DNA of 64,000 nt, taken from Lichenihabitans psoromatis. GTDB taxonomy: Bacteria > Pseudomonadota > Alphaproteobacteria > Rhizobiales > Beijerinckiaceae. Shown one piece after another: positions 1 through 64,000 of the stretch; positions within the stretch are counted from its first letter, which is position 1, and each line of letters begins with the position of its first letter. Position numbers and translations under genes: made by a program. The notes below the pieces were generated by a model that worked only from the letters and a program-made list of their open reading frames with translations, was not told the origin of the DNA and ran no database searches. The DNA lies in NCBI RefSeq assembly GCF_004323635.1, contig NZ_CP036515.1, forward strand, positions 2,171,501 to 2,235,500, read 5' to 3'.

Positions 1-990
1 GGCGAGCGCGCCTTCGGCGACATCGTCCAGAACGCGGCGCGCCATGGTGCCGAGATCGACCAGATCGCTCCGCGCGCGACGGCTTCCCGGCTCGGCGCGC
101 GACAGGGTCAGCAATTGGCCGGAGAGGCGCGACATCTGTTGAGTGCTGGCCTGAATGGCCGCCAAGGCGGCGTCCTGCTCTGCGGTACCAAGCTGGCGAC
201 GCGCATAGGTGGCCTGAACGTTGAGCAGCGTCAGCGGCGTTCGCAACTGATGCGCTGCGTTGGTGACAAAACGGTGCTGCGCCGCAAGCTGGCGCTGTAC
301 CCGCTCGATTTGCCGGTTCAGAGCGGCGACCAACGGCTGCAACTCGGCCTGCACGGCGCCGGCTTCGAGCGGCTCGAGGCTTGTACTCGGCCGGGCCAGA
401 ACCGCATCGCGCAGGCGAAGCAGTGGGGCCAGACCCCGTCTGAGGCCGAGCAGCATGAAGAGGCCAGCCGCCACGATGAGCGCGAGCTGTTGTCCGAAGC
501 CAATGGCCCATAAGTGCAACAGCAGCGCATTCCGGCTGTTCAGGGTCGTGCCCAGCACGACCGTCACCGAGGCCCGCAGACCTGGCCCGGCGATGGGATG
601 ATCCAACATCAGCAGCCGCAACGGTCGGTCGCGGTAGACGACTTCCTTCGCGGCGGACCCGCTGCTTGGTTCGATCTTGCTCCAACGCGGCAGGTCGGCT
701 GTTCCGGCGAGCAGGCGCCCCGCGCCATCCATCACGGCGTAGTAGACGAAATCACCCGATCCGGTATCGAACATCTCCAGCGCCGCGGGCGGCACCACCA
801 CCTGAATGAGATCGTCTTCGACGGTGGCTTGTTCGGCGATCGACCGAGCCGAGGCCGCAAGCGTGCGATCGGTCACGAGGTCGGCGGCGGCGCGCGCACT
901 GATCCAGCTCGCGGTGGCGTTCAGGGCGGCGAGCAGCAGCAGGGGGACGAGAACCCAGCCGAGAAGCTGAGCGCGCAGACTATGACGCAT
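1..990 (-). CDS. Sensor histidine kinase, TctE-like, C-terminus beyond window edge
   Basis: Reading the minus strand from an ATG at 990 gives an uninterrupted 330-codon frame that runs off the left edge. The protein has an N-terminal membrane helix (about residues 10-27), a periplasmic part resembling the 2CSK_N sensor domain of TctE/QseC-type kinases, a second helix near 165-182, and an H-box HQLRTPL with the phospho-accepting His near residue 247. The ATP-binding domain is missing because the window ends. Its start overlaps the 3' end of the upstream response regulator by 11 bp, so the two are co-transcribed. TctE family members sense tricarboxylates, but no tctABC transporter is visible here, so the ligand is unknown. 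Confidence 0.88.
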   Translation of the reverse strand, partial: MRHSLRAQLLGWVLVPLLLLAALNATASWISARAAADLVTDRTLAASARSIAEQATVEDDLIQVVVPPAALEMFDTGSGDFVYYAVMDGAGRLLAGTADLPRWSKIEPSSGSAAKEVVYRDRPLRLLMLDHPIAGPGLRASVTVVLGTTLNSRNALLLHLWAIGFGQQLALIVAAGLFMLLGLRRGLAPLLRLRDAVLARPSTSLEPLEAGAVQAELQPLVAALNRQIERVQRQLAAQHRFVTNAAHQLRTPLTLLNVQATYARRQLGTAEQDAALAAIQASTQQMSRLSGQLLTLSRAEPGSRRARSDLVDLGTMARRVLDDVAEGALA

Positions 991-1651
991 CGTCGCGGAG
1001 CAGATACCCGACGCCGCGCAACGTTGCGATCGTGACCGTGCTGCCGTCCAGCTTCTTGCGAAGGCGATGGACATAAATCTCGATCGCGCTCGGGTCAGCG
1101 TTATCGTCGAAGCCGAACACGGCTTCGGCCAACACGGTCTTGCTTTGAGTTCGACCCGGCCGGCGCATCAGGGCCGCCAGAACGGCATGTTCCCGCGGTG
1201 TCAGTGCGAGAGGAAGCCCTGCGAGCGTGAAGGTTCGGCTGCTGGTTTCTAAAATCAGGTCACCGCAGCTCTGGAGGGGCGTCGGCCGCCCATCGGCACG
1301 GCGCAATTGCGCCCGGATCCGCGCCTCGAGCTCAGCGACCTCGAACGGCTTGACGAGATAATCGTCGGCGCCTTCGTCGAGCCCGCGTACCCGGCCGTTT
1401 AGGCTGGCATTGGCGGTCAGCAGAATCACCGGCACCGTGCCGCCCCGCGCCCGCAGCCGGCGCAGCACGTCGAGCCCATCGAGGCGGGGCAGCGCCAGGT
1501 CGAGGATCACGAGATCGTAGGCCGCGAGTTGGAGCAGATCGTCGGCTTCTTCGCCGTCATAGGCCAGATCGACTGCGTAGCCGTCGTTCCGAAGGACTTT
1601 GGCGAGCCAAGTCGACAGGTCCCGGCTATCCTCGACAAGCAGGATGCGCAA
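980..1651 (-). CDS. OmpR-family response regulator, TctD-like
   Basis: 223-residue two-domain regulator. The receiver domain shows the acidic pair E7/D8, phospho-acceptor D51 in VILDLALP and the conserved Lys in DYLVKPF. The C-terminal winged helix ends with the usual YVHRLRKKL and GVGYLL motifs. It is the cognate partner of the kinase that starts inside its 3' end. By family it is a DNA-binding regulator of membrane or transport genes; the targets cannot be read from the sequence. Confidence 0.9.
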   Translation of the reverse strand: MRILLVEDSRDLSTWLAKVLRNDGYAVDLAYDGEEADDLLQLAAYDLVILDLALPRLDGLDVLRRLRARGGTVPVILLTANASLNGRVRGLDEGADDYLVKPFEVAELEARIRAQLRRADGRPTPLQSCGDLILETSSRTFTLAGLPLALTPREHAVLAALMRRPGRTQSKTVLAEAVFGFDDNADPSAIEIYVHRLRKKLDGSTVTIATLRGVGYLLRDDAS

Positions 1652-2072
1652 CGATTGGACCTCCAGCCCGGGGTTCTGGCTGACCCTGCAGTCGAGCCGT
1701 GTCTCTCACACTAGCGTATATCGGTGAAAGAGGGCTCTCCAAACATACAGTTAGAAACGGGACGTTTGCATTCGGCTAATGCGCCATGCGAAAATGGTAG
1801 GTTTCGGTAACATCGTTCCGCTCAATGACATGAAGAAAGTTAGGGCGGTGATCTAAGCGCTGATTTGTGGCGTTACCGCGGGATTATTCCTCGATGCCAT
1901 CACCGCCAGGCGAGGCGCCGAGCAGGACGTGATCAACGCAAGAAAGGTGGCAAAGGTGAAGAGCACACCCGACGTGAAATGTTTGGTTTCGCCCGGCAGG
2001 CCCGCGGGCGATCAGTAGGGGTGCCGACCTCGCCCTCTGCCAGCCAGTAAAGTTCCGCCGGTCCGTCGCGGC
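1652..2072. other. Intergenic region without a convincing gene
   Basis: About 420 bp between the response regulator start and the 3' end of the GT2 gene. Only short overlapping open frames occur, including a roughly 50-codon plus-strand frame near 1860-2016 that lacks a clear start codon. The promoter of the two-component operon should lie in the right-hand neighbourhood of 1652, but no unambiguous -35/-10 pair was recognised. Confidence 0.5.
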
Positions 2073-3281
2073 TCATGGAGAGTGCCCAACTTCTGCTCGT
2101 CGAGGAGCGTCGTCTTCCCTCGCCTCGGCCGCGACGGCACGAGGCAAGACGCGTACCCTCCTGAGCGGCCACACGACGACGGCGCTCACGGCGTAGTTCC
2201 AGAACGCGCTGACCAATGCGCCGAGGAAGCCCGCCAGCCACCATCGTGGCGTGTCCGCGAAGATCCAGGTCGCCACGCTGAGGTTAGCCAGGACCCCGAC
2301 GCTGCAAACGGTGCCGAAAAGCATGAGGGCCGGCACCATCGACCAGCCCCGGACCCGCCGCTCGCGAAACGTCAGCGCGTTGTTCAAGAAGAAGTTGACG
2401 GGCATAGCGCCGAAGGATGCCAGCGTCTCCATCGCGTGGAAGCCCAGCTTCGGGGTGACGTGGATCATGAATCGCAGAAGGACGATATGGGCAAGGAGAC
2501 CGGCCAGACCGACCAGAACGTAGGCCGTCATCCGGATGGGGACGAGGTTGCCGGAGAGGCGGTGGACGATCAGCCCCGCATAGTCGACAAGCACGCGAGC
2601 ATCGAGCTTGCTGTCGCCGCCACCCCTCTTGCGAAAGTCGTAAGCGACTTCCGCAACGCGCAAGTCGCGGGGGATATGCAAAAGGACGTCGACGAGGATC
2701 TTAAAGCCGTCCGAGACGAGGGACGGCGCGATCGTCTCAATGAGGTCGCGTCGGACCATGAAGAATCCGCTCATTGGATCGGCAACGGCACGCTTGAGCA
2801 CGATGCGGGAGAGCGCCGCTCCGACGTCGCTGATCCAGCGGCGGGGCGCGCTCATGCCGCCGCCGCCGCGGATCCGACGCGTTCCGATGACGAGATCGGC
2901 TTCCCGGTCGGCGATGAGCCGCCACATCGCCGGGAGGATCGTCTCGTCGTGTTGCAGGTCGCCGTCGATGACGGCGATGACCGGCGCCGAGGAGCATAGG
3001 GCCCCCTCGATAAAGGCCCCCGCCAGCCCACGCCGACCGACGCGACGCAGGCAGCGAAGACGGGTATCCGTCGCACCCTTCTGCCTCGCCCAATTCCACG
3101 TCCCGTCCGTCGAGTCATCGTCGACGATGATCATTTCCCATGGGATGTGGCGCAGCACGACGGCCAGCCGGTCGAACAGGATCGGGACGTTGTCGCGTTC
3201 GTTGAACGTCGGGACGATGACGGATAGCAGCGGTGCCAAACAGGGTTTTGACTGGTCCTGACGGCCAAGGCGAGCGATCAT
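2073..3281 (-). CDS. GT2 glycosyltransferase with GtrA-like membrane domain
   Basis: 402 residues. The N-terminal half is a dolichol-phosphate-mannose-synthase-like GT2 domain (LSVIVPTFNERDN, then DDDSTDGT and the metal-binding DGDLQHDE motif), which by family transfers a sugar from a nucleotide donor to a polyprenyl phosphate. The C-terminal part (about 245-380) carries four hydrophobic segments typical of GtrA flippase-like domains, with a conserved FFLNNALTF stretch. The start codon overlaps the stop of the upstream PMT-like gene by 4 bp (ATGA), so both are one operon. The pair fits making and using a lipid-linked sugar for lipid A or other envelope glycans. Confidence 0.88.
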   Translation of the reverse strand: MIARLGRQDQSKPCLAPLLSVIVPTFNERDNVPILFDRLAVVLRHIPWEMIIVDDDSTDGTWNWARQKGATDTRLRCLRRVGRRGLAGAFIEGALCSSAPVIAVIDGDLQHDETILPAMWRLIADREADLVIGTRRIRGGGGMSAPRRWISDVGAALSRIVLKRAVADPMSGFFMVRRDLIETIAPSLVSDGFKILVDVLLHIPRDLRVAEVAYDFRKRGGGDSKLDARVLVDYAGLIVHRLSGNLVPIRMTAYVLVGLAGLLAHIVLLRFMIHVTPKLGFHAMETLASFGAMPVNFFLNNALTFRERRVRGWSMVPALMLFGTVCSVGVLANLSVATWIFADTPRWWLAGFLGALVSAFWNYAVSAVVVWPLRRVRVLPRAVAAEAREDDAPRRAEVGHSP

Positions 3282-4957
3282 GACCGCACGCTAGGCGGCA
3301 CCGTGGCGGAAGCCTTCGACGCATAGGGCAGCGGGTAGGGCCTGAGCAGGCCGTGGGCGCGGATGATCCCAAGCTCGACCTCGTCGCGACCGTGCCGGCC
3401 GATCCAGACATGCTCGGGAGGATCGAGCGTCGCGAAGTACGGCTTCAGGCGCGGCAATTGCTGAGCGAGCAACGGCGCCGGCACGATGATGAGGGTATCC
3501 TGCCCAACGAAGCGGTCGATCGCGGGACCGAAGGCGAACTGTCGAGGATCGTCGGAAAATATAGCGACCTGGACGTCCTTGCCGAGGGCGAGGGCGATTT
3601 TCCCGGCATCCATCCAACGCGTGGTCACCACGAAAGCTGGGTGCGCGGCGACTACCGCGTCGGCGTTGCGAAGCGCGGTCCAGTCGAGGCTCTCCAGCGT
3701 CGGGTCCTGTCCCGCCCCCGAAGCCGCTACGCCACGCGACGCCCATCCTTCTGCCGTCAAGCCCACCGCAACCACCAGCACCACGGCGAAGGCGACAGTC
3801 GATCCGATCGCCCATTTTATTGGCGAGAACCAGCGCGAAGGGCGCTTCTCGATCCAGGCGCCAAGCAGCGGGAAAACGAAGAGCCACCCGGGCATCGGCC
3901 AATGCGGGAGCCCTCGCGTGCTCCAGAGTGGCGCGATCGAGAAGAGCACGATAGCCGGCAGCGACAAGGCCAGCAGCAGTCGGTCAGCGTCCCGACCCTG
4001 AGAGCGGCAGGCGCCGAGGAGGGCGGCAGCGAGCGGGACCGCCACCCACGGCGAAAGGAACGCCGCCTCGCCAGCGAGCATAGCAAGCACCTGCGCAGGG
4101 CGCAGGGCGGATTGCGGGAGACCGCGCGACGTCTGGAAGGCGAACGAGGCCCATCCATTGTGCGCGTTCCAGACCAGCACCGGCGTCAGGATGACGAACG
4201 CCACAAGCGCGCCGAAATAAGGCGCGGGATGCGCGAGCCAGCGCCGGTGGCGGGGGGAGGTAATGATGAAGGCGATCAGCCCCAGCGCGATTAGGATCGC
4301 GTTATACTTTGACAAGCCGGCCAGCCCGAACCACAGGCCCGCGAGCAGCCAAGCCCGCCATGGCGACGCCTTATCACCATTCTGCTTCGGTATCAGGACC
4401 GGCAGCAGCGCCTGGACTGCCGCTAGGAGAAAGAAGATCAGGACCCCGTCGGGAACGACCCAGCCTCCGGCCGAGACGGTGAAGAAGATCGACAGGTTGA
4501 GAGCGACCACGCTCCAGACGGCGGCCTGCGGCCCGTAAAGGTGTCGGGTGACGAGGAACAGCAGCCACCCCGTTCCCGCGAAGAGCAGCACGAAGGGCAG
4601 CCGCACCCACCGCGTCTCCTCGACCACTAGCGAAGCCACATGCGCCAGCCAGATGTGCAAGGGCGGATGGTCGAAATAGGAGAGGTGCAGAGTCCGTGCA
4701 CCGGCGAGGGTGTAGGCTTCGTCGTTGCCGAAGCCGATGGCGAGCATCAGGACGAGGCGGACTGCGAGAAAGGCCGCGATGAACGAAGCAGCGGTCGCCG
4801 CCGGACGCGCCAGGAGCCAAGCGGAGGAAGCCGTTTCCACGGAGGACTCTTCGGCCAGCTGGCGCACGGGCTTGTCCGACGGACCGTCCGATACCGCGGC
4901 ATCGGACGCTCGATGTGATGAACTCAACAGCAGTGCCTCGACGCGACGGTGAAGCAC
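3278..4957 (-). CDS. ArnT/PMT-family membrane glycosyltransferase (GT39/GT83-like)
   Basis: 559-residue polytopic protein. After a hydrophilic N-terminal tail of about 55 residues come roughly ten membrane segments. The first periplasmic loop has the family's acidic signature (GNDEAY, then FDHPPLH), which in PMT_2 enzymes binds the lipid-linked sugar and metal. It likely transfers a sugar from the polyprenyl-phosphate made by the downstream GT2 onto an envelope acceptor. The long tail could mean the true start is downstream, but no better ribosome site was obvious. Confidence 0.85.
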   Translation of the reverse strand: MLHRRVEALLLSSSHRASDAAVSDGPSDKPVRQLAEESSVETASSAWLLARPAATAASFIAAFLAVRLVLMLAIGFGNDEAYTLAGARTLHLSYFDHPPLHIWLAHVASLVVEETRWVRLPFVLLFAGTGWLLFLVTRHLYGPQAAVWSVVALNLSIFFTVSAGGWVVPDGVLIFFLLAAVQALLPVLIPKQNGDKASPWRAWLLAGLWFGLAGLSKYNAILIALGLIAFIITSPRHRRWLAHPAPYFGALVAFVILTPVLVWNAHNGWASFAFQTSRGLPQSALRPAQVLAMLAGEAAFLSPWVAVPLAAALLGACRSQGRDADRLLLALSLPAIVLFSIAPLWSTRGLPHWPMPGWLFVFPLLGAWIEKRPSRWFSPIKWAIGSTVAFAVVLVVAVGLTAEGWASRGVAASGAGQDPTLESLDWTALRNADAVVAAHPAFVVTTRWMDAGKIALALGKDVQVAIFSDDPRQFAFGPAIDRFVGQDTLIIVPAPLLAQQLPRLKPYFATLDPPEHVWIGRHGRDEVELGIIRAHGLLRPYPLPYASKASATVPPSVRS

Positions 4958-5233
4958 CGCCGCCGCACTCTTAGGATCGCGACCTGTCCACTAGCTGTCA
5001 GCTCACGTCGATGTTACCCACTGGGGGCAGGCCGCTTCACATCATCGGGACAGCGACAGAGATCGAGAGTGTACATTCAAGGACGCCGATGCTGACTACA
5101 AGGCTTGTGGCTCTGCATCTTTTGCCGCAACGATCTGTTCCAGCACGGTGATTGCGGCGTGACCGGCTTGAAGAAGGGCGGTTGATCGTCGCGCGGCGCC
5201 GACCCTTGTAGGCGCCGTGCCAAAGGGCTGGGT
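4958..5233. other. Intergenic, no gene seen
   Basis: About 275 bp between the start of the PMT-like gene and the 3' end of the first cytochrome b561 gene. Overlapping minus-strand frames here have no recognisable domain and look like shadows. Confidence 0.5.
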
Positions 5234-5857
5234 TCAGGCGACGGGGCGATCGGTGAGGCCGCCGCTGCCCCTCGTCGGAGCTTCCCGACCGGGCAGCATC
5301 CGCCTGAGCACGCCATCCCGCACGGCGTAGTGGTGAAAGAGGGCCGCTGCTGCATGGAACCCGGCAAGCACGATGATGGCCCAGGCACCCCAATGATGGA
5401 CCCAGTTGAACGCCGGCCGCCATGAGAGATCGAACGCAAGCGGCGACGGTATGCTGGTGCCGAAAAACTCGACACCGTGGCCTCGCACCCACCTCTTGCC
5501 GAACCCGGCGACCGCCATCGTGATCAGGAGACCATAGAGGACGTAGTGCATCCCCTTAGCCGCAAGCTCGGTGACGCCCGTGGTTGCCGGACGGAGACGC
5601 CGCCCAAGGAGGGATCGCCAGCTCAATCTCACGATCAGCACGGCCGCGAGGACGACGCCCAGCGAGACATGCGCGGTTTGCATCGTGATCTGCGTCGGAC
5701 CATCGTGGGGGAAGAACGACCAGATGTGGGCCAGGCTGAACAAGGTCACGACCAAGATGGCCGTCAGCCAGTGGAGCGTCATAGTCACGCTGTCGTAGCG
5801 TTCGTTACCGCGAGGCCGCCCATCTTCCCCCGTCAAGGCTCGTGTCGCCTCCGCCAT
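5234..5857 (-). CDS. Cytochrome b561-family membrane protein (first of three)
   Basis: Start at 5857 (MAEATRALTG) is favoured because AGGGAG lies about seven bases upstream; an in-frame ATG further up lacks such a site. The 207-residue product has four membrane helices with the family's paired histidines: TLHW in helix 1, a His in the TAHVSLG segment, MHYVLYG, and a C-terminal HHWGAWA/GFHAAAALFHHY. By family it is a di-haem b electron carrier between the quinone pool and a periplasmic partner. It is divergent from the second two-component system, which could regulate it. Confidence 0.88.
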   Translation of the reverse strand: MAEATRALTGEDGRPRGNERYDSVTMTLHWLTAILVVTLFSLAHIWSFFPHDGPTQITMQTAHVSLGVVLAAVLIVRLSWRSLLGRRLRPATTGVTELAAKGMHYVLYGLLITMAVAGFGKRWVRGHGVEFFGTSIPSPLAFDLSWRPAFNWVHHWGAWAIIVLAGFHAAAALFHHYAVRDGVLRRMLPGREAPTRGSGGLTDRPVA

Positions 5858-6136
5858 GTGCGTCTCCCTCATCTCAAACCACTCTTGTCGGCGCCTAATT
5901 TGCCTGACTCGCGTGGCCGTCATCGGCGCTGCCGCTCAAGATCGTCGCCCCACCCGTACAAGCGTGTCGTCGACGGCGACCTTAACCCTGTCATGGCGCA
6001 AGTCATGCGAGAGCCGCCATCACGGCCAACGCTCTACCGTCCGGCGCGCTCCTGTCCACTTGCTGTCAGTGTTGACGAAAACATCCCGGCGGGTCGTTCC
6101 GGCGGCTAATATGTGCCGGTTAAGGGGAAAGCCGCG

Positions 6137-6820
6137 ATGAGGCTGCTGCTGGTAGAGGATAGCATTCGCCTTCGCGACCTGCTGACCGAGCGAATCCGCG
6201 GGGCGGGCTGGATGCTGGACGCGGTCGGCACGATCGCGGCCGCGACGGAGGCCTCGCGATCGATCCTCTACGACCTCGTCCTCATCGACCTCGGGCTCCC
6301 GGATGGCGACGGCAAGTCGTTGATCAGGTCGCTCAGGGCGCAGGGCTCGTCCGTGCCAATCCTCGTCCTGACGGCGCGGGGGTCGATCGACGACCGCGTC
6401 GACGCCCTCGACTGCGGGGCCGACGATTTTCTGATGAAGCCTTTTAATCACATCGAGTTCCTCGCTCGCTGCCGCGCCCTGTTGCGGCGCAGCGGTCCTC
6501 ACCGAGCGGAGCGTATCGAGTTGGGCCGCTTGGAGTTTGATCCGGCGTCGGGCTCGGTTCGGGTCGGGGGCGCAATCGTGCCGATCTCGCCGCGCGAGCG
6601 ATCCATCCTGGAATTGCTGCTGCGCCACTCTGATCGCGTGGTACCAAAGGAGCGGATTGAGATCGCCTTGTCGGCATTCGGTGAAGAAATCTCGACCAAC
6701 GCCGTCGAACTGGCGATCTCGCGCCTCCGCAAGCGGCTCGAACCGGTCGGGGCCGGCATCGCCATCGAGACGGTGAGGGGCGCCGGATATCTGCTGCGGG
6801 AGGTCAAGGCGCATGCCTAA
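6137..6820 (+). CDS. OmpR-family response regulator (second system)
   Basis: Start at 6137 is supported by AAGGGGAAA upstream and by the canonical MRLLLVEDS beginning. The 227-residue protein has a receiver domain with D51 (LVLIDLGLPDGDG) and Lys in FLMKPF, followed by a PhoB/OmpR winged helix with AISRLRKRL and GAGYLL. The kinase gene overlaps its end by 8 bp. It is divergent from a cytochrome b561 gene across 280 bp, a natural place for its own operator. Confidence 0.92.
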   Translation: MRLLLVEDSIRLRDLLTERIRGAGWMLDAVGTIAAATEASRSILYDLVLIDLGLPDGDGKSLIRSLRAQGSSVPILVLTARGSIDDRVDALDCGADDFLMKPFNHIEFLARCRALLRRSGPHRAERIELGRLEFDPASGSVRVGGAIVPISPRERSILELLLRHSDRVVPKERIEIALSAFGEEISTNAVELAISRLRKRLEPVGAGIAIETVRGAGYLLREVKAHA

Positions 6821-8168
6821 GCGGGTTCGGGGGCTGCCATCCCTTGCACGCATCATCGGCTCGCGCATCGTCGGGTTCGCGCTCCTCGCGATGACCGTAC
6901 AGGTCGCAGTCGTGCTGGCCGACTACTACTTCGACGACCCAAAACTCGCCTCCCTGATGATCGAGGGCGAGACCGCTGCCTTGGTGAAAGGCATGAGCGT
7001 CGGCCCGAACGGCCCAACTTACGCGGTCCCGCGCGGCATGAAGCGCTACCAGGGATCCAACGGCGACTACTTCACCCGCTTGCGCACACCGGAGGGGCGC
7101 GTCGTGTTCTCCAATTGCGACGCGAGTTGCGCGCTTCGCCTGCTGCCGCAGGAAGTGAACCCGCCCGATCTCTGGTCGCGCCTTCTGCGGCGCGGCAAGC
7201 CCATCGCGGTCGCCGGTGGCCAATCGTTCGATGTTCATGGCGCAAAGATCTTCGTCGAGGTCGCGGTGCTCGATGACCACGAACGCGTGATGTGGCACGT
7301 TCTCGGACGAGAACTCGGCGACCACCTTGCCGTCCCGATGTCCATCATGCTCGTCTTCGTGCTCGGCGGCATCCTGCTGTCGGTGAAGCTCGCGCTGCGA
7401 CCGGTGGAGCGGGCGGCCTCGCAGGCCGAGCACATCGATCCGCTCGACCCCAGCCAGACGATCGAGATCGCGGGGATGCCGAGGGAGGTCGCCAACCTCG
7501 GTGCGGCCGTGAACCGCATGCTGGTGCGCATCAACGCGCTGATGCAGGCCCAGCGGGTCTACACCACCGCCATCGCCCATGAGATCCGGACGCCCTTGGC
7601 GATGGTGAAGCTCGAACTCGGCAACATCGAGCATCCGCGCGCGCGCAAGATCGAGCAGGACCTCGACGCGCTCACCCACTTCGTCGCACAGATCACCGAT
7701 CTCGGCCGGCTGGAAGGCGCCGACCGATCGACGTTCCGGTCGATCGACTTGGCTGCCCTGAGCCGAGCGGTCGTCAGCGACGTCGCGCCATGGGTCTACG
7801 ACCACAAGGACACGATCGCCTTTGAGGACGCTGGCGCCGCAACGGTGGAAGGCCACCCTTCGTTGATCGAGAACGCAGTCCGCAACCTCATCGAGAACGC
7901 CATCAGGCACACACCCGGGCGAACCGCCATCGAGGTCACGGCTGGTCCCGGCCCTCGCGTGTCGGTGAGCGACGATGCCGGCCTGCTTCGTCAGGAGCCC
8001 GATCCGGGCATGCACTGTGACGGCGTGCCGGACCCGTCCGGCATCGGGCTGGAGATCGTCCGGCGCATTATGAAGCTGCATCGCGGCACGCTGGAGATGT
8101 CGGTCGAGCGCGGGAGCCGCACCACGATGGAACTCGCCTTTGCGACCGATACCGACCGCGAGGGCTGA
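6813..8168 (+). CDS. Sensor histidine kinase (second system)
   Basis: 451 residues: signal anchor near 15-32, periplasmic sensor region with two close cysteines (NCDASC), second membrane helix near 170-190, HAMP region, H-box HEIRTPL and N-box NLIENAIRHTP. The G1 region is worn down: it reads DDAGLL where most kinases have DNGPGI, although the G2 motif SGIGLEIV is present. The CxxxxC pair in the sensor domain is a plausible redox or metal sensing site, which would suit the neighbouring cytochromes, but that is inference. Confidence 0.9.
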   Translation: MPKRVRGLPSLARIIGSRIVGFALLAMTVQVAVVLADYYFDDPKLASLMIEGETAALVKGMSVGPNGPTYAVPRGMKRYQGSNGDYFTRLRTPEGRVVFSNCDASCALRLLPQEVNPPDLWSRLLRRGKPIAVAGGQSFDVHGAKIFVEVAVLDDHERVMWHVLGRELGDHLAVPMSIMLVFVLGGILLSVKLALRPVERAASQAEHIDPLDPSQTIEIAGMPREVANLGAAVNRMLVRINALMQAQRVYTTAIAHEIRTPLAMVKLELGNIEHPRARKIEQDLDALTHFVAQITDLGRLEGADRSTFRSIDLAALSRAVVSDVAPWVYDHKDTIAFEDAGAATVEGHPSLIENAVRNLIENAIRHTPGRTAIEVTAGPGPRVSVSDDAGLLRQEPDPGMHCDGVPDPSGIGLEIVRRIMKLHRGTLEMSVERGSRTTMELAFATDTDREG

Positions 8169-8193
8169 ACCGGGCGACAGCGCCGCACTCAGT

Positions 8194-8931
8194 TTAACCT
8201 GCGAAGAACGTGCTGCCGGACAAAACGACAGTGCCGTAGACCAAGCCGATCGCAACGCCAAGGCAGAGAAGCGCCATAAGCGACGAGCCGCGTTTTGGAT
8301 TCGGAACGTCCGCAAAGGGGGCCCTGGCCTTGCGGCCGGTGATCATTGCGCCGATCAGATTGTCGCGCTTGACGAACTGGTGGAACAGGTTGACGCCGAT
8401 GTGCACGAGGGTCAGCCCGAGAATCACGTAGAACCAGACCGAATGCAGCGTTGCCGCACGGGACGACCATGTCGCACCGATCGCATCGGCGAACGGGCCG
8501 GACGCCAACACGCCGTCGCTGGAGAAGAGGCCGAGAGCGACCTGGACCGCGCAGGCGAGCAGCAATCCGATGATCATGAGCCCGCCGGCGGGGTTATGGC
8601 CCAGGTAGGGCCGCTCAGTGCCCGCCCACACCGTTTTCAGGTAGGCGACGACGGCGGCCGGAGAGGTCAGGAAGGTGGAAAAGCGCGCGGTCGTGCCACC
8701 GAAGAAGCCCCACAGGATGCGGTAGATGACGAGCGTCAGGATCGTGTAGCCGGCGGCCTTGTGCACCGTCATCGCGGGATCGTCGAAGCCGCTGGACACC
8801 CAGGCCGTGACGACGGCGATGACAAGCCCCCACTTGAACAGGCGTGTTGGCAGGTCCCATGCCAGGACGTCGGGACGTCGGCTCCCCTCCGGGTCGAGGT
8901 GACGCCGCAACAAGCGTTCCGCCACGCTCAC
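8194..8931 (-). CDS. Cytochrome b561-family membrane protein (second)
   Basis: A GTG at 8931 overlaps the cytochrome c' stop (GTGA) and is the likely translational start; an in-frame GTG at 8958 is possible. The product is about 245 residues with four to five membrane helices and family histidines (MTVHKAAGY, TLHSVWFY, LTLVHIGVNLFHQF). It resembles b-type cytochromes of the Ni/Fe-hydrogenase/b561 superfamily that pass electrons to c-type cytochromes. It is the third gene of an operon after a Cys-rich protein and cytochrome c', so it is probably the quinol-side partner of that cytochrome c'. Confidence 0.86.
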   Translation of the reverse strand: MSVAERLLRRHLDPEGSRRPDVLAWDLPTRLFKWGLVIAVVTAWVSSGFDDPAMTVHKAAGYTILTLVIYRILWGFFGGTTARFSTFLTSPAAVVAYLKTVWAGTERPYLGHNPAGGLMIIGLLLACAVQVALGLFSSDGVLASGPFADAIGATWSSRAATLHSVWFYVILGLTLVHIGVNLFHQFVKRDNLIGAMITGRKARAPFADVPNPKRGSSLMALLCLGVAIGLVYGTVVLSGSTFFAG

Positions 8932-9392
8932 TTGTACACCGAATGGCACGACCGACACTCGCCGACGAGCGAGCCGAAGGCCGCCCTGAACCGCGTCGGG
9001 GTGGTGCTTGATTGCCGGGCGGCGTCGGCCGTCGCCGAGAACTTCGAGAATCGCGTCCGCAGATCCTGGCCCTTCGCGCTTCCACCCGGGAACAGCGCCA
9101 TCCCCGCTCTTCCCTCACCCGCATAGGCCTTCATGATCGCATCGAATGTGGCCGGGTCGTTGGCGGATAACGCTGCCTTGGCCTCCTTCGTGGTCCGCGC
9201 CATCTCGGCCATCGTCGCCTTGAGCGGGTCAGCCAGGAGCGGTTCCGTCAACGCCGTCAGCGAGGCCAATCCACAAAAGACTGTTATTCCGGTTACGACG
9301 GCGTGCCGTGCCGGGCTAGTCGAGCGTCCTTGCGCTTGGGCTTCCACAGGTGAACGTTGCCAGCCTTCCACTCGATCCAGCCACTCTGTCAT
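8928..9392 (-). CDS. Cytochrome c'-like (class II c-type) protein
   Basis: Start at 9392 forms an ATGA overlap with the preceding gene. The 154-residue product has an uncleaved-looking hydrophilic N-terminus, a hydrophobic export segment near residues 30-50, then a helical domain ending in CRSCH near the C-terminus. A C-terminal CxxCH is the hallmark of class II cytochrome c, where the haem is five-coordinate and may bind NO, CO or O2. The operon with a b561 suggests it receives electrons from the membrane or scavenges ligands in the periplasm. Confidence 0.85.
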   Translation of the reverse strand: MTEWLDRVEGWQRSPVEAQAQGRSTSPARHAVVTGITVFCGLASLTALTEPLLADPLKATMAEMARTTKEAKAALSANDPATFDAIMKAYAGEGRAGMALFPGGSAKGQDLRTRFSKFSATADAARQSSTTPTRFRAAFGSLVGECRSCHSVYK

Positions 9393-9697
9393 TTGTTGAT
9401 CTCCACTTGCTTTCTGGGATCGATGACCTCGCGACAAGGAGCGCTGAGCCGATCAGCCTTTCGGTGCAGGCAGGCGAGGATCGCCTCCTCGTCAGGGACA
9501 TGGCTGGGGCAGAGCGGGTAGACGTCCGGAATGCCGTCGGCTTGCTGCGCTTCGGTTCCGCGCGACTGAGCGGGAGCGTCCTGCGCCCATCCGACAGCCA
9601 GTAGGGTCGCCGAGGCGATCGCTGACAGCGGAAACGCGCCGAACATACGGTTCAGCCACTTTCGCGCGGCTGCCTCTCGATTCGTGAAAGCTGTCAT
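9389..9697 (-). CDS. Small exported Cys-rich-repeat protein
   Basis: Start at 9697 (MTAFTNREAAARK) gives 102 residues with a signal peptide-like hydrophobic stretch near 20-40 followed by an alanine-rich cleavage region. The mature part has three cysteines in the pattern C-x11-C-x11-C (YPLCPSH, ILACLHRK, APCREVI), resembling one unit of the eukaryotic-type Cys-rich (Golgi apparatus protein) repeat found in many alphaproteobacterial periplasmic proteins. It is first in the operon with cytochrome c' and b561. Function unknown. Confidence 0.72.
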   Translation of the reverse strand: MTAFTNREAAARKWLNRMFGAFPLSAIASATLLAVGWAQDAPAQSRGTEAQQADGIPDVYPLCPSHVPDEEAILACLHRKADRLSAPCREVIDPRKQVEINK

Positions 9698-9780
9698 GAT
9701 TAGACATCTACCGATGTCGCCTGTCGGATTGCTGTCGGACGTCAAGGGCGGAGAACGCGGTCTGACTACGTTGCACCCGG

Positions 9781-11208
9781 TCAAATCGCCCCTTGGTTGA
9801 CGAGGTCCGATTTGATGGGTCCGACCTTGCGCAAGGCAACGGTCGAGCCTGGGCAAACGAGTTCGACGCGGCAGCCGGGGTGGTTGTCGCCGATCGTGAG
9901 CCGGAAGCCGTGCAGGGTCGCGATCGCTGCGACGAGCGAGAGGCCGAGCCCGACGCCTTCGCGCTGGCGGCTGCGCTCCGCTCGGTAGAAGCGTTCCAGC
10001 ACCCGCTTGCGGTCTGCCTCGGCGATGCCGGGTCCGTCGTCGGCGACTGTAACCACCGCGCTTCCGTCCCGCTCGACCAGGGAGAGCATCACATGACCGC
10101 CTCGCGGGGTGAACTTGATGGCGTTGTCGAGTAGGTTCGCGACGGCCTCGAAGAGCAGGTCTCGGTCGCCCATCGCGGTTGCCGCACTCGCCTGGTCGAC
10201 GCCGACCCGAACGGTGATCTCACGGTCTTCGGCGACCGGATCGTACAACTCGGCCGCCTCGACCAGGATCTGCCCCAGGTCGACGGATTGGAATGCTGCC
10301 CGGCGGCGGCCGTGTTCGATCTCGCCGATCCGCAGCACGGCTGTGATGACCGCAAAGGTCTGATCGAGCCAGCCCATCGCTTCGTCGATGGCGGCCGCGA
10401 ACTCCGCCGGTGTCGTCACCACGTTCCTCGATCGCTCCAGGCGCGTGCGGGCCCGGGTCAACGGGGTCCGAAGGTCGTGCGCGATGCTGTCACCGACGCT
10501 GCGGACTTCGTCGAGAAGGCGTTCGATCTCGTCCATCATGGCGTTGATATCGGTCGCCAGACGGTCAAATTCGTCGCGCCGCCCCGTCAACGGAAGACGT
10601 CCACTCAGACGACCCTCTCGGATCTCGGCAATGGCTTTGCTGAGAACCGTGACGCGTCCGAGCGCGCGGCGCCCCAGGAGCGCCCCGCCCAGAAGAGAAA
10701 GGACCACCATGGGCCCGAGTCCGAGGCCGAGCGCCCGGATGATCACCACGCTGACATGCTCGAGCGCATCGGTGTCGTTGCCCAACCCAAGCGTGCGGCC
10801 GTCAAGCAGCTTAAGCCCGAGCGCGCGTATCTTTTCGCCGCGCTCGTCGCCGTCCGCATCCTGCGCTTCGGTCGAGGCGTATTGCGGCTTGCCGTCGGGC
10901 CAGAGGTCTTTAGGCAGCGCAGGCATGTTGCCGGCCTGCGCGACCCCGTCATGGGCGACGAGAATACCGTATCGGACGCTGTGAATGTCCTCACGCAGCC
11001 AGGTCTTCAAAGCCTGGACGGCATTAGCCGGGTCTTCGGCGATCACCTTTGCTTCGTGGCGGAGCATGTCGTCCAACTGCGCCCGCTCATAGTGCGCCGT
11101 CTGCCAGTATACGAAGGCGAACAGGATGATGGACAGGCCGGTGAAGGCGGCCGCTAACGTCATCGCCCAACGAAAGGCGGTCGTCCGGAACAGGTCAAGC
11201 CGGGGCAT
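9781..11208 (-). CDS. Sensor histidine kinase (third system)
   Basis: 475-residue kinase with a membrane helix at about 13-33, a periplasmic domain, a second helix near 160-180, HAMP region, H-box HDLRTPLTRA, N-box NLLDNAIKFTP and G boxes DDGPGI and GVGLGLSLV. All catalytic motifs look intact. Its start overlaps the end of the response regulator by 14 bp. The periplasmic part is not recognised, so the signal is unknown. Confidence 0.92.
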   Translation of the reverse strand: MPRLDLFRTTAFRWAMTLAAAFTGLSIILFAFVYWQTAHYERAQLDDMLRHEAKVIAEDPANAVQALKTWLREDIHSVRYGILVAHDGVAQAGNMPALPKDLWPDGKPQYASTEAQDADGDERGEKIRALGLKLLDGRTLGLGNDTDALEHVSVVIIRALGLGLGPMVVLSLLGGALLGRRALGRVTVLSKAIAEIREGRLSGRLPLTGRRDEFDRLATDINAMMDEIERLLDEVRSVGDSIAHDLRTPLTRARTRLERSRNVVTTPAEFAAAIDEAMGWLDQTFAVITAVLRIGEIEHGRRRAAFQSVDLGQILVEAAELYDPVAEDREITVRVGVDQASAATAMGDRDLLFEAVANLLDNAIKFTPRGGHVMLSLVERDGSAVVTVADDGPGIAEADRKRVLERFYRAERSRQREGVGLGLSLVAAIATLHGFRLTIGDNHPGCRVELVCPGSTVALRKVGPIKSDLVNQGAI

Positions 11209-11872
11209 GAAGCGTGTAGCCGATCCCGCGCACGGTCTCGATCAAGGGCGTTTCATCGGGGCCGTCAAGTTTGCGGCGGAGGCGTCCCATGTGAACGTGG
11301 ATGAGGTTCGTGCGCGGCATGAAATTGTAGTTCCAGACCTCCTCGAACAGCATGGCCGGCGTCACGACCTGCCCCTCGCGCCGCACCAGATATTCGAGAA
11401 GCTTGAACTCGCGTTGCAACAGGTCGAGTGAGCGACGGCCACGCGTGGCCGTCGACGTGATCAAGTCCAGTTCCAGAGGTCCGACGCGGAGAAGCGTTTC
11501 GCGCGATGCCGCTGGCCGCCGCAGCAGCGCCTCCACGCGGGCGGCGAGTTCGACGAGCGAGAAGGGCTTGCTGAGGTAATCGTCGCCGCCCGCCCGCAAA
11601 CCACGGACCCGCTCGTCCACGTGCCCCATGGCACTCAGGATCAAGGCCGGCACCTTGTTACTCTCGCCTCGCAGGGTCTTGAGCACGGTCAAACCGTCGC
11701 AGCCCGGCAGCATGCGGTCGATCACAATGACGTCCCATGACCCTTCGCGCGCCTGTTTGAGGCCTTCGATTCCATCGGCGGCGATCTCGACGCCGAACCC
11801 ACGCCAGCGCAGATCCGATGCGATTTCCGCAGCGGTGATGTCGTCATCCTCGATAAGCAGCAGCTTGGGCAT
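11195..11872 (-). CDS. OmpR-family response regulator (third system)
   Basis: 225 residues; receiver domain with E8-D11 acidic pocket, phospho-acceptor D52 (IVIDRMLPGCDG) and Lys in YLSKPF, then a winged-helix domain with VHMGRLRRKL and GIGYTL. It is the promoter-proximal gene of the pair with the kinase. It is divergent from the exported Dps gene across about 175 bp, which makes Dps and the following cupredoxin/b561 genes candidate targets. Confidence 0.92.
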   Translation of the reverse strand: MPKLLLIEDDDITAAEIASDLRWRGFGVEIAADGIEGLKQAREGSWDVIVIDRMLPGCDGLTVLKTLRGESNKVPALILSAMGHVDERVRGLRAGGDDYLSKPFSLVELAARVEALLRRPAASRETLLRVGPLELDLITSTATRGRRSLDLLQREFKLLEYLVRREGQVVTPAMLFEEVWNYNFMPRTNLIHVHMGRLRRKLDGPDETPLIETVRGIGYTLHAPA

Positions 11873-12048
11873 CGTCGTCCGGTGGGAAATGATGACGCAA
11901 GCTTAGACCGCGCAAGCGGTTCGGTCCGCAGCTTTCAGCGCCGTGCGCCTGAATTCGAATTTAGTGGTGCGGAATGAGGGTGGCACTACCTCAGGGCCCG
12001 ACGGCGTCCAACCCGGTGACGCCCATCAATCGCAATCGAGGTTCATTG

Positions 12049-12855
12049 ATGCGTATGACCAAGATCGCCGCGTGTATCCTGGCTGGCGTCCTGCTTCCGC
12101 TCGGACTGGCCAGTGCCGCAACAACGTCCAACACGGGATTCTCGACCGTCTGGCCTATGACGGGTCGGATTCAAGTCGCACAGGCCAAGACCTCGCAGGG
12201 GTCTGAGCAGGTGAAGACGCTGTCGCCGCAGGCACCTGTCAGCATGCCGCAGCCCGTTGGGTCTTTTCCGACCAACGCCGTCACGGATCGACCGTTCGTC
12301 AGCCCCGAAGGCGGGGTCGAGGGTTACAAGAAGACGGTCGGCGCCCTCCAGCGAACCCTGACGGAGCTGCAACAGCTGCAGCTCCAGACCAAGGAGGCCC
12401 ATTGGAACGTTTCCGGGACCCTGTTCTACTCGCTGCATGAACTCTTGCAGGACCATTACGAGGGCCTTTCAAAGTATGCCGACGAGTGCGCTGAGCGCCT
12501 CCTCGCCATCGGCTCCTCGTCGGACGGCCGAGCGAGCACGATCGTGAAGACTTCGGCTATTCCCGAGATCCCGGGCGGCTACATCGACGACGCCCAGGTC
12601 ATCGTCTGGTTCATCAATGCCTATAAGACTGCGGGCGAGGAGGTCCGCGCGGGCATCAAAGACACGCAAGACCCCGATCCAACCACCTCGAACCTGCTGC
12701 AAGAGATCGAGCACGGTATCGACAAGTACCAGTGGCAGATGCGCGCCTTCGTCCAAGGGACGCACACAGACCCCAACACCGGGTTCGACATCAACAACAA
12801 TAAGCCGGTCGACCTGCCGAGCCAGCCCCCCAAGATCGATCCGAACGCCAAGTGA
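12049..12855 (+). CDS. Exported Dps-like ferritin
   Basis: Start at 12049 (MRMTKIAACI) gives 268 residues with a clear signal peptide ending near ASAA. After a linker of about 60 residues comes a Dps/ferritin domain: the ferroxidase-type motif KEAHWNVSG (His/Trp), LHELLQDHYEGL and DECAERLLAIG match the inter-subunit iron site of Dps proteins. Ordinary Dps is cytosolic, so the leader is unusual and points to periplasmic iron storage or peroxide quenching. The C-terminal tail is Pro/Asn-rich. A cupredoxin and cytochrome b561 follow on the same strand. Confidence 0.85.
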   Translation: MRMTKIAACILAGVLLPLGLASAATTSNTGFSTVWPMTGRIQVAQAKTSQGSEQVKTLSPQAPVSMPQPVGSFPTNAVTDRPFVSPEGGVEGYKKTVGALQRTLTELQQLQLQTKEAHWNVSGTLFYSLHELLQDHYEGLSKYADECAERLLAIGSSSDGRASTIVKTSAIPEIPGGYIDDAQVIVWFINAYKTAGEEVRAGIKDTQDPDPTTSNLLQEIEHGIDKYQWQMRAFVQGTHTDPNTGFDINNNKPVDLPSQPPKIDPNAK

Positions 12856-12897
12856 GTTTCATGCGAGCGCTGACGTCGGCGCTTGCCTTTTCAGGAG

Positions 12898-13341
12898 ATG
12901 ACCGTGACTTTTAAAACGACATCCACATTGCTGCTCTTGACCGGCCTCCTCAGCGCCGCAACCGCGACGGCGGCGTTCGCCGATACCGTCGTGAAGGTAA
13001 GGCTCACTGGCGAGAGCCATGAAAAGATGGGGCTCGACGCTGTGCCCGCGAGCGTGCCAGCCGGCAAGGTCGAGTTCGACGTAACAAACGCCGCGATGAA
13101 GACGGGCCATGAGATGATCCTGGTGAAGCTCGCGGCCAAGGGCGAGACGTTGCCCCTCGATCCCGCCAAGCACCGCATCGACGAGAAGGCGATCAAGTCG
13201 CTGGGCGAGGTGTCCAACCTGAAGGCCGGGGCGAACGGCGTTCTCAAGGCGAACGTGACGCCGGGCGACTACATGCTGATCTGCAACATCAAAGGACACT
13301 TCGAGTCAGGAATGGCAGCGCCGTTCACTGTTACGCCCTGA
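12898..13341 (+). CDS. Exported cupredoxin-like copper protein
   Basis: About 147 residues with a signal peptide and a single plastocyanin-type domain. The type-1 copper ligands are visible: His in TGHEM, then C-x4-H-x4-M in CNIKGHFESGM near the C-terminus. The ATG at 12898 directly abuts the AGGAG sequence; a GTG at 12904 has better spacing to it and may be the true start. It sits between exported Dps and a cytochrome b561, suggesting a periplasmic electron shuttle. Confidence 0.85.
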   Translation: MTVTFKTTSTLLLLTGLLSAATATAAFADTVVKVRLTGESHEKMGLDAVPASVPAGKVEFDVTNAAMKTGHEMILVKLAAKGETLPLDPAKHRIDEKAIKSLGEVSNLKAGANGVLKANVTPGDYMLICNIKGHFESGMAAPFTVTP

Positions 13342-13349
13342 GCGGCACG

Positions 13350-13958
13350 ATGTCGTTCCACGAAACCGATACGGTTCTCCCGCCCGGCATGGACACGTCC
13401 CGTGCCGGGCGTCTGGGCTTCACCACGCGTGCCCTGCACTGGGCAACCGCCGCCCTCGTGGCCGGCGGATTTGGTGCGGCCTGGTTGTTCAACGCGCTCG
13501 GTCCCAGCCCTACTGCGGCTAAGCTGGTCGAGATCCATCGCTCGATCGGGCTCTGCATCCTGCTCGTCACCCTCACGCGCGTGGTCTGGCGCATGACGCA
13601 TCCGTTGCCGCCCGTTCCGAGCGCGCCGTGGGAGCGGTGGCTGGCTGGGACGGTCCAGGCGATGTTGTATCTCGCCCTGATGGCCATGCCGGTTTTGGGC
13701 TGGCTTGGCAGCAACGCGCAGGGCGACAATGTCACCTTCCTCGGCGTGCTGCCGCTCCCGGACCTCGTTGAGGCCAACCAGGATATTGGCGACCGCCTGT
13801 TCGTTCTGCACGGCTGGCTCGGCTACGGCATCCTGGCACTGCTCAGCCTTCACATCGCGGGTGCGTTAAGGCACCGCTTCATAAAAAAGGATCGTGTTCT
13901 GCAACGCATGACGACGGGACTACCGCTCGAGGCAGCGAGCAATACCGACCGTGCTTAA
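13350..13958 (+). CDS. Cytochrome b561-family membrane protein (third)
   Basis: 202 residues and four membrane helices with conserved histidines (RALHWATA, EIHRSIGL, FVLHGWLGYG, LHIAGALRHRF). It begins 8 bp after the cupredoxin stop, so the two are one operon. By family it takes electrons from quinol; the copper protein could be its acceptor. It is clearly distinct in sequence from the other two b561 proteins in the window, so it is not a recent duplication. Confidence 0.88.
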   Translation: MSFHETDTVLPPGMDTSRAGRLGFTTRALHWATAALVAGGFGAAWLFNALGPSPTAAKLVEIHRSIGLCILLVTLTRVVWRMTHPLPPVPSAPWERWLAGTVQAMLYLALMAMPVLGWLGSNAQGDNVTFLGVLPLPDLVEANQDIGDRLFVLHGWLGYGILALLSLHIAGALRHRFIKKDRVLQRMTTGLPLEAASNTDRA

Positions 13959-14377
13959 CACGAGCGCCGCCGTCCAAACCTTAGGTGTTCTCGCTGTTCC
14001 TCCGCGGCGATGATCTGTAAGTCCTTTTGAGATTGCGGCCACAGCGGCGTGGTCCTCACAAAGTCTGACCGCGACTGCCCATCTTGCGCCTACCCCTTTG
14101 CAAGCTGGTCTCGCAGACCTGAATATCGCCTTGATGCTGCGTCAGCGAAAAGTCGAGCTTCACGTTTACTGCCCGCCTATCTTGAGTCCTCCGCAAGGAT
14201 CTCATCGTGGTACCCGCAGCGGCTGGAGGTCGAACTCGTGCATCACAACGGCCCAGGCGCTAATCCGTTGTTAGAGGTCGACTACGTCGGCGCTTTCGAG
14301 GCGCTCGACTGCGACGCGCGCAAGGCCGACATCAAGACACTCCTGACGTTCGGACCTGAGACCGACACCTTGAGACG
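13959..14377. other. Intergenic region with weak open frame
   Basis: About 420 bp between the third b561 and a strong terminator. A plus-strand frame from 14049 runs through the terminator hairpin, has no recognised domain and is probably not coding as a whole. The part 14215-14370 has coding-like codon choice but no clear start. It may be the 3' end of a degraded gene or a transcribed leader. Confidence 0.4.
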
Positions 14378-14417
14378 GGGCGGAGTGGCCAGACGGGCCG
14401 CTCCGCCCTTTTGTTTT
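14378..14417 (+). terminator. Rho-independent terminator
   Basis: GGGCGGAG at 14378-14385 pairs with CTCCGCCC at 14401-14408, with an additional GGCC/GGCC inner pairing, and is followed on the plus strand by TTTTGTTTT. It ends plus-strand transcription from the Dps-cupredoxin-b561 direction immediately before the convergent mbfA stop codon. Confidence 0.85.
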
Positions 14418-15372
14418 AGCTGCTGCCGATCAGGATGCCGGTCGCCAACACCAAGCCTCCGCCCAACATGACCTTGGCGGCCGCCGAGACAGGCGGCGTA
14501 TCCATGTAGCGCCACTGGATCCAGGCGATGATCAGCAGTTCGATCACGACGACGACCGCCGCCACGGCGGTCGCGGTGTAGAAGTCCTTGATCAGGTAGG
14601 GCAGCGTGTGGCCGATGCCGCCCGCGATCGTCATCAGGCCGCAGACGAGGCCGCGAAGATAGGGTGTGCCGCGACCCGAGATCTTGCCGTCGTCGGCAAG
14701 CGCCTCGGCAAACCCCATGGAAATACCGGCGCCGAGCGATGCGGCCATGCCGACCTGAAACGCGTTCCAGGAATTGTGGGTCGCGAAAGCCGCGGCGAAG
14801 ACCGGCGCCAGGGTCGAGACGGACCCATCCATGAGCCCGACGAGGCCGGGCTGGATGATCTGCAACACGAAGCGTTTGCTGGCGTCGTCCTCCTCCTTTC
14901 CTTTGGCGCCGTCCGGAAGATGTTTGGCCTCGATGCTGGCGGCCGTCAGATCATGGCGCTGTTCGGCCTCGGCGAGATCTCCGAGCAGTTTGCGCACGGC
15001 CGTGTCGGTCGTGCGGCTGGCCGCCAGAAGATAAAAGCGCCCGGATTCCTGTTCCATCCGGCGGACTTCCGCCCGCACCGCGCCGATGCCATGTGCCCGG
15101 ACCTGCCAATGCGGCCGGCGTTGCACCCAGCCCCGGATATCCTGTCGGCGGATCAGCGGAATATGATCGCCAAATCGCTGCGCGAACATGTCGATCAGCG
15201 ATCGACGGTGATGGTTTTCCTCGGCCGCCATGTCGGCGAAAACCTTCGCGCTATCAGGATACTGCTCACGGAGGCTTTCGGCGAAGTCGAGATAGACACG
15301 GCCATCCTCCTCCTCGCTGCTGATCGCTAGCGCGAGCAATTCCCGTTCGTCGAGGTCGGACATGGATTTCAT
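14416..15372 (-). CDS. mbfA: MbfA: membrane-bound ferritin / VIT-type iron exporter
   Basis: 318 residues from the ATG at 15372 (a GTG at 15384 and an ATG at 15363 are alternatives). Residues about 1-150 are a rubrerythrin/ferritin-like domain with ligand-type Glu/His runs (SSEEEDGRVY, MAAEENHH, MEQESGRFY, EAEQRH). Residues about 165-318 are a VIT/CCC1 transporter domain with membrane helices (LVGLMDGSVSTLAP, GMAASLGAGISMGF). This architecture is that of MbfA, which in Bradyrhizobium and Agrobacterium exports iron and protects from H2O2 and low pH and is controlled by Irr. An inverted repeat lies just upstream. Confidence 0.92.
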   Translation of the reverse strand: MKSMSDLDERELLALAISSEEEDGRVYLDFAESLREQYPDSAKVFADMAAEENHHRRSLIDMFAQRFGDHIPLIRRQDIRGWVQRRPHWQVRAHGIGAVRAEVRRMEQESGRFYLLAASRTTDTAVRKLLGDLAEAEQRHDLTAASIEAKHLPDGAKGKEEDDASKRFVLQIIQPGLVGLMDGSVSTLAPVFAAAFATHNSWNAFQVGMAASLGAGISMGFAEALADDGKISGRGTPYLRGLVCGLMTIAGGIGHTLPYLIKDFYTATAVAAVVVVIELLIIAWIQWRYMDTPPVSAAAKVMLGGGLVLATGILIGSS

Positions 15373-15384
15373 AAGGCAGCTCAC

Positions 15385-15411
15385 GATAGATTAGAATTGA
15401 TCCAATCTATC
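15385..15411 (-). promoter_or_regulatory. Candidate iron-responsive operator of mbfA
   Basis: Perfect 8-bp inverted repeat GATAGATT (15385-15392) and AATCTATC (15404-15411) with an 11-bp AT-rich spacer that includes TTAGAATT. It lies 13-39 bp upstream of the ATG at 15372. Irr-type ICE motifs in rhizobia are AT-rich palindromes containing TTAGAA, so an Irr or related operator is plausible, but the match is not exact. Confidence 0.5.
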
Positions 15412-16062
15412 TGCATATGCCCGCGGCGCGCGTGAGATCAAGGCTTGTTTGGAAACATTCTAGAATAAGGTGGGCTCTCGCCCGGCAGCCAAGCTGCGAT
15501 TGAGGTTCCGACGACTAGACGCTGCATGTTCCGTCGGACTGCTGGCCACATTGTCTCCTTGCCGTGGGCGCGAGTTACGATGGTGCTACACGCACCCAAG
15601 CGGCCCTGATAAGGGGGCTGGGCTGGGCCAGCGTATGCATCGCGATCGCCGGGTAGTGCTTGGCGATATCCACGGCGCTTTTGCTGCCCTTAGCGGCGAC
15701 AGGACTTCGATCGCGGGAGCTTCGGTCGGACCGTGGTCGGGCTTTGTTTTCGGCCCGGTTCCGGTTCGAGCGCCGCTCCCGACCCTTGCCGGTTGACTTG
15801 GTCATTGAGGGGTCCGATCCGGGCCGCTCGAAAGCGGCTAAGCGATTAATGGGACGCGTCCGTTGGATTATTCGCTATTCAAAGGGGCGAAAAAATCTCC
15901 GCGTGAGACTACGTCCGGTCCAGCCCCCTTGACCGATCAGGATCGAAACCGCCCACCCCCGGTCAGGCCTCGATGCCTGCCGCGGAGGGCAGGGCAGGGG
16001 CATCGGACGGCCACGACAGTCGGGGTTGGAGGCCGGAGAACCGAAGGCCAGCCAGCGGGCTT
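15412..16062. other. Gene-poor stretch before the mobile-element region
   Basis: About 650 bp without a recognised gene. A minus-strand frame at 15575-15805 would encode a 76-residue very basic peptide (start MTKSTGKGRERR) without a known domain; it could be a small phage-related product because an HNH nuclease lies upstream on the same strand, but support is thin. TTCTAGAA, a perfect 8-bp palindrome, lies near 15458-15465. Confidence 0.4.
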
Positions 16063-16377
16063 CTATGAGGCGTTGACGCGAGAGAAGCGGCCACCGCCGC
16101 GACGGGTGCCGTCCGGCCCTTCCTTGACCTGGTTGTCATGGGCCCGGCAGAGCGACCGGAGGTTCGAGGCCTCGTCCGAGCCGCCGTTACGCGGGCTAAC
16201 AATATGGTCGACGACGATGCCGCGGGCTAGGCAGCCCGGCGCGGTGCAGCCACCGCCATCGCGGGCGAAGATGACTTGGCGCAGCGCCTTCCAGTCCGTC
16301 GTCCGGTACCGAGGATCCGCCGTCTTGGGCGGCAGCTTGGCGATGGACAGATCTGCCGCTTTCAGGCGCGACGGCAT
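16063..16377 (-). CDS. HNH endonuclease
   Basis: 104 residues with a complete small HNH fold: CxxxGC zinc-type pair near residues 42-48 (GGCTAPGC), the catalytic VDHIVSPRNGG and the closing NLRSLCRAHD. Stand-alone HNH proteins of this size usually sit beside terminase genes in prophages or are mobile endonucleases. No terminase follows here, so this is probably a phage or mobile-element relic that still looks intact. Confidence 0.82.
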   Translation of the reverse strand: MPSRLKAADLSIAKLPPKTADPRYRTTDWKALRQVIFARDGGGCTAPGCLARGIVVDHIVSPRNGGSDEASNLRSLCRAHDNQVKEGPDGTRRGGGRFSRVNAS

Positions 16378-16672
16378 CGTGCGAAGCGCGATCGGCCAAC
16401 CTCTCTTTTACTTCCGGGAATGAGACTTATCGGAAGCTATCGGATCGAAGCATATGTCTCGAATAGGTGGTAAGCCGTCATTAATGTTGCGGCGCAGAAA
16501 CATCCGCTTGCAGAAGCAAGAGCAGAATGTCGCGCTTTGTGTCTCTACGCTCTGAGGGCTCATCCCGTTATAGTGAAGCGATGTAGATCCCTTCAGAGTT
16601 GCCTCACGGTGATCGTCCCCCCTTGAAGTGGTCCATCCCGATGTATGGCTTTCGAGCCTGGAGGATGGATCG

Positions 16673-16948
16673 ATGGGAAGACGACCGAAGCCTGAAGAGA
16701 TCGTGAGCAAGCTGCGTCAGGTCGACGTGTTGGTCTCACAGGGGAAGACCGTTGCGGACTCGGTTCGCTCGATCGGGGTGACCGAGGTCACCTACTACCG
16801 GTGGCGGAAGGAGTTCGGCGGCTTGAAGCTTGACCAGGTCAAGCGCCTGAAGGAGCTGGAGACGGAGAACATGCGGCTTCGCAAGGCGATCGCCGACCTC
16901 ACGCTCGACAAGCTGATTCTGAAGGAGGCGGCCTCGGGAAACTTCTGA
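16673..16948 (+). CDS. IS3-family OrfA (copy A)
   Basis: 91 residues from the ATG at 16673, preceded by GGAGG. N-terminal helix-turn-helix (VADSVRSIGVTEVTYYRWRK) and a C-terminal leucine-zipper-like coiled coil (LKELETENMRLRKAI) used for multimerisation. It ends in ASGNF, where a -1 frameshift near GGAAACTTCTGA would fuse it to OrfB. Confidence 0.93.
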   Translation: MGRRPKPEEIVSKLRQVDVLVSQGKTVADSVRSIGVTEVTYYRWRKEFGGLKLDQVKRLKELETENMRLRKAIADLTLDKLILKEAASGNF

Positions 16949-16980
16949 GCCCCGCGCGCCGGCGCGTCTGCATCGAGCAT

Positions 16981-17853
16981 GTGCGACAGCATTTGCCTGT
17001 CTCCGAGCGCCGCGTCTGTGCGGCGCTCGGTCAGCACCGCTCGACGCAGCGCAAGGCGCCGCGGGGCTTTGACGACGAAGAGGCGTTGACGGGCGACATC
17101 ATCGAGCTGGCGCGGCAGTACGGCCGCTACGGCTATCGCAAGATCGCGGCGTTGCTGCGCGATGCCGGGTGGCTGGTAAACGACAAGCGGGTCGAGCGCA
17201 TCTGGCGATGCGAAGGGCTGAAGGTGCCGGCCAAGCAGCCGAAGAAGGGACGTCTCTGGCTCAACGACGGCTCCTGCATTCGCCTCCGGCCCGAGCACCG
17301 CGATCACGTCTGGTCGTACGACTTTGTCGAGGATCGCACGCATGACGGCCGCAAGTTCAGGACCCTCAATGTCGTCGACGAGTTCACCCGGGAGTGCCTG
17401 GCCATCCGGGTCGCGCGCAAGCTCAACTCGACCGACGTCATTGACGTTCTGTCCGACCTGTTCATCCTGCGCGGCGTGCCTGGTCACATCCGTTCGGACA
17501 ACGGCCCCGAGTTCATCGCCCAGGCTGTGCAAGACTGGATCACGGCGGTTGGAGCAAAGACCGCCTATATTGCCCCAGGCAGCCCGTGGGAGAACGGCTA
17601 CGTCGAGTCGTTCAACGCTCGCTTCCGAGACGAGCTGCTCGACGGAGAGATCTTCTACTCGCTCAAGGAAGCTCAGGTCATCATCGAAAGCTGGAGAAGG
17701 CATTACAATACTGTGCGCCCGCACGGATCAATCGGCTACAAGCCCCCGGCGCCGGAGGTCTTCGTGCCCGCCTTCGCCGCATGGCCGGCTGCGAAACCCC
17801 GACCATCTCCGCCGGCCATGCTCAGGGTGGCGCCCAGGCCGACCATGAACTAA
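16981..17853 (+). CDS. IS3-family OrfB transposase (copy A)
   Basis: 290 residues from GTG; the same frame is open upstream to about 16945 and is normally entered by -1 frameshifting from OrfA. HTH_21 region (ARQYGRYGYRKIAALL) followed by a DDE integrase core: Asp in SYDFVEDRT, Asp in IRSDNGPEF and Glu in ENGYVESFNARF. All three catalytic residues are intact, so the element may be active. Confidence 0.93.
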   Translation: MRQHLPVSERRVCAALGQHRSTQRKAPRGFDDEEALTGDIIELARQYGRYGYRKIAALLRDAGWLVNDKRVERIWRCEGLKVPAKQPKKGRLWLNDGSCIRLRPEHRDHVWSYDFVEDRTHDGRKFRTLNVVDEFTRECLAIRVARKLNSTDVIDVLSDLFILRGVPGHIRSDNGPEFIAQAVQDWITAVGAKTAYIAPGSPWENGYVESFNARFRDELLDGEIFYSLKEAQVIIESWRRHYNTVRPHGSIGYKPPAPEVFVPAFAAWPAAKPRPSPPAMLRVAPRPTMN

Positions 17854-18776
17854 CAATCAACCCGGACCACCCGATGGGGGCCGATCAACGGCACCGTGAG
17901 CATGTCGACGACGGCCTGCGCTGCCAAAGACATCCGGCCGCGACGTGGATAGCAGATCGACCAACCGGGGAACGTCGGCAGATAGTTAGTCAAAAGCGAT
18001 GCCAGCGCACCCCGATTCAGAGAAGCCACTGCGTGCTGTTCGAGCACGAATGCGATACCGACCGACTGCAGCGCGGCATTCACGGCGATGTCACAGTGAG
18101 AGACGGTCAGCGGGCCAGTGATGTCGACCATGGTCGTGCATCCATCGATCTGGAACACCCATCGATAGGGATAGTCAGTAGAAGGCCTCCGCCACTGAAT
18201 ACACCGGTGATGGGCGAGGTCCGACGGGGTTTCGGGTCGACCATGCTCAGCAAGATAGGCCGGTGAAGCGACGACGACGTGCCGGACTCTCGCCCCAACC
18301 GGCAACGCATAGGTAGACGGATCAGCGGCTCCAGTCAGGCTGATGTCGAGATCAAAGCCTGCTGTCACGATGTCGACGAGCGCGTCGTCAATTACGAGGT
18401 CGAGGTGAATGTCCGGAAAAGTGCGATTAAGCTCCCCCAGGCGAGGTTCTAACAGGCTCACATAAGCGGGACGCGGCACGTGCAGACGGACCAGACCCGC
18501 CGGCTTCACACTGAGTTCATGAACGTCGACGACGGCGGCCTCCATTTCATCCATCGCCGGCCTGAACCTCTTGAAAAGACGCATCCCGGCGCCGGTCATC
18601 GCGACGCTTCGGGTGGTGCGGTGCAGCAGTTCGATCCCGAGTCGGTCCTCCAGCTTTTTGATCGTCTGACTGACCGACGACGGCGCAATCCTCAAATGCC
18701 TTGCGGCACCTACGAAACTTCGCTTCTCGACAACCGCCACAAAGGCGGCAAGCTCGGCAAACTCAGATCCGCGCAT
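17850..18776 (-). CDS. LysR-family regulator with C-terminus altered by IS insertion
   Basis: Start at 18776 (MRGSEFAELAAF). N-terminal winged HTH (FVGAARHLRIAPSSVSQTIKKLE) and a substrate-binding domain; about 308 residues. The last 12 codons (LIGPHRVVRVDC) are read from the right end of IS copy A. If the IS and one ACGG repeat are removed, the gene ends at a TGA directly after DMLTVP, so the insertion hit the stop codon and only lengthened the protein. It is divergent from the lactonase-like gene, its likely target. Confidence 0.88.
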   Translation of the reverse strand: MRGSEFAELAAFVAVVEKRSFVGAARHLRIAPSSVSQTIKKLEDRLGIELLHRTTRSVAMTGAGMRLFKRFRPAMDEMEAAVVDVHELSVKPAGLVRLHVPRPAYVSLLEPRLGELNRTFPDIHLDLVIDDALVDIVTAGFDLDISLTGAADPSTYALPVGARVRHVVVASPAYLAEHGRPETPSDLAHHRCIQWRRPSTDYPYRWVFQIDGCTTMVDITGPLTVSHCDIAVNAALQSVGIAFVLEQHAVASLNRGALASLLTNYLPTFPGWSICYPRRGRMSLAAQAVVDMLTVPLIGPHRVVRVDC

Positions 18777-18942
18777 TATACTACGATCTCCGAACAGAGT
18801 GATCGGATTATAGTAGATAGACCTCATGGTTGAAAGCCTAAATGGTTGCTCGGATGATGGTCTTCTGAACGGCGCGTGGCGAACAACGCTTGTCCGTAAC
18901 GTCGTTCAGAGCCTCCGGTAGCCGAAGAGAAAACCGATCCCG

Positions 18943-19797
18943 ATGTTTCAAGCCTTGAAAACTGCCGGTCTAGCTGTCTTGCTGGGCGGTTATCTCACCT
19001 TTAGTGCCCAGGCTCAGCAACCGACGCCTCCGCCGGCAGTCAAGCTGTGGCGACTGGACTGCGGGTCCTTCACAGCGCCGAAAGATAATTTTTCGGATCT
19101 CTTCGATCATCCTGGCCAGCGGGGTTCCTACGTCGACAGCTGCTATATCGTCCGGCATGGAAAAGACTTGCTGTTGTGGGACGCCGGATTGTCGCGTTCA
19201 TTGATCGGTCAACGCGCAGACCCATTCCTGCCGATCCGTATGACGTTAATCAGATCGGTTGCCAATCAGCTCTCTGCCATTGACTTGAAACCGGCCGACA
19301 TCACCATCCTAGCGATCAGCCACAACCACTCCGATCACACCGGACAGGCATTCGACTTCCCGAATGCACGCCTCCTGATGGCCAGCGTCGACTTCGAAGC
19401 ACTTCGTCAAACACCTCCGCCGTTCTTTACCGAGCCGACTTCGCTGGCACCCTGGCTCGTCGGCGATAGCAGGAAGGACTTGATCTCGGGAGACCACGAC
19501 GTCTTCGGTGATGGTAGCGTCGTGATGGTGGCGCTGCCGGGTCATACCGCCGGAAACCATGGATTGCTGGTTCGCCTCGCCCACCGCTCTCCCGTCCTGA
19601 TCTCGGGGGACGCACTCCATTCTGCGAAGCAGTTGGAGACCCGTGCGGTTTCGCCCTTCAACGCGAGCCGTTCCGACTCGCTTGCATCCATCGACCGCAT
19701 CCTAGGAATCATGCGCGCGACCCACGCAACTCTAGTGATCGAACACGATCCAGGTTCCGTCGCCAAGCTTCCCGTGTTTCCGGCCGGCGCGGACTGA
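18943..19797 (+). CDS. Secreted metallo-beta-lactamase-fold hydrolase (N-acyl homoserine lactonase-like)
   Basis: 284 residues with a signal peptide (cleavage near AQAQQ). The dinuclear metal site is complete: HNHSDHTG (HxHxDH), GHTAGNHG, SGDALHS and the terminal IEHDPG His. This arrangement matches AHL lactonases and related periplasmic MBL-fold enzymes, although substrate cannot be set from motifs alone. It is transcribed away from a LysR regulator across 166 bp. AHL quenching or general lactone/ester hydrolysis are both possible. Confidence 0.85.
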   Translation: MFQALKTAGLAVLLGGYLTFSAQAQQPTPPPAVKLWRLDCGSFTAPKDNFSDLFDHPGQRGSYVDSCYIVRHGKDLLLWDAGLSRSLIGQRADPFLPIRMTLIRSVANQLSAIDLKPADITILAISHNHSDHTGQAFDFPNARLLMASVDFEALRQTPPPFFTEPTSLAPWLVGDSRKDLISGDHDVFGDGSVVMVALPGHTAGNHGLLVRLAHRSPVLISGDALHSAKQLETRAVSPFNASRSDSLASIDRILGIMRATHATLVIEHDPGSVAKLPVFPAGAD

Positions 19798-20211
19798 CAA
19801 GTGACGTGCGGCGGCACCAAAGTCGAGCGACCGGTGGTGGCGTGATTGCGGACATTCGTCGCCGAACACGTGACAATCTGCAACGGGTCGAGCAGCTCTT
19901 CGGCTCCGGAAATGTCCCTTATCGGAAGCTAAATGCCCGGTGCTTATGTCTGCCGATAGGCGGAAAGCGGCTGTAGCCAAGTTTCGACGGCTTTGTCCGT
20001 CGCCATAGGACACCGGACATTCGAACCAGACTTATGCAACGGCAACATTGTTGATTAGCTGGAGGCCGCATTACCGCGCAAAACTCTTGAATTACGCACC
20101 TGCTCTTTTGAACCATCCGGCCCGTCGTCGACCAGCACCTTAGCCAGTCCTACCTGACGTTTCTAAAGGGTTCCCTTTTTAAAGACTTCAATGCGAGGCA
20201 TCATAGACGAG
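19798..20211. other. Intergenic, nothing recognised
   Basis: About 410 bp between the lactonase-like gene and a small secreted protein gene on the opposite strand. Short minus-strand frames are interrupted and carry no motif. Confidence 0.5.
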
Positions 20212-20622
20212 TCACATGCCGGCTGCACCGCAATGGCCTTTGCCCTGCTTGTCGACAGCCCAGATGCAGTCAGGCTCGGGATAGATCGGAAATACCCGGC
20301 CCCGCCGGCTTTCCATTGAATCGGCAGTGCCGAAACCCCAATAGTCGGCTTTCTTCGCTTTTTTGAAACAGGTGAACGAGCCGCTCGGGCTAACCCCGTA
20401 CTCGGGTGCGAACTTCGGATAATAAAACCCCGTGCGGTGATCCGCCCATACAACACCGTCACCCGCGCAGCCGCCTTGTGCCGCAGCTTCATTCTCGAAT
20501 GTCGGCACGGCCCCCAGGCCGTATTCGGAAGCGACATCGTCGTCGGCCAGTGCCGATGAAGCCAACACCGTCATGATCGCGAGCGATCCCGATCGTAAGT
20601 AGATGCGCCAGCTTTTGGACAT
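20212..20622 (-). CDS. Small secreted protein, function unknown
   Basis: 136 residues; signal peptide with cleavage near SSALADD. The mature part has four cysteines (GGCAGDG, FTCFKK, PDCIWA, GHCGAAG) that could form two disulphides, and is rich in Gly and aromatic residues. The spacing of the cysteines and the presence of a leader argue for a real exported protein. No family recognised. Confidence 0.6.
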   Translation of the reverse strand: MSKSWRIYLRSGSLAIMTVLASSALADDDVASEYGLGAVPTFENEAAAQGGCAGDGVVWADHRTGFYYPKFAPEYGVSPSGSFTCFKKAKKADYWGFGTADSMESRRGRVFPIYPEPDCIWAVDKQGKGHCGAAGM

Positions 20623-20748
20623 CGTCTCATCCCTGATGTTTCCCGAGATCTATCACGCGCGACGGATGCCGCAATCAGGAAGTTGACGCACAACGACAAG
20701 CTGCGGAACGCTCGCAAAAGGCCCTTTTTTTTGCGGTTCAGAAGCGCG

Positions 20749-21348
20749 TCACGTCATGGCCGTCACATGTTCCTCACGGGCGGCGTCCCAGATTTCCTTT
20801 GCCGCATCTAAGTTGACGGCCGCGATGCCAAGGCCAACGATCAGATCAGGCCATGCCGATCGCCACAGGAAGGCTGTCACCAAGCCCGCAGCGATGATGG
20901 CGACGTTGGCGAAAGTGTCATTGCGCGACGACAAAAAAGCGGCCCGCGTGAGACTGCCCGCATGCGCCCGGTAGCGGGCCAGCATGAATGCGCAGGATAG
21001 ATTGACGGCAAGCGCCCCGGCCCCGGCGAGCGACAGCGGCAACGGCGCGGGCGCAACCGGGACGTTGAACTTTCCCCATGCGGTCCAGAGGGTCGCCAGA
21101 CCGGGGATCAGCAGAATGCCAGCAAGGGTCATTCCGACCCGTGCCCGGTGTTTCGCGCTCCATCCAAGGGCGGCGAGGATTAACAGATTGACGGAGGCAT
21201 CCTCAAGGAAATCGACGCTATCGGCGAACAGCGACACCGAGCCGATGGCCAGGGCGACCGCGACCTCAATCCCAAAATAGCCAAGGTTTAGCAGGGCAAC
21301 GAGGCGAACAACGCGGCGCAGGCCGATGTCGGGCAGGGGCAGATCCAT
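20749..21348 (-). CDS. Short CDF-like cation transporter
   Basis: 199 residues with about six membrane segments. The N-terminal segment keeps the CDF pattern SLFADSVDFLED, where Asp residues bind metal, and a later SSRNDTFANVAII segment corresponds to the HxxxD metal site of helix 5 with Asn in place of His. The C-terminal cytoplasmic domain of full CDF proteins is absent. It is divergent from dmeRF, so co-regulation by the same metal sensor is possible. Confidence 0.78.
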   Translation of the reverse strand: MDLPLPDIGLRRVVRLVALLNLGYFGIEVAVALAIGSVSLFADSVDFLEDASVNLLILAALGWSAKHRARVGMTLAGILLIPGLATLWTAWGKFNVPVAPAPLPLSLAGAGALAVNLSCAFMLARYRAHAGSLTRAAFLSSRNDTFANVAIIAAGLVTAFLWRSAWPDLIVGLGIAAVNLDAAKEIWDAAREEHVTAMT

Positions 21349-21454
21349 GCTGTAATCCTACCACGGCCCGGGCTCCTCTATCCAGGGTTCGGCCACGACG
21401 AGCTTGGAAGAACTCGCGATAGCTGCGCTCGACGCACGCCAAACCAGATTGATT

Positions 21455-21478
21455 AACATACCCCCCTAGCCTATATCT
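21455..21478 (+). promoter_or_regulatory. Candidate DmeR/RcnR-type operator
   Basis: ATACCCCCCTAGCCTAT just upstream of dmeR contains a run of six C flanked by AT-rich half sites. RcnR/CsoR-type regulators of this subgroup bind TACT-G6-N-AGTA-like or related G/C-tract boxes. It lies in the 145-bp space between dmeR and the divergent CDF gene, so it could control both. Confidence 0.55.
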
Positions 21479-21493
21479 TGCTACGGAGCGAAC

Positions 21494-21766
21494 ATGCATA
21501 CCATCAAGGACAAGGCGAAGCTCACCGGCCGCGTGCGCCGTATCAAGGGGCAGGCCGAGGCACTCGAACGGGCGCTAGAGGCCGAACTCGGCTGTGCCGA
21601 TGTGCTGATGCTGGTCGCATCCATGCGCGGAGCTGTGAACGGCCTAACCGCCAAGGTCATGGAGGATCACATCCGCCACCACATTGTCGATCCCGACAAG
21701 GTGGACTCCCCTGAGGCCAAGGGCGCGGCCGAACTGATCGAAGTCATGAAAACCTATATCAAATGA
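21494..21766 (+). CDS. dmeR: DmeR: CsoR/RcnR-family Ni/Co-responsive repressor
   Basis: 90-residue all-helical regulator. Residues equivalent to the RcnR metal ligands His3, Cys35, His60 and His64 are present one position earlier: H2, C34, H59 and H63. This set marks the Ni/Co-sensing branch rather than the Cu-sensing (CsoR) or formaldehyde-sensing (FrmR) branches. It is followed after 7 bp by dmeF. Confidence 0.88.
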   Translation: MHTIKDKAKLTGRVRRIKGQAEALERALEAELGCADVLMLVASMRGAVNGLTAKVMEDHIRHHIVDPDKVDSPEAKGAAELIEVMKTYIK

Positions 21767-21773
21767 GGAGAAA

Positions 21774-23030
21774 ATGACCGACAGCGACACCCTGCCCGGC
21801 CACAGCCACGTTTTTCTCGGCGAGGGGCACGCCGCCAACCAAAAGCGGACATGGGCAGTCATCGCCCTCTGCGCGGTTATGATGATCGGCGAAATCGTTG
21901 GTGGACTGCTGTTCGGCTCAATCGCCCTCGTGGCGGACGGTCTCCATATGTCGACCCACGCGGGGGCGTTGCTGCTCGCGGCGCTCGCCTACAGCTTCGC
22001 CAGCCGGCACGCTACCGATCGCCGGTTCACCTTCGGCACCGGCAAGCTGGGCGACCTCGCCGGCTTTAGCAGCGCCATTGTCCTCGCCATGATCGCGCTC
22101 CTCATCGGTTATGAGGCGGTCTCCCGCCTGTTCGCTCCGGTCCCGATCCAGTTTTACGAAGCTATTCCGATCGCCTGCTTCGGGCTGATCGTGAACATTG
22201 CCAGCGTCTGGCTGCTGAGCGGTAGCCATGACCACCATCACGGCCATAGGCATAACCACAGGCACGGCCACGATGATCATCACGCTCATGATGAGGAGCA
22301 TCGCCTGACCTGCGGCAGCGGCACCATGGCGCTCAGCATCTTTGAGGATGGCGTACCGCCCCGGTTTCGTGTCCGCATCGAGGGCACCAACGAGCCCCGG
22401 CAGATGACTGTCGAGACAGTCAGGTCGGACGGCACGCGGCAGCTGTTTCAGATAGCAGATAAGGGCGCCTACCTTGAATCCATCGAGGATATTCCGGAGC
22501 CGCATGCTTTTGAGGCGCTTGTCCGTTACAGCGACTCCACGGGCCAGCAGCAGAGCCGCGCCACCTTCGCCGAACACGGCCACGCTGAACAAGGGACTCA
22601 CCGCGACAACAATATGCGGGCGGCTGTCATCCATGTGATGGCCGATGCCGCCGTGTCAGTGCTGGTCATTGTTGGGCTGCTTCTCGCCCGCACGTTTGGC
22701 TGGCTATGGATGGACCCGTTGGCCGGCATCGTCGGTGCATGCGTGATCGCGTCCTGGTCCTATGGCCTTCTCTGCGACACGGGCGCGATCCTGCTCGACA
22801 TGGTGCCTGACACCGCCACCGAGCGCGGCATTCGTCAGACGATCGAAACAGACGGCGATCGGCTTCAAGACCTTCACCTGTGGCGGCTTGGCCCCGGCCA
22901 TCTAGGGGCCATCGTTGTCGTTGCCACACGGGAACCGCGCGGTCCAGCTTTCTATCGCGAGCAGCTATCCCGCTTCAGGTCGCTCTCGCACGTCACTGTC
23001 GAAGTGCAGCAACTGCAAAGCATCCGGTGA
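21774..23030 (+). CDS. dmeF: DmeF: CDF-family Co/Ni efflux transporter
   Basis: 418 residues, start behind GAGGAGAAA. Six membrane segments with the CDF metal sites HMSTHAG (helix 2) and HVMADAAVSV (helix 5). A long His-rich cytoplasmic loop lies between helices 4 and 5 (HDHHHGHRHNHRHGHDDHHAH region, residues about 152-180), followed by an inserted soluble segment of about 100 residues before helix 5. This is the layout of DmeF from Cupriavidus and Rhizobium, which exports cobalt and nickel. Confidence 0.9.
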   Translation: MTDSDTLPGHSHVFLGEGHAANQKRTWAVIALCAVMMIGEIVGGLLFGSIALVADGLHMSTHAGALLLAALAYSFASRHATDRRFTFGTGKLGDLAGFSSAIVLAMIALLIGYEAVSRLFAPVPIQFYEAIPIACFGLIVNIASVWLLSGSHDHHHGHRHNHRHGHDDHHAHDEEHRLTCGSGTMALSIFEDGVPPRFRVRIEGTNEPRQMTVETVRSDGTRQLFQIADKGAYLESIEDIPEPHAFEALVRYSDSTGQQQSRATFAEHGHAEQGTHRDNNMRAAVIHVMADAAVSVLVIVGLLLARTFGWLWMDPLAGIVGACVIASWSYGLLCDTGAILLDMVPDTATERGIRQTIETDGDRLQDLHLWRLGPGHLGAIVVVATREPRGPAFYREQLSRFRSLSHVTVEVQQLQSIR

Positions 23031-23157
23031 AAAGATCATTTTCTCACGCGGTCAATGATTTTGCAGGCGTGCCTGGAATGAACTGCCGCCAAGGCCATCC
23101 ATGATGGGACATTCAGGCCTGCCATCGCCTTCACAGGCATCAGCGAGGCCATGCAGC

Positions 23158-23831
23158 AGCGAAGTCGAAGCCCTCGTGCGCTGGCAGCATCCGACCCGCG
23201 GCCTCGTTCCCCCGACCGACTTCATAACCATAGCGGAGGAAACGGGGCTCATCGTGCCACTCGGACAATGGGTGATGGAAGAAGCTTGCCGTCAAGTAGA
23301 CTTCTGGCAAGCGGAATTTGGCGGAGCCGAGCCTCTCATCGTCAGTATCAATCTTTCTCCGCACCAATTCCAGCAGCCAAACCTTATTGAGGAGGTCAAG
23401 CGGGCCTTGCACATGAGCGGCCTGTCGGCAGCCTGCCTGAAGCTGGAGATCACGGAGGGCGTCATCATGCGCGATGTCGCGGCGACACTCGTGACGCTCA
23501 ATCAGCTCAAGGAACTCGACATCCAATTAGCCATCGACGATTTCGGGACAGGTTATTCGTCGCTCGCCTATTTAAAGCGTCTGCCGCTTGATGTCCTCAA
23601 GATAGACCGCTCCTTCATCGGGGGATCGGTCGGAACCATGAGGATACGGCTATCGTGCGAGCGATCATCTCCATGGCCAAGACCCTGCATCTGTCGATCA
23701 CCGCCGAAGGTATTAAAACAGCGGAGCAGGAAACGCTCTTGCGAGACTGGGCCTGCGATCGTGCCCAAGGCTACCTCTATTCGCGACCGCTCGATGCAAA
23801 AGCGCTTACAGCCCCCTCTCTGGCAGCTTGA
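23158..23831 (+). pseudogene. EAL-domain (c-di-GMP phosphodiesterase) fragment, frameshifted
   Basis: Homology starts inside the EAL domain (EALVRWQHPTRG), so the N-terminal sensory and GGDEF parts are missing. Catalytic-type motifs ITEGVIMRD and IDDFGTGYSSL and KIDRSFI are present. After GG near 23627 the frame shifts by one base: the correct continuation (NHEDTAIVRAIISMAKTLHL, then AEGIKTAEQ and GYLYSRPL) is read in another frame to a TGA at 23831. Both the truncation and the shift make activity unlikely. Confidence 0.87.
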
Positions 23832-24248
23832 GATTAGGGCTTATAGCTAGCAAATATTCAGAAGCAATCTTTCTACTATTCGTCTAGCTGTGGCCAGCTT
23901 CAGGTTAGTGCCATTGAGTATCGCGTTGTAGAATGGCGGCAAGCCGATGTTCCCCTCACTGGCTTGCGGGCCACCGAAATGATAGGCCGCCCGCAAGCAA
24001 ACCTTAATGAAGCCCGAGTAAGGTCGAGACTTACCGGTCGCCGATGTCGCCTCCGGTGTGCAGCCCGCTCCGAAGCGGACCATCGTCTCACGGCCATACC
24101 CCGGGCATCTGAATGAACTCGGCAAACCGGAACAGACCTATCGAGAAACGGAACAGCTGTTCAAGAAGCCTTGTGATCCCAATACTATGACTCGAGCGGC
24201 GGGAACTGCTTTTTTGTGTTGAGGGAACGAGGATCGAGAACCCGAGCT
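23832..24248. other. Intergenic between EAL pseudogene and nested IS
   Basis: About 415 bp without a recognised gene; minus-strand frames here are short and motif-free. Confidence 0.5.
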
Positions 24249-25089
24249 TGATCGGCCCCCATCGGGTGGTCCGGGTTGATTGTTAGTTCATGGTCGGCCT
24301 GGGCGCCACCCTGAGCATGGCCGGCGGAGATGGTCGGGGTTTCGCAGCCGGCCATGCGGCGAAGGCGGGCACGAAGACCTCCGGCGCCGGGGGCTTGTAG
24401 CCGATTGATCCGTGCGGGCGCACAGTATTGTAATGCCTTCTCCAGCTTTCGATGATGACCTGAGCTTCCTTGAGCGAGTAGAAGATCTCTCCGTCGAGCA
24501 GCTCGTCTCGGAAGCGAGCGTTGAACGACTCGACGTAGCCGTTCTCCCACGGGCTGCCTGGGGCAATATAGGCGGTCTTTGCTCCAACCGCCGTGATCCA
24601 GTCTTGCACAGCCTGGGCGATGAACTCGGGGCCGTTGTCCGAACGGATGTGACCAGGCACGCCGCGCAGGATGAACAGGTCGGACAGAACGTCAATGACG
24701 TCGGTCGAGTTGAGCTTGCGCGCGACCCGGATGGCCAGGCACTCCCGGGTGAACTCGTCGACGACATTGAGGGTCCTGAACTTGCGGCCGTCATGCGTGC
24801 GATCCTCGACAAAGTCGTACGACCAGACGTGATCGCGGTGCTCGGGCCGGAGGCGAATGCAGGAGCCGTCGTTGAGCCAGAGACGTCCCTTCTTCGGCTG
24901 CTTGGCCGGCACCTTCAGCCCTTCGCATCGCCAGATGCGCTCGACCCGCTTGTCGTTTACCAGCCACCCGGCATCGCGCAGCAACGCCGCGATCTTGCGA
25001 TAGCCGTAGCGGCCGTACTGCCGCGCTGATCGTCCCCCCTTGAAGTGGTCCATCCCGATGTATGGCTTTCGAGCCTGGAGGATGGATCG

Positions 25090-25365
25090 ATGGGAAGACG
25101 ACCGAAGCCTGAAGAGATCGTGAGCAAGCTGCGTCAGGTCGACGTGTTGGTCTCACAGGGGAAGACCGTTGCGGACTCGGTTCGCTCGATCGGGGTGACC
25201 GAGGTCACCTACTACCGGTGGCGGAAGGAGTTCGGCGGCTTGAAGCTTGACCAGGTCAAGCGCCTGAAGGAGCTGGAGACGGAGAACATGCGGCTTCGCA
25301 AGGCGATCGCCGACCTCACGCTCGACAAGCTGATTCTGAAGGAGGCGGCCTCGGGAAACTTCTGA
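25090..25365 (+). CDS. IS3-family OrfA (copy C)
   Basis: 91 residues, same predicted protein as OrfA of copy A, with HTH and leucine-zipper region intact. Confidence 0.93.
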   Translation: MGRRPKPEEIVSKLRQVDVLVSQGKTVADSVRSIGVTEVTYYRWRKEFGGLKLDQVKRLKELETENMRLRKAIADLTLDKLILKEAASGNF

Positions 25366-25397
25366 GCCCCGCGCGCCGGCGCGTCTGCATCGAGCAT

Positions 25398-26270
25398 GTG
25401 CGACAGCATTTGCCTGTCTCCGAGCGCCGCGTCTGTGCGGCGCTCGGTCAGCACCGCTCGACGCAGCGCAAGGCGCCGCGGGGCTTTGACGACGAAGAGG
25501 CGTTGACGGGCGACATCATCGAGCTGGCGCGGCAGTACGGCCGCTACGGCTATCGCAAGATCGCGGCGTTGCTGCGCGATGCCGGGTGGCTGGTAAACGA
25601 CAAGCGGGTCGAGCGCATCTGGCGATGCGAAGGGCTGAAGGTGCCGGCCAAGCAGCCGAAGAAGGGACGTCTCTGGCTCAACGACGGCTCCTGCATTCGC
25701 CTCCGGCCCGAGCACCGCGATCACGTCTGGTCGTACGACTTTGTCGAGGATCGCACGCATGACGGCCGCAAGTTCAGGACCCTCAATGTCGTCGACGAGT
25801 TCACCCGGGAGTGCCTGGCCATCCGGGTCGCGCGCAAGCTCAACTCGACCGACGTCATTGACGTTCTGTCCGACCTGTTCATCCTGCGCGGCGTGCCTGG
25901 TCACATCCGTTCGGACAACGGCCCCGAGTTCATCGCCCAGGCTGTGCAAGACTGGATCACGGCGGTTGGAGCAAAGACCGCCTATATTGCCCCAGGCAGC
26001 CCGTGGGAGAACGGCTACGTCGAGTCGTTCAACGCTCGCTTCCGAGACGAGCTGCTCGACGGAGAGATCTTCTACTCGCTCAAGGAAGCTCAGGTCATCA
26101 TCGAAAGCTGGAGAAGGCATTACAATACTGTGCGCCCGCACGGATCAATCGGCTACAAGCCCCCGGCGCCGGAGGTCTTCGTGCCCGCCTTCGCCGCATG
26201 GCCGGCTGCGAAACCCCGACCATCTCCGCCGGCCATGCTCAGGGTGGCGCCCAGGCCGACCATGAACTAA
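25398..26270 (+). CDS. IS3-family OrfB transposase (copy C)
   Basis: 290 residues, same predicted protein as OrfB of copy A, with complete DDE triad. It needs -1 frameshifting from OrfA for the full transposase. Confidence 0.93.
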   Translation: MRQHLPVSERRVCAALGQHRSTQRKAPRGFDDEEALTGDIIELARQYGRYGYRKIAALLRDAGWLVNDKRVERIWRCEGLKVPAKQPKKGRLWLNDGSCIRLRPEHRDHVWSYDFVEDRTHDGRKFRTLNVVDEFTRECLAIRVARKLNSTDVIDVLSDLFILRGVPGHIRSDNGPEFIAQAVQDWITAVGAKTAYIAPGSPWENGYVESFNARFRDELLDGEIFYSLKEAQVIIESWRRHYNTVRPHGSIGYKPPAPEVFVPAFAAWPAAKPRPSPPAMLRVAPRPTMN

Positions 26271-26469
26271 CAATCAACCCGGACCACCCGATGGGGGCCG
26301 ATCAGCGCCAGCTCGATGATGTCGCCCGTCAACGCCTCTTCGTCGTCAAAGCCCCGCGGCGCCTTGCGCTGCGTCGAGCGGTGCTGACCGAGCGCCGCAC
26401 AGACGCGGCGCTCGGAGACAGGCAAATGCTGTCGCACATGCTCGATGCAGACGCGCCGGCGCGCGGGGC

Positions 26470-26745
26470 TCAGAAGTTTCCCGAGGCCGCCTCCTTCAGA
26501 ATCAGCTTGTCGAGCGTGAGGTCGGCGATCGCCTTGCGAAGCCGCATGTTCTCCGTCTCCAGCTCCTTCAGGCGCTTGACCTGGTCAAGCTTCAAGCCGC
26601 CGAACTCCTTCCGCCACCGGTAGTAGGTGACCTCGGTCACCCCGATCGAGCGAACCGAGTCCGCAACGGTCTTCCCCTGTGAGACCAACACGTCGACCTG
26701 ACGCAGCTTGCTCACGATCTCTTCAGGCTTCGGTCGTCTTCCCAT
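26470..26745 (-). CDS. IS3-family OrfA (copy B)
   Basis: Intact 91-residue OrfA of the outer copy. Without its OrfB partner it can at most act as a DNA-binding inhibitor of transposition, as reported for OrfA proteins of other IS3 elements. Confidence 0.9.
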   Translation of the reverse strand: MGRRPKPEEIVSKLRQVDVLVSQGKTVADSVRSIGVTEVTYYRWRKEFGGLKLDQVKRLKELETENMRLRKAIADLTLDKLILKEAASGNF

Positions 26746-26808
26746 CGATCCATCCTCCAGGCTCGAAAGCCATACATCGGGATGGACCACTTCAAGGGGG
26801 GACGATCA

Positions 26809-27570
26809 CGCTTTTAGAACGGCTGGAGAAAACACCAGATTCGACGATCTTCTTCCTGCTCACCACCTTGCCGGAGAAAATTCCGCTAACTGTTAGGTCA
26901 CGCTGCAGTGTGCTGGAGGTTTGCCGACTGGATAATGAGACAGCCCGTTCTTACGCGCTCTCGATCTGCGAAGACCGACATCTCCTTGCGGAGGCCGAAG
27001 ATGAAGCGATTGAGCTCGTAGTCCGCAGTGCCCGGGGCCACGTCCGAGACCTCGTCCGCAATCTTGAGGTGGTTGCTGAGGCAGGAGCCATCACGGTTCA
27101 GCGGGTACGCCGTGTTCTCCGCCTCGACTACATCGACCGCCTCGCCGACTATCTCAAGTTGGTCGTTGAAGGTGGAGACCTCGGAGCTCAGATCAGACGG
27201 CTCGACGGGTGGCACGAAGAGGCGGCGACGAAGGCGACGCGAATCCAAGAAGCATTGTTCTATCTCGCTTGTAACTACGAGTTCGAATCGCCTCGGCCCG
27301 ACCCGGTCCTCGCCGGCATTGCGGAGGAGCACAGGGTCGCAATTTTGGACGGCGTCCGAACACGTGCTGCAGCCGCGTCGATCTCAGTGAAGGATTATTG
27401 GTTGGAGCTCATCGAGCACTGGCGGCCTACTCATCAGAGCTGGAACGATAGTGATCTCGGTGCCGCGGTTATTCGGTTTGACATGCTGATGAATGCACGC
27501 GAGGCAGTAGTCACGAGGCGGGCGAAGCTGGATCGGCAGAGCCTTCCGGTTTCTGGCGAAATCACTCGCC
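26809..27570 (+). pseudogene. AAA+ clamp-loader-like (DnaX/delta'-like) ATPase fragment
   Basis: The frame starts at the IS boundary with LLERLEKTP and continues with TTLPEKIPLTVRSRC, the sensor-1/Arg-finger region (T-x-P-x-x-I-x-x-T-x-x-SRC) of bacterial clamp-loader subunits, then a lid domain and a helical C-terminal part. The Walker A/B region is missing, cut away by IS copy B. The 3' end is cut by the next IS at 27570. It may come from a plasmid or phage replication module, or be a diverged chromosomal holB/dnaX relative. Confidence 0.7.
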
Positions 27571-27632
27571 TGATGGTCCCTCGCATTGGTGGACACCTTT
27601 GATACGCTCGGATGAGCGGGAAAGGTGTTTGG

Positions 27633-27947
27633 ATGCCCAAAACGAGGCGGGAGTTCGCTCCCGAGTTTAAACGAGAGGCTGTTGCGCTGCTTGAAAGTAG
27701 CAGTCGGCCGTTGATGCAGGTTGCCACGGAGGTCGGCATCTCGCCGTCGATGCTGCGGAACTGGCGAGCGGCCATCCACACCGGCGCTGCCCGTTCGCGA
27801 GCGGTCGCGGCCGGGGTGCCGCAGCTCCCGTCCCCGGCCGACCAGGCTGCCGAGATTGCGCGGCTGAAGCGGGATCTCGATCGCACGCGCATGGAGCGCG
27901 ACGTCCTAAAAAAAGCCATCGGCATCTTCGCGGAGGTGCCCAGATGA
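27633..27947 (+). CDS. IS3-family OrfA (second type)
   Basis: 104 residues with HTH_Tnp_1 (REFAPEFKREAVALLESS, MLRNWRAAI) and a C-terminal coiled coil (AEIARLKRDLDRTRMERDVL) ending in the family's KKAIGIFAE. The stop overlaps OrfB's start (ATGA). Confidence 0.9.
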   Translation: MPKTRREFAPEFKREAVALLESSSRPLMQVATEVGISPSMLRNWRAAIHTGAARSRAVAAGVPQLPSPADQAAEIARLKRDLDRTRMERDVLKKAIGIFAEVPR

Positions 27948-28804
27948 GGTTCACGTTCATCCGCGATCACGTCGGCACGTGGCCGATCCGGCTCATGTGC
28001 CGCGTGCTGCAGGTCTCTGCCAGCGGCTACTATGCATGGCGGGATCGCCCCGACAGTGCTCGGCTCGTCGCCAACCGTCATCTGCTTGGCGATGTCCGGC
28101 GTCTCGAGGCCGAGCATCGTGGCCGCTATGGCTCACCGAGGATGCACGCCGCGCTTCGTGCTGAAGGCCGGACGGTGAGCCGGGGACGCGTCGCCCGTTT
28201 GATGCGCCACCACGGGATTCGCGGCCTGGCAGGGCGTCGGTTCAAGCCTTGCACAACGGACAGCCGCCATGATCTTCCGATCGCGCCAAACCGGCTCAAG
28301 CAGGTGTTCGCGGCAACAACTCCGAACACCGTCTGGCTGGCGGACATCACCTATATCGCCACCGGAGAGGGATGGCTCTATCTCGCTGCGGTCCTCGACC
28401 TCGCCACGCGCAAGATCGTCGGCTGGGCGATGCGCGATCATATGCGCACCGAGCTGCCGCTCGCCGCGCTCATGATGGCCGCCCAGCGTCAACGCCCAGG
28501 GGCCGGGCTCATCCAACATTCGGATCGTGGCAGCCAATACGCCGCCGAGGTCTACCGAAAGCAGCTGGCCGTCATGGCGGCGACGCCGTCGATGAGCCGC
28601 ACGGGCTGCTGTTACGACAACGCCCCGATGGAGAGCTTCTTCCACACGCTGAAGGTCGAACTCGTCCACCAATGTCACTGGGCGACACGCGACGAGGCCC
28701 GACGCGACCTGTTCGCCTACATCGAAGGCTATTATAACCGACGACGGATCCACTCTGCGCTCGGCTACAAAACGCCAGAACAAGCCGAGAGGCTGGCGGC
28801 ATAA
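27944..28804 (+). CDS. IS3-family OrfB transposase (second type)
   Basis: 286 residues; HTH_21 region (RGRYGSPRMHAAL), then the DDE core: [17 protein letters not shown] and NAPMESFFHTLK give the full triad. The C-terminus YNRRRIHSALGYKTP is standard. Appears functional. Confidence 0.93.
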   Translation: MRFTFIRDHVGTWPIRLMCRVLQVSASGYYAWRDRPDSARLVANRHLLGDVRRLEAEHRGRYGSPRMHAALRAEGRTVSRGRVARLMRHHGIRGLAGRRFKPCTTDSRHDLPIAPNRLKQVFAATTPNTVWLADITYIATGEGWLYLAAVLDLATRKIVGWAMRDHMRTELPLAALMMAAQRQRPGAGLIQHSDRGSQYAAEVYRKQLAVMAATPSMSRTGCCYDNAPMESFFHTLKVELVHQCHWATRDEARRDLFAYIEGYYNRRRIHSALGYKTPEQAERLAA

Positions 28805-28835
28805 CCCCCGTGTCCATCAATTCAGGGCACCATCA

Positions 28836-29801
28836 CGCCGTGTGCGAGTGGTTAAACCGCGAAAGGCGGGCGGCATCGACGCCGCCATCGGCTTGGGATT
28901 GAGCGAGCCATATTTAAGCCGAGACGCGGCGCGACTGATCTGGAATGCCGGTTCCTTCCTCATCCAGGAACACGGGCTCTGCTTCAACACGCGTATCACC
29001 ATACGCCACCGCTCTCGTGGGACACTTAGTCATGATGTTGCCGCCAAGCTCGTCGGACGGCTAACCCATCAGCTTGAACTTTGGCTCAGCCGCCGCCCAG
29101 ACCGAGCTTCAGGACCTGCGCTGCCTTGGGTGTATGTGCAAGAGGTAGACGAGGAAGGTCACCTGCTGACCACTCTAGCGGCTTGCGTCGCAGAGCAACA
29201 TCAAAACGGAGCGATGACTTGGCTTCGCCAGCGCAAGGCAGGGCCGGATTCGCAGCATTGGCGGGCCATTCACATGCGCTGCACAAAGGGGGAACATGAC
29301 GAGGCGCGTTTGCGTCGGCATACAGCCTATCTCCGTCTCCTGTGCCGAGGTCTCGATACGAGGAGCAGCGTCGGCGGGGCTCAGTTCGTCGAGCAACTCG
29401 AAATTCCTACTACCTGGCGACGTGCCGCTGGTCGAGTCAGCTGCGCCCAACGCGTACGAGCCTCGAAGTCAATCGGGGAGAGTGCGCAACTCGCCGCGTG
29501 CAATGAGGGATGTGAGATGCTCTCAGCTTTCGACAATCAGGCCTGGAGCTTACTGGATGGAACATGGCAGCTGGAGGAGCACGCGCGTCGACTATCAGTG
29601 CGGGAGGCGCATACGCGTGAAGAGCGGGCGAGCGTCACGCCGATCGAGAAGCTTTCAGGACAGGTTGCCGACCAAGCTCGGGAGGAGATTAGGGTTAAGC
29701 TGCGAGGGCGTTGGCGCCGCGAGGCTCGTGAGCGTGCGCGCCATTGGCATGAATGGCTACCAACAATCAATCGCTTGACAACCAAGCAGGCAACACTTTG
29801 A
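28836..29801 (+). pseudogene. 5'-truncated gene, possibly plasmid Rep-like
   Basis: About 320 codons open from the IS boundary with RVRVVKPRKAGG. No domain is certain. The layout (GHLLTTL, then a WLRQRK segment, AYLRLLCRGLD and a late ASKSIGESAQ) faintly recalls replication-initiation-like proteins of alphaproteobacterial plasmids that have HLL, YLxKGLD and SxxIGxxA motifs, but the HUH signature is not intact. The C-terminus is very basic (RGRWRREARERARHW). When the IS and one CGCC are removed it joins in frame to the AAA+ fragment, so both may once have been one gene or the join may be fortuitous. Confidence 0.45.
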
Positions 29802-30262
29802 GCAAAATAGTTTTTTTTCGGGTCTGATATTCAGTATACGTGCTTAGAGGCGGAAAAACTCAATCTTATTAGTTGGAGATTAGGAAAACATAAACAATAC
29901 TTAGGCTAGCTTGTGCAAAATAGGCACCTTATTCGTGCAAAACAAATCGGAACCGCCCGATGGGGCGATTATTCTGCCGTGCCGGGAGGCTCGTTCGCCA
30001 TGCTTGCAGCGGTTCCTGCTTCGGTGGCCCCCGATGACGCCCGGACGAAATTACGAACGACCGATTTCGACTACACGCCCTATCGCCCGGATCCCTCCGT
30101 GGGTCGGAACACTGCGATCGGGCTGGACACTCCGCTGACCGAAAAAACACCGACGCGTTCTCGGCCTACACTGATCTAGTGTCAGCGTCCGGTGAGCACC
30201 GCCTTGCGGGGTAGGGTCTTGTTGAGAACTGAGCGTTTGGACAGTCATACGCACAGTGCCTT
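29802..30262. other. AT-rich spacer with possible gene remnant
   Basis: 29800-29930 is markedly AT-rich for this genome, with a T8 run near 29811. A frame at 29913-30179 (88 codons) contains a coding-like stretch (ASVAPDDARTKLRTTDFDY) but no recognised domain and no good ribosome site; it may be a fragment. Confidence 0.35.
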
Positions 30263-30423
30263 TGGTCGGCTTGAGATCGTCAAAGCGGGCCGGCGACGCC
30301 GTTGACCGGAAGATGAGAAGGCCCGCATCGTGCTGGAGAGCATGGTCGGCCCCCGGTCGGTGTCAGCGACGGCTCGACGTCGCGGCCTATCCCGGGGCTG
30401 CTACTGACGTGGCGGCGCGCTTT
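30263..30423 (+). pseudogene. IS66-family TnpA remnant
   Basis: Translation gives RLEIVKAGRRRR, a TGA where Trp is usual, then PEDEKARIVLESM and SVSATARRRGLSR, and after a one-base shift LLLTWRR. This matches the N-terminal HTH of IS66-type TnpA (RRRWSxEEKARIV...SVSEVARRHGLSRSLLFxWRR). Only about 50 codons remain. Confidence 0.7.
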
Positions 30424-30631
30424 TAGTAAGCGTCAGCCGAAGCCCGTCTTGCAGCTTTTCGAGGTCGTGAGAACCTGGCTCCTGGATTGGGTTGGGTGGA
30501 ATGGACGATGCGGGAGAGAGTGGGCTCGGGAGTGGTCGTACAAGGGCTCGGGAGGTTCACGCCGAGGTTCTGTGTCAAACAGCAGTGAAGGTTGCCCCCT
30601 GATTGGAGTGGGCCCCTTCCGGTGGACGGTT

Positions 30632-31456
30632 TTAAGCCGCCGACTTGACCGTCTGCCGGGTGAAGTAATCCTCGAACTGTTTTGGGCTGAGATAGCCGAG
30701 GGCAGAATGCAGCCTCGTAGCGTTGTAGGTCTCTTCGATGAAGCGGGGAAGGTGTTCGGCCACATCCTCGAACGTCTCGAAGGCCATCGGGTAGACCGCC
30801 TCGACCTTGAGGGTCTTCATGAAGCTTTCGGCCTTGGCATTGTCGTATGGATTGCCACGTCTTCCCATAGATCCTTTGAGGCCGCGGGCCGCGAGTTCGT
30901 CGCGGTAGACCTTGGCAGCATATTGCGATCCTCGATCCGAGTGATGCACGCAACCGGACGACGGTTTGCGATCCACAACGGCAGCCCTCAGAGCCGCCAG
31001 GGTCAACCGGGCATCGATCGATCGGCTCATGGCATAGCCCACGACCCTTCTCGACCAGGCGTCGAGGACAATGGCAACGTAGACGAATGAGCCGACCACT
31101 TGAACGTAGGTGATGTCGGCGACCCAGAGTTGGTCTGGCCCGTTCAGCGCCATGTCCTGTGTCAGATTGGCGAAGATGGGATGATCGTGATCACTGTCGG
31201 TCGTGATGGTTGTGCGCCGTCGGATCCGCGGTTGCAGGTCATGCTCGCGCATGAGCCGGCGGACCTTCTTGTGATTGACCACGAGACCCTGCTGCCCAAG
31301 AGCTGCTCGAACACGACGCCATCCGTAACGCTCGAACTCTTCGCAGATCCGCCACATCGCTTCGACAAGGGCGGTTTCGTCGACGGCAGCCACCGGCCCG
31401 TCATAGAACGTGGAGCGAGCAAGACCCATCAGCCGGCACCCCTCTGCGACAGACAA
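30632..31456 (-). CDS. IS3-family OrfB transposase (third type)
   Basis: 274 residues with HTH_21 ([11 protein letters not shown]) and DDE core ([32 protein letters not shown]), all catalytic residues present. It overlaps OrfA by 28 bp. Confidence 0.92.
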
Positions 31457-31776
31457 GCCGCAGGGCCTGCTAAGGACACGGGCACGCTTTTCGGCCGGAG
31501 AGATGCATGAGAAGCCCCCTTTAGAAAGTCCAGCTCGAGAGCCTGTTTTCCGACCAGCCGCTCAAGCGCTGCGATGCGCGCCTCATAGGCCTGCAGAAGG
31601 TCTGCCGCGCCCAGGTCCTGATCGAGCGCCCCCGCCTGAAACTTATCTACCCAGATCCGGATCAGGTTGCGTGACAGATCGTGGCGCTTGGCGAGACCAT
31701 GCAGGGTCTCGCCAGCCAGGTACTCCTGGACAACCTGTCGCTTGAATTCGACGCTGTGGGTTCGGTGTTGACTCAT
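31429..31776 (-). CDS. IS3-family OrfA (third type)
   Basis: 115 residues; HTH_Tnp_1 ([32 protein letters not shown]) followed by a coiled-coil segment ([20 protein letters not shown]). Overlap with OrfB implies frameshift fusion. Confidence 0.9.
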
Positions 31777-31856
31777 GGACTTTCATCTTTCGAAAGCCCG
31801 ACCTCCGGTCAATCGACGATCGCCAACCTGTCCATTGTCAGGGGCCCACTCCAGAT

Positions 31857-32400
31857 CGGCGTCCAAAACTGACCCCCTTGAGACGTGCTGAGGCGGTAGC
31901 ACCCGCCCTACGGAGCTGGTCCGGGTTGCGCAGCCGGGCGGGTGCGGGGTGGATCAGGCTCGGTTCTTAAAGCGCCAGCTCTCGTTACCGGTTTCGACGA
32001 TCTCACAGTGATGGGTGAGCCGGTCGAGGAGCGCGGTGGTCATCTTGGCGTCGCCGAACACGTTGGCCATTCGCCGAAGGCCAGGTTGGTCGTCACGATA
32101 ACGGAGGTCTGCTCGTAGAGCCGGCTGATCATGGGGAACAGCAACTGTCCGCCGGACTGGGCAAAGGGCAGGTGGCCGAGTTCGTCGAGCACGATGAAGT
32201 CCATGCGGAACAAGTAGTCGGCCATGCGACCTTGCCGTCCGGCCCGCGTCTCGGCTTCGAGCCGGTTTACGAGGTCGACGACGTTGAAGAAGCGACCGCG
32301 TGCGCCGTTGCGGATGCAGGCCCGGGCGATCGCGAGGGCAAGATGGGTCTTGCCGGTCCCTGTGCCGCCGACTGGCCGGCCCCCACCGAGCGGTCCAGGG
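31857..32400 (-). pseudogene. IS21-family IstB remnant, truncated and frameshifted
   Basis: Minus-strand frame with Walker [34 protein letters not shown] (Walker B) and [10 protein letters not shown], all typical of the IstB AAA+ helper. After GEWP one base is missing; the proper end ([18 protein letters not shown], then KNRA and TGA at 31954-31956) is in a neighbouring frame. The N-terminus before the P-loop is replaced by unrelated sequence at about 32395. No IstA is present. The IS21 terminal repeats around 31857-31890 and 30570-30603 are split by the IS3 element. Confidence 0.85.
31914..31939. repeat. 26-bp direct repeat, copy 1
   Basis: AGCTGGTCCGGGTTGCGCAG followed by CCGGGC; an exact second copy lies at 32452-32477. 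The pair brackets the IstB remnant. Confidence 0.85.
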
Positions 32401-32451
32401 TTTATGTTAGTTGATCGACGGCCTGAGTGCGAGGGCTGGTGTGTCCGGCGA

Positions 32452-32477
32452 AGCTGGTCCGGGTTGCGCAGCCGGGC
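32452..32477. repeat. 26-bp direct repeat, copy 2
   Basis: Exact match to 31914-31939, same orientation, 538 bp apart. Confidence 0.85.
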
Positions 32478-32512
32478 AGCTGGCCGCCGTTGATTGAGCA
32501 CAAAGGAGCAGT

Positions 32513-32581
32513 GATCCCTCTTTTATTGAGGGATCGAACCTTGGTGAACGTTTGAGGAGGCCGTCTTGCTCTTTGAGCAAG
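32513..32581. repeat. Two tandem perfect hairpins
   Basis: GATCCCTC/GAGGGATC (32513-32520 and 32528-32535, 7-nt loop) followed by CTTGCTC/GAGCAAG (32565-32571 and 32575-32581, 3-nt loop). They lie between the IstB remnant and a broken oxidoreductase gene. Neither is followed by a T run, so they are not standard terminators. Confidence 0.6.
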
Positions 32582-32623
32582 GGACCCGCTCAACTATGGC
32601 TGGCGCGACTATGGGCAGCTCAA

Positions 32624-32833
32624 TCCGCAGTGGACGCTCACCATGAACGGTTCGAGGCGCAGTTGGCGGAGAACGATCAGGCGTTGAAGGCGGCCGGACA
32701 TTGGGGAGTGCCCACCATTATCTTCGAGAATGAACCCTTCTTTGGCCAAGATCGCTTTGACATGCTCGTGTGGAGGCTGAAGCAGCGCGGCATCGCAAGC
32801 AGAAGCGGATCGCCGAAGGGCAAATCCTTGTGA
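32624..32833 (+). pseudogene. C-terminal fragment of DsbA-fold / HCCA-isomerase-like protein
   Basis: In-frame tail with NDQALKAAGHWGVPTIIF (the cis-Pro loop V-P-T of the DsbA/kappa-GST fold) and GQDRFDMLVWRL. About 60-65 residues remain of a protein normally near 200. Just upstream, in another frame at 32592-32616, NYGWRDYGQ recalls a motif of PuuE-type polysaccharide deacetylases, so the segment is a mosaic of fragments. Confidence 0.65.
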
Positions 32834-32839
32834 GGTTCC

Positions 32840-33035
32840 TTGCCCACCCCGCGCTTTGATCCTAGCCGGACCGCCGCCGCACTTGGCGCCGAGCTCCGGT
32901 CCGGGAGGTTGGACCCGTGCGGCCTTGTCGAGGAGACTCTCGCCGCGATCGCCGCCTATCCCGACAAGACCATATTCATCGAAGTGACGGCGGCACGCGC
33001 GCGCAAGGAGGCGGCGGCATCGCGTGCTCGGCTAT
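32840..33035 (+). pseudogene. N-terminal fragment of amidase-signature enzyme
   Basis: First 65 codons match the start of GatA/amidase-family enzymes (LGAELRSGRLDPCGLVEETL, TARARKEAAASRARL). After about 33035 the frame leaves the family; the catalytic Ser-cisSer-Lys region is absent. Its start is 6 bp from the HCCA-like stop, an operon arrangement that must predate the decay. Confidence 0.6.
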
Positions 33036-33463
33036 GCTCGCATAAAGCCGTGGCATCCGCGGACTATGTGTTGACGACCTTGTCGCGCCATATCGCTATG
33101 ACGCCTCGCCCTCATGGGCCCCGAGCCTCCACCGCTAACCAGGCGGGATGGGGACCGCCGGGAAACAAGGACCGAAAGGCATCGGTAAAGCATGGCTCCT
33201 TGAAGGGGGTCGTGCAGGATTGGGGTACATGGATTGGCGTCCAAACCCCAAGGACGATGCTCCATGGTGATGGATCGAGTGATGGCGCATCCGTCCGCGT
33301 TGACTGCTTAGCGGCAGGAAGCGGTGCATAAAGGCCGATCGCACAACTCCGGCCTCCCTGTCACAAGGTTGCACTCTCGATCCAACGGTTGACGACGGCG
33401 TGGCTCCGAGGTTCGGACCTGAGACGTAATTAGTTGGCTTCGTCTCTCGCAGGCGAAGCAGCG
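33036..33463. other. Spacer between amidase stub and groEL
   Basis: No recognised gene. A short inverted repeat GCTTCG/CGAAGC (33437-33442 and 33454-33459) lies just past the groEL stop and could be a weak terminator, although no T run follows on the minus strand. Confidence 0.4.
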
Positions 33464-35110
33464 TTAGTAATCCATGCCACCCATGCCGCCACCACCACCA
33501 CCCATAGGCATCGCGGATGCGCTGTTGGGCTTGGGCGCATCAGCGATCATGCTTTCCGTCATGATCAGCAGGCCCGCTACCGAGGCCGCGTTCTGAAGTG
33601 CGGTCCGAACGACTTTCGTGGGGTCGACGATGCCGGCCTCGATCATGTCGACATATGTCTCGGTCTGGGCATCGAAGCCGTAGGTCAGCGAATCGCTTGC
33701 GCCAATCTTTCCGACCACGATCGAGCCTTCCAAGCCAGCATTGTCGACGATCTGGCGGATCGGGGCTTCCAGCGCCTTCAGCACGATCTTAATACCGGCT
33801 TGGACGTCCGGGATGTCGCTCTTGAGCTTGCCGACCACGCGCTTCGCCTGCAGCAACGCGGTGCCACCGCCGGAAACGATGCCTTCTTCAACGGCCGCGC
33901 GGGTGGCGTTGAGGGCGTCGTCGACGCGGTCCTTCTTCTCCTTGACTTCGACTTCAGTCGAGCCGCCAACGCGGATGACCGCGACGCCACCGGCCAACTT
34001 GGCCAGACGCTCCTGCAGCTTCTCTTTGTCGTAGTCGGAGGTTGTCTCTTCAATTTGCGCCTTGATCTGCGCGATGCGGCCTGTGATTTCCTCCTTGGAC
34101 CCGGCGCCGTCGATCAGCGTTGTCGTCTCCTTATCTATGCGGACGCGTTTGGCTCGGCCCAGCATGTCGACGGTCACCGATTCAAGCTTGATGCCCAGCT
34201 CCTCGGAGATCATCTGCCCCTTGGTGAGAATCGCGAGATCCTCAAGCATAGCCTTGCGGCGATCGCCGAACCCAGGCGCCTTGACGGCTGCGATCTTAAG
34301 GCCACCTCGCAGCTTGTTGACCACGAGCGTCGCGAGAGCCTCACCCTCAATGTCCTCGGCGATAATGAGCAGTGGCTTACCGGTTTGCACGACGGCCTCA
34401 AGCACCGGCAGCATGGCCTGGAGCGACGAGAGCTTCTTCTCGTGGATGAGGATGTAGGGATCCTCGAGCTCGGCAACCATCTTCTCGGCATTGGTGATGA
34501 AGTAGGGCGAGAGATAGCCACGGTCGAACTGCATGCCCTCCACGACATCGAGTTCGGTGTCGGCCGTCTTGGCTTCCTCGACCGTAATGACGCCCTCGTT
34601 GCCGACTTTCTGCATTGCCTTGGCTATCATCTGGCCGATTTCCGTGTCGCCATTGGCCGAGATCGTGCCGACCTGCGCGACTTCGTCCGACGAGTTGATC
34701 TTCTTCGAGCGTGCTTTGATGTCCTCGAGGGCTGCCGTGACGGCCATGTCGATGCCGCGCTTGATGTCCATGGGGTTCATGCCGGCCGAGACGTATTTGA
34801 CCCCTTCCTGGATCATGGCCTGGGCTAGGATCGTGGCGGTCGTGGTGCCGTCGCCGGCGATGTCGTTCGTCTTCGAGGCCACCTCGCGCACCATTTGGGC
34901 GCCCATGTTCTCGAACTTGTCTTCTAGCTCGATTTCCTTGGCGACTGTAACACCATCCTTGGTGATGCGGGGTGCCCCATAAGACTTGTCAATGATGACG
35001 TTGCGACCCTTGGGGCCAAGCGTCACCTTGACCGCATTGTTGAGTATTTCGATGCCGCGTAACATGCGATCGCGAGCATCGGCGGAGAAACGGACGGTTT
35101 TGGCTGACAT
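33464..35110 (-). CDS. groEL: GroEL chaperonin
   Basis: 548 residues, full length, with the ATP-binding signature [12 protein letters not shown], hinge and apical domains, and the Gly-Met-rich C-terminal tail ending GGMDY. Forms the 14-mer folding chamber with GroES. It follows groES by 53 bp in one operon. Alphaproteobacteria often have several groEL copies; this one sits next to mobile DNA and in a stress gene cluster, so it may be an accessory copy. Confidence 0.97.
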
Positions 35111-35163
35111 AAGATACTCCTGAATCTTGTAGGTTCACCGAAAAAGGGGAAGGGAACCGGCGG

Positions 35164-35451
35164 TCAGCCGACGACGCCCATGATGTCGCTTTCCTTCATG
35201 ATGAGAAGTTCTTTGCCGTCGATCTTGACCTCCGTGCCCGACCACTTGCCGAACAGCACCTTGTCGCCCGCCTTGACGTCGAGGGGCATCAACTTACCGC
35301 TTTCGTCGCGACCGCCGGGGCCAACCGCGATGATCTCGCCCTCCTGCGGCTTCTCCTTGGCGTTATCCGGAATGATGATGCCGCCTTTGGTCTTCTCCTC
35401 GCCATCAAGGCGACGGACAACGACGCGGTCGTGAAGCGGGCGGAACATCAT
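35164..35451 (-). CDS. groES: GroES co-chaperonin
   Basis: 95 residues from the ATG at 35451 ([12 protein letters not shown]), preceded by AAGGAAA. Standard GroES fold with mobile-loop region ([18 protein letters not shown]) and C-terminal [11 protein letters not shown]. No CIRCE element (TTAGCACTC-N9-GAGTGCTAA) is present upstream, so control by HrcA seems unlikely at this copy. Confidence 0.97.
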
Positions 35452-35539
35452 GATGTCGTTTCCTTGTGGTGATCGAGGCGACACTTGGAACACGTCGCGA
35501 AGTCGGTCGGTCGATTCAGGACCCGACGCATGATCCCCG

Positions 35540-35597
35540 TTGCGATCATATTATCCCCGGCCGAGCCTTTTTGGGTCGAGCGAGTCCGAGGACTCGC
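35540..35597 (-). promoter_or_regulatory. Candidate groESL promoter with adjacent palindrome
   Basis: On the minus strand GATAAT (about 35545-35550) is a plausible -10 and TCGACC about 18 bp upstream a weak -35. Immediately upstream is the perfect inverted repeat GCGAGTCC-GA-GGACTCGC (35580-35597), which could be an operator or the terminator of the mla operon ending at 35671. Confidence 0.35.
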
Positions 35598-35670
35598 TAT
35601 GCATAAACGCACGCCACCGCGCAGACGCGATTTACGCTCGGTTACAAGCCGAGTCACGGCGCTGTACGGA

Positions 35671-36822
35671 TCACGGATCCGAGGAAGCTTTCGCATTCTG
35701 ATCGGGCTGCAAGGCGACCCAGGTGCTGAGATCTCCGACGGCAGCTCGAAACGCGACGTTGAGGGCCTTAACGGAGGCGAGGTCGTCCGAAGCGCTGCTG
35801 GGTTCTCGACCCTCAAAGAGCCGCATCGCGAGAACGTGGCCAGACGCTGACAGCAGCTTGGCCGAGAAGGTTACGTCGGCCATGCGGTCCGGATCGGTCG
35901 AAATATCAAAGCGCCGAAGATCGAGTTGCAACTGCCGATCCTCCTTGCCGAACTCCGTGGGCGCAACCAGCGTCGTCACGATCTTAGCGTCATCTAAGCT
36001 TTCCGCTATCTTCTGTTGCAGCAGACTTGGAAGCGCATCGCTCCACTGCATGGTCCCGATGGGCGTGAGTTGGCCGTCCGGCGATCGGGTCAACAGCCGC
36101 TGAGTCTGTAACGCGACGACAGCCGTCGGGGTGCCGATCACGATCTGCCCGGCCGGTATGGCGGATGGACCGGGTAGCTGCGGCACGGCTAGGTCGTAGA
36201 TCGGCGGCGGAATCTTCGCCGGACCGGCACCCGCCATTTGTGCGAGGCCCGTCATCACGGCGTCGAGGCGTCCTGCATTCTTGGCGAGAGCACCCGAGAA
36301 GACCTTTAGGTTATCCAATGTCGCCTTGAGGGCCTCGGAGTTGTCGCCCAGAATAGCATCGACACGGCTGAGGGTCTCTTGTGCGGACTGCGTCAGGCTG
36401 CGCCCGGCCGCCGTATCGGCGATCAGCATCGGCATGTGCCCGCCTTGTGGCTCCAACGGCAAGGCGGAGGGGTCGCCGCCGGTCAGCGATACGGCACCCG
36501 TGCCCATCAGACCCTGGCTCGCGATACCGGCTTTGGTATCCTGTCGCACCGGCGTCCCGGCCGCCAGGGCAAGGGTCGCCACCACGTGCCGAGGATCGTG
36601 CGGGTCGACCTCAAGCGCCGATACGGACCCGATCCGCATCCCGTCAAACAGCACGGCCGCGCCCGGCTGCAGGCCTGAAATCTGATTGCCGAAGCGGACC
36701 TGCACCGTCTCGGACTGGCTGAGAACGCCGGCTCGGTTGAGCCAGAACACGAACCCGATGCATGCCACAATGACCGCAGCCACGAAGCCGCCGATGGTGA
36801 GATAGCGGGCGTTAGTTTCCAT
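35671..36822 (-). CDS. MCE-domain (MlaD-like) protein fused to PqiC-like auxiliary domain
   Basis: Start at 36822 (METNARYLTIGGF) overlaps the mlaF stop by 11 bp; 383 residues. One membrane helix (about 8-28), an MCE domain (about 38-115: VRFGNQISGLQPGAAV, GLMGTGAVSLTGG), then a helical stalk. From about residue 205 it has a region like the ABC_trans_aux/PqiC lipoprotein family (YDLAVPQLPG, LTRSPDGQLTPIGTMQWSD, LPSLLQQKI). In most systems these are two proteins. Together with MlaE and MlaF it would form a trans-periplasmic lipid transporter. Confidence 0.85.
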   Translation of the reverse strand: METNARYLTIGGFVAAVIVACIGFVFWLNRAGVLSQSETVQVRFGNQISGLQPGAAVLFDGMRIGSVSALEVDPHDPRHVVATLALAAGTPVRQDTKAGIASQGLMGTGAVSLTGGDPSALPLEPQGGHMPMLIADTAAGRSLTQSAQETLSRVDAILGDNSEALKATLDNLKVFSGALAKNAGRLDAVMTGLAQMAGAGPAKIPPPIYDLAVPQLPGPSAIPAGQIVIGTPTAVVALQTQRLLTRSPDGQLTPIGTMQWSDALPSLLQQKIAESLDDAKIVTTLVAPTEFGKEDRQLQLDLRRFDISTDPDRMADVTFSAKLLSASGHVLAMRLFEGREPSSASDDLASVKALNVAFRAAVGDLSTWVALQPDQNAKASSDP

Positions 36823-37618
36823 CGGGGTTGCCTTGACGTTCGGGGGCGGGTTCCGCAATGGCGCGACGGGCGCGCGGGCCGGCGAAATAGGCTTTGACCC
36901 ATGGGTCCTGGCTGGCCAGCATGGCACTCATCGCCCCGAGCGCAACGATCCGACCCTCCGCTAGCGCGGCGATCCGGTCACAAACCGCCGCCAAACTGTC
37001 GAGGTCGTGAGTCGCCATGACGACCGTGACGCCGAGCGTGCGCTGAAGCGTCTTGATCAGGAGGTCGAACTCACCGGCCGCGATCGGGTCCAGCCCCGAT
37101 GTCGGCTCATCCAAGAAAACGATGTCCGGCTCGAGCGCGAGCGATCGGGCCAGCGCAACCCGTTTGATCATGCCGCCGGACAGTTCGGCCGGGAACTTGT
37201 CCATGTCGTCCGGTGCCAAGCCGACCATTCGCAGCTTGGTGACCGCGATCTCGCTCCGAAGAGCGGCAGGCAAAGCGAGATACTCCCTCATCGGGAACTC
37301 GACGTTTTGCCTGACCGACAAGGCCGAAAACAAGGCGCCTTGCTGAAACAGTACGCCCCAGTGGCGCTCGACCGCATGCATCGCTTCTGTATCGAGCTTA
37401 TCGACGTCACGGCCAAGGATCTTGATCGTGCCGGAACGTTTTGGCAGGAGACCGAGGACGGTGCGCAGAAGCACGGATTTGCCGCCTCCAGAGGCGCCAA
37501 CCAAGCCCAGGATCTCGCCTCGACGCACGTCGAGGTCGAGCTTGTCGATGACGAGATGCGGGCCGAAGCCGACGACGAGGTTTTGCAGGCTGATCGCGAT
37601 GGACGGGGCATGTTCCAT
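36812..37618 (-). CDS. MlaF-type ABC transporter ATPase
   Basis: 268 residues. Walker A GASGGGKS, signature LSGGMIKR, Walker B IVFLDEPTSGLDP and H-loop ATHD are complete. The LSGGM variant and SGLDP are typical of the MlaF/Ttg2A branch that energises phospholipid transport. It lies 4 bp after mlaE. Confidence 0.93.
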   Translation of the reverse strand: MEHAPSIAISLQNLVVGFGPHLVIDKLDLDVRRGEILGLVGASGGGKSVLLRTVLGLLPKRSGTIKILGRDVDKLDTEAMHAVERHWGVLFQQGALFSALSVRQNVEFPMREYLALPAALRSEIAVTKLRMVGLAPDDMDKFPAELSGGMIKRVALARSLALEPDIVFLDEPTSGLDPIAAGEFDLLIKTLQRTLGVTVVMATHDLDSLAAVCDRIAALAEGRIVALGAMSAMLASQDPWVKAYFAGPRARRAIAEPAPERQGNPDGN

Positions 37619-37621
37619 GGC

Positions 37622-38773
37622 TCACATCCCGATCGCTGCGAAGATCATGGCGAACACGCCATCGAGAACGATCACAAGGAAGATCGACTCGACCACCGAT
37701 GCAGTTGTCCGCAGTCCGAGCGACTCCGCGCTCCCCTTGACTCGCAGCCCCTCGGCGCAGGCGACGACCCCGATCACTAGCGCCATGAAAGGGGCCTTGA
37801 GCAGCCCCACCTCGAGATGCGTAACCGAGACGGCGTCGCGCAATTGGGCCAAGAAGACGATGGGGCTCGTGCCGCCATAGAACCAGGTCACCAGTCCACC
37901 GCCCGTCAGAGCCGCCATCGCGCCGACGAAGGCGAGGATCGGCAGGGCAAGGACGAGCGCGACGATCCGTGGCAAGATCAGAACCTCGACCGGATCGAGC
38001 CCCATGGTGCGGAGGGCGTCGATCTCCTCGCGCATCGTCATCGAGCCGAGCTCGGCCGTGTAGGAACTGCCGGAGCGGCCCGCCACCATGATTGCGACGA
38101 CGAGAACGCCGAGCTCGCGCAGCACCAGGATACCGACAAGATCGACCACATAACTTTCCGCCCCGAACTTGCGGAAATTAAAGATCCCCTGCTGGGCGAT
38201 GATGGCGCCGATCAACAGCGTGATCAGGACGATAATCGGAATGGCCTGGAAACCCACTCGATCGAGCTGCTGAACCGTCGACGTCAAACGAAATCGGCGC
38301 GGATGCAGGACCACCCGCCCGAGTGCGGCCGCCACTGCGCCCAGCATGGCGAAGAACACGAGCAAACCATCCCAGACGCCGACGACCCCGCGACCGAGGG
38401 CCTCGATCCAGGCCAGCTGTTGCGACCTAAGCGGCGGAACCGCTTGGCGCCCGTCAGCTTGGGTGACCATATCGAGGAGCGCTCTATACCGATCCGGGAT
38501 GGCTTTGACCGACACCGACAGCCCGGTTGGTCGTGGGCCGGCGATCAGCCGGTTGAGCAGGCAGGCCCCGAACGTATCGATCGTGCCGACGCCGCCGAGG
38601 TCGACGACGACCGATGAGGATCTAAGCGCGGCGGCTGCTTTGTCGATCAAGGGAGCGAGGGCGACGACATGCGTGATCGTCCACGATCCGGCCGCGATCG
38701 CGATGGCAGTGCCGTCCCGTCGGGTCGACCAGCGCAAGCTGCCCGGTTGTGAGAGGGTCGCCATCGACGTCAA
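37622..38773 (-). CDS. MlaE-type permease with N-terminal STAS domain
   Basis: 383 residues. Residues about 10-105 form a STAS domain (VVDLGGVGTIDTFGACLLNRL), followed by the five-to-six-helix MlaE domain (about 125-383) with the family motif ELGSMTMREEIDALRTMGLDP. STAS fused to MlaE is known in proteobacterial homologues; in E. coli the STAS part is the separate MlaB. First gene of the mlaEFD-like operon; it starts 11 bp after cydB ends, so it may be co-transcribed with cydAB. Confidence 0.92.
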   Translation of the reverse strand: MTSMATLSQPGSLRWSTRRDGTAIAIAAGSWTITHVVALAPLIDKAAAALRSSSVVVDLGGVGTIDTFGACLLNRLIAGPRPTGLSVSVKAIPDRYRALLDMVTQADGRQAVPPLRSQQLAWIEALGRGVVGVWDGLLVFFAMLGAVAAALGRVVLHPRRFRLTSTVQQLDRVGFQAIPIIVLITLLIGAIIAQQGIFNFRKFGAESYVVDLVGILVLRELGVLVVAIMVAGRSGSSYTAELGSMTMREEIDALRTMGLDPVEVLILPRIVALVLALPILAFVGAMAALTGGGLVTWFYGGTSPIVFLAQLRDAVSVTHLEVGLLKAPFMALVIGVVACAEGLRVKGSAESLGLRTTASVVESIFLVIVLDGVFAMIFAAIGM

Positions 38774-38783
38774 GGCCCGCGGC

Positions 38784-39797
38784 TCAATGGTAGCCGAGGT
38801 CCGCTCGGACCTTTCCGCGGAACACCCAGTAGGACCAACTCGTGTAGAGCAGGATGATGGGGAGCAGCAGGAGAGTTCCCACCAGCAGGAAGGCTTGAGC
38901 TTTGGGCGAGGAGGCCGCTTCCCAGAGCGTGTAGCGATAGGGAACGATCATGGGCCAGAGGCTGATGGCGATCCCGAGATACGACATCAGAAAAAGCCCG
39001 ACGGTCCCGAGAAACGGGCCGAAACTCGACGTGCTGCGATTGAGGGATCGCCATACAAGCCACGCCAGAGCGAGCGTGATGACCGGGATCGGCAGGAGCA
39101 ACGCCACGTTCGGCCACGAGAACCAGCGCTCGGCGATCTGCGCCTGTGCCATAGGGGTCCAGACGCTGACGGCGCCGGTGCAGGCGAGCACACCGGCGAG
39201 GGCCCATCGACCGTGCCGTCTTGCCTCGGCTTGAAGGCCACTTTCGAGCTTCAGGATGAGCCAACCAGATCCAAGAAGGGCGTAACCGAACACCAGCGCG
39301 ACCCCTGTCAGAAGGCTGAACGGCGTGAAGCAATCCAGGCTGGTGCCGACGAATTGGCGTCCGTCCACCTTGAACCCTTGGATGAACGCTCCGAGAACAA
39401 TGCCTTGTGCAAAGGTTGCGATGATCGAACCATAGAAGAAGCCGTGGTCCCAGAATGTCCTGTGGGCCGCGTCACGGAAGCGGAACTCGAAAGCGACACC
39501 GCGAAACACGAGAGCCAGCAGCATGATCGCGACGGGAAAGTAGACCGCCGGGATGATGATCACGAAAGCGAGCGGGAAAGCCGCCATCAGCGCGACACCG
39601 CCGAGAATGAGCCACGTCTCGTTGCCGTCCCAGACCGGCGCGATGCTGTTCATGACAAGATTGCGGGCGCGCGTGTCTTGCGCGAAGCCGTAGAGAATGC
39701 CGACGCCGAGGTCGAAGCCGTCGAGCAGGACATAGAGGAACACGCCGATCGCCAGGATCGCGGTCCAGATAGGAACGAAGCTCTGCACATAGCTCAT
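38784..39797 (-). CDS. cydB: Cytochrome bd-type quinol oxidase subunit II (Cio-like)
   Basis: 337 residues, eight to nine membrane helices, with the conserved WDGNETWLI motif near residue 55. Overlaps cydA by 4 bp (ATGA). It stabilises the haem-bearing subunit I. Confidence 0.94.
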   Translation of the reverse strand: MSYVQSFVPIWTAILAIGVFLYVLLDGFDLGVGILYGFAQDTRARNLVMNSIAPVWDGNETWLILGGVALMAAFPLAFVIIIPAVYFPVAIMLLALVFRGVAFEFRFRDAAHRTFWDHGFFYGSIIATFAQGIVLGAFIQGFKVDGRQFVGTSLDCFTPFSLLTGVALVFGYALLGSGWLILKLESGLQAEARRHGRWALAGVLACTGAVSVWTPMAQAQIAERWFSWPNVALLLPIPVITLALAWLVWRSLNRSTSSFGPFLGTVGLFLMSYLGIAISLWPMIVPYRYTLWEAASSPKAQAFLLVGTLLLLPIILLYTSWSYWVFRGKVRADLGYH

Positions 39798-41191
39798 GAC
39801 GTCGTTGCCTCGATCAGGGTTCCGGGAAGCGCTTCCACCGGCTGCGCCGGGCGGCCGCTTTCGATCGCGGCATTGTCAAGCCCGATAGGACCCTTACGGA
39901 TGATCCGCGCCATAACGAGCCCGCCTCCAGGGAAGATGACGAGGTAGACCAGCACGTAGCCGATCAGTGTGAGAAGCACATTCCAGCCGGTGAGCGACGG
40001 CGTCACCGAATCGGCGGTCCGCATCAGGCCGTAAATGGTCCACGGTTGCCGTCCGACCTCCGTGGTGGTCCAGCCTGCAAGCACAGCGACGAAGCCAAGC
40101 ATCGATGCGGCCTGGCAGCAACAGAGGAAGGCGACGCTTTGAACGTATCGCTCGCGGCGACGCAGCACGGTTCCCCAAAGCACCAGGGCCAGCATCATCA
40201 GGCCGCAGCCGACCATTATCCGGAAAGCGAAGAACGGAGGCCCGACTGGGGGACGCTGATCAGCGGGCCATTCCTTCAGACCCTTGATCTCGCCGTCGAG
40301 GCTGTGGGTGAGCACGAGGCTGCCGAGCCAGGGTATGGCGATCTCGTTGTGCATAACGGCCGCTTTGTCGTCGGGAATGCCGAACAGCGTCAGCGGAACG
40401 GGGCTCGTCGTGTCGTATCTCCCCTCGATCGCGGCCAGCTTGGCGGGTTGGTACCGGAGCGTGTTGGAGCCATGCAGGTCGCCGAGCACGATCTGCAGAG
40501 GCACGAGGAACAGCAGGAGCCACAGGGTGGTCGACAGCATCAGCCGCCCTTCGGGGCCGAACTTGCCCTGCCGGATCAGCCACGCCGCCACGCCGAGCAC
40601 CACGAAGCCGGTGGTCACGTAGAAGCCGACCACCGTATGGGCGAGCCGATACGGAAAGGAGGGGTTGAAGATGACCTGCCACCAGTCGGCCGGGAAAAAG
40701 CGTCCGTCGACCACCTCAAAGCCGGCCGGCGTCTGCATCCAACTGTTGACTGCCAGAATCCAGAACGAGGAGAACAACGTGCCGAACGCTACCATCAGGG
40801 CGGCGACAAAGTGCGCCCAAGCAGGGACCAGCTTGCGTCCGAACAACAGCACGCCAAGGAAAGCCGCCTCGAGAAAGAAGGCGGTCAGTCCCTCGTAGGC
40901 TAGCAACGGAGCGATGACGTTGGCGGTTGCGTCCGAGAACCGGCTCCAATTGGTGCCGAATTGGAACGGCATGATGATGCCGGAGACGACCCCCATACCG
41001 AACGAGACCGAAAAAATTCTGATCCAGAAGCTTGAAACGCGAAGGTAAATCTCCTTTCCGGTCCAGAAATGAAGGCCCTCGAGCACCGCAATGTAGGACG
41101 CCACTCCGACCGTAAAGGCAGGCAGCAGGATATGCCAGGCGATGACCCACACGAATTGAAGACGCGACAGGATGAGTGGATCGAGATGCAT
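39794..41191 (-). CDS. cydA: Cytochrome bd-type quinol oxidase subunit I (Cio-like)
   Basis: 465 residues with nine helices. Axial ligand region His near residue 20 (AWHILLPAF), a short Q-loop and GRQPWTIYGLMRTADSVTP. The GRQPW-x-x-YGLMRTAD form and the short Q-loop place it with the CioA (cyanide-insensitive oxidase) group rather than E. coli CydA. It would give high-affinity or cyanide/NO/sulphide-tolerant respiration. Lies just after the phosphoketolase gene, same strand, gap 4 bp. Confidence 0.93.
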   Translation of the reverse strand: MHLDPLILSRLQFVWVIAWHILLPAFTVGVASYIAVLEGLHFWTGKEIYLRVSSFWIRIFSVSFGMGVVSGIIMPFQFGTNWSRFSDATANVIAPLLAYEGLTAFFLEAAFLGVLLFGRKLVPAWAHFVAALMVAFGTLFSSFWILAVNSWMQTPAGFEVVDGRFFPADWWQVIFNPSFPYRLAHTVVGFYVTTGFVVLGVAAWLIRQGKFGPEGRLMLSTTLWLLLFLVPLQIVLGDLHGSNTLRYQPAKLAAIEGRYDTTSPVPLTLFGIPDDKAAVMHNEIAIPWLGSLVLTHSLDGEIKGLKEWPADQRPPVGPPFFAFRIMVGCGLMMLALVLWGTVLRRRERYVQSVAFLCCCQAASMLGFVAVLAGWTTTEVGRQPWTIYGLMRTADSVTPSLTGWNVLLTLIGYVLVYLVIFPGGGLVMARIIRKGPIGLDNAAIESGRPAQPVEALPGTLIEATTS

Positions 41192-41195
41192 GAGA

Positions 41196-43619
41196 TCAGA
41201 CCACTGTTCTGGCGAGTGCTGGCCAACGCCAGTTTAGGATCTCCGGCATATCGATGCCGTGCTGGTCGATGTAACCGCGATGTTCGACGAGCTTGTCGCG
41301 GATTGCCTGGGTCGCATAGGCGGCCATCGGACCGAGGCGCGGTACCCGATCGATCACGTCTAACACGAGGTGGAAGCGATCGAGCCGATTGAGCACGACC
41401 ATGTCGAAGGGCGTCGTGGTCGTCCCTTCGTCCTGAAACCCGTGAACGTGAAAATTGCGGTGGTTCGCACGATTGTAGACGAGGCGGTGGATTAGGGCCG
41501 GATATCCATGGAAAGCGAAGATGACCGGCCGGTCGAGGGTGAACAGCGCATCAAAGTCGGCGTCGTCCAGGCCGTGGGGATGATCGCTCTTTGGCTGCAG
41601 CGTCATGAGATCGACGACGTTGACGAACCTCACTTTAAGGTCAGGCATGTGACGGCGCATGAGGTCGACCGCGGCGAGACATTCGAGTGTCGGAACGTCG
41701 CCGGCACAGGCCATGACAACGTCCGGCTCACCGCCTTCGTCGTTGCTGGCGAATGTCCAGATGCCGAGCCCACGGTCGCAATGCTTGGCCGCTGTTTCCA
41801 TGTCGAGCCATTGCGGCTCGGATTGCTTGCCGGCCACGATGACATTGATACGGTCCCAGGACCGTAGACAATGATCGGTCACCCACAGCAGCGTGTTGGC
41901 ATCCGGCGGCAGATAAATGCGGACCGTATCGGCCTTCTTATTGGCGACGAGATCCATGAACCCTGGGTCCTGATGGCTCGACCCATTGTGATCCTGCCGC
42001 CACACGTGGCTGGTGAGAAGATAATTGAGCGAGGCGATGGGCTGCCGCCATTCGACTTCCCTGCTGGTCTTGAGCCATTTGGCATGCTGATTGACCATCG
42101 AGTCGACGATGTGGATGAAGGCTTCATAGCAGGAGAACAGCCCATGGCGGCCGGTCAGAAGGTAGCCCTCGAGCCACCCCTGGCAGGTGTGCTCGCTAAG
42201 GATTTCCATGACCCGCCCCTCGGGGCTGAGTTGCTCATCGTCATCGGCGATCTTCGCCGAATTCCAGTCCCGGCCCGTGACCTGGAACAAGGCCTGCAGG
42301 CGATTGGATGCGGTTTCGTCGGGACCGACGATGCGAAAGTTCCGCGTCTCGGCGTTGAGCCGCATGACGTCGCGCAAGAAACCGCCCATAACGGCTGTGG
42401 CTTCGCCGTCCGTACCGCCGGGATGAGTGACCGGAACAGCGTGCGACACGACATCCGGGAGCCCCAGGGGCCGCATCAGCGTACCCCCGTTGGCATGAGG
42501 GTTGGCGCTCATGCGGAGAGCACCGATCGGCGCGAGGGCCGCGATCTCTGGCAGCAGAGTCCCAGTCTCGTCGAACAGTTCCTCTGCCTTGTAGCTCCGC
42601 ATCCAGGCTTCAAGCGCCTGGAGATGGCCGGGTCTCGTCATATCGGCGATTGGCACTTGGTGGGCGCGCCACGATCCTTCGGTCTTTAGCCCGTCGACGG
42701 ACTTCGGCCCTGTCCATCCCTTTGGACTGCGAAGCACGATCATTGGCCAGCGTTGTCTCCCCGTGGAGGGCAAGGGACCGGAGCGGGCTGCATCCTGAAT
42801 GGCGCGGATCGCCGCCGTCGCGGTATCCATGGCGGCCGCCATGGCTTGATGCATCAGCGCGGGATCGTCCCCCTCGACGAAGATTGGCTCATGGCCGAAG
42901 CCGAGCAGCAGGCTTTCAAGATCCGCGTGCGAGATGCGCGCCAGCACGGTCGGATTGGCGATCTTGAAACCGTTGAGATGGAGGATCGGTAGAACGGCGC
43001 CATCGGTCGCTGGATTAATAAAGGTGTTGGAGTGCCATGAGGCCGCGAGTGGACCCGTCTCGGCTTCGCCGTCCCCGACCACGCAGGCGGCGATCAGGCC
43101 AGGATTGTCGAGCACCGCGCCATAAGCGTGCGACAGCGAGTAGCCGAGTTCGCCTCCTTCGTGGATCGACCCGGGCGTCTGCGGTGCGGCGTGGCTCGGG
43201 ATGCCACCTGGGAAGGAGAACTGGCGGAACAGCCGACGCATGCCGTTCTCGTTTCGCGCGATCTCGGGATAGAGTTCGCTATAGGTCCCTTCAAGATAGG
43301 TGCTGGCGACGACGCCCGGGGCGCCATGGCCCGGGCCGGCCACAAACAGCACGCTGAGCTGCTTGGCTTTGATCACCCGGTTCAGGTGGAGGTAGATGAA
43401 ATTCAATCCTGGCGTCGTGCCGAAATGGCCGAGTAGGCGCGGCTTGACGTGCGCCATCGTCAAGGGCACCCGCAACATCGGGTTGTCTAGGAGGTAGATC
43501 TGGCCGACCGAAAGGTAGTTGGCTGCCCGCCACCATGCATTCATGGTTTGCAGTTCGGCCGGGGCGAGCGGCTCACCGGGCGGGTGAATGATGGCTGTCT
43601 GTATGGTCATCGTATCCAT
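41196..43619 (-). CDS. xfp: Phosphoketolase
   Basis: 807 residues, the usual family length. Contains the N-terminal GPGHG and [13 protein letters not shown] motifs, the thiamine-diphosphate site [11 protein letters not shown], and ESNRLQ-like SNRLQALFQ. It cleaves xylulose-5-P and/or fructose-6-P with phosphate to acetyl-P plus a sugar phosphate, bypassing decarboxylation. In many alphaproteobacteria it clusters with stress and low-oxygen genes, as here with cydAB downstream. Confidence 0.95.
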
Positions 43620-43724
43620 CCGTGAGACGTCGTGGTTGGTGAAAAAAGGTTGGATCGAAAGAGGCTTGGCCGACCGTCTCGAATTGTGCGGGTGTGCAGA
43701 CGAAGGGTCCGCGTCGAAGCTCGC

Positions 43725-45374
43725 TCAGGCGTGGATATCGTGAAGCGCCAGGAACGCCTTGAAAAGCACGCGCGGGTCGAAGCAACCTTTGTAGACGGGC
43801 GGCGGCTCGCGTTCGAGGCCGAGCATCCTGTAGACGGCAGTCTGGGCCGAACGCACCGAATATTCGACCGTGAACACCACGTCCTCGGGCAATTCGCAGA
43901 ACTGGCCGATAAAGGCGAGATTTTTGGACCCGGCTGGGATCACCTCGGGTCGATCACCTGATTGCCGCGGCAGGAACTGGCTGGTGATGAACGGCATCAT
44001 GCAGGGAATGCATAGACACGTCTCGAGGATGTGCGGGGTCTCTTCGGTCACGTGCAGATGGCCGAGCAGTTCCGTCATGATCTCGAGGCCGGTGCAGGCC
44101 GACATCGGTTTTCGGACAAAATCCCCGAATTCGTCGACCTTCAGGCCGTAGCCCCACAAAACGGCCACGTCGGCCGGCTGTCCGATAAAATGCGGCTGAT
44201 GCGGGATGACGATAGACATCAGCCAAGGCGAGTCGGGAAATGTGATGAGGCCGCCTTCTCCGGGCACGTTGCCCGTGAGGTCGCGCACGACCTTGAGCAG
44301 AGCGGAATCGTAGAGGGTCGTGGTGAAGGACAGCCACTTCGACTGACCCACATGATTCGCGAAGGCCGATGGGTTCCCGAATGCAGGCCTGTCTTTCGCG
44401 ATCGCCTTCCAGAGGTCCCATGACCCGACGCCGGTGGAGCGGGCGTCAGCCTCGCCGTCGAGGGCTGGGGCCTGGCGCATCGACCCGAAGCGTGACCCTT
44501 CTGTCATCGATCCGAGCGTGACCAGGACGAGGTCGTCGGGCTCGACCATCACCTCGTCGCCGCGGCCACCCCGAACTGTGGCGATTCGCGTGACAGTCGT
44601 GCCGCCATTCTCGTCGCGAAAGCCGAGATGGGTTACGCGCGTGTCGAGCGCAAAAACCACGCCGCGCTCGTCGAGCCACTGCTGCAACGGCCGCACCAAC
44701 GAGTCGAACTGATTGTAGACGGTTCGCATGATGCCTTCGAGCCGGTCAAACCCCGAGACCATGTGGGCGAACCTGACCAGATATCGCTTGAATTCGACGG
44801 CGCTATGCCAGGGCTGGAACGCGAAGGTGGTGCACCACATGAACCAAAAATTCGTGCGGAAGAACGCTGAGTCGAACTGATCCGCAATCGTCGTTTTGCC
44901 GAGCAGGCCTTCCGGTTCGACAGCAAGGCGCTCGATCGTCAGGATGTGTCGCTCGCTGAGGCCGAAATCGGGCGCCGTTTGTCTTTGCCCATTGCGCACG
45001 AGACGCGATCTAGACGCGGTCTTCATCGTCTCGTTCCAAGCGTAGATCTCGTCGGTGACGGATCTGCTGCCATCCAAAGTCGGGATGGAAGAGAATAAGT
45101 CGAAGGTACACACGTATTTGCGCTCGATCATGCGGCCGCCGCGCAGGACGTACCCGACTTTTGGCGAGCCCGCGCCGTCGAGGCTCCCGCCGACCTTGTT
45201 AGTCTCTTCCAGAATGGTGATGTCCTGCCCCAGCATGTCGCCATCCCGGATCAGGAAGGCAGCCGCCGCCATGGATGCGATGCCGCCCCCCACGAGATAG
45301 GCCTTCGGCGAACCCCGGGCGGCGTCGGGCCAGGGCGGCATCGGGTCGGCGAGGGTCTGGCTGGACGTAACCAT
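43725..45374 (-). CDS. ohyA: Oleate hydratase (myosin-cross-reactive-antigen family flavoprotein)
   Basis: Start at 45374 (MVTSSQTLADP) preceded by AAGGAA; 549 residues. FAD-binding VGGGIASMAAAAFLIRDG near the N-terminus, then GGSLDGAG and GGRMIERKY, the substrate-site CTFDLFSSIP loop, and late FIGQFCELPEDVVFTVEYSVR. By family it hydrates cis-9 unsaturated fatty acids to 10-hydroxy acids, a detoxification and membrane-stress role. Confidence 0.93.
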   Translation of the reverse strand: MVTSSQTLADPMPPWPDAARGSPKAYLVGGGIASMAAAAFLIRDGDMLGQDITILEETNKVGGSLDGAGSPKVGYVLRGGRMIERKYVCTFDLFSSIPTLDGSRSVTDEIYAWNETMKTASRSRLVRNGQRQTAPDFGLSERHILTIERLAVEPEGLLGKTTIADQFDSAFFRTNFWFMWCTTFAFQPWHSAVEFKRYLVRFAHMVSGFDRLEGIMRTVYNQFDSLVRPLQQWLDERGVVFALDTRVTHLGFRDENGGTTVTRIATVRGGRGDEVMVEPDDLVLVTLGSMTEGSRFGSMRQAPALDGEADARSTGVGSWDLWKAIAKDRPAFGNPSAFANHVGQSKWLSFTTTLYDSALLKVVRDLTGNVPGEGGLITFPDSPWLMSIVIPHQPHFIGQPADVAVLWGYGLKVDEFGDFVRKPMSACTGLEIMTELLGHLHVTEETPHILETCLCIPCMMPFITSQFLPRQSGDRPEVIPAGSKNLAFIGQFCELPEDVVFTVEYSVRSAQTAVYRMLGLEREPPPVYKGCFDPRVLFKAFLALHDIHA

Positions 45375-45420
45375 GTTGGTTTCCTTGTAAGACCGTCGAA
45401 CCGAGTCCTCGGCGCGGACG

Positions 45421-45981
45421 TCAGGCAGCGATGTCGGCCGTGGATTGCGGCGCGGTATGCACATCGATCTGTGTCGGGCCGATCAATTGAAGCAGCGTTT
45501 TTGCCTGCGCGACCTCTGCCGCGGGCCCGTGCGCCACGACGAGATAGGCGTCAGCTTTGAGGTGCTGTTCGTACTGAAGGACGGAATGATGGGGAATGCC
45601 GATGCTGAAGAGGGCGGCGCCGAGCGCTCCCACTCCGCCGCTGAGGATGGCGCCCTCGACCGCGCCGCTCAAGGCGGCGAAGACAGCCGTCGCCAAATGA
45701 CCCAGGACGACGACGGGACCGATCACCGGGACCGTGAACATGATGCCGCCGAACAAGAGTCCCCACAGACCTCCCCAGTAAGCGGCGCGGCTGCCCCAGA
45801 AACTGATACGGTCGCCGGCGCTATAGAAGCCGATGACCTGCTCGTCCGTGTGATACCCTTTTCCGACGATGCTGAAGTGGCTCATCGAAAGACCGGCGTC
45901 CGCGATCTTTCGGATCGCTTCTTCTGCCGCCTCATGCGTCAGATACACCGCTACCATGCTTTCGTTTTGTGCCATCGTCAT
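45421..45981 (-). CDS. YflT/general-stress-protein-17M-like membrane protein
   Basis: 186 residues (start ATG at 45981 or the one two codons later). N-terminal soluble part (VAVYLTHEAAEEAIRKIADA, SMSHFSIVGKGYH) typical of GSP17M-like domains, then a Gly-rich hydrophobic centre with two helices (about 70-115), and a C-terminal ferredoxin-like half (LKADAYLVVAHG). It belongs to a family common in stress clusters with BON proteins; molecular role unknown. Confidence 0.75.
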   Translation of the reverse strand: MTMAQNESMVAVYLTHEAAEEAIRKIADAGLSMSHFSIVGKGYHTDEQVIGFYSAGDRISFWGSRAAYWGGLWGLLFGGIMFTVPVIGPVVVLGHLATAVFAALSGAVEGAILSGGVGALGAALFSIGIPHHSVLQYEQHLKADAYLVVAHGPAAEVAQAKTLLQLIGPTQIDVHTAPQSTADIAA

Positions 45982-46089
45982 GTCCTTTGTCGGTCTAGCG
46001 TCGTTGGCTGAATTGCCGAAGAGGCTCGTCGTTATCGACGGCGGTGATTGGCGTTGAGCGTTTTGGGTGACGACGCGAGCGCTGCCGCG

Positions 46090-46740
46090 TCAGACCACGG
46101 TGATGTCGTTCTCGACGTTCGTGACACCCGGTGCGGCCCAGGCGACGCTTGCGGCCGACATTCGGCTCTCAAGCGAGTCGACCGTGCCTGTGAGTTTGAC
46201 CTCGCCGGCCTTGGCGCTGACGTGGACCGTGCTGGGATCGAAGAACCATGACCGGTGCAGCGCGCGGGTAATGTCATCGGCGATGTGGTCGGACTCGACG
46301 AGGGGCTTTATCGTGATGGCGTTGGTCACGCCGGTCACGCCGATCATCCGGCCGATATCATCTTCGGCCGATTGTTTTTGGTTGAACCACTCGACCTGCC
46401 CCGTCAGGGTGACCCACCCGTTCGCGACCTCAGCCTTGATCGCACCTTTCGGGAAGGCGTAATCGTAAAAGAGCCGATCGATCAGGCATGCTGCAATGTG
46501 TTCGTCACTACGCTCCATGTTGGCGGCGAGACGAACCTCGATGTTCTCGGCGATCGCCCGGACGCCCCGGACGCGACGCGTTGCAAGTTCGGCGGCCCGT
46601 TTTTCGGCGATCGTGCCGACATGGCCCATCAGCGTCACGACCCCGTTCCGCGCCGTGACCCCGATGTGGCTTCCCGTGATGCTCGGATCCCACGCAAGTG
46701 CGGCTTGCACCGCATCGCGCAACTCTGTGTCGCTCTGCAT
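46090..46740 (-). CDS. BON-domain protein (three repeats), copy 1
   Basis: Start at 46740 (MQSDTELRDAV) with GGAG six bases upstream; the longer frame upstream is not supported. 216 residues containing three BON domains (each with a GVVTLMGHV, GWVTLTGQVEWF or GEVKLTGTVDS core). BON domains bind phospholipid or envelope partners. It has no leader, as is usual for this three-BON family. It is a paralogue of the next gene. Confidence 0.88.
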   Translation of the reverse strand: MQSDTELRDAVQAALAWDPSITGSHIGVTARNGVVTLMGHVGTIAEKRAAELATRRVRGVRAIAENIEVRLAANMERSDEHIAACLIDRLFYDYAFPKGAIKAEVANGWVTLTGQVEWFNQKQSAEDDIGRMIGVTGVTNAITIKPLVESDHIADDITRALHRSWFFDPSTVHVSAKAGEVKLTGTVDSLESRMSAASVAWAAPGVTNVENDITVV

Positions 46741-46972
46741 ACCCATCTCCATCGTACAGGATGTCCTAGGTGCCATGTCGTCGGTCGGCATTCGCGCAAA
46801 GGCTCGCCGGAATCTGACCGTTTCCGCCGACACGATCCGAGGAGGTTTCGCTCTTTTGATCGAGCGAAACTCCAAAGATGTCCGCCGCGGCGGCGCAAAG
46901 GAACGTCGGTGAGCCGCTCTGCGGTTTTGCACCGCGATCGCTGAGGGCGCTGAATGCCCGGCGAGGTCCCGA

Positions 46973-47620
46973 TCAGACGACAGCGATGTCGTTGACAACG
47001 CTTGTGACGCCCGCTGCGCCCCAGGCGGTGCGGGCCGCGACCTGCTTGTCTTCGAAGCTCGCGACGGTGCCGGTCAGCATCACGTTACCGCCCGTCGCCG
47101 TGACGGCGACATTGTTCCGATCGAAGAACCAGGACCGATGGAGCGCGTGTGTAATGTCGTCGGAGATGTTGCCGACATCGACACGCGGCTTGATCGTGAT
47201 CTGGTCCGATACACCGACTACGCCAAAGAGACGGCGGAGATCCTGCTTGGCGGCTTCCTTTTGATAAAACCACTCGACTTGACCGGTAAGAGTGACCCAC
47301 CCCTTCTCGACCCGCACTTTGACGCTGTCGCTGGGAACAGCCACGTCCCAAGATAGCCTGTCGATTGCCGAGGTAGCGATTTCTTCGTCCGTCCGTTGGG
47401 TGTCGAAGGGGAGTCGCACCTCGAGCTCCTCGGCGACGGCCTTGACGCCTTTAACGCGCCCAGCCGCCATCTCGGCTGCATGCTTTTCTGCATAGGTCGC
47501 CACATGACCACTCAATGTCACGACGCCCTCGTTCGCGGCTACGCCGATGTGGGCCGCCACGATGCTAGGTTCCCAACTCAACTCTGCCTGAACAGAGTTC
47601 CTCAACTGTGTATCGCTCAT
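46973..47620 (-). CDS. BON-domain protein (three repeats), copy 2
   Basis: Start at 47620 (MSDTQLRNSV) with GAGG six bases upstream; 215 residues. Three BON domains in the same order as copy 1 (GVVTLSGHV, GWVTLTGQVEWFYQ, GNVMLTGTVAS). The strong similarity and adjacency indicate tandem duplication followed by divergence. A 230-bp AT-rich spacer lies upstream. Confidence 0.88.
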   Translation of the reverse strand: MSDTQLRNSVQAELSWEPSIVAAHIGVAANEGVVTLSGHVATYAEKHAAEMAAGRVKGVKAVAEELEVRLPFDTQRTDEEIATSAIDRLSWDVAVPSDSVKVRVEKGWVTLTGQVEWFYQKEAAKQDLRRLFGVVGVSDQITIKPRVDVGNISDDITHALHRSWFFDRNNVAVTATGGNVMLTGTVASFEDKQVAARTAWGAAGVTSVVNDIAVV

Positions 47621-47639
47621 GATCATCCTCGCTGGGAGT

Positions 47640-47870
47640 TCAATGGATTATTGGGCATAGATTTTATTATTCATTTTCCTACGGTAAAGCAGATAATTCT
47701 AAAATATATGACAATATTATTAATCTCTAAAATTTATATAATGCGAATAATTGATGATAATTCGTGATAGTCAAGCTAGCGAGAATTAGATCTGCTTAGT
47801 GGCTATGCGAATATGCACTATTAGATTTTAACTTTGTAAGGATAGGCCGTCTCAAAGATATAGAAGGTCT
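47640..47870. other. AT-rich spacer upstream of BON genes
   Basis: About 230 bp far richer in A/T than the rest of the window, with several TATAAT-like and poly-T tracts, including ATTATTAATC and AAATTTATATAATG. It probably holds the BON-gene promoter and may attract nucleoid proteins; AT-rich islands can also mark horizontally acquired DNA. Confidence 0.5.
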
Positions 47871-48293
47871 TCAGCTCAAGCTTATATTATGAGTATTGCT
47901 CAAGGATGCTCCGCACGCGTCACATGCGAAGCTGTTTCGATCGGTGCCGACGCGTCGCAGAGCCTTCATTTGCGGGACAGCTCCGACTTCGTATGCACAT
48001 TGGGGACACAAGGCGATATGAAGCGCGCTTCTTTCCGCGGTCATGTCCGGAGTGGCCGCGCTGCAAGCTTTGACAGACCTCGGTGATGATGTGTCGCCAG
48101 GATTAAAGTCCAGATGGCTTGCTGCACCACTCAGGCGGAAGTAGAGCGGCCATTTCATCGAAACTAGCTCCTCTGGAGACTGCGGGCCTTTTGCCGGTTG
48201 GTTGATGCCCTGTGCTCGCGATCCACATGCCATGAGAGGCGACCGCGGCCGCTCTGCATTTTCGCATTCCGGCTCACCGCCTTTGTGACTCAC
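47871..48293 (-). CDS. Possible small zinc-ribbon protein
   Basis: The C-terminal third has two cysteine knuckles, CPQC and CDAC, 33 residues apart, as in short zinc ribbons (ALCPQCAYEVG and FACDACGASLS). The true start may be an internal ATG (MKWPLYFRLSG, 48158), giving about 95 residues. No homologous family was recognised and the N-terminal extension looks non-coding. Confidence 0.4.
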   Translation of the reverse strand: MSHKGGEPECENAERPRSPLMACGSRAQGINQPAKGPQSPEELVSMKWPLYFRLSGAASHLDFNPGDTSSPRSVKACSAATPDMTAERSALHIALCPQCAYEVGAVPQMKALRRVGTDRNSFACDACGASLSNTHNISLS

Positions 48294-48364
48294 GGGAAGA
48301 TCGGCAACGGCCTAGGCTGCGTTCATTGGGCAGCCATCGAGGCAGCGAGGCTCCGTCTTGGTGA

Positions 48365-50261
<1,897 letters not shown>

Positions 50262-50265
<4 letters not shown>

Positions 50266-50555
50266 CGGCGCCGATCCCCGACCCGCTTGAGAACGACGAC
50301 CTCTTGGGCAGCGTCCGTCTGAGACGGGAGCGTCACGACGCTTGGATCCGCGCGGGCGAACCGTCGGTCTCTCGCCGCCTTGCCCAGATCGGCGTCCTCG
50401 GTTGGATCGTCGTGGTCCCCATGCTGATCGGCGTCTTCGTCGGACGCTGGCTCGATCGGACCTTCGAGTCCGGCCTTCAGTTCACGGCGCCGCTCTTGCT
50501 GCTCGGCGCGGCGCTCGGTTGTTGGTCCGCATGGTTGTGGACCAAGAGCGCGTGA
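50262..50555 (+). CDS. atpQ: N-ATPase AtpQ (AtpI-like)
   Basis: 97 residues, two membrane helices (about 43-60 and 68-92) in an AtpI/F1F0-ATPase_I-like arrangement (VGRWLDRTFESG). ATGA overlap with atpC. Proposed by family to help assemble the c ring. Confidence 0.85.
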
Positions 50556-50848
50556 GCGGTATGGCGTCTCCGAGTTGGGCGCTGGCCCTCTGCCTTGCCG
50601 TGCATGCCGTGGTCGGCGTCATCCTCGGTGGCCTTCACTTCGGGGGCCTGTGGTGGAACACGCGTCTGTTTGCCATAGGCGGGCGGGCCTGGTCCGCGAT
50701 CGTCGTCCTGCTGGCCCGCATTTCGCTCCTTGGTGGAGTCCTTACGGTCATCAGTTTTGAGGGCGCTGCTCCGCTTCTTGCGACGGCGCTCGGAGTGGTG
50801 CTGGCCCGTTCGCTCGTAACCCGCCGGATCGCACGGAACACCGTATGA
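50552..50848 (+). CDS. atpR: N-ATPase AtpR
   Basis: 98 residues from a GTG overlapping the atpQ stop (GTGA); an ATG at 50561 is an alternative. Three membrane helices, with Arg residues at the helix ends (LARISLLGG, LARSLVTRRIAR). AtpR occurs only in N-ATPase operons and is thought to interact with the c ring. Confidence 0.85.
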   Translation: MSGMASPSWALALCLAVHAVVGVILGGLHFGGLWWNTRLFAIGGRAWSAIVVLLARISLLGGVLTVISFEGAAPLLATALGVVLARSLVTRRIARNTV

Positions 50849-51549
50849 CATCGCCGTTAGCCTCGATTGCCCTGTTCCACCTCGGTCCGGTGCCAATTAC
50901 CGCAGCCGTGATCACAACCTGGGTCATCATGCTGATACTGACCCTTGGCAGTCTCCTGCTGACGCGTCGGATGATGCTCGTTGCTTCGCCGATGCAGACC
51001 TTTTTCGAACTCCTCGTGGACACGCTCGACGGCCAGATCCAAAACACGATGCAAGTGGAGCCAGGCCCTTACCGAGCTTTCGTCGGCACCTTGTTCGCCT
51101 TTATTTTCATTTGCAATTGGTCGTCTCTCGTTCCGGGGCTTCAGCCACCGACAGCCAAACTGGAAACAGATGCGGCGCTTGCGTTGCTGGTTTTCGTGGC
51201 CGTGATCTGGTTCGGCATCCGGGCCGGCGGCCTCAGCGGCTATCTGGCGACTTTCGCATGGCCGAATCCGATCATGATCCCGCTCAATTTCGTCGAGAGC
51301 CTCACCCGGACCTTCTCGCTGCTGATCCGCCTGTTCGGGAACGTGATGAGCGGCGTGTTCGTGATCGGCATCGTCACATCGCTGGCCGGCATCCTGGTGC
51401 CCATCCCGTTGATGGCTTTGGATCTCCTGACCGGCGCGGTGCAGGCGTACATTTTCGCGATCCTCGCGATGGTGTTCATCGCCGGTGCGATCCAAGACCG
51501 AAAACCCCAACCCGCAACCAGCCTCTCAACAGTTAGGACGACCCCATGA
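50845..51549 (+). CDS. atpB: N-ATPase subunit a
   Basis: 234 residues, five to six helices. The essential Arg is in LIRLFGNVMSG, and the preceding MIPLNFVESLTRTFSL matches the family. Forms the cation half-channels against the c ring. ATGA overlaps on both sides. Confidence 0.94.
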   Translation: MTSPLASIALFHLGPVPITAAVITTWVIMLILTLGSLLLTRRMMLVASPMQTFFELLVDTLDGQIQNTMQVEPGPYRAFVGTLFAFIFICNWSSLVPGLQPPTAKLETDAALALLVFVAVIWFGIRAGGLSGYLATFAWPNPIMIPLNFVESLTRTFSLLIRLFGNVMSGVFVIGIVTSLAGILVPIPLMALDLLTGAVQAYIFAILAMVFIAGAIQDRKPQPATSLSTVRTTP

Positions 51550-51791
51550 ACTGGCTTGCCTTCGCCAGCATCGTTTCGGCCGCCCTGGCGGTCTCGTTCG
51601 GCGCGATCGGGCCCGCGCTTGCCGAAGGTCGAGCTGTGGCGGCCGCCATGGACGCGATCGCTCGCCAGCCCGAGGCCGCCAACACGATCTCGCGCACCCT
51701 GTTCGTCGGTTTGGCGATGATTGAGACAATGGCGATCTACTGTCTTGTGATCGCTCTGCTGCTGCTCTTCGCCAACCCGTTGCTGAAGTGA
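51546..51791 (+). CDS. atpE: N-ATPase subunit c with Na+-type ligands
   Basis: 81-residue hairpin. Helix 1 has E27 in PALAEG; helix 2 has E60-T61 and Y65 in AMIETMAIY. A helix-1 carboxylate plus E-[ST]-x3-Y in helix 2 corresponds to the Na+ coordination set of Ilyobacter-type c rings (Gln32, Glu65, Ser/Thr66, Tyr70), with two Glu per subunit. The loop is ARQPEA. This supports Na+ (or at least alkali cation) coupling. Confidence 0.94.
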   Translation: MNWLAFASIVSAALAVSFGAIGPALAEGRAVAAAMDAIARQPEAANTISRTLFVGLAMIETMAIYCLVIALLLLFANPLLK

Positions 51792-51795
51792 CGCC

Positions 51796-52527
51796 ATGAC
51801 GATCGATTGGTGGACGCTGACCTTCCAGACCGTCAACGTGGCTGTGCTGATCTGGCTTTTGCAGCGGTTCTTTTGGAAGCCCGTGTCCAGCCTGATCGAG
51901 CAGCGCCGCAGGACCACGCAAGGCATCCTCGACGACGCCGAGACCAAGCAGAAGAACGTCACGGGAGCGCTGGCCGACATAGCGTCGACGCGTGCCGGAT
52001 TCGTGAAGGAGAGCGACGACATCAAGACGGCGGCCCATCTCTCGGCCGAACAGGAACTCGCCGCACTCCTTGCCGATGCCGCTAAGGCCGCCGCGGCCCT
52101 CGACGTGGCTGCGCGAGCCTCGATCGAAAAAGACCGGTCGGCCGCAGCCACCGCCCTGTCGCAGAGAGCCAGCACGCTTGCGGTCGACATCGCGCAGCAT
52201 CTCGCTAGCCGCCTTGACGGTGCAGCCATACAAGCCACCTTTCTCGAGTGGCTCCTCAAGGCCATCGCGGCGATGCCTGAGAACGAGCGCCGCGAAGCGG
52301 CACGGGATGGTTCGTCCCTTGTGGCGATCAGCGCGGCGCCGATCGCGGCGGACGATCAGGAGCGCTACCGTCGGCTGATCGGGCAGTCCTTCGGCTCGCA
52401 TCCAGACATCGTCTTTCAAACAGACGCCACGCTGATTGTCGGCCTCGAGCTTCGCGGGCCTACCCTTGTCTTGAGCAACAGCTGGCGCGCCGACCTCGCG
52501 CAGGTCGCGATGAGCTTGACGCCATGA
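51796..52527 (+). CDS. atpF: N-ATPase subunit b with delta-like C-terminus
   Basis: 243 residues: one N-terminal membrane helix (about 9-25), a long Ala/Lys/Glu-rich coiled coil, and a C-terminal globular part (about 170-243) with [20 protein letters not shown] resembling the delta subunit's end. Such b-delta fusion replaces the missing delta gene. Starts 4 bp after atpE. Confidence 0.9.
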
Positions 52528-54074
52528 TGCAGAACGTTGAGACGCAGGCGGATGCGTGGTTGGAAGCCGCTCGGTCCAAGCTCGGCAGCACACTGCTTGG
52601 TCCACTCGCCGAACAGATCGGCCGGGTGGAGGAGGTCGGCGACGGCATAGCGCTTGTCTCGGGTCTCCCACTCGCACGGTTGGACGAACTGCTCCGCTTC
52701 GGCAAGGGACAGTTCGGCTTCGCGCAGGTTCTGGAGCCGAACCGGATCGGCTGCGTCCTCCTTGACGATGTTGATGGCGTGGAGGCCGGCGACGAGGTGC
52801 ACGGCACGGGCGATGTCGTCCGTGTGCCGGTCGGCCCCGCGCTTCTCGGGCGGGTGGTCGATCCGCTCGGCCGCCCGCTCGACGGCAAGGGGCCGATCGC
52901 CGCCGAGAGCCGGGAGCCGATCGAGCGTTCGGCGCCCGCTATCATCGACCGGGACCTAGTCACAGAGCCGGTTCAAACGGGCTTGATCGTCATCGATGGG
53001 CTTTTCGCGCTTGGGCGAGGCCAACGAGAACTCATCATCGGAGATCGCGCCATCGGGAAGACCACTATCGCTATCGACACGATCATCAATCAGAAGACGA
53101 GCGATATCTTGTGCGTCTATGTCGCAATCGGCCAGAAGAGTTCGAGCATTCGTCGGGCCATCGATGCCATTCAGGCCGGTGGCAACGCCGACCGCTCGGT
53201 CATCGTGGTGGCGGAGGCCGCGAGTTCACCCGGACTGCAGTGGATTGCGCCATTCGCCGCCATGACGATGGCCGAGTATTTCCGCGATCGCGGTCAACAT
53301 GCCTTGATCGTGATCGACGATATGAGCAAGCACGCCGCGACCCATCGCGAGATCGCGCTGCTGACTCGTCAATCGCCTGGTCGCGAGGCCTATCCCGGCG
53401 ACGTTTTCTATGTTCACGCGCGGCTGCTCGAACGAGCCGCGAAACTGTCGAAACAAAAAGGCGGGGGCTCGCTGACCGCGCTACCGATTGCCGAGACCGA
53501 TGCCGGCAATCTCAGCGCCTACATACCCACCAATCTCATCTCGATCACGGACGGTCAGATCGTGCTCGACGCCAAGCTTTTTCGACAAGGGCAAAAGCCG
53601 GCCGTCGATGTCGGTACTAGCGTGAGCCGTGTCGGCGGCAAGACCCAGGCTCACGCGCTGCGCGACGCGGCGAGGACCTTGCGGCTCGACTATGCACAGT
53701 TTCTTGAACTCGAGACGTTCACCCGGTTCGGCGGCATGCCGGATACGCGCGTGCGCGACAGGCTGACGCGAGGCGAACGCATCAGGGCGATCCTCGAACA
53801 GCCTCAGCACTCGCCTCTTCGGTTGGTCGACGAGGTCGGGCTGGTGCTCGCGGTCCAGTTTGGATTGCTGGATGCCATTCCTCTATCGGCACTGGTCGAT
53901 GTCCGAAAGGGACTGCGGAAGGCGCTCGACGAAGGCGCCGGACCCGCCGTCAAGCAGATCGAACAGGAGGGGGAACTGAACGAGGTTAACCGCGACGCTC
54001 TCCGGATCGTTCTCGAACGCTATGTCTCGCGTTGGCTGCCGGCCCAATCTGCAAAGGCGGTGGCGCAGTCATGA
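52524..54074 (+). CDS. atpA: N-ATPase subunit alpha
   Basis: 516 residues. P-loop GDRAIGKTT (instead of the common GDRQTGKT), [18 protein letters not shown] and [13 protein letters not shown] with the Arg finger region [12 protein letters not shown]. Non-catalytic nucleotide subunit. ATGA overlap with atpF. Confidence 0.95.
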
Positions 54075-54937
54075 CCGAACGCCTCGCGGAGGTCGGCGCT
54101 CGCATCGAGGGCATTCGCCAACTCGGCGCCGTCGTCAACGCGATGCGCGGCATCGCGGCGGCACGGGCCCAGCGGGCACGCGGTCAACTCGGCTCGGTCG
54201 AACGCTATACGGAGACGATCGCCGCCGCGATCCGGCAGGCGCTCGCGCTATTGCCGATCATCCGTCCCGACGGCGCCCGTCGTCCAAGGGGCCCGGCGCT
54301 CGTTCTCTTCTGTGCCGAGCAGGGGTTCGCGGGCGCGTTCAGCGAACGCATACTCGACGCCGCGGCCGAGGGGCTTGCTAAAGAGAGCGCGAAGCCCCGG
54401 ATTTACCTTTTGGGAACGCGCGGCGGGACGGTCGCACGGGGAAGAGGAGTATCGCCGACTTGGTCGAGCCCAATGCCAGCTCATTCAGACGGGATCCCGA
54501 GATTAGCCGACCGCGTCGCAGAGGCGCTTTACGCCGACATCGCCAACGGCACGATCGATCAGCTTGATGCGGTCTTTTCGCGCTGGACGCCGGGTCATGG
54601 CGCCACAATCGAGCATCGCCGCCTGTTCCCCATCGACGTCGCGATCGTTGCGCCCGCCGTCGTGACGGCTTGTCCGATCGTCAATCTCGGTCCCGCGGTG
54701 CTGCTTCGGGAACTGACGGCTGCTTACATACACGCTGAGCTTTGCACGGCGTCGCTTCATGCCTTCGCGGCGGAAAACGAGGCGCGTCTGCAAGCCATGT
54801 CGGCGGCCCACAGTCAAATCGACCGGCAACTCGCCGCGCTGCAGGCGGCTCAGCGAATCGTCAGACAGAACGAGATCACAGAAGAGATCATCGAGTTAGC
54901 GGCCGGCGAAACGGCCAGCCGCTCAGGCCGTGGGTGA
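54071..54937 (+). CDS. atpG: N-ATPase subunit gamma
   Basis: 288 residues from the ATG at 54071 overlapping the atpA stop. N- and C-terminal helices ([38 protein letters not shown]) form the rotor shaft. It ends the operon; its 3' end overlaps the convergent LysR gene by 15 bp. Confidence 0.93.
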
Positions 54938-55876
54938 TCGATCGACAACGATCCCCCCAACGCTTCGGTGCGAGGAAGGGGGGTCAAGTTGGTCGTCGAG
55001 CGCACGAACCCACCGAGTGATGTGATCCAGCGCCACCCTGATGCGGGGTGTCCGGCGATTGTCCTTATGGACGACGAGGAAAATACCCGAACTCGGAATG
55101 GCGGTAGGGAGCGGTGGCACCTGAACCCTGACGAGCCCTCCCTCGCGATCGGCGCGGAAGCGTATGAGGCTTGCCAATCCGCCGCCGTGCAGGGCAGCCG
55201 CCAGGGCCGCGGCATGGCTGCTGGTCTGCATCGAAATTCGCGCCCTCGGTGCAAGGGCCGCCAGCCATTCCGTTTGCGTTGCGTCCTGGATACCGTCCAA
55301 TTGGGTGATGAGGTGATGGCCGGGACACCCGCCGTCGTAGTCTAACTCGCCGTGACGTTCCAGGTAGTCGGCGCTGGCGTAAAGCGCGTAAGCGACGGTC
55401 CCAATGCGGCGGACCACGAGGTCATGCTGGTCGGGCTGCCGAAGCCGCACCGAAATATCTGCCTCGCGCATCGACAGGCTGAGTTCCCGCGGGTTCGGGA
55501 TCAGTTCGATTATGATGTCGGGATGTTGCATGTGGAGCGTCCCGAAACAAGGGGCCACCAGATTGCTGGCGATCGTCTCGGCGCAAGTGACACGAACCAG
55601 ACCCGAGAGTCGCGTATCGAGACCACCGACACTTCTCTCCAGCGCAACCGCCTCGACTTCGACGCGCTCCGCCTGCTGTCGGACATCATGGCCTGCCAAG
55701 GTCTGCACATATCCGTCGGGCGTTCGGTTGAGGAGGCGAACCCCTAGGCTCTCTTCTAAGGACGTCAGCCGGCGTCCGACCGTGGACTGGGCGACATGAA
55801 GCTGTCTTGCAGCCGCCGACAGGCTGCCAAGACGCGCAACAGCGAGGAAATAGCGGAGATCGTCCCAATCGAGCAT
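54923..55876 (-). CDS. LysR-family transcription regulator
   Basis: Start at 55876 (MLDWDDLRYFLAV) is the usual beginning of this subgroup; 317 residues. Winged HTH (GSLSAAARQLHVAQSTVGRRL) and a periplasmic-binding-like effector domain. It is convergent to the N-ATPase operon and divergent from uspA, so uspA is the more likely target. Effector unknown. Confidence 0.88.
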   Translation of the reverse strand: MLDWDDLRYFLAVARLGSLSAAARQLHVAQSTVGRRLTSLEESLGVRLLNRTPDGYVQTLAGHDVRQQAERVEVEAVALERSVGGLDTRLSGLVRVTCAETIASNLVAPCFGTLHMQHPDIIIELIPNPRELSLSMREADISVRLRQPDQHDLVVRRIGTVAYALYASADYLERHGELDYDGGCPGHHLITQLDGIQDATQTEWLAALAPRARISMQTSSHAAALAAALHGGGLASLIRFRADREGGLVRVQVPPLPTAIPSSGIFLVVHKDNRRTPRIRVALDHITRWVRALDDQLDPPSSHRSVGGIVVDRSPTA

Positions 55877-56192
55877 TCGATCCCTTTGTCTCGACCAGCC
55901 CTCGACAGACATGAGTGCGAAATGGCCAATCTCTTTTCTTGTATATCCTATGTATGTTTCTCGTGTGGGAATTAGAAAGCGATCCCCAAGCGCTTTGACT
56001 GAATGGTCAAGGATGAGGCCGCGCCGGCCGCGGCTCTTCCGTGCGTCGAAGATCGTCCTCCGTTTCCGCATAGCGGGTCTCCGAAGTCGCTCGGCGTGCC
56101 GGCCCGACCTTGGGCCTAAGCTGGCGCGATGATCGACCTCGTTGGTGAGTTATTCAGCAACACCATGGCCGTGACCTCGATGGAGGCGACCG

Positions 56193-57023
56193 ATGACCTA
56201 TTCGACCTTGCTGGTTCACCTCGACGCCGGGTCTGCGAACGATAGCGTCTTGCGCGTGGCCGCCACTCTCGCGGTACGGTTCAAGGCGAAAGTCATCGGC
56301 ATTGCCGCGTCGCAGCCAATGCCGATCATGTATGCGGGCGGCGAGATGTGCGGCGATTTGATCGACATGGATCTTGCGGAGATCGTCAAGGAGACGACTG
56401 AAGCGGAAACTAGTTTCCGAACGGCCCTGCGAGAGAGCGGTGCCGAACTGGAATGGCGATCGGCGATCGCCAACGAGCAACTCGCCGACTACGTGACGCG
56501 CGAGGCACGTGCCGCGGACCTCGTGATCACCGGACCGGACCAGGGATGGTCTGCCTTCGACACGACCCGACGGGTGGTCGTCAGCACCATGGTCTTAAAG
56601 GCAGGACGACCCGTGATGGTCGTTCCTCATGGCGCGCCCAACATCAGCCTCGAGAGTGTCGTCGTGGCTTGGAAGGACACGCGGGAAGCGCGGCGCGCAA
56701 TTGTCGACGCGTTGCCGTTGCTGAAACAGGCCAGCCGCGTCTTCGTGCTCGAAATCACGTCTGCGGATGATGTTGATGCGGCCCGGCATCGCCTGGTCGA
56801 CGTCGCCGGTTGGCTCGATCGCCACGGCATCGTATGCGACAACATCGCAGCGACCTCGGCCGGAAACGACGCCGCGCAAATCGCGGCGTTCGCCCTCGAC
56901 AAAGCCGCTGGCGTGATCGTAGCTGGCGCATTCGGGCACAACCGGTTGCGAGAATGGGTGCTCGGCGGCGTGACGCGCGATCTGCTGGTCCACCCCGTTT
57001 GCTGCTCCTTCGTGTCGTGTTGA
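56193..57023 (+). CDS. Universal stress protein, tandem UspA domains
   Basis: 276 residues with two Usp folds (about 1-148 and 150-276). The second keeps the nucleotide-binding pattern GAFGHNRLREWVLGGVTRDLL (G-x2-G-x9-[ST]); in the first domain the equivalent is less clear. Typical of stress clusters that also hold N-ATPase, phosphoketolase and BON genes. Confidence 0.9.
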   Translation: MTYSTLLVHLDAGSANDSVLRVAATLAVRFKAKVIGIAASQPMPIMYAGGEMCGDLIDMDLAEIVKETTEAETSFRTALRESGAELEWRSAIANEQLADYVTREARAADLVITGPDQGWSAFDTTRRVVVSTMVLKAGRPVMVVPHGAPNISLESVVVAWKDTREARRAIVDALPLLKQASRVFVLEITSADDVDAARHRLVDVAGWLDRHGIVCDNIAATSAGNDAAQIAAFALDKAAGVIVAGAFGHNRLREWVLGGVTRDLLVHPVCCSFVSC

Positions 57024-57241
57024 CGCTAACCCTTCGCACCAAAGCGCGTTTTCGCATGTCCGGTCACCGACTTTGGTTACGCCGCGATCATCGGCGAACG
57101 CCTATGATATCCTGTTGACTGCTTTTCGGTGACGGTCAGCCAGAGGTCTCCGACCGGCCTCAACGTGGAATAAGGCGCCGCATCCTGGTCGGATGTGGAC
57201 CAACAGGGTCGTGCGTCACGAATCCGAGAAGGCCGCTCAAC

Positions 57242-57775
57242 ATGGTCGCACGCGCTCCACCATTAGATCGCAAGCTGGCGGCTCCTCCCGGCAAGGGCGC
57301 ATTGGACGCGCGACAGGCGGATCCTTCGTCGATGCGCACGTTGCGCTGCCGAACGGTAGCCAAGGGCCGTCTGCGACAGCTGAACTACATCCGGGATCTT
57401 CCGCCGCAGGAGGTGATGGAGGTCGAGCCCGAGAACCTGTCGCCGGAGGCTGTCGCGCCGAACGCGTCCGAAGCCCTGCTCGCAGCTTTCGGTTCCTGCC
57501 TCGTGACCGGCATACATGCCAACGCTCTCGCCCAAGGCTTGCTGATCCGCAGCCTCGAGTTGGAACTAGAGGCCGACATCAACATTTCTGGGTCGTGGGG
57601 AACGGGTCAGTTCAATCCGCACACGATCGGCTTCGAAACCATCCGCGTCTCTGTTCGGCTTGACGCCGAATCGCCCCGCGCGATGCTCGAAGCCCTTGTG
57701 GCGCACGCCACGTTGTGGTCGCCGGTCGCCAATACGCTTCACAATCCAGTGCATCTCGATGTGACGTTGGTCTGA
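57242..57775 (+). CDS. OsmC-like protein
   Basis: 177 residues. OsmC fold with the first reactive Cys in GSCLVTG near residue 82. The second Cys expected near the LWSPVANTL segment is missing (Leu/Trp there), so it cannot use the two-Cys peroxidase cycle and could instead be a single-Cys relative. The N-terminal 30 residues may not be translated. Confidence 0.82.
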   Translation: MVARAPPLDRKLAAPPGKGALDARQADPSSMRTLRCRTVAKGRLRQLNYIRDLPPQEVMEVEPENLSPEAVAPNASEALLAAFGSCLVTGIHANALAQGLLIRSLELELEADINISGSWGTGQFNPHTIGFETIRVSVRLDAESPRAMLEALVAHATLWSPVANTLHNPVHLDVTLV

Positions 57776-57890
57776 TCCCACTCTCTCAAGCGTCGACTAC
57801 TATCGGGCCGGAATGCACTTTATCAAGGGTGCGCTCGACCCAGCCGTGGCCGAAAGCGCGTTGCTTCGCTGAGGGCGCCCCGAAGCTGGC

Positions 57891-58454
57891 GTGGGCATGG
57901 AGCTTATAGGGGACATCCAGTTCGCGCGCGGCGATCTTCCGGCCGCTCTGCAAGCCTACGAACACCAGCAAACGTTACAGCCATCACCGGCAAAGCGCCG
58001 TATCCTGGGCGTCGTGCGGTTCTACGTCGGTGACGGCAAGGGTGCCCTGGATGAGCTTCAAGCGGCTCAAGTTGCCGATCCCGACTTCCTCTACGGGCTG
58101 ATCTGGCTGGATATTGTCAAGGCGCGCCAGAACGTGCCCGTGCCACCGGCCTATCCAGGGCAAGCCGGTGTCACGACGGAATGGCCTGATCCCGTGCTGG
58201 CGATCTTCTCCGATGCATTCGATCCCGCTTTGTTGCTTAAAATCGCGAAGGCGAACCCGTCCAAGCCAGGCGAGGATCACGTCGGTGAAGCGGACTTTTA
58301 CACGGCCGAATGGAATGGCGCCCACGCCAGGGAAACCGATGCAAAAACGGGTTTCGCCAAGGTCGTCCAGGATTGCCCGCCAAGGTTCGTCGAGACGTTA
58401 ATGGCCAAGGCGGAATTGAACCAGACCTCTCCGGCCGCAGCGCCGGCCCGGTAG
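57891..58454 (+). CDS. TPR-type protein, probably N-terminally truncated
   Basis: About 187 codons. Two TPR-like units (GDIQFARGDLPAALQAYEHQ; GDGKGALDELQAAQVADPDF) followed by a C-terminal part as in rhizobial TPR proteins (YGLIWLDIVKAR, DPVLAIFSDAF, EADFYTAEW). Related proteins have more repeats or a caspase-like head before this point, so the gene may be a fragment. No ribosome site stands out. Confidence 0.6.
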   Translation: MGMELIGDIQFARGDLPAALQAYEHQQTLQPSPAKRRILGVVRFYVGDGKGALDELQAAQVADPDFLYGLIWLDIVKARQNVPVPPAYPGQAGVTTEWPDPVLAIFSDAFDPALLLKIAKANPSKPGEDHVGEADFYTAEWNGAHARETDAKTGFAKVVQDCPPRFVETLMAKAELNQTSPAAAPAR

Positions 58455-59105
58455 ATTTGCGCCGCCGAATAGAAGATCAGTGCTGCCAATCACCAATTGA
58501 GGTCGCGCTGCGACATCGGCTAAGATAAAAAAGCTGCTGTGCTCAAAGATGCTGGCGATATTGTTTGCTGTCGAAAACGTGACATCTCGTCCGCCGAACT
58601 GGGGATTGTTGCTTTCGATCGCGATGCTGTCGGCAATCGGCCTAACTTGGCCGTTGCCACGCAGCGTCTCGCCACTACGCCGTTTGTTCAAGTTTACCAG
58701 AGTTGTCGTCGCGGCAGGTCAGGAATGAACGCTGTGAAAACGCCGGGGGTCAATGTCAATCGAAGATCGCCTGATCACGCGGGCGAGCTAGCCGGCGCCA
58801 AGCGGTTGATTGTTGCCACATACCGCTGCTACACATGGGGCAGTTGCGGCGCGGCGGAGTTATTGGAATCTTTAACGAAATTTAGGTCTAGCGAGTCGAG
58901 GAGGATCCAGGTCCCCCAGCCAGCAAATTCAATGCTTTACATGGTCCCTAAGCGCCGCAGAATTTCGTGGGCTACCACAGGGCTACCTGCCGGGCGGTCT
59001 GAACACGTGTTAGATGCAGAGGTAACTAAGGCTCGTGCGGGCGATAAAGCGTCTTCAGCTTAATCCCACATGGTGCTGTAGCTGCACCCGTTGGGTTTGC
59101 CGGGA
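58455..59105. other. Gene-poor spacer
   Basis: About 650 bp. A plus-strand frame at 58539-59063 (174 codons) has no recognised motif, irregular codon use and stop-rich neighbours; I do not consider it a gene. Marks the junction between the stress island and the Nit1C region. Confidence 0.45.
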
Positions 59106-60515
59106 TCAGGCCAGCGCTGGACCATCTGTGAAGCTATGGGCCATGAATTCCAGCGACCGGCGCACCTGCTCGCGACTGGTCGGGCCGCCGAGACAGACGC
59201 GCACGGCCTCGTGCGGCGTTCCGGCCACTGTGAAGACGTCGCTGGCCACAACCCCAATGCCGGTCTCCCGCATGTGGCCGATGAAGGCGGAGCGCGTCCA
59301 CGGCGGCGGCAGATTGATCCAGAGATTGAAGCTGATGGGGTCGGCTTGATACGAGCCAGCCGGCAAGATGGATGTCGCGAGCGACTGCCGGGCCGCGGCT
59401 TCCGCGCGAATGAAGCTCAGGATGGCGTCGGCAGTGCCGTCCTCGATCCAGCGTGTCGCGATCGCGGCTGTCAGAGGCGAGGCCATGACGTTGGCGGTGC
59501 GCAAGGCCGCCATGAAGGGCCAGCCGGACCGCGTGTCGGGTGCCAGGACATAGGCGACACGCAGGCCCGCCCCGATGCATTTGGCGAGCCCAGCGACATG
59601 CCATGTGATATCCGGCACGATCGCGGCGAAGGGCGGGGGGCTCTTGATGGGGATGAAGCCGTAGGCGTCGTCTTCAATGATTGGGACGTTGAAGTGGCGC
59701 GCTGTGGCCGCTATGGCGTCGCGCCGGTCCTTTGGGATCGTCAGCGTGGTCGGATTGTGCAGCGTCGGGTTGAGATAGAGCGCCTTCGGCTTCAAGGCCC
59801 GGCAGGCGTCGGCGAAGGCATCGGGGTCGATCCCGTCGCGGTCGATCGGGAGCCCGACGAGTGACACCCCGAGTTGCGCCGCGATGGCGCGGGCGCCGGG
59901 GTAGGTGATGGCCTCGCACAGGATCACCTCGCCGCGTTGCGCCAGCAGCCCAAAGATTCCCAGCAGGGCGGGATGGGCGCCAGGCGTCACGAAGATACGG
60001 TCTTGCGTCGGCACCAACGCACGACGGCCGAGCCAACTCGACGCCGCGTCCTTGTCGGCGGGCGCTCCTCCAAATCCCTGGTAGCGCAGCAGTCCCATCA
60101 CGTCCTGCGAGATGGCGGCGATGCCCTCCTGCATGCGCCGCAGCAGCGCCGGATCGTTCTGCTCGGGGGGCAGATTCATCGACAGATCGACCATCAACGG
60201 CCGAGCGCTCGATCGCCCGATCGGAGAGGAGGCGAAAGCGCGTCCGGCGACCGACGTCCCTTGGCCCACCTTGGCGATAACGAGCCCGCGTTTTTGCGCT
60301 TCGCCGTAACCGCGCGCCACCGTCGTGAAATCGATGCCCAGCCGAGCCGCGAGCTTGCGCTGCGGCGGGAGGCGGTCGGCGGTCGACAGACGGCCCGCCA
60401 CGATGTCGGAGGCGATGGCGTCTGCAATCGCTAAATAGCGCGGCTTGTCGCTCTGATCGAGGTTGGGCAGCCAATCTGTCATGCCGCTCTCATGCGGCAG
60501 AGCCCCATCCATCAC
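59106..60515 (-). CDS. MocR-type regulator (GntR HTH fused to aminotransferase-like domain)
   Basis: 469 residues. N-terminal GntR winged helix (about 22-90: YLAIADAIASDIVAGRL, LPPQRKLAARLG, TTVARGYGEAQKRGLV) joined to a class I aminotransferase fold with the PLP-binding Lys in GLAKCIGAGLRVAY and the DDAYGFI motif. Such PdxR/MocR proteins act as PLP- or amino-compound-sensing regulators. It is divergent from the Nit1C genes, and a perfect inverted repeat begins 12 bp from its start. Confidence 0.92.
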   Translation of the reverse strand: MMDGALPHESGMTDWLPNLDQSDKPRYLAIADAIASDIVAGRLSTADRLPPQRKLAARLGIDFTTVARGYGEAQKRGLVIAKVGQGTSVAGRAFASSPIGRSSARPLMVDLSMNLPPEQNDPALLRRMQEGIAAISQDVMGLLRYQGFGGAPADKDAASSWLGRRALVPTQDRIFVTPGAHPALLGIFGLLAQRGEVILCEAITYPGARAIAAQLGVSLVGLPIDRDGIDPDAFADACRALKPKALYLNPTLHNPTTLTIPKDRRDAIAATARHFNVPIIEDDAYGFIPIKSPPPFAAIVPDITWHVAGLAKCIGAGLRVAYVLAPDTRSGWPFMAALRTANVMASPLTAAIATRWIEDGTADAILSFIRAEAAARQSLATSILPAGSYQADPISFNLWINLPPPWTRSAFIGHMRETGIGVVASDVFTVAGTPHEAVRVCLGGPTSREQVRRSLEFMAHSFTDGPALA

Positions 60516-60526
60516 AAGTCATCCCT

Positions 60527-60551
60527 CATTCAATATTGACCGTATTGAATG
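60527..60551. promoter_or_regulatory. Perfect inverted repeat, candidate MocR operator
   Basis: CATTCAATA (60527-60535) and TATTGAATG (60543-60551) with the 7-bp spacer TTGACCG. It sits 12 bp upstream of the MocR start and 265 bp before nitB. The position suits autoregulation and possible control of the divergent cluster. Confidence 0.65.
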
Positions 60552-60815
60552 TATGTCGGGACGTGGCAACAAAACAACTCAATTTTGTGATTAGTCTGAG
60601 GTGTGGTGTCGTCCGGAGCGATATGTCGATCCTGAGAGCAAAAAACGTAAGCAAAGCGAGCGAATCCGATGCAGAAAGGTCCGATTGCCTCCAGCCGTCT
60701 GGCCTCGAAATGTCTGTATTTTAAGCTTGCGATTGATGGCACAATTGACGAACTTTGTATGGATGGAGAAGAGCAGTTTCGCCGGCTCTCATCCACAGCA
60801 TAGAAAGGACGAGCC
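60552..60815 (+). other. Upstream region of the nit operon
   Basis: No gene. A canonical sigma-54 box (TGGCAC-N5-TTGC) was looked for: TGGCAC occurs near 60738 but is not followed by TTGC at the right distance. Short overlapping frames here are spurious. Confidence 0.4.
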
Positions 60816-61298
60816 ATGCCCGCCGTACAAAAGCCCGCCCATGAAAAGGGAGATTATTTCGTCGATTACGAAGAGAAGGTCTTCGAGGACGTGAAAGCCG
60901 AGCCCGGTCAAAAGGCCCTGGTGACCTTCCATACGGTGGCGTTCGAAGGCTCGATCGGTTTCGTCAATTTGCTGCAAGCGACGCGGCTGCTGCGCAAGGG
61001 CTTCGAAACCTCGGTTCTGCTCTATGGCCCCGGCGTCACGCTCGGGATCCAGCGCGGCTTCCCGAAGATCGGCGATGAGGCTTTTCCGGGCCACCTGAAC
61101 ATGAACAATCAGCTCACGAAATTCATGGACGAGGGTGGCAAGGTCTACGCGTGCCGCTTCGCCCTCCAGGCCCTCTACGGACATGGCGAACCCTCGCTGA
61201 TCCCCGGCATTCGGCCGATCGCCCCGACTGACGTGCTCGATCTCATGCTGATCCACAACCGGGATGGCGCCTTCATGGTCCACACCTGGACCGTCTGA
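60816..61298 (+). CDS. nitB: Nit1C protein NitB (MSMEG_0572/Sll0783 family)
   Basis: 160 residues with AAGGAC ahead of the ATG. Matches the Sll0783/MSMEG_0572 family ([51 protein letters not shown]), a DsrE-like small protein of unknown activity that is always the first structural gene of Nit1C clusters. In Synechocystis it is linked to nitrogen-starvation response. Confidence 0.88.
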
Positions 61299-61327
61299 GG
61301 CGTCACACCGCTTAAAGGAGAACAGCC

Positions 61328-62374
61328 ATGTCCGGAGCCCGGATGGTGCGCGTCGCGGCAGTGCAGATCGCGCCAGACCTCGACAGTCGCGATGGAACCC
61401 TTGATCGCGTTCTCGCCGCCATAGCCGAGGCCGCCGGCAAGGGGGTCGAACTGATCGTCTTCCCCGAGACGTTCGTCCCCTGGTACCCGTATTTCTCCTT
61501 CGTCCACCCGCCGGTCATGACGGGCGCCGAGCACATACGCCTTTACGAGAATGGCGTGATGGTGCCAGGGCCGGTGACCGAGGCCGTCGCTGCGGCGGCA
61601 CGGCGGCACACCATGGTGGTCGCGCTCGGCGTCAACGAGCGTGACCACGGCTCCCTCTATAACGCTCAACTGATCTTCGATGCCGACGGCACCCTAAAGC
61701 TCAAGCGCCGCAAGCTGACCCCGACCTTTCACGAACGGATGATCTGGGGACAAGGGGACGGCGCTGGCCTCAAGGTGGTCGATACGGCCGTAGGCCGCGT
61801 CGGAGCGCTGGCGTGCTGGGAGCACTATAACCCGCTCGCGCGCTACGCCTTGATGGCGCAGCACGAGGAAATCCACGTCGCACAATTTCCCGGGTCGCTG
61901 GTCGGTCCCATCTTCGCCGACCAGATCGAGGTGACGATCCGCCACCACGCGCTGGAAAGCGGCTGCTTCGTTGTCAATGCCACGGGGTGGCTCACCGAAG
62001 ATCAGATCGCTCGCATTTGTCCCGAGGAAAAACTGCGGAAGGCGCTGCGCGGTGGCTGCATGACGGCTATCGTCTCGCCCGAAGGCGCTCATGTGGTTCC
62101 GCCCCTGACGCAAGGCGAGGGCTTGCTCGTGGCCGACCTCGACATGGGCCTCATCGTCAAACGCAAGCGGATGATGGACTCGGTCGGCCACTACGCCCGC
62201 CCCGAGCTGATGAGCCTGCTGCTCGACCAGCGGCCCGCGACCCCAATGCACATGACCACCGCCCCGCAAACCTCCGCACCCGGGAACCCCGCCGATGAAC
62301 GCGATGATACCGACCGAGTTGGCGACGGAGCGTCTGATCAACGAATTGCAGTCGTTCGGAGTGCGGCTAGTTGA
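61328..62374 (+). CDS. nitC: Nit1C nitrilase NitC
   Basis: 348 residues behind AAAGGAG. Catalytic triad E47 (IVFPETF), K129 ([10 protein letters not shown]) and C163 ([15 protein letters not shown]). By family it hydrolyses nitriles; in Pseudomonas the Nit1C enzyme is required for growth on cyanide as nitrogen source. Its last 80 bp overlap the next gene, an unusually long overlap in this otherwise compact operon. Confidence 0.92.
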
Positions 62375-63419
62375 TCCCAAGGCAGGGGCCGACAGCCGCC
62401 GCGGGGGCGCCGGACCGTCGGATCACAAGGCGCTCACGATCGACGGCATGACCGTCATGGTGCCGGTGCATACGGCTCCCGCTTTCGAGAGCCCGTATGT
62501 CGCCGAGAAGCCCGGCCCCGATGGGCGCGGCCGCATCACGCGGGATGGCATCACGGTCGCAGATTTTGGCCTGCCGTCCCGTCCGCGCTTCTACGATCTG
62601 TCGACCTCGGACGGCATTCCTTACTCGAAAATTGCGGTGCTGCACGGGCGCGACGTGCTGGCGACGACCGTGCTGCAGACCTGCATCCGGTACCAGAGCC
62701 GCACCAAGACCTGCCAGTTCTGCGCTATCGGCCAATCGCTCGCGGCCGGCCGCACCATCGAGCGCAAGACGCCGGCGCATCTGGCCGAGGTTGCCAAGGC
62801 GGCGGTCGAACTCGACGGCGTCAAACACATGGTGATGACGACGGGAACGCCGCCTGGCAACGATCGGGGTGCCGCCATTCTGGCCGAGAGCGCCGCCGCC
62901 GTGAAGGCCGCCGTCGCCCTGCCGATCCAGGTGCAATGCGAGCCGCCGGACGACGACATCTGGTTCGAGCGCATGCGCGATGCGGGCGCTGATGCGCTCG
63001 GCATGCACCTTGAGGCCGTGACGCCGGAGGTCCGCGCCCGGATCATGCCCGGGAAAGCGCAGGTGTCGATCGCGCGATATCTCTCGGCCTTCGCGGCCGC
63101 CGTGCCTGTCTTCGGGCGGGGCCAGGTGTCGACCTATATCCTCGCGGGCCTCGGCGACACCGTCGAGGACATCCTGTCGATCAGTAAGACGCTCGTGGCG
63201 CTCGGGGTTTACCCCTTCGTCGTGCCCTTCGTGCCGATCTCCGGGACGCCGCTCGAAAGTCATCCGGGGCCCGATGCCGCCTTCATGCATGCCATCTTGA
63301 AGCCGCTCGCCACGATGCTGGTCGCGAGCGGCATGACGGCGGCCGACGTCAAGGCTGGATGCGGCAAGTGCGGCGCCTGTTCGGCGCTGTCGACCTACGA
63401 GCGAAGGCTGACCGCATGA
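62295..63419 (+). CDS. nitD: Nit1C radical SAM protein NitD (MSMEG_0568 family)
   Basis: 374 residues. The cluster-binding cysteines are C130, C140 and C143, i.e. C-x9-C-x2-C (TCIRY then TCQFCAIG) rather than C-x3-C-x2-C. Conserved blocks [30 protein letters not shown] and [17 protein letters not shown] follow. A second Cys set GCGKCGAC lies at the C-terminus and could hold another cluster. Reaction unknown; related to biotin/lipoyl-synthase-like radical SAM enzymes. Confidence 0.9.
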
Positions 63420-63958
63420 TCTTCGATCCCGTCCGGCCCTTCGTGTCGAGCGCCTTTCACATCAAATTCGCGGCCGACGCCTGGGAGCATCGCGGTGCGG
63501 CAGCTCTGCGCCGCCAAGTCTTCTGCGCCGAGCAGGGGCTGTTCGGGACCGATGACCGCGATGCGCTCGACGAGGTCGCGATCCCGATCGTGGCGCTGTC
63601 GTCCTATACGGTCGTGCCCGATGCGGTCGTCGGCACGGTGCGGATCCATGAGGCCGAGCCTGGGACGTGGTGGGGATCGCGCCTCGCGGTTGCCGCAGAC
63701 CATCGTCGGGTCGGAGCGCTCGGGGCCTCGCTCATCCGTCTCGCGGTGTCCTCCGCCCACGCCCGCGGCTGCACGAAATTCGTGGCCCATGTGCAAAGCC
63801 AGAACGCGCTGCTGTTCCAGCGGCTGCATTGGGAGATCGTCGGCGAGATCGACCTGCACGGCCTTCCGCACAAAAAGATGCGCGCCGATCTCGCCTTCTA
63901 CCCGCCGTTTGCGACCCCGGAATCCGGCTTTCTCGCGCTGCCCCGGCGAGCGGCCTGA
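63416..63958 (+). CDS. nitE: Nit1C GNAT acetyltransferase NitE (MSMEG_0567/Sll0786 family)
   Basis: Start at 63416 (MIFDPVRPF) overlaps the nitD stop by 4 bp (ATGA). 180 residues with GNAT fold; acetyl-CoA loop RLAVAADHRRVGALGASLI and FQRLHWEIVG. Early motif RRQVFCAEQGLF as in autoinducer-synthase-like GNATs. Substrate unknown. Confidence 0.88.
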   Translation: MIFDPVRPFVSSAFHIKFAADAWEHRGAAALRRQVFCAEQGLFGTDDRDALDEVAIPIVALSSYTVVPDAVVGTVRIHEAEPGTWWGSRLAVAADHRRVGALGASLIRLAVSSAHARGCTKFVAHVQSQNALLFQRLHWEIVGEIDLHGLPHKKMRADLAFYPPFATPESGFLALPRRAA

Positions 63959-64000
63959 TGCTGGATGGACGCGCCTTCGCCGCCATCGCGGCCACACTGA
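63958..64000 (+). CDS. nitF: Start of NitF (AIR-synthase-like), cut by window end
   Basis: ATG at 63958 overlaps the nitE stop (TGATG). Only 14 codons are visible (MLDGRAFAAIAATL). Assignment rests on the fixed gene order of Nit1C clusters, where a PurM/AIR-synthase-related gene follows the GNAT. Confidence 0.55.
   Translation, partial: MLDGRAFAAIAATL

Follow-up and report, generated by a model that had tools for sequence, protein, structure and literature searches.

Nit1C gene clusters were described by Podar et al. in 2005 (PMC1199592; this and the other articles cited here by PMC number were available to us in part) as seven genes, with nitB to nitG in a set order, and a glycosyltransferase insertion was reported there for Burkholderia and Rubrivivax. 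The nit1C cluster of Pseudomonas pseudoalcaligenes/oleovorans CECT5344 has the core genes, the nitrilase NitC and a divergent regulator, which in that strain is the sigma-54 type protein NitA (PMC11049912, PMC8567248), and the published Pseudomonas Nit1C clusters have this Fis/sigma-54 regulator (PMC11049912). BN5_1899, a MocR-type regulator linked with a nitrilase and the response to cyanide, controls the cio-nit4 cluster of CECT5344 and not nit1C (PMC8567248). The ectoine regulators EnuR and EhuR also join a GntR winged helix-turn-helix (wHTH) to an aminotransferase domain with a PLP lysine (PMC8739950, PMC6677901), and direct-repeat operators are frequent, not universal, in the MocR subfamily (PMC5320631). 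In the available portions of the nitrilase and nit1C literature, the MocR or GntR proteins mentioned are the cio regulator, a different GntR protein of CECT5344, one encoded outside nit1C, or one named in a cited title (PMC8567248, PMC11049912, PMC5333837, PMC6368324, PMC13021748, PMC10138600); nitrilase is unmentioned in the main text, as available, of the article on MocR regulons (PMC5320631), and a literature search for Nit1C together with NtrC gave no match.

Gene content of the Nit1C locus

The locus lies at the right end of the window, by which we mean the whole 64,000-nucleotide stretch of DNA that was analysed, from Lichenihabitans psoromatis, which is related to the lichen bacterium Lichenifustis; the same locus followed further into the genome is called L007. 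A first-pass annotation made from the letters of the window had named a nitB-nitC-nitD-nitE cluster, and NCBIfam profile matches above curated cut-offs bear it out (Table 1). It had extrapolated nitF from the few bases inside the window, correctly, as the gene runs on to L007:7936 and matches TIGR04049 with 453 bits (cut-off 321). The same annotation had advised looking rightward for nitG and nitH and had held that an absence of nitF to nitH there would refute it; both genes are present, in a series of glycosyltransferase (TIGR04047, 481 bits, cut-off 260), nitG (TIGR04042, 130 bits, cut-off 80), nitH (TIGR04046, 614 bits, cut-off 498) and an LnmK-like gene (TIGR04099, 310 bits, cut-off 125).

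Table 1. Features of the locus (window positions, except for the last line).
Feature	Position	Strand	Remarks
MocR-type regulator gene	59106..60515	-	469 aa, GTG start; divergent from nitB
Candidate MocR operator	60536..60553	+	abutting half-sites TTGACCGTA + TTGAATGTA, 9 bp apart; 20 bp before MocR start codon
Stretch conserved with sister locus L017	60711..60764	+	ends in TATGGAT; probable nitB promoter region
Weaker half-site	60733..60741	+	TTGATGGCA, 1 mismatch; within the stretch conserved with L017
Decayed or absent sigma-54 promoter	60737..60751	+	TGGCAC there, -12 TTGC missing
nitB	60816..61298	+	160 aa, MSMEG_0572/Sll0783 family; TIGR04044 284 bits, cut-off 110
nitC	61328..62374	+	348 aa, Nit6803-type nitrilase; TIGR04048 575 bits, cut-off 503
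nitD	62295..63419	+	MSMEG_0568-family radical SAM protein; TIGR04043 603 bits, cut-off 304
nitE	63416..63958	+	MSMEG_0567/Sll0786 GNAT N-acetyltransferase; TIGR04045 227 bits, cut-off 68
nitF, first 43 bases	63958..64000	+	AIR-synthase-like; ATG at 63958, overlaps nitE stop
Glycosyltransferase, nitG, nitH and LnmK-like genes	L007:7936-11577		beyond window; profiles over curated cut-offs

The genes for NitB, NitC, the radical SAM, GNAT and AIR-synthase-like proteins and NitG are collinear on one strand with their order kept, nitH (a flavin oxidoreductase gene) stands at one end of the cluster, and nitC encodes a subfamily 1 (Nit6803-type) nitrilase whose best solved relative is 3wuy (E 2.6e-149). 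The start of nitD is uncertain, its reading frame overlapping the end of nitC and the TIGR04043 profile matching from residue 16 on. All seven genes described by Podar et al., the order of nitB to nitG and the glycosyltransferase insertion are thus shared, and nitH follows nitG; the present locus adds the LnmK-like gene after nitH and the divergent MocR gene, and no MocR is mentioned in the available part of that article (PMC1199592). Comparison with the sister locus L017 gives pN/pS values of 0.05–0.35 across ten genes, as expected of genes kept by selection. Judged from its sequence, the locus is a complete Nit1C operon, nitBCDEF-glycosyltransferase-nitGH plus an LnmK-like acyltransferase gene, with its own predicted MocR regulator. 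A downstream HD/GlxA pair was considered as Nit1C-linked and rejected, as the HD protein has no match in other loci and GlxA matches two others at about 30%.

The MocR-type regulator and its relatives

The divergent GntR-aminotransferase fusion that had been recognised at first sight has a GntR domain (PF00392) at residues 27–89 and an aminotransferase domain (PF00155) at residues 108–453, which is the MocR subfamily architecture of an N-terminal GntR wHTH and a C-terminal class I/II (type I) aminotransferase domain. The best fold match of its structure model (pLDDT 86.8; used for this match only) is GabR 4n0b. EhuR is its best NCBIfam match, but an identity with this ectoine regulator was rejected, the score of 417.6 bits being below the cut-off of 480. 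In the tree, all 95 Nit1C-linked MocRs, the window's included, form one clade with one intruder (SH-aLRT 99) and separate from 20 other MocRs of the class; a further difference from EnuR and EhuR lies in nine near-clade-specific positions (E118, R144, F148, N249, G315, A316, V343, F396 and G444). Residues K312, D282, Y285, N254 and R439, which we take to be the active-site residues for PLP and a carboxylate, are kept in 95/95 of the Nit1C-linked proteins, and the window's protein is accordingly a predicted PLP-binding regulator with its active-site residues kept. The conserved PLP lysine and arginine are compatible with an amino acid or a PLP adduct of a nitrile as the signal, as the first-pass annotation had suggested.

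How usual is a MocR beside Nit1C? It is found upstream of nitB in 73/80 named loci, 72 of them divergent (the 80 are the best nitB matches, and are kin rather than independent), and in 15 of the 16 Nit1C clusters of the phylum sample, the window's own counted. Among 385 genomes of the class, those with the ten strongest MocR matches by bit score are the ten that have a nitB above cut-off. Seven loci are without a MocR; for two of these, L035 and L089, the sequence before nitB is only 676 and 721 bases long, and the absence there means little. NitA was found in 7/8 clusters of the genus of genome G603 (taken to be Pseudomonas) and, among the sampled clusters, on one Acinetobacter plasmid. An AAA+ sigma-54 activator divergent from nitB is absent at the window, where the MocR gene stands, and tblastn of the NitA of L146 against L007 gave no match. 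The contrast drawn at first with Pseudomonas therefore holds as far as NitA there and MocR here are concerned, but the MocR is not the departure: among the relatives sampled it is the usual Nit1C partner in alpha-, beta- and several gammaproteobacteria, and its reading as an unusual substitute for NitA was rejected, a MocR being the common state in the sample.

Promoter elements and direct repeats before nitB

Before the counts were made, identical duplicates on the same contig were dropped (L112, L114, L115, L136 and L142), and L062 (a 409-aa reading in two tblastn pieces) was left out of the tree and of the half-site and NtrC counts, which leaves 95 tree rows and the 93 intergenic regions from which the half-site pattern was derived. 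A sigma-54 -24/-12 element, one mismatch allowed, precedes nitB in 87 of 94 MocR loci (shuffles 1.4), and is found on the opposite strand in 17/94, above shuffles but less than on the nitB strand. The 94 exclude L033 (4.4-kb insert), L070 (same strand) and L109, which is no duplicate and has an exact element and one half-site; including L109 gives 88/95. The element is also present in 8/8 clusters of the genus of G603. Because MocR and NitA clusters both mostly have it before nitB, the MocR would appear, from these patterns, not to be simply a stand-in for sigma-54 control.

NtrC-type palindromes occur in 23 of the 44 loci outside the alpha clade (L063, titled Alphaproteobacteria, included; shuffles 0.3), the greater part of them contributed by a single group of closely related loci. 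For the 49 alpha-clade loci, which include L040 (a Proteobacteria bin) and L068 (titled Frankia), such sites find no support: 2/49 have one, and with one mismatch 15/49 against a shuffle mean of 9 and maximum of 16. Both rpoN and ntrC are present in the window's genome. An NtcA-type GTA-N8-TAC motif precedes nitB at scattered positions in 3/6 cyanobacterial loci, and occurs once in L146.

Most intergenic regions of Nit1C-linked MocRs contain direct repeats, ATTGAHYGYAT, 11–12 bp apart. With one mismatch allowed, half-site pairs 9–13 bp apart are found in 31/49 alpha-clade loci and 33/44 others (shuffles 0.12 and 0.08, respectively), and TTGAMTGYA has 63 forward sites in the 49 alpha-clade loci (shuffles 0.3); half-sites on the other strand also exceed shuffles, though less (13 and 22 versus 82 and 57). 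Measured from the -24, 12 of 58 TTGAMTGYA sites lie 48–51 bp and 21 lie 60–63 bp before it, and beta-type half-sites lie mostly 25–26 and 35–37 bp before it, so that the two layouts are offset by 22–25 bp, about two turns of the helix. A search of 17 alphaproteobacterial genomes for the exact-spacing pair, one mismatch allowed, gave 7 matches, each of them in the nit intergenic region (none with the reversed control), and no match in ten of the 17, the window's genome among them; the beta-type pair has three matches in seven genomes, one away from nit. On the nitB strand of L119 and L143, both the sigma-54 element and the half-sites are missing.

The window has a single half-site pair, the predicted operator of Table 1, and L017 has TTGATCGGA-TTGAATGTA at the matching position. 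Few pairs in the set have this 9-bp spacing. No sigma-54 element was matched in the window's intergenic region even with up to 2 mismatches, and a scan for a sigma-70 promoter before nitB found no site; the stretch conserved with L017 is nonetheless probably the nitB promoter region. In both the window and L017 the sigma-54 signature has been lost and the repeats retained.

Regulatory model and function of the cluster

We consider it more probable than not that the MocR is a PLP-dependent repressor dedicated to nit, layered in most relatives over a control by nitrogen limitation and working in the window's lineage without sigma-54. A MocR dimer with PLP on Lys312 would bind the repeats and repress its own gene and nit, and would be released when a pathway metabolite with amino and carboxylate groups forms an aldimine with the PLP; candidate effectors are an amino nitrile-derived compound or an amino acid made from one. 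In most sampled proteobacteria this gate would be placed over a promoter of the sigma-54 type whose activator responds to nitrogen limitation; for Paraburkholderia and its close relatives we predict this activator to be NtrC. In the window's lineage the element is lost, and the promoter there is probably governed by MocR with no part for sigma-54. The model fits the relatives better than the window, where the repeats have a 9-bp spacing and the sigma-54 element is missing. In hut operons HutC, a GntR-type repressor, is likewise stacked on a sigma-54, nitrogen-controlled promoter (CbrB/NtrC), but HutC has no aminotransferase domain and the pathway is unrelated.

Could the MocR instead activate nit, with the liganded protein assisting RNA polymerase at nitB in the manner of GabR at gabT? 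The fold match with GabR, whose 4n0b entry title says autorepressor and activator, would suit this, and the relatives' repeats lie upstream of the promoter, a position that suits an activator or helper better than a protein that blocks transcription. Sigma-54 promoters, however, need an AAA+ activator, which MocR is not, and we regard activation as rather unlikely. Repression is argued solely by analogy with EnuR (PMC8739950) and the cio MocR of CECT5344 (PMC8567248), both of which behave as repressors. It is far less likely still that the MocR is a mere neighbour that regulates itself or something else: one MocR of the clade (genome G102) is indeed unaccompanied by nit genes in the 19 kb examined, and 22 of the 58 TTGAMTGYA sites stand well away from the -24, many of these close to the start of MocR, but the linkage to nit spans three classes, the MocRs are one clade, the distances between the repeats and the nitB promoter fall into clusters, and in the 17 genomes the pair matches are confined to the nit locus.

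A different question is whether the cluster serves mainly to assimilate cyanide or nitriles, with the MocR sensing a cyanide-derived cyanohydrin or cyanoamino acid; this reading concerns function and is compatible with a repressor or an activator. Growth of CECT5344 on cyanide requires nitC, and in this strain 3-cyanoalanine and a cyanide-containing residue induce NitC and other Nit proteins (PMC11049912, PMC8567248, PMC5333837). Yet the radical SAM, AIR-synthase-like, glycosyltransferase, GNAT and LnmK-like genes exceed a degradation route, and the methylmalonyl-CoA mutase gene adjoining the LnmK-like gene in L057, L086 and L033 and the AMP-binding gene after nitH in Pantoea and Acetobacter look biosynthetic, so that we think cyanide assimilation possible and lean against it. 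With equal reserve, we tentatively propose that the standard proteobacterial Nit1C is a biosynthetic pathway to an acylated amino compound, induced by nitrogen limitation and governed by a two-key switch, in which sigma-54 (with NtrC or similar) would read starvation and the orthologous MocR would read the pathway amine through repeats on one helical face; NitA would have replaced MocR in the Pseudomonas/Acinetobacter type, and the Lichenifustis lineage would have dropped the sigma-54 key, leaving MocR alone.

For a cluster described in 2005, a PLP pocket conserved across three classes is a direct handle on its role, since the amine that releases the MocR probably belongs to the metabolites of the pathway. 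Proteobacterial Nit1C clusters would be tied to nitrogen limitation by the sigma-54 element that they share, a link to which, for cyanobacteria, the family names (nitrogen starvation response) already point, and the loss of this element in one lineage whose genes are still under selection is a natural experiment.

The Nit1C cluster and its MocR neighbour

The window's cluster is of the already known type Nit1C. The genes nitB to nitE and the divergent GntR/aminotransferase regulator gene (MocR) are as the first-pass annotation had read them, with family scans in agreement and the nit genes above curated cut-offs, and rightward extension beyond the window's end (locus L007) found further genes that also exceed such cut-offs: nitF (43 bases of which are inside the window), a glycosyltransferase gene, nitG, nitH and an LnmK-like gene. 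The surrounding genome is 4.84 Mb long, and the nearest named relative in our scans is Lichenifustis flavocetrariae (L017; nitB 95%, MocR 87%), against which the ten genes have pN/pS values of 0.05 to 0.35.

Positions of features in the window, in its rightward extension (L007) and in two compared Nit1C loci (L033, L062)
Position	Feature	Remark
52524-54074	F0F1 ATP synthase alpha subunit gene	NF009884, 738 bits (cut-off 554); alternate-ATPase alpha model below its cut-off
59106-60515 (-)	MocR gene	divergent from nitB
60536-60553	abutting candidate half-site pair	near MocR start; motif scan
60733	weak half-site box	motif scan
63958	nitF start	
L007:10687-11577	LnmK/Pnap_2097-family protein	operon's last gene
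L007:12360-14059	divergent pair directly past the cluster: HD-domain protein and GlxA-type DJ-1/AraC regulator	HD-domain protein 60 bits against cyanamide-hydratase family, below cut-off of 110
L033:4150-10001	MocR-nitB interval with second GNAT gene, LnmK-like gene and methylmalonyl-CoA mutase	Ralstonia sp. NFACC01
L062:8295-9900	MocR match split in two (read as 409 aa), possibly a broken copy	titled Paraburkholderia elongata, as is one further Nit1C locus

It had also been claimed that MocR stands here in place of the Fis-like activator of Pseudomonas clusters; the regulator is indeed MocR-type and published Pseudomonas clusters have the sigma-54 activator NitA, but within the loci sampled MocR is no departure. 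A nitB scan of named species genomes gave at least 441 loci, and in the best 80 of these, a choice biased toward close relatives, MocR is upstream of nitB in 73 (divergent in 72). It was not found upstream in the remaining seven, of which six are cyanobacterial and one is a Verrucomicrobiota bin; two of their contigs stop less than 725 bases upstream. In a phylum sample nitB exceeded the cut-off in 16 of 398 genomes (the window's genome counted), 15 of them with MocR and one, G603, with a divergent 648-aa sigma-54 activator instead (L146). Within the genus of G603, taken as Pseudomonas, nitB is present in 8 of 119 genomes, with NitA in seven (G603 itself and six at 74–80%) and MocR in none of the eight clusters; L197 has neither within the stretch read. 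In the plasmid collection, nitB matched 515 records (Klebsiella 374 and Escherichia 30, by the organism name's first word); NitA (58%) is on an Acinetobacter plasmid, divergent MocR on Pantoea and Agrobacterium plasmids, same-strand MocR on an Acetobacter plasmid, and neither on Rhodococcus and Synechococcus plasmids. No cluster of this sample was seen to have both MocR and NitA, and the ordinary neighbour of Nit1C in it is MocR.

These regulators are also related to one another. Among 385 genomes of the class (at most four candidates scored per genome), the top ten MocR matches by bits come from the ten genomes with nitB above the cut-off. A quick IQ-TREE analysis of 95 Nit1C-linked and 20 other MocRs, from which the L062 match was excluded, placed all 95 in a single clade (SH-aLRT 99) with one protein of genome G102, which has no nit genes within the surrounding 19 kb; the midpoint root and several long end branches make the inner order of this quick tree unsure. 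The MocR of a Nit1C cluster in a record titled Frankia sp. RB7 (L068) branches inside Bradyrhizobium, and this assembly may be mislabelled or contaminated.

Sigma-54 element and candidate operator repeats

Of 94 MocR-nitB intergenic regions, 87 carry the sigma-54 element TGGCAC-N5-TTGC on the nitB strand at one mismatch or fewer (65 exact; shuffles gave a mean of 1.4 and a maximum of 5), though these loci are kin to one another and so not independent trials. The element ends 47–131 bp before nitB. Similar elements facing MocR on the other strand (17/94 at one mismatch, none exact) exceed shuffles and are unexplained. All eight clusters of G603's genus and the Acinetobacter plasmid have the nitB-strand element with one mismatch (TCGC). 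It was not found at one mismatch on the Agrobacterium and Acetobacter plasmids, nor even at two in the window, L017, L018, L119 and L143. Because this signature is lost at the window's nitB promoter, no sigma-54 control is expected there, despite the presence of rpoN and ntrC in the genome.

Upstream repeats were compared in 49 alpha-clade loci (mostly alphaproteobacterial, grouped by MocR) and 44 others. In the alpha clade, TTGAMTGYA occurs on the nitB strand at 63 sites in 35 of the 49 loci (0.3 in shuffles, 6 on the other strand), and pairs, one mismatch allowed, have 12 bp as their commonest spacing (23), followed by 11 bp (6). Where a −24 element is present, the sites number 58: 12 are 48–51 bp and 21 are 60–63 bp before it, and the remainder are closer or more distant, many close to MocR. 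In the other loci TTGATYGCA is the usual form of the box; 31 pairs are spaced at 11 bp, and exact half-sites are mostly 25–26 bp (25 sites) and 35–37 bp (9 sites) before −24. The two layouts are offset by about two helical turns. NtrC-like palindromes are present in 23 of these 44 loci, chiefly those of Paraburkholderia and its near relatives and in most cases ~150 bp upstream of −24, and in only 2 of the 49. A search of 17 whole genomes for the 12-bp pair, with one mismatch allowed, gave seven matches, each in a nit intergenic region (reversed control 0), and no match in ten genomes, the window's included; the beta-type pair matched three times in seven genomes, twice at nit and once elsewhere.

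Pocket, product and proposed regulation

Residues K312, D282, Y285, N254 and R439, which we take to be the Schiff-base lysine, PLP contacts and substrate carboxylate arginine of an aminotransferase fold, are conserved in 95/95 Nit1C-linked MocRs. Each is also conserved in at least 18 and at most all 20 of the other MocRs, so they point to PLP rather than to a special ligand. Nine further positions are near-fixed in the Nit1C clade and rare elsewhere; several are close in sequence to the PLP residues. The best match by E-value of an AlphaFold model is GabR. Pocket and modelled fold fit an amino-acid-like ligand, without naming one.

Cyanide assimilation has been published for Nit1C in Pseudomonas (PMC11049912, PMC8567248 and PMC5333837). 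LnmK-like proteins are present in 14 of the best 80 of at least 441 loci, a methylmalonyl-CoA mutase gene adjoins the LnmK-like gene in L057, L086 and L033, and AMP-binding genes follow nitH in Pantoea and Acetobacter. These accessory genes look biosynthetic, and an acylated amino compound is a live idea for the cluster's product.

It seems most likely that MocR carrying PLP would bind the repeats and that a pathway amine would release it. Repression is the favoured role, by analogy with the ectoine regulator EnuR (PMC8739950) and with the other MocR of Pseudomonas strain CECT5344, whose loss is reported, as unpublished data in PMC8567248, to make cio proteins constitutive. Activation by MocR is a serious rival, and the upstream placement of the repeats speaks for it. 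For Nit1C, the pairing of MocR with a promoter that is mostly of sigma-54 type did not come up in the portion of the open-access literature that was searched. In most relatives MocR control, which we favour as repression, would be laid over sigma-54 control.
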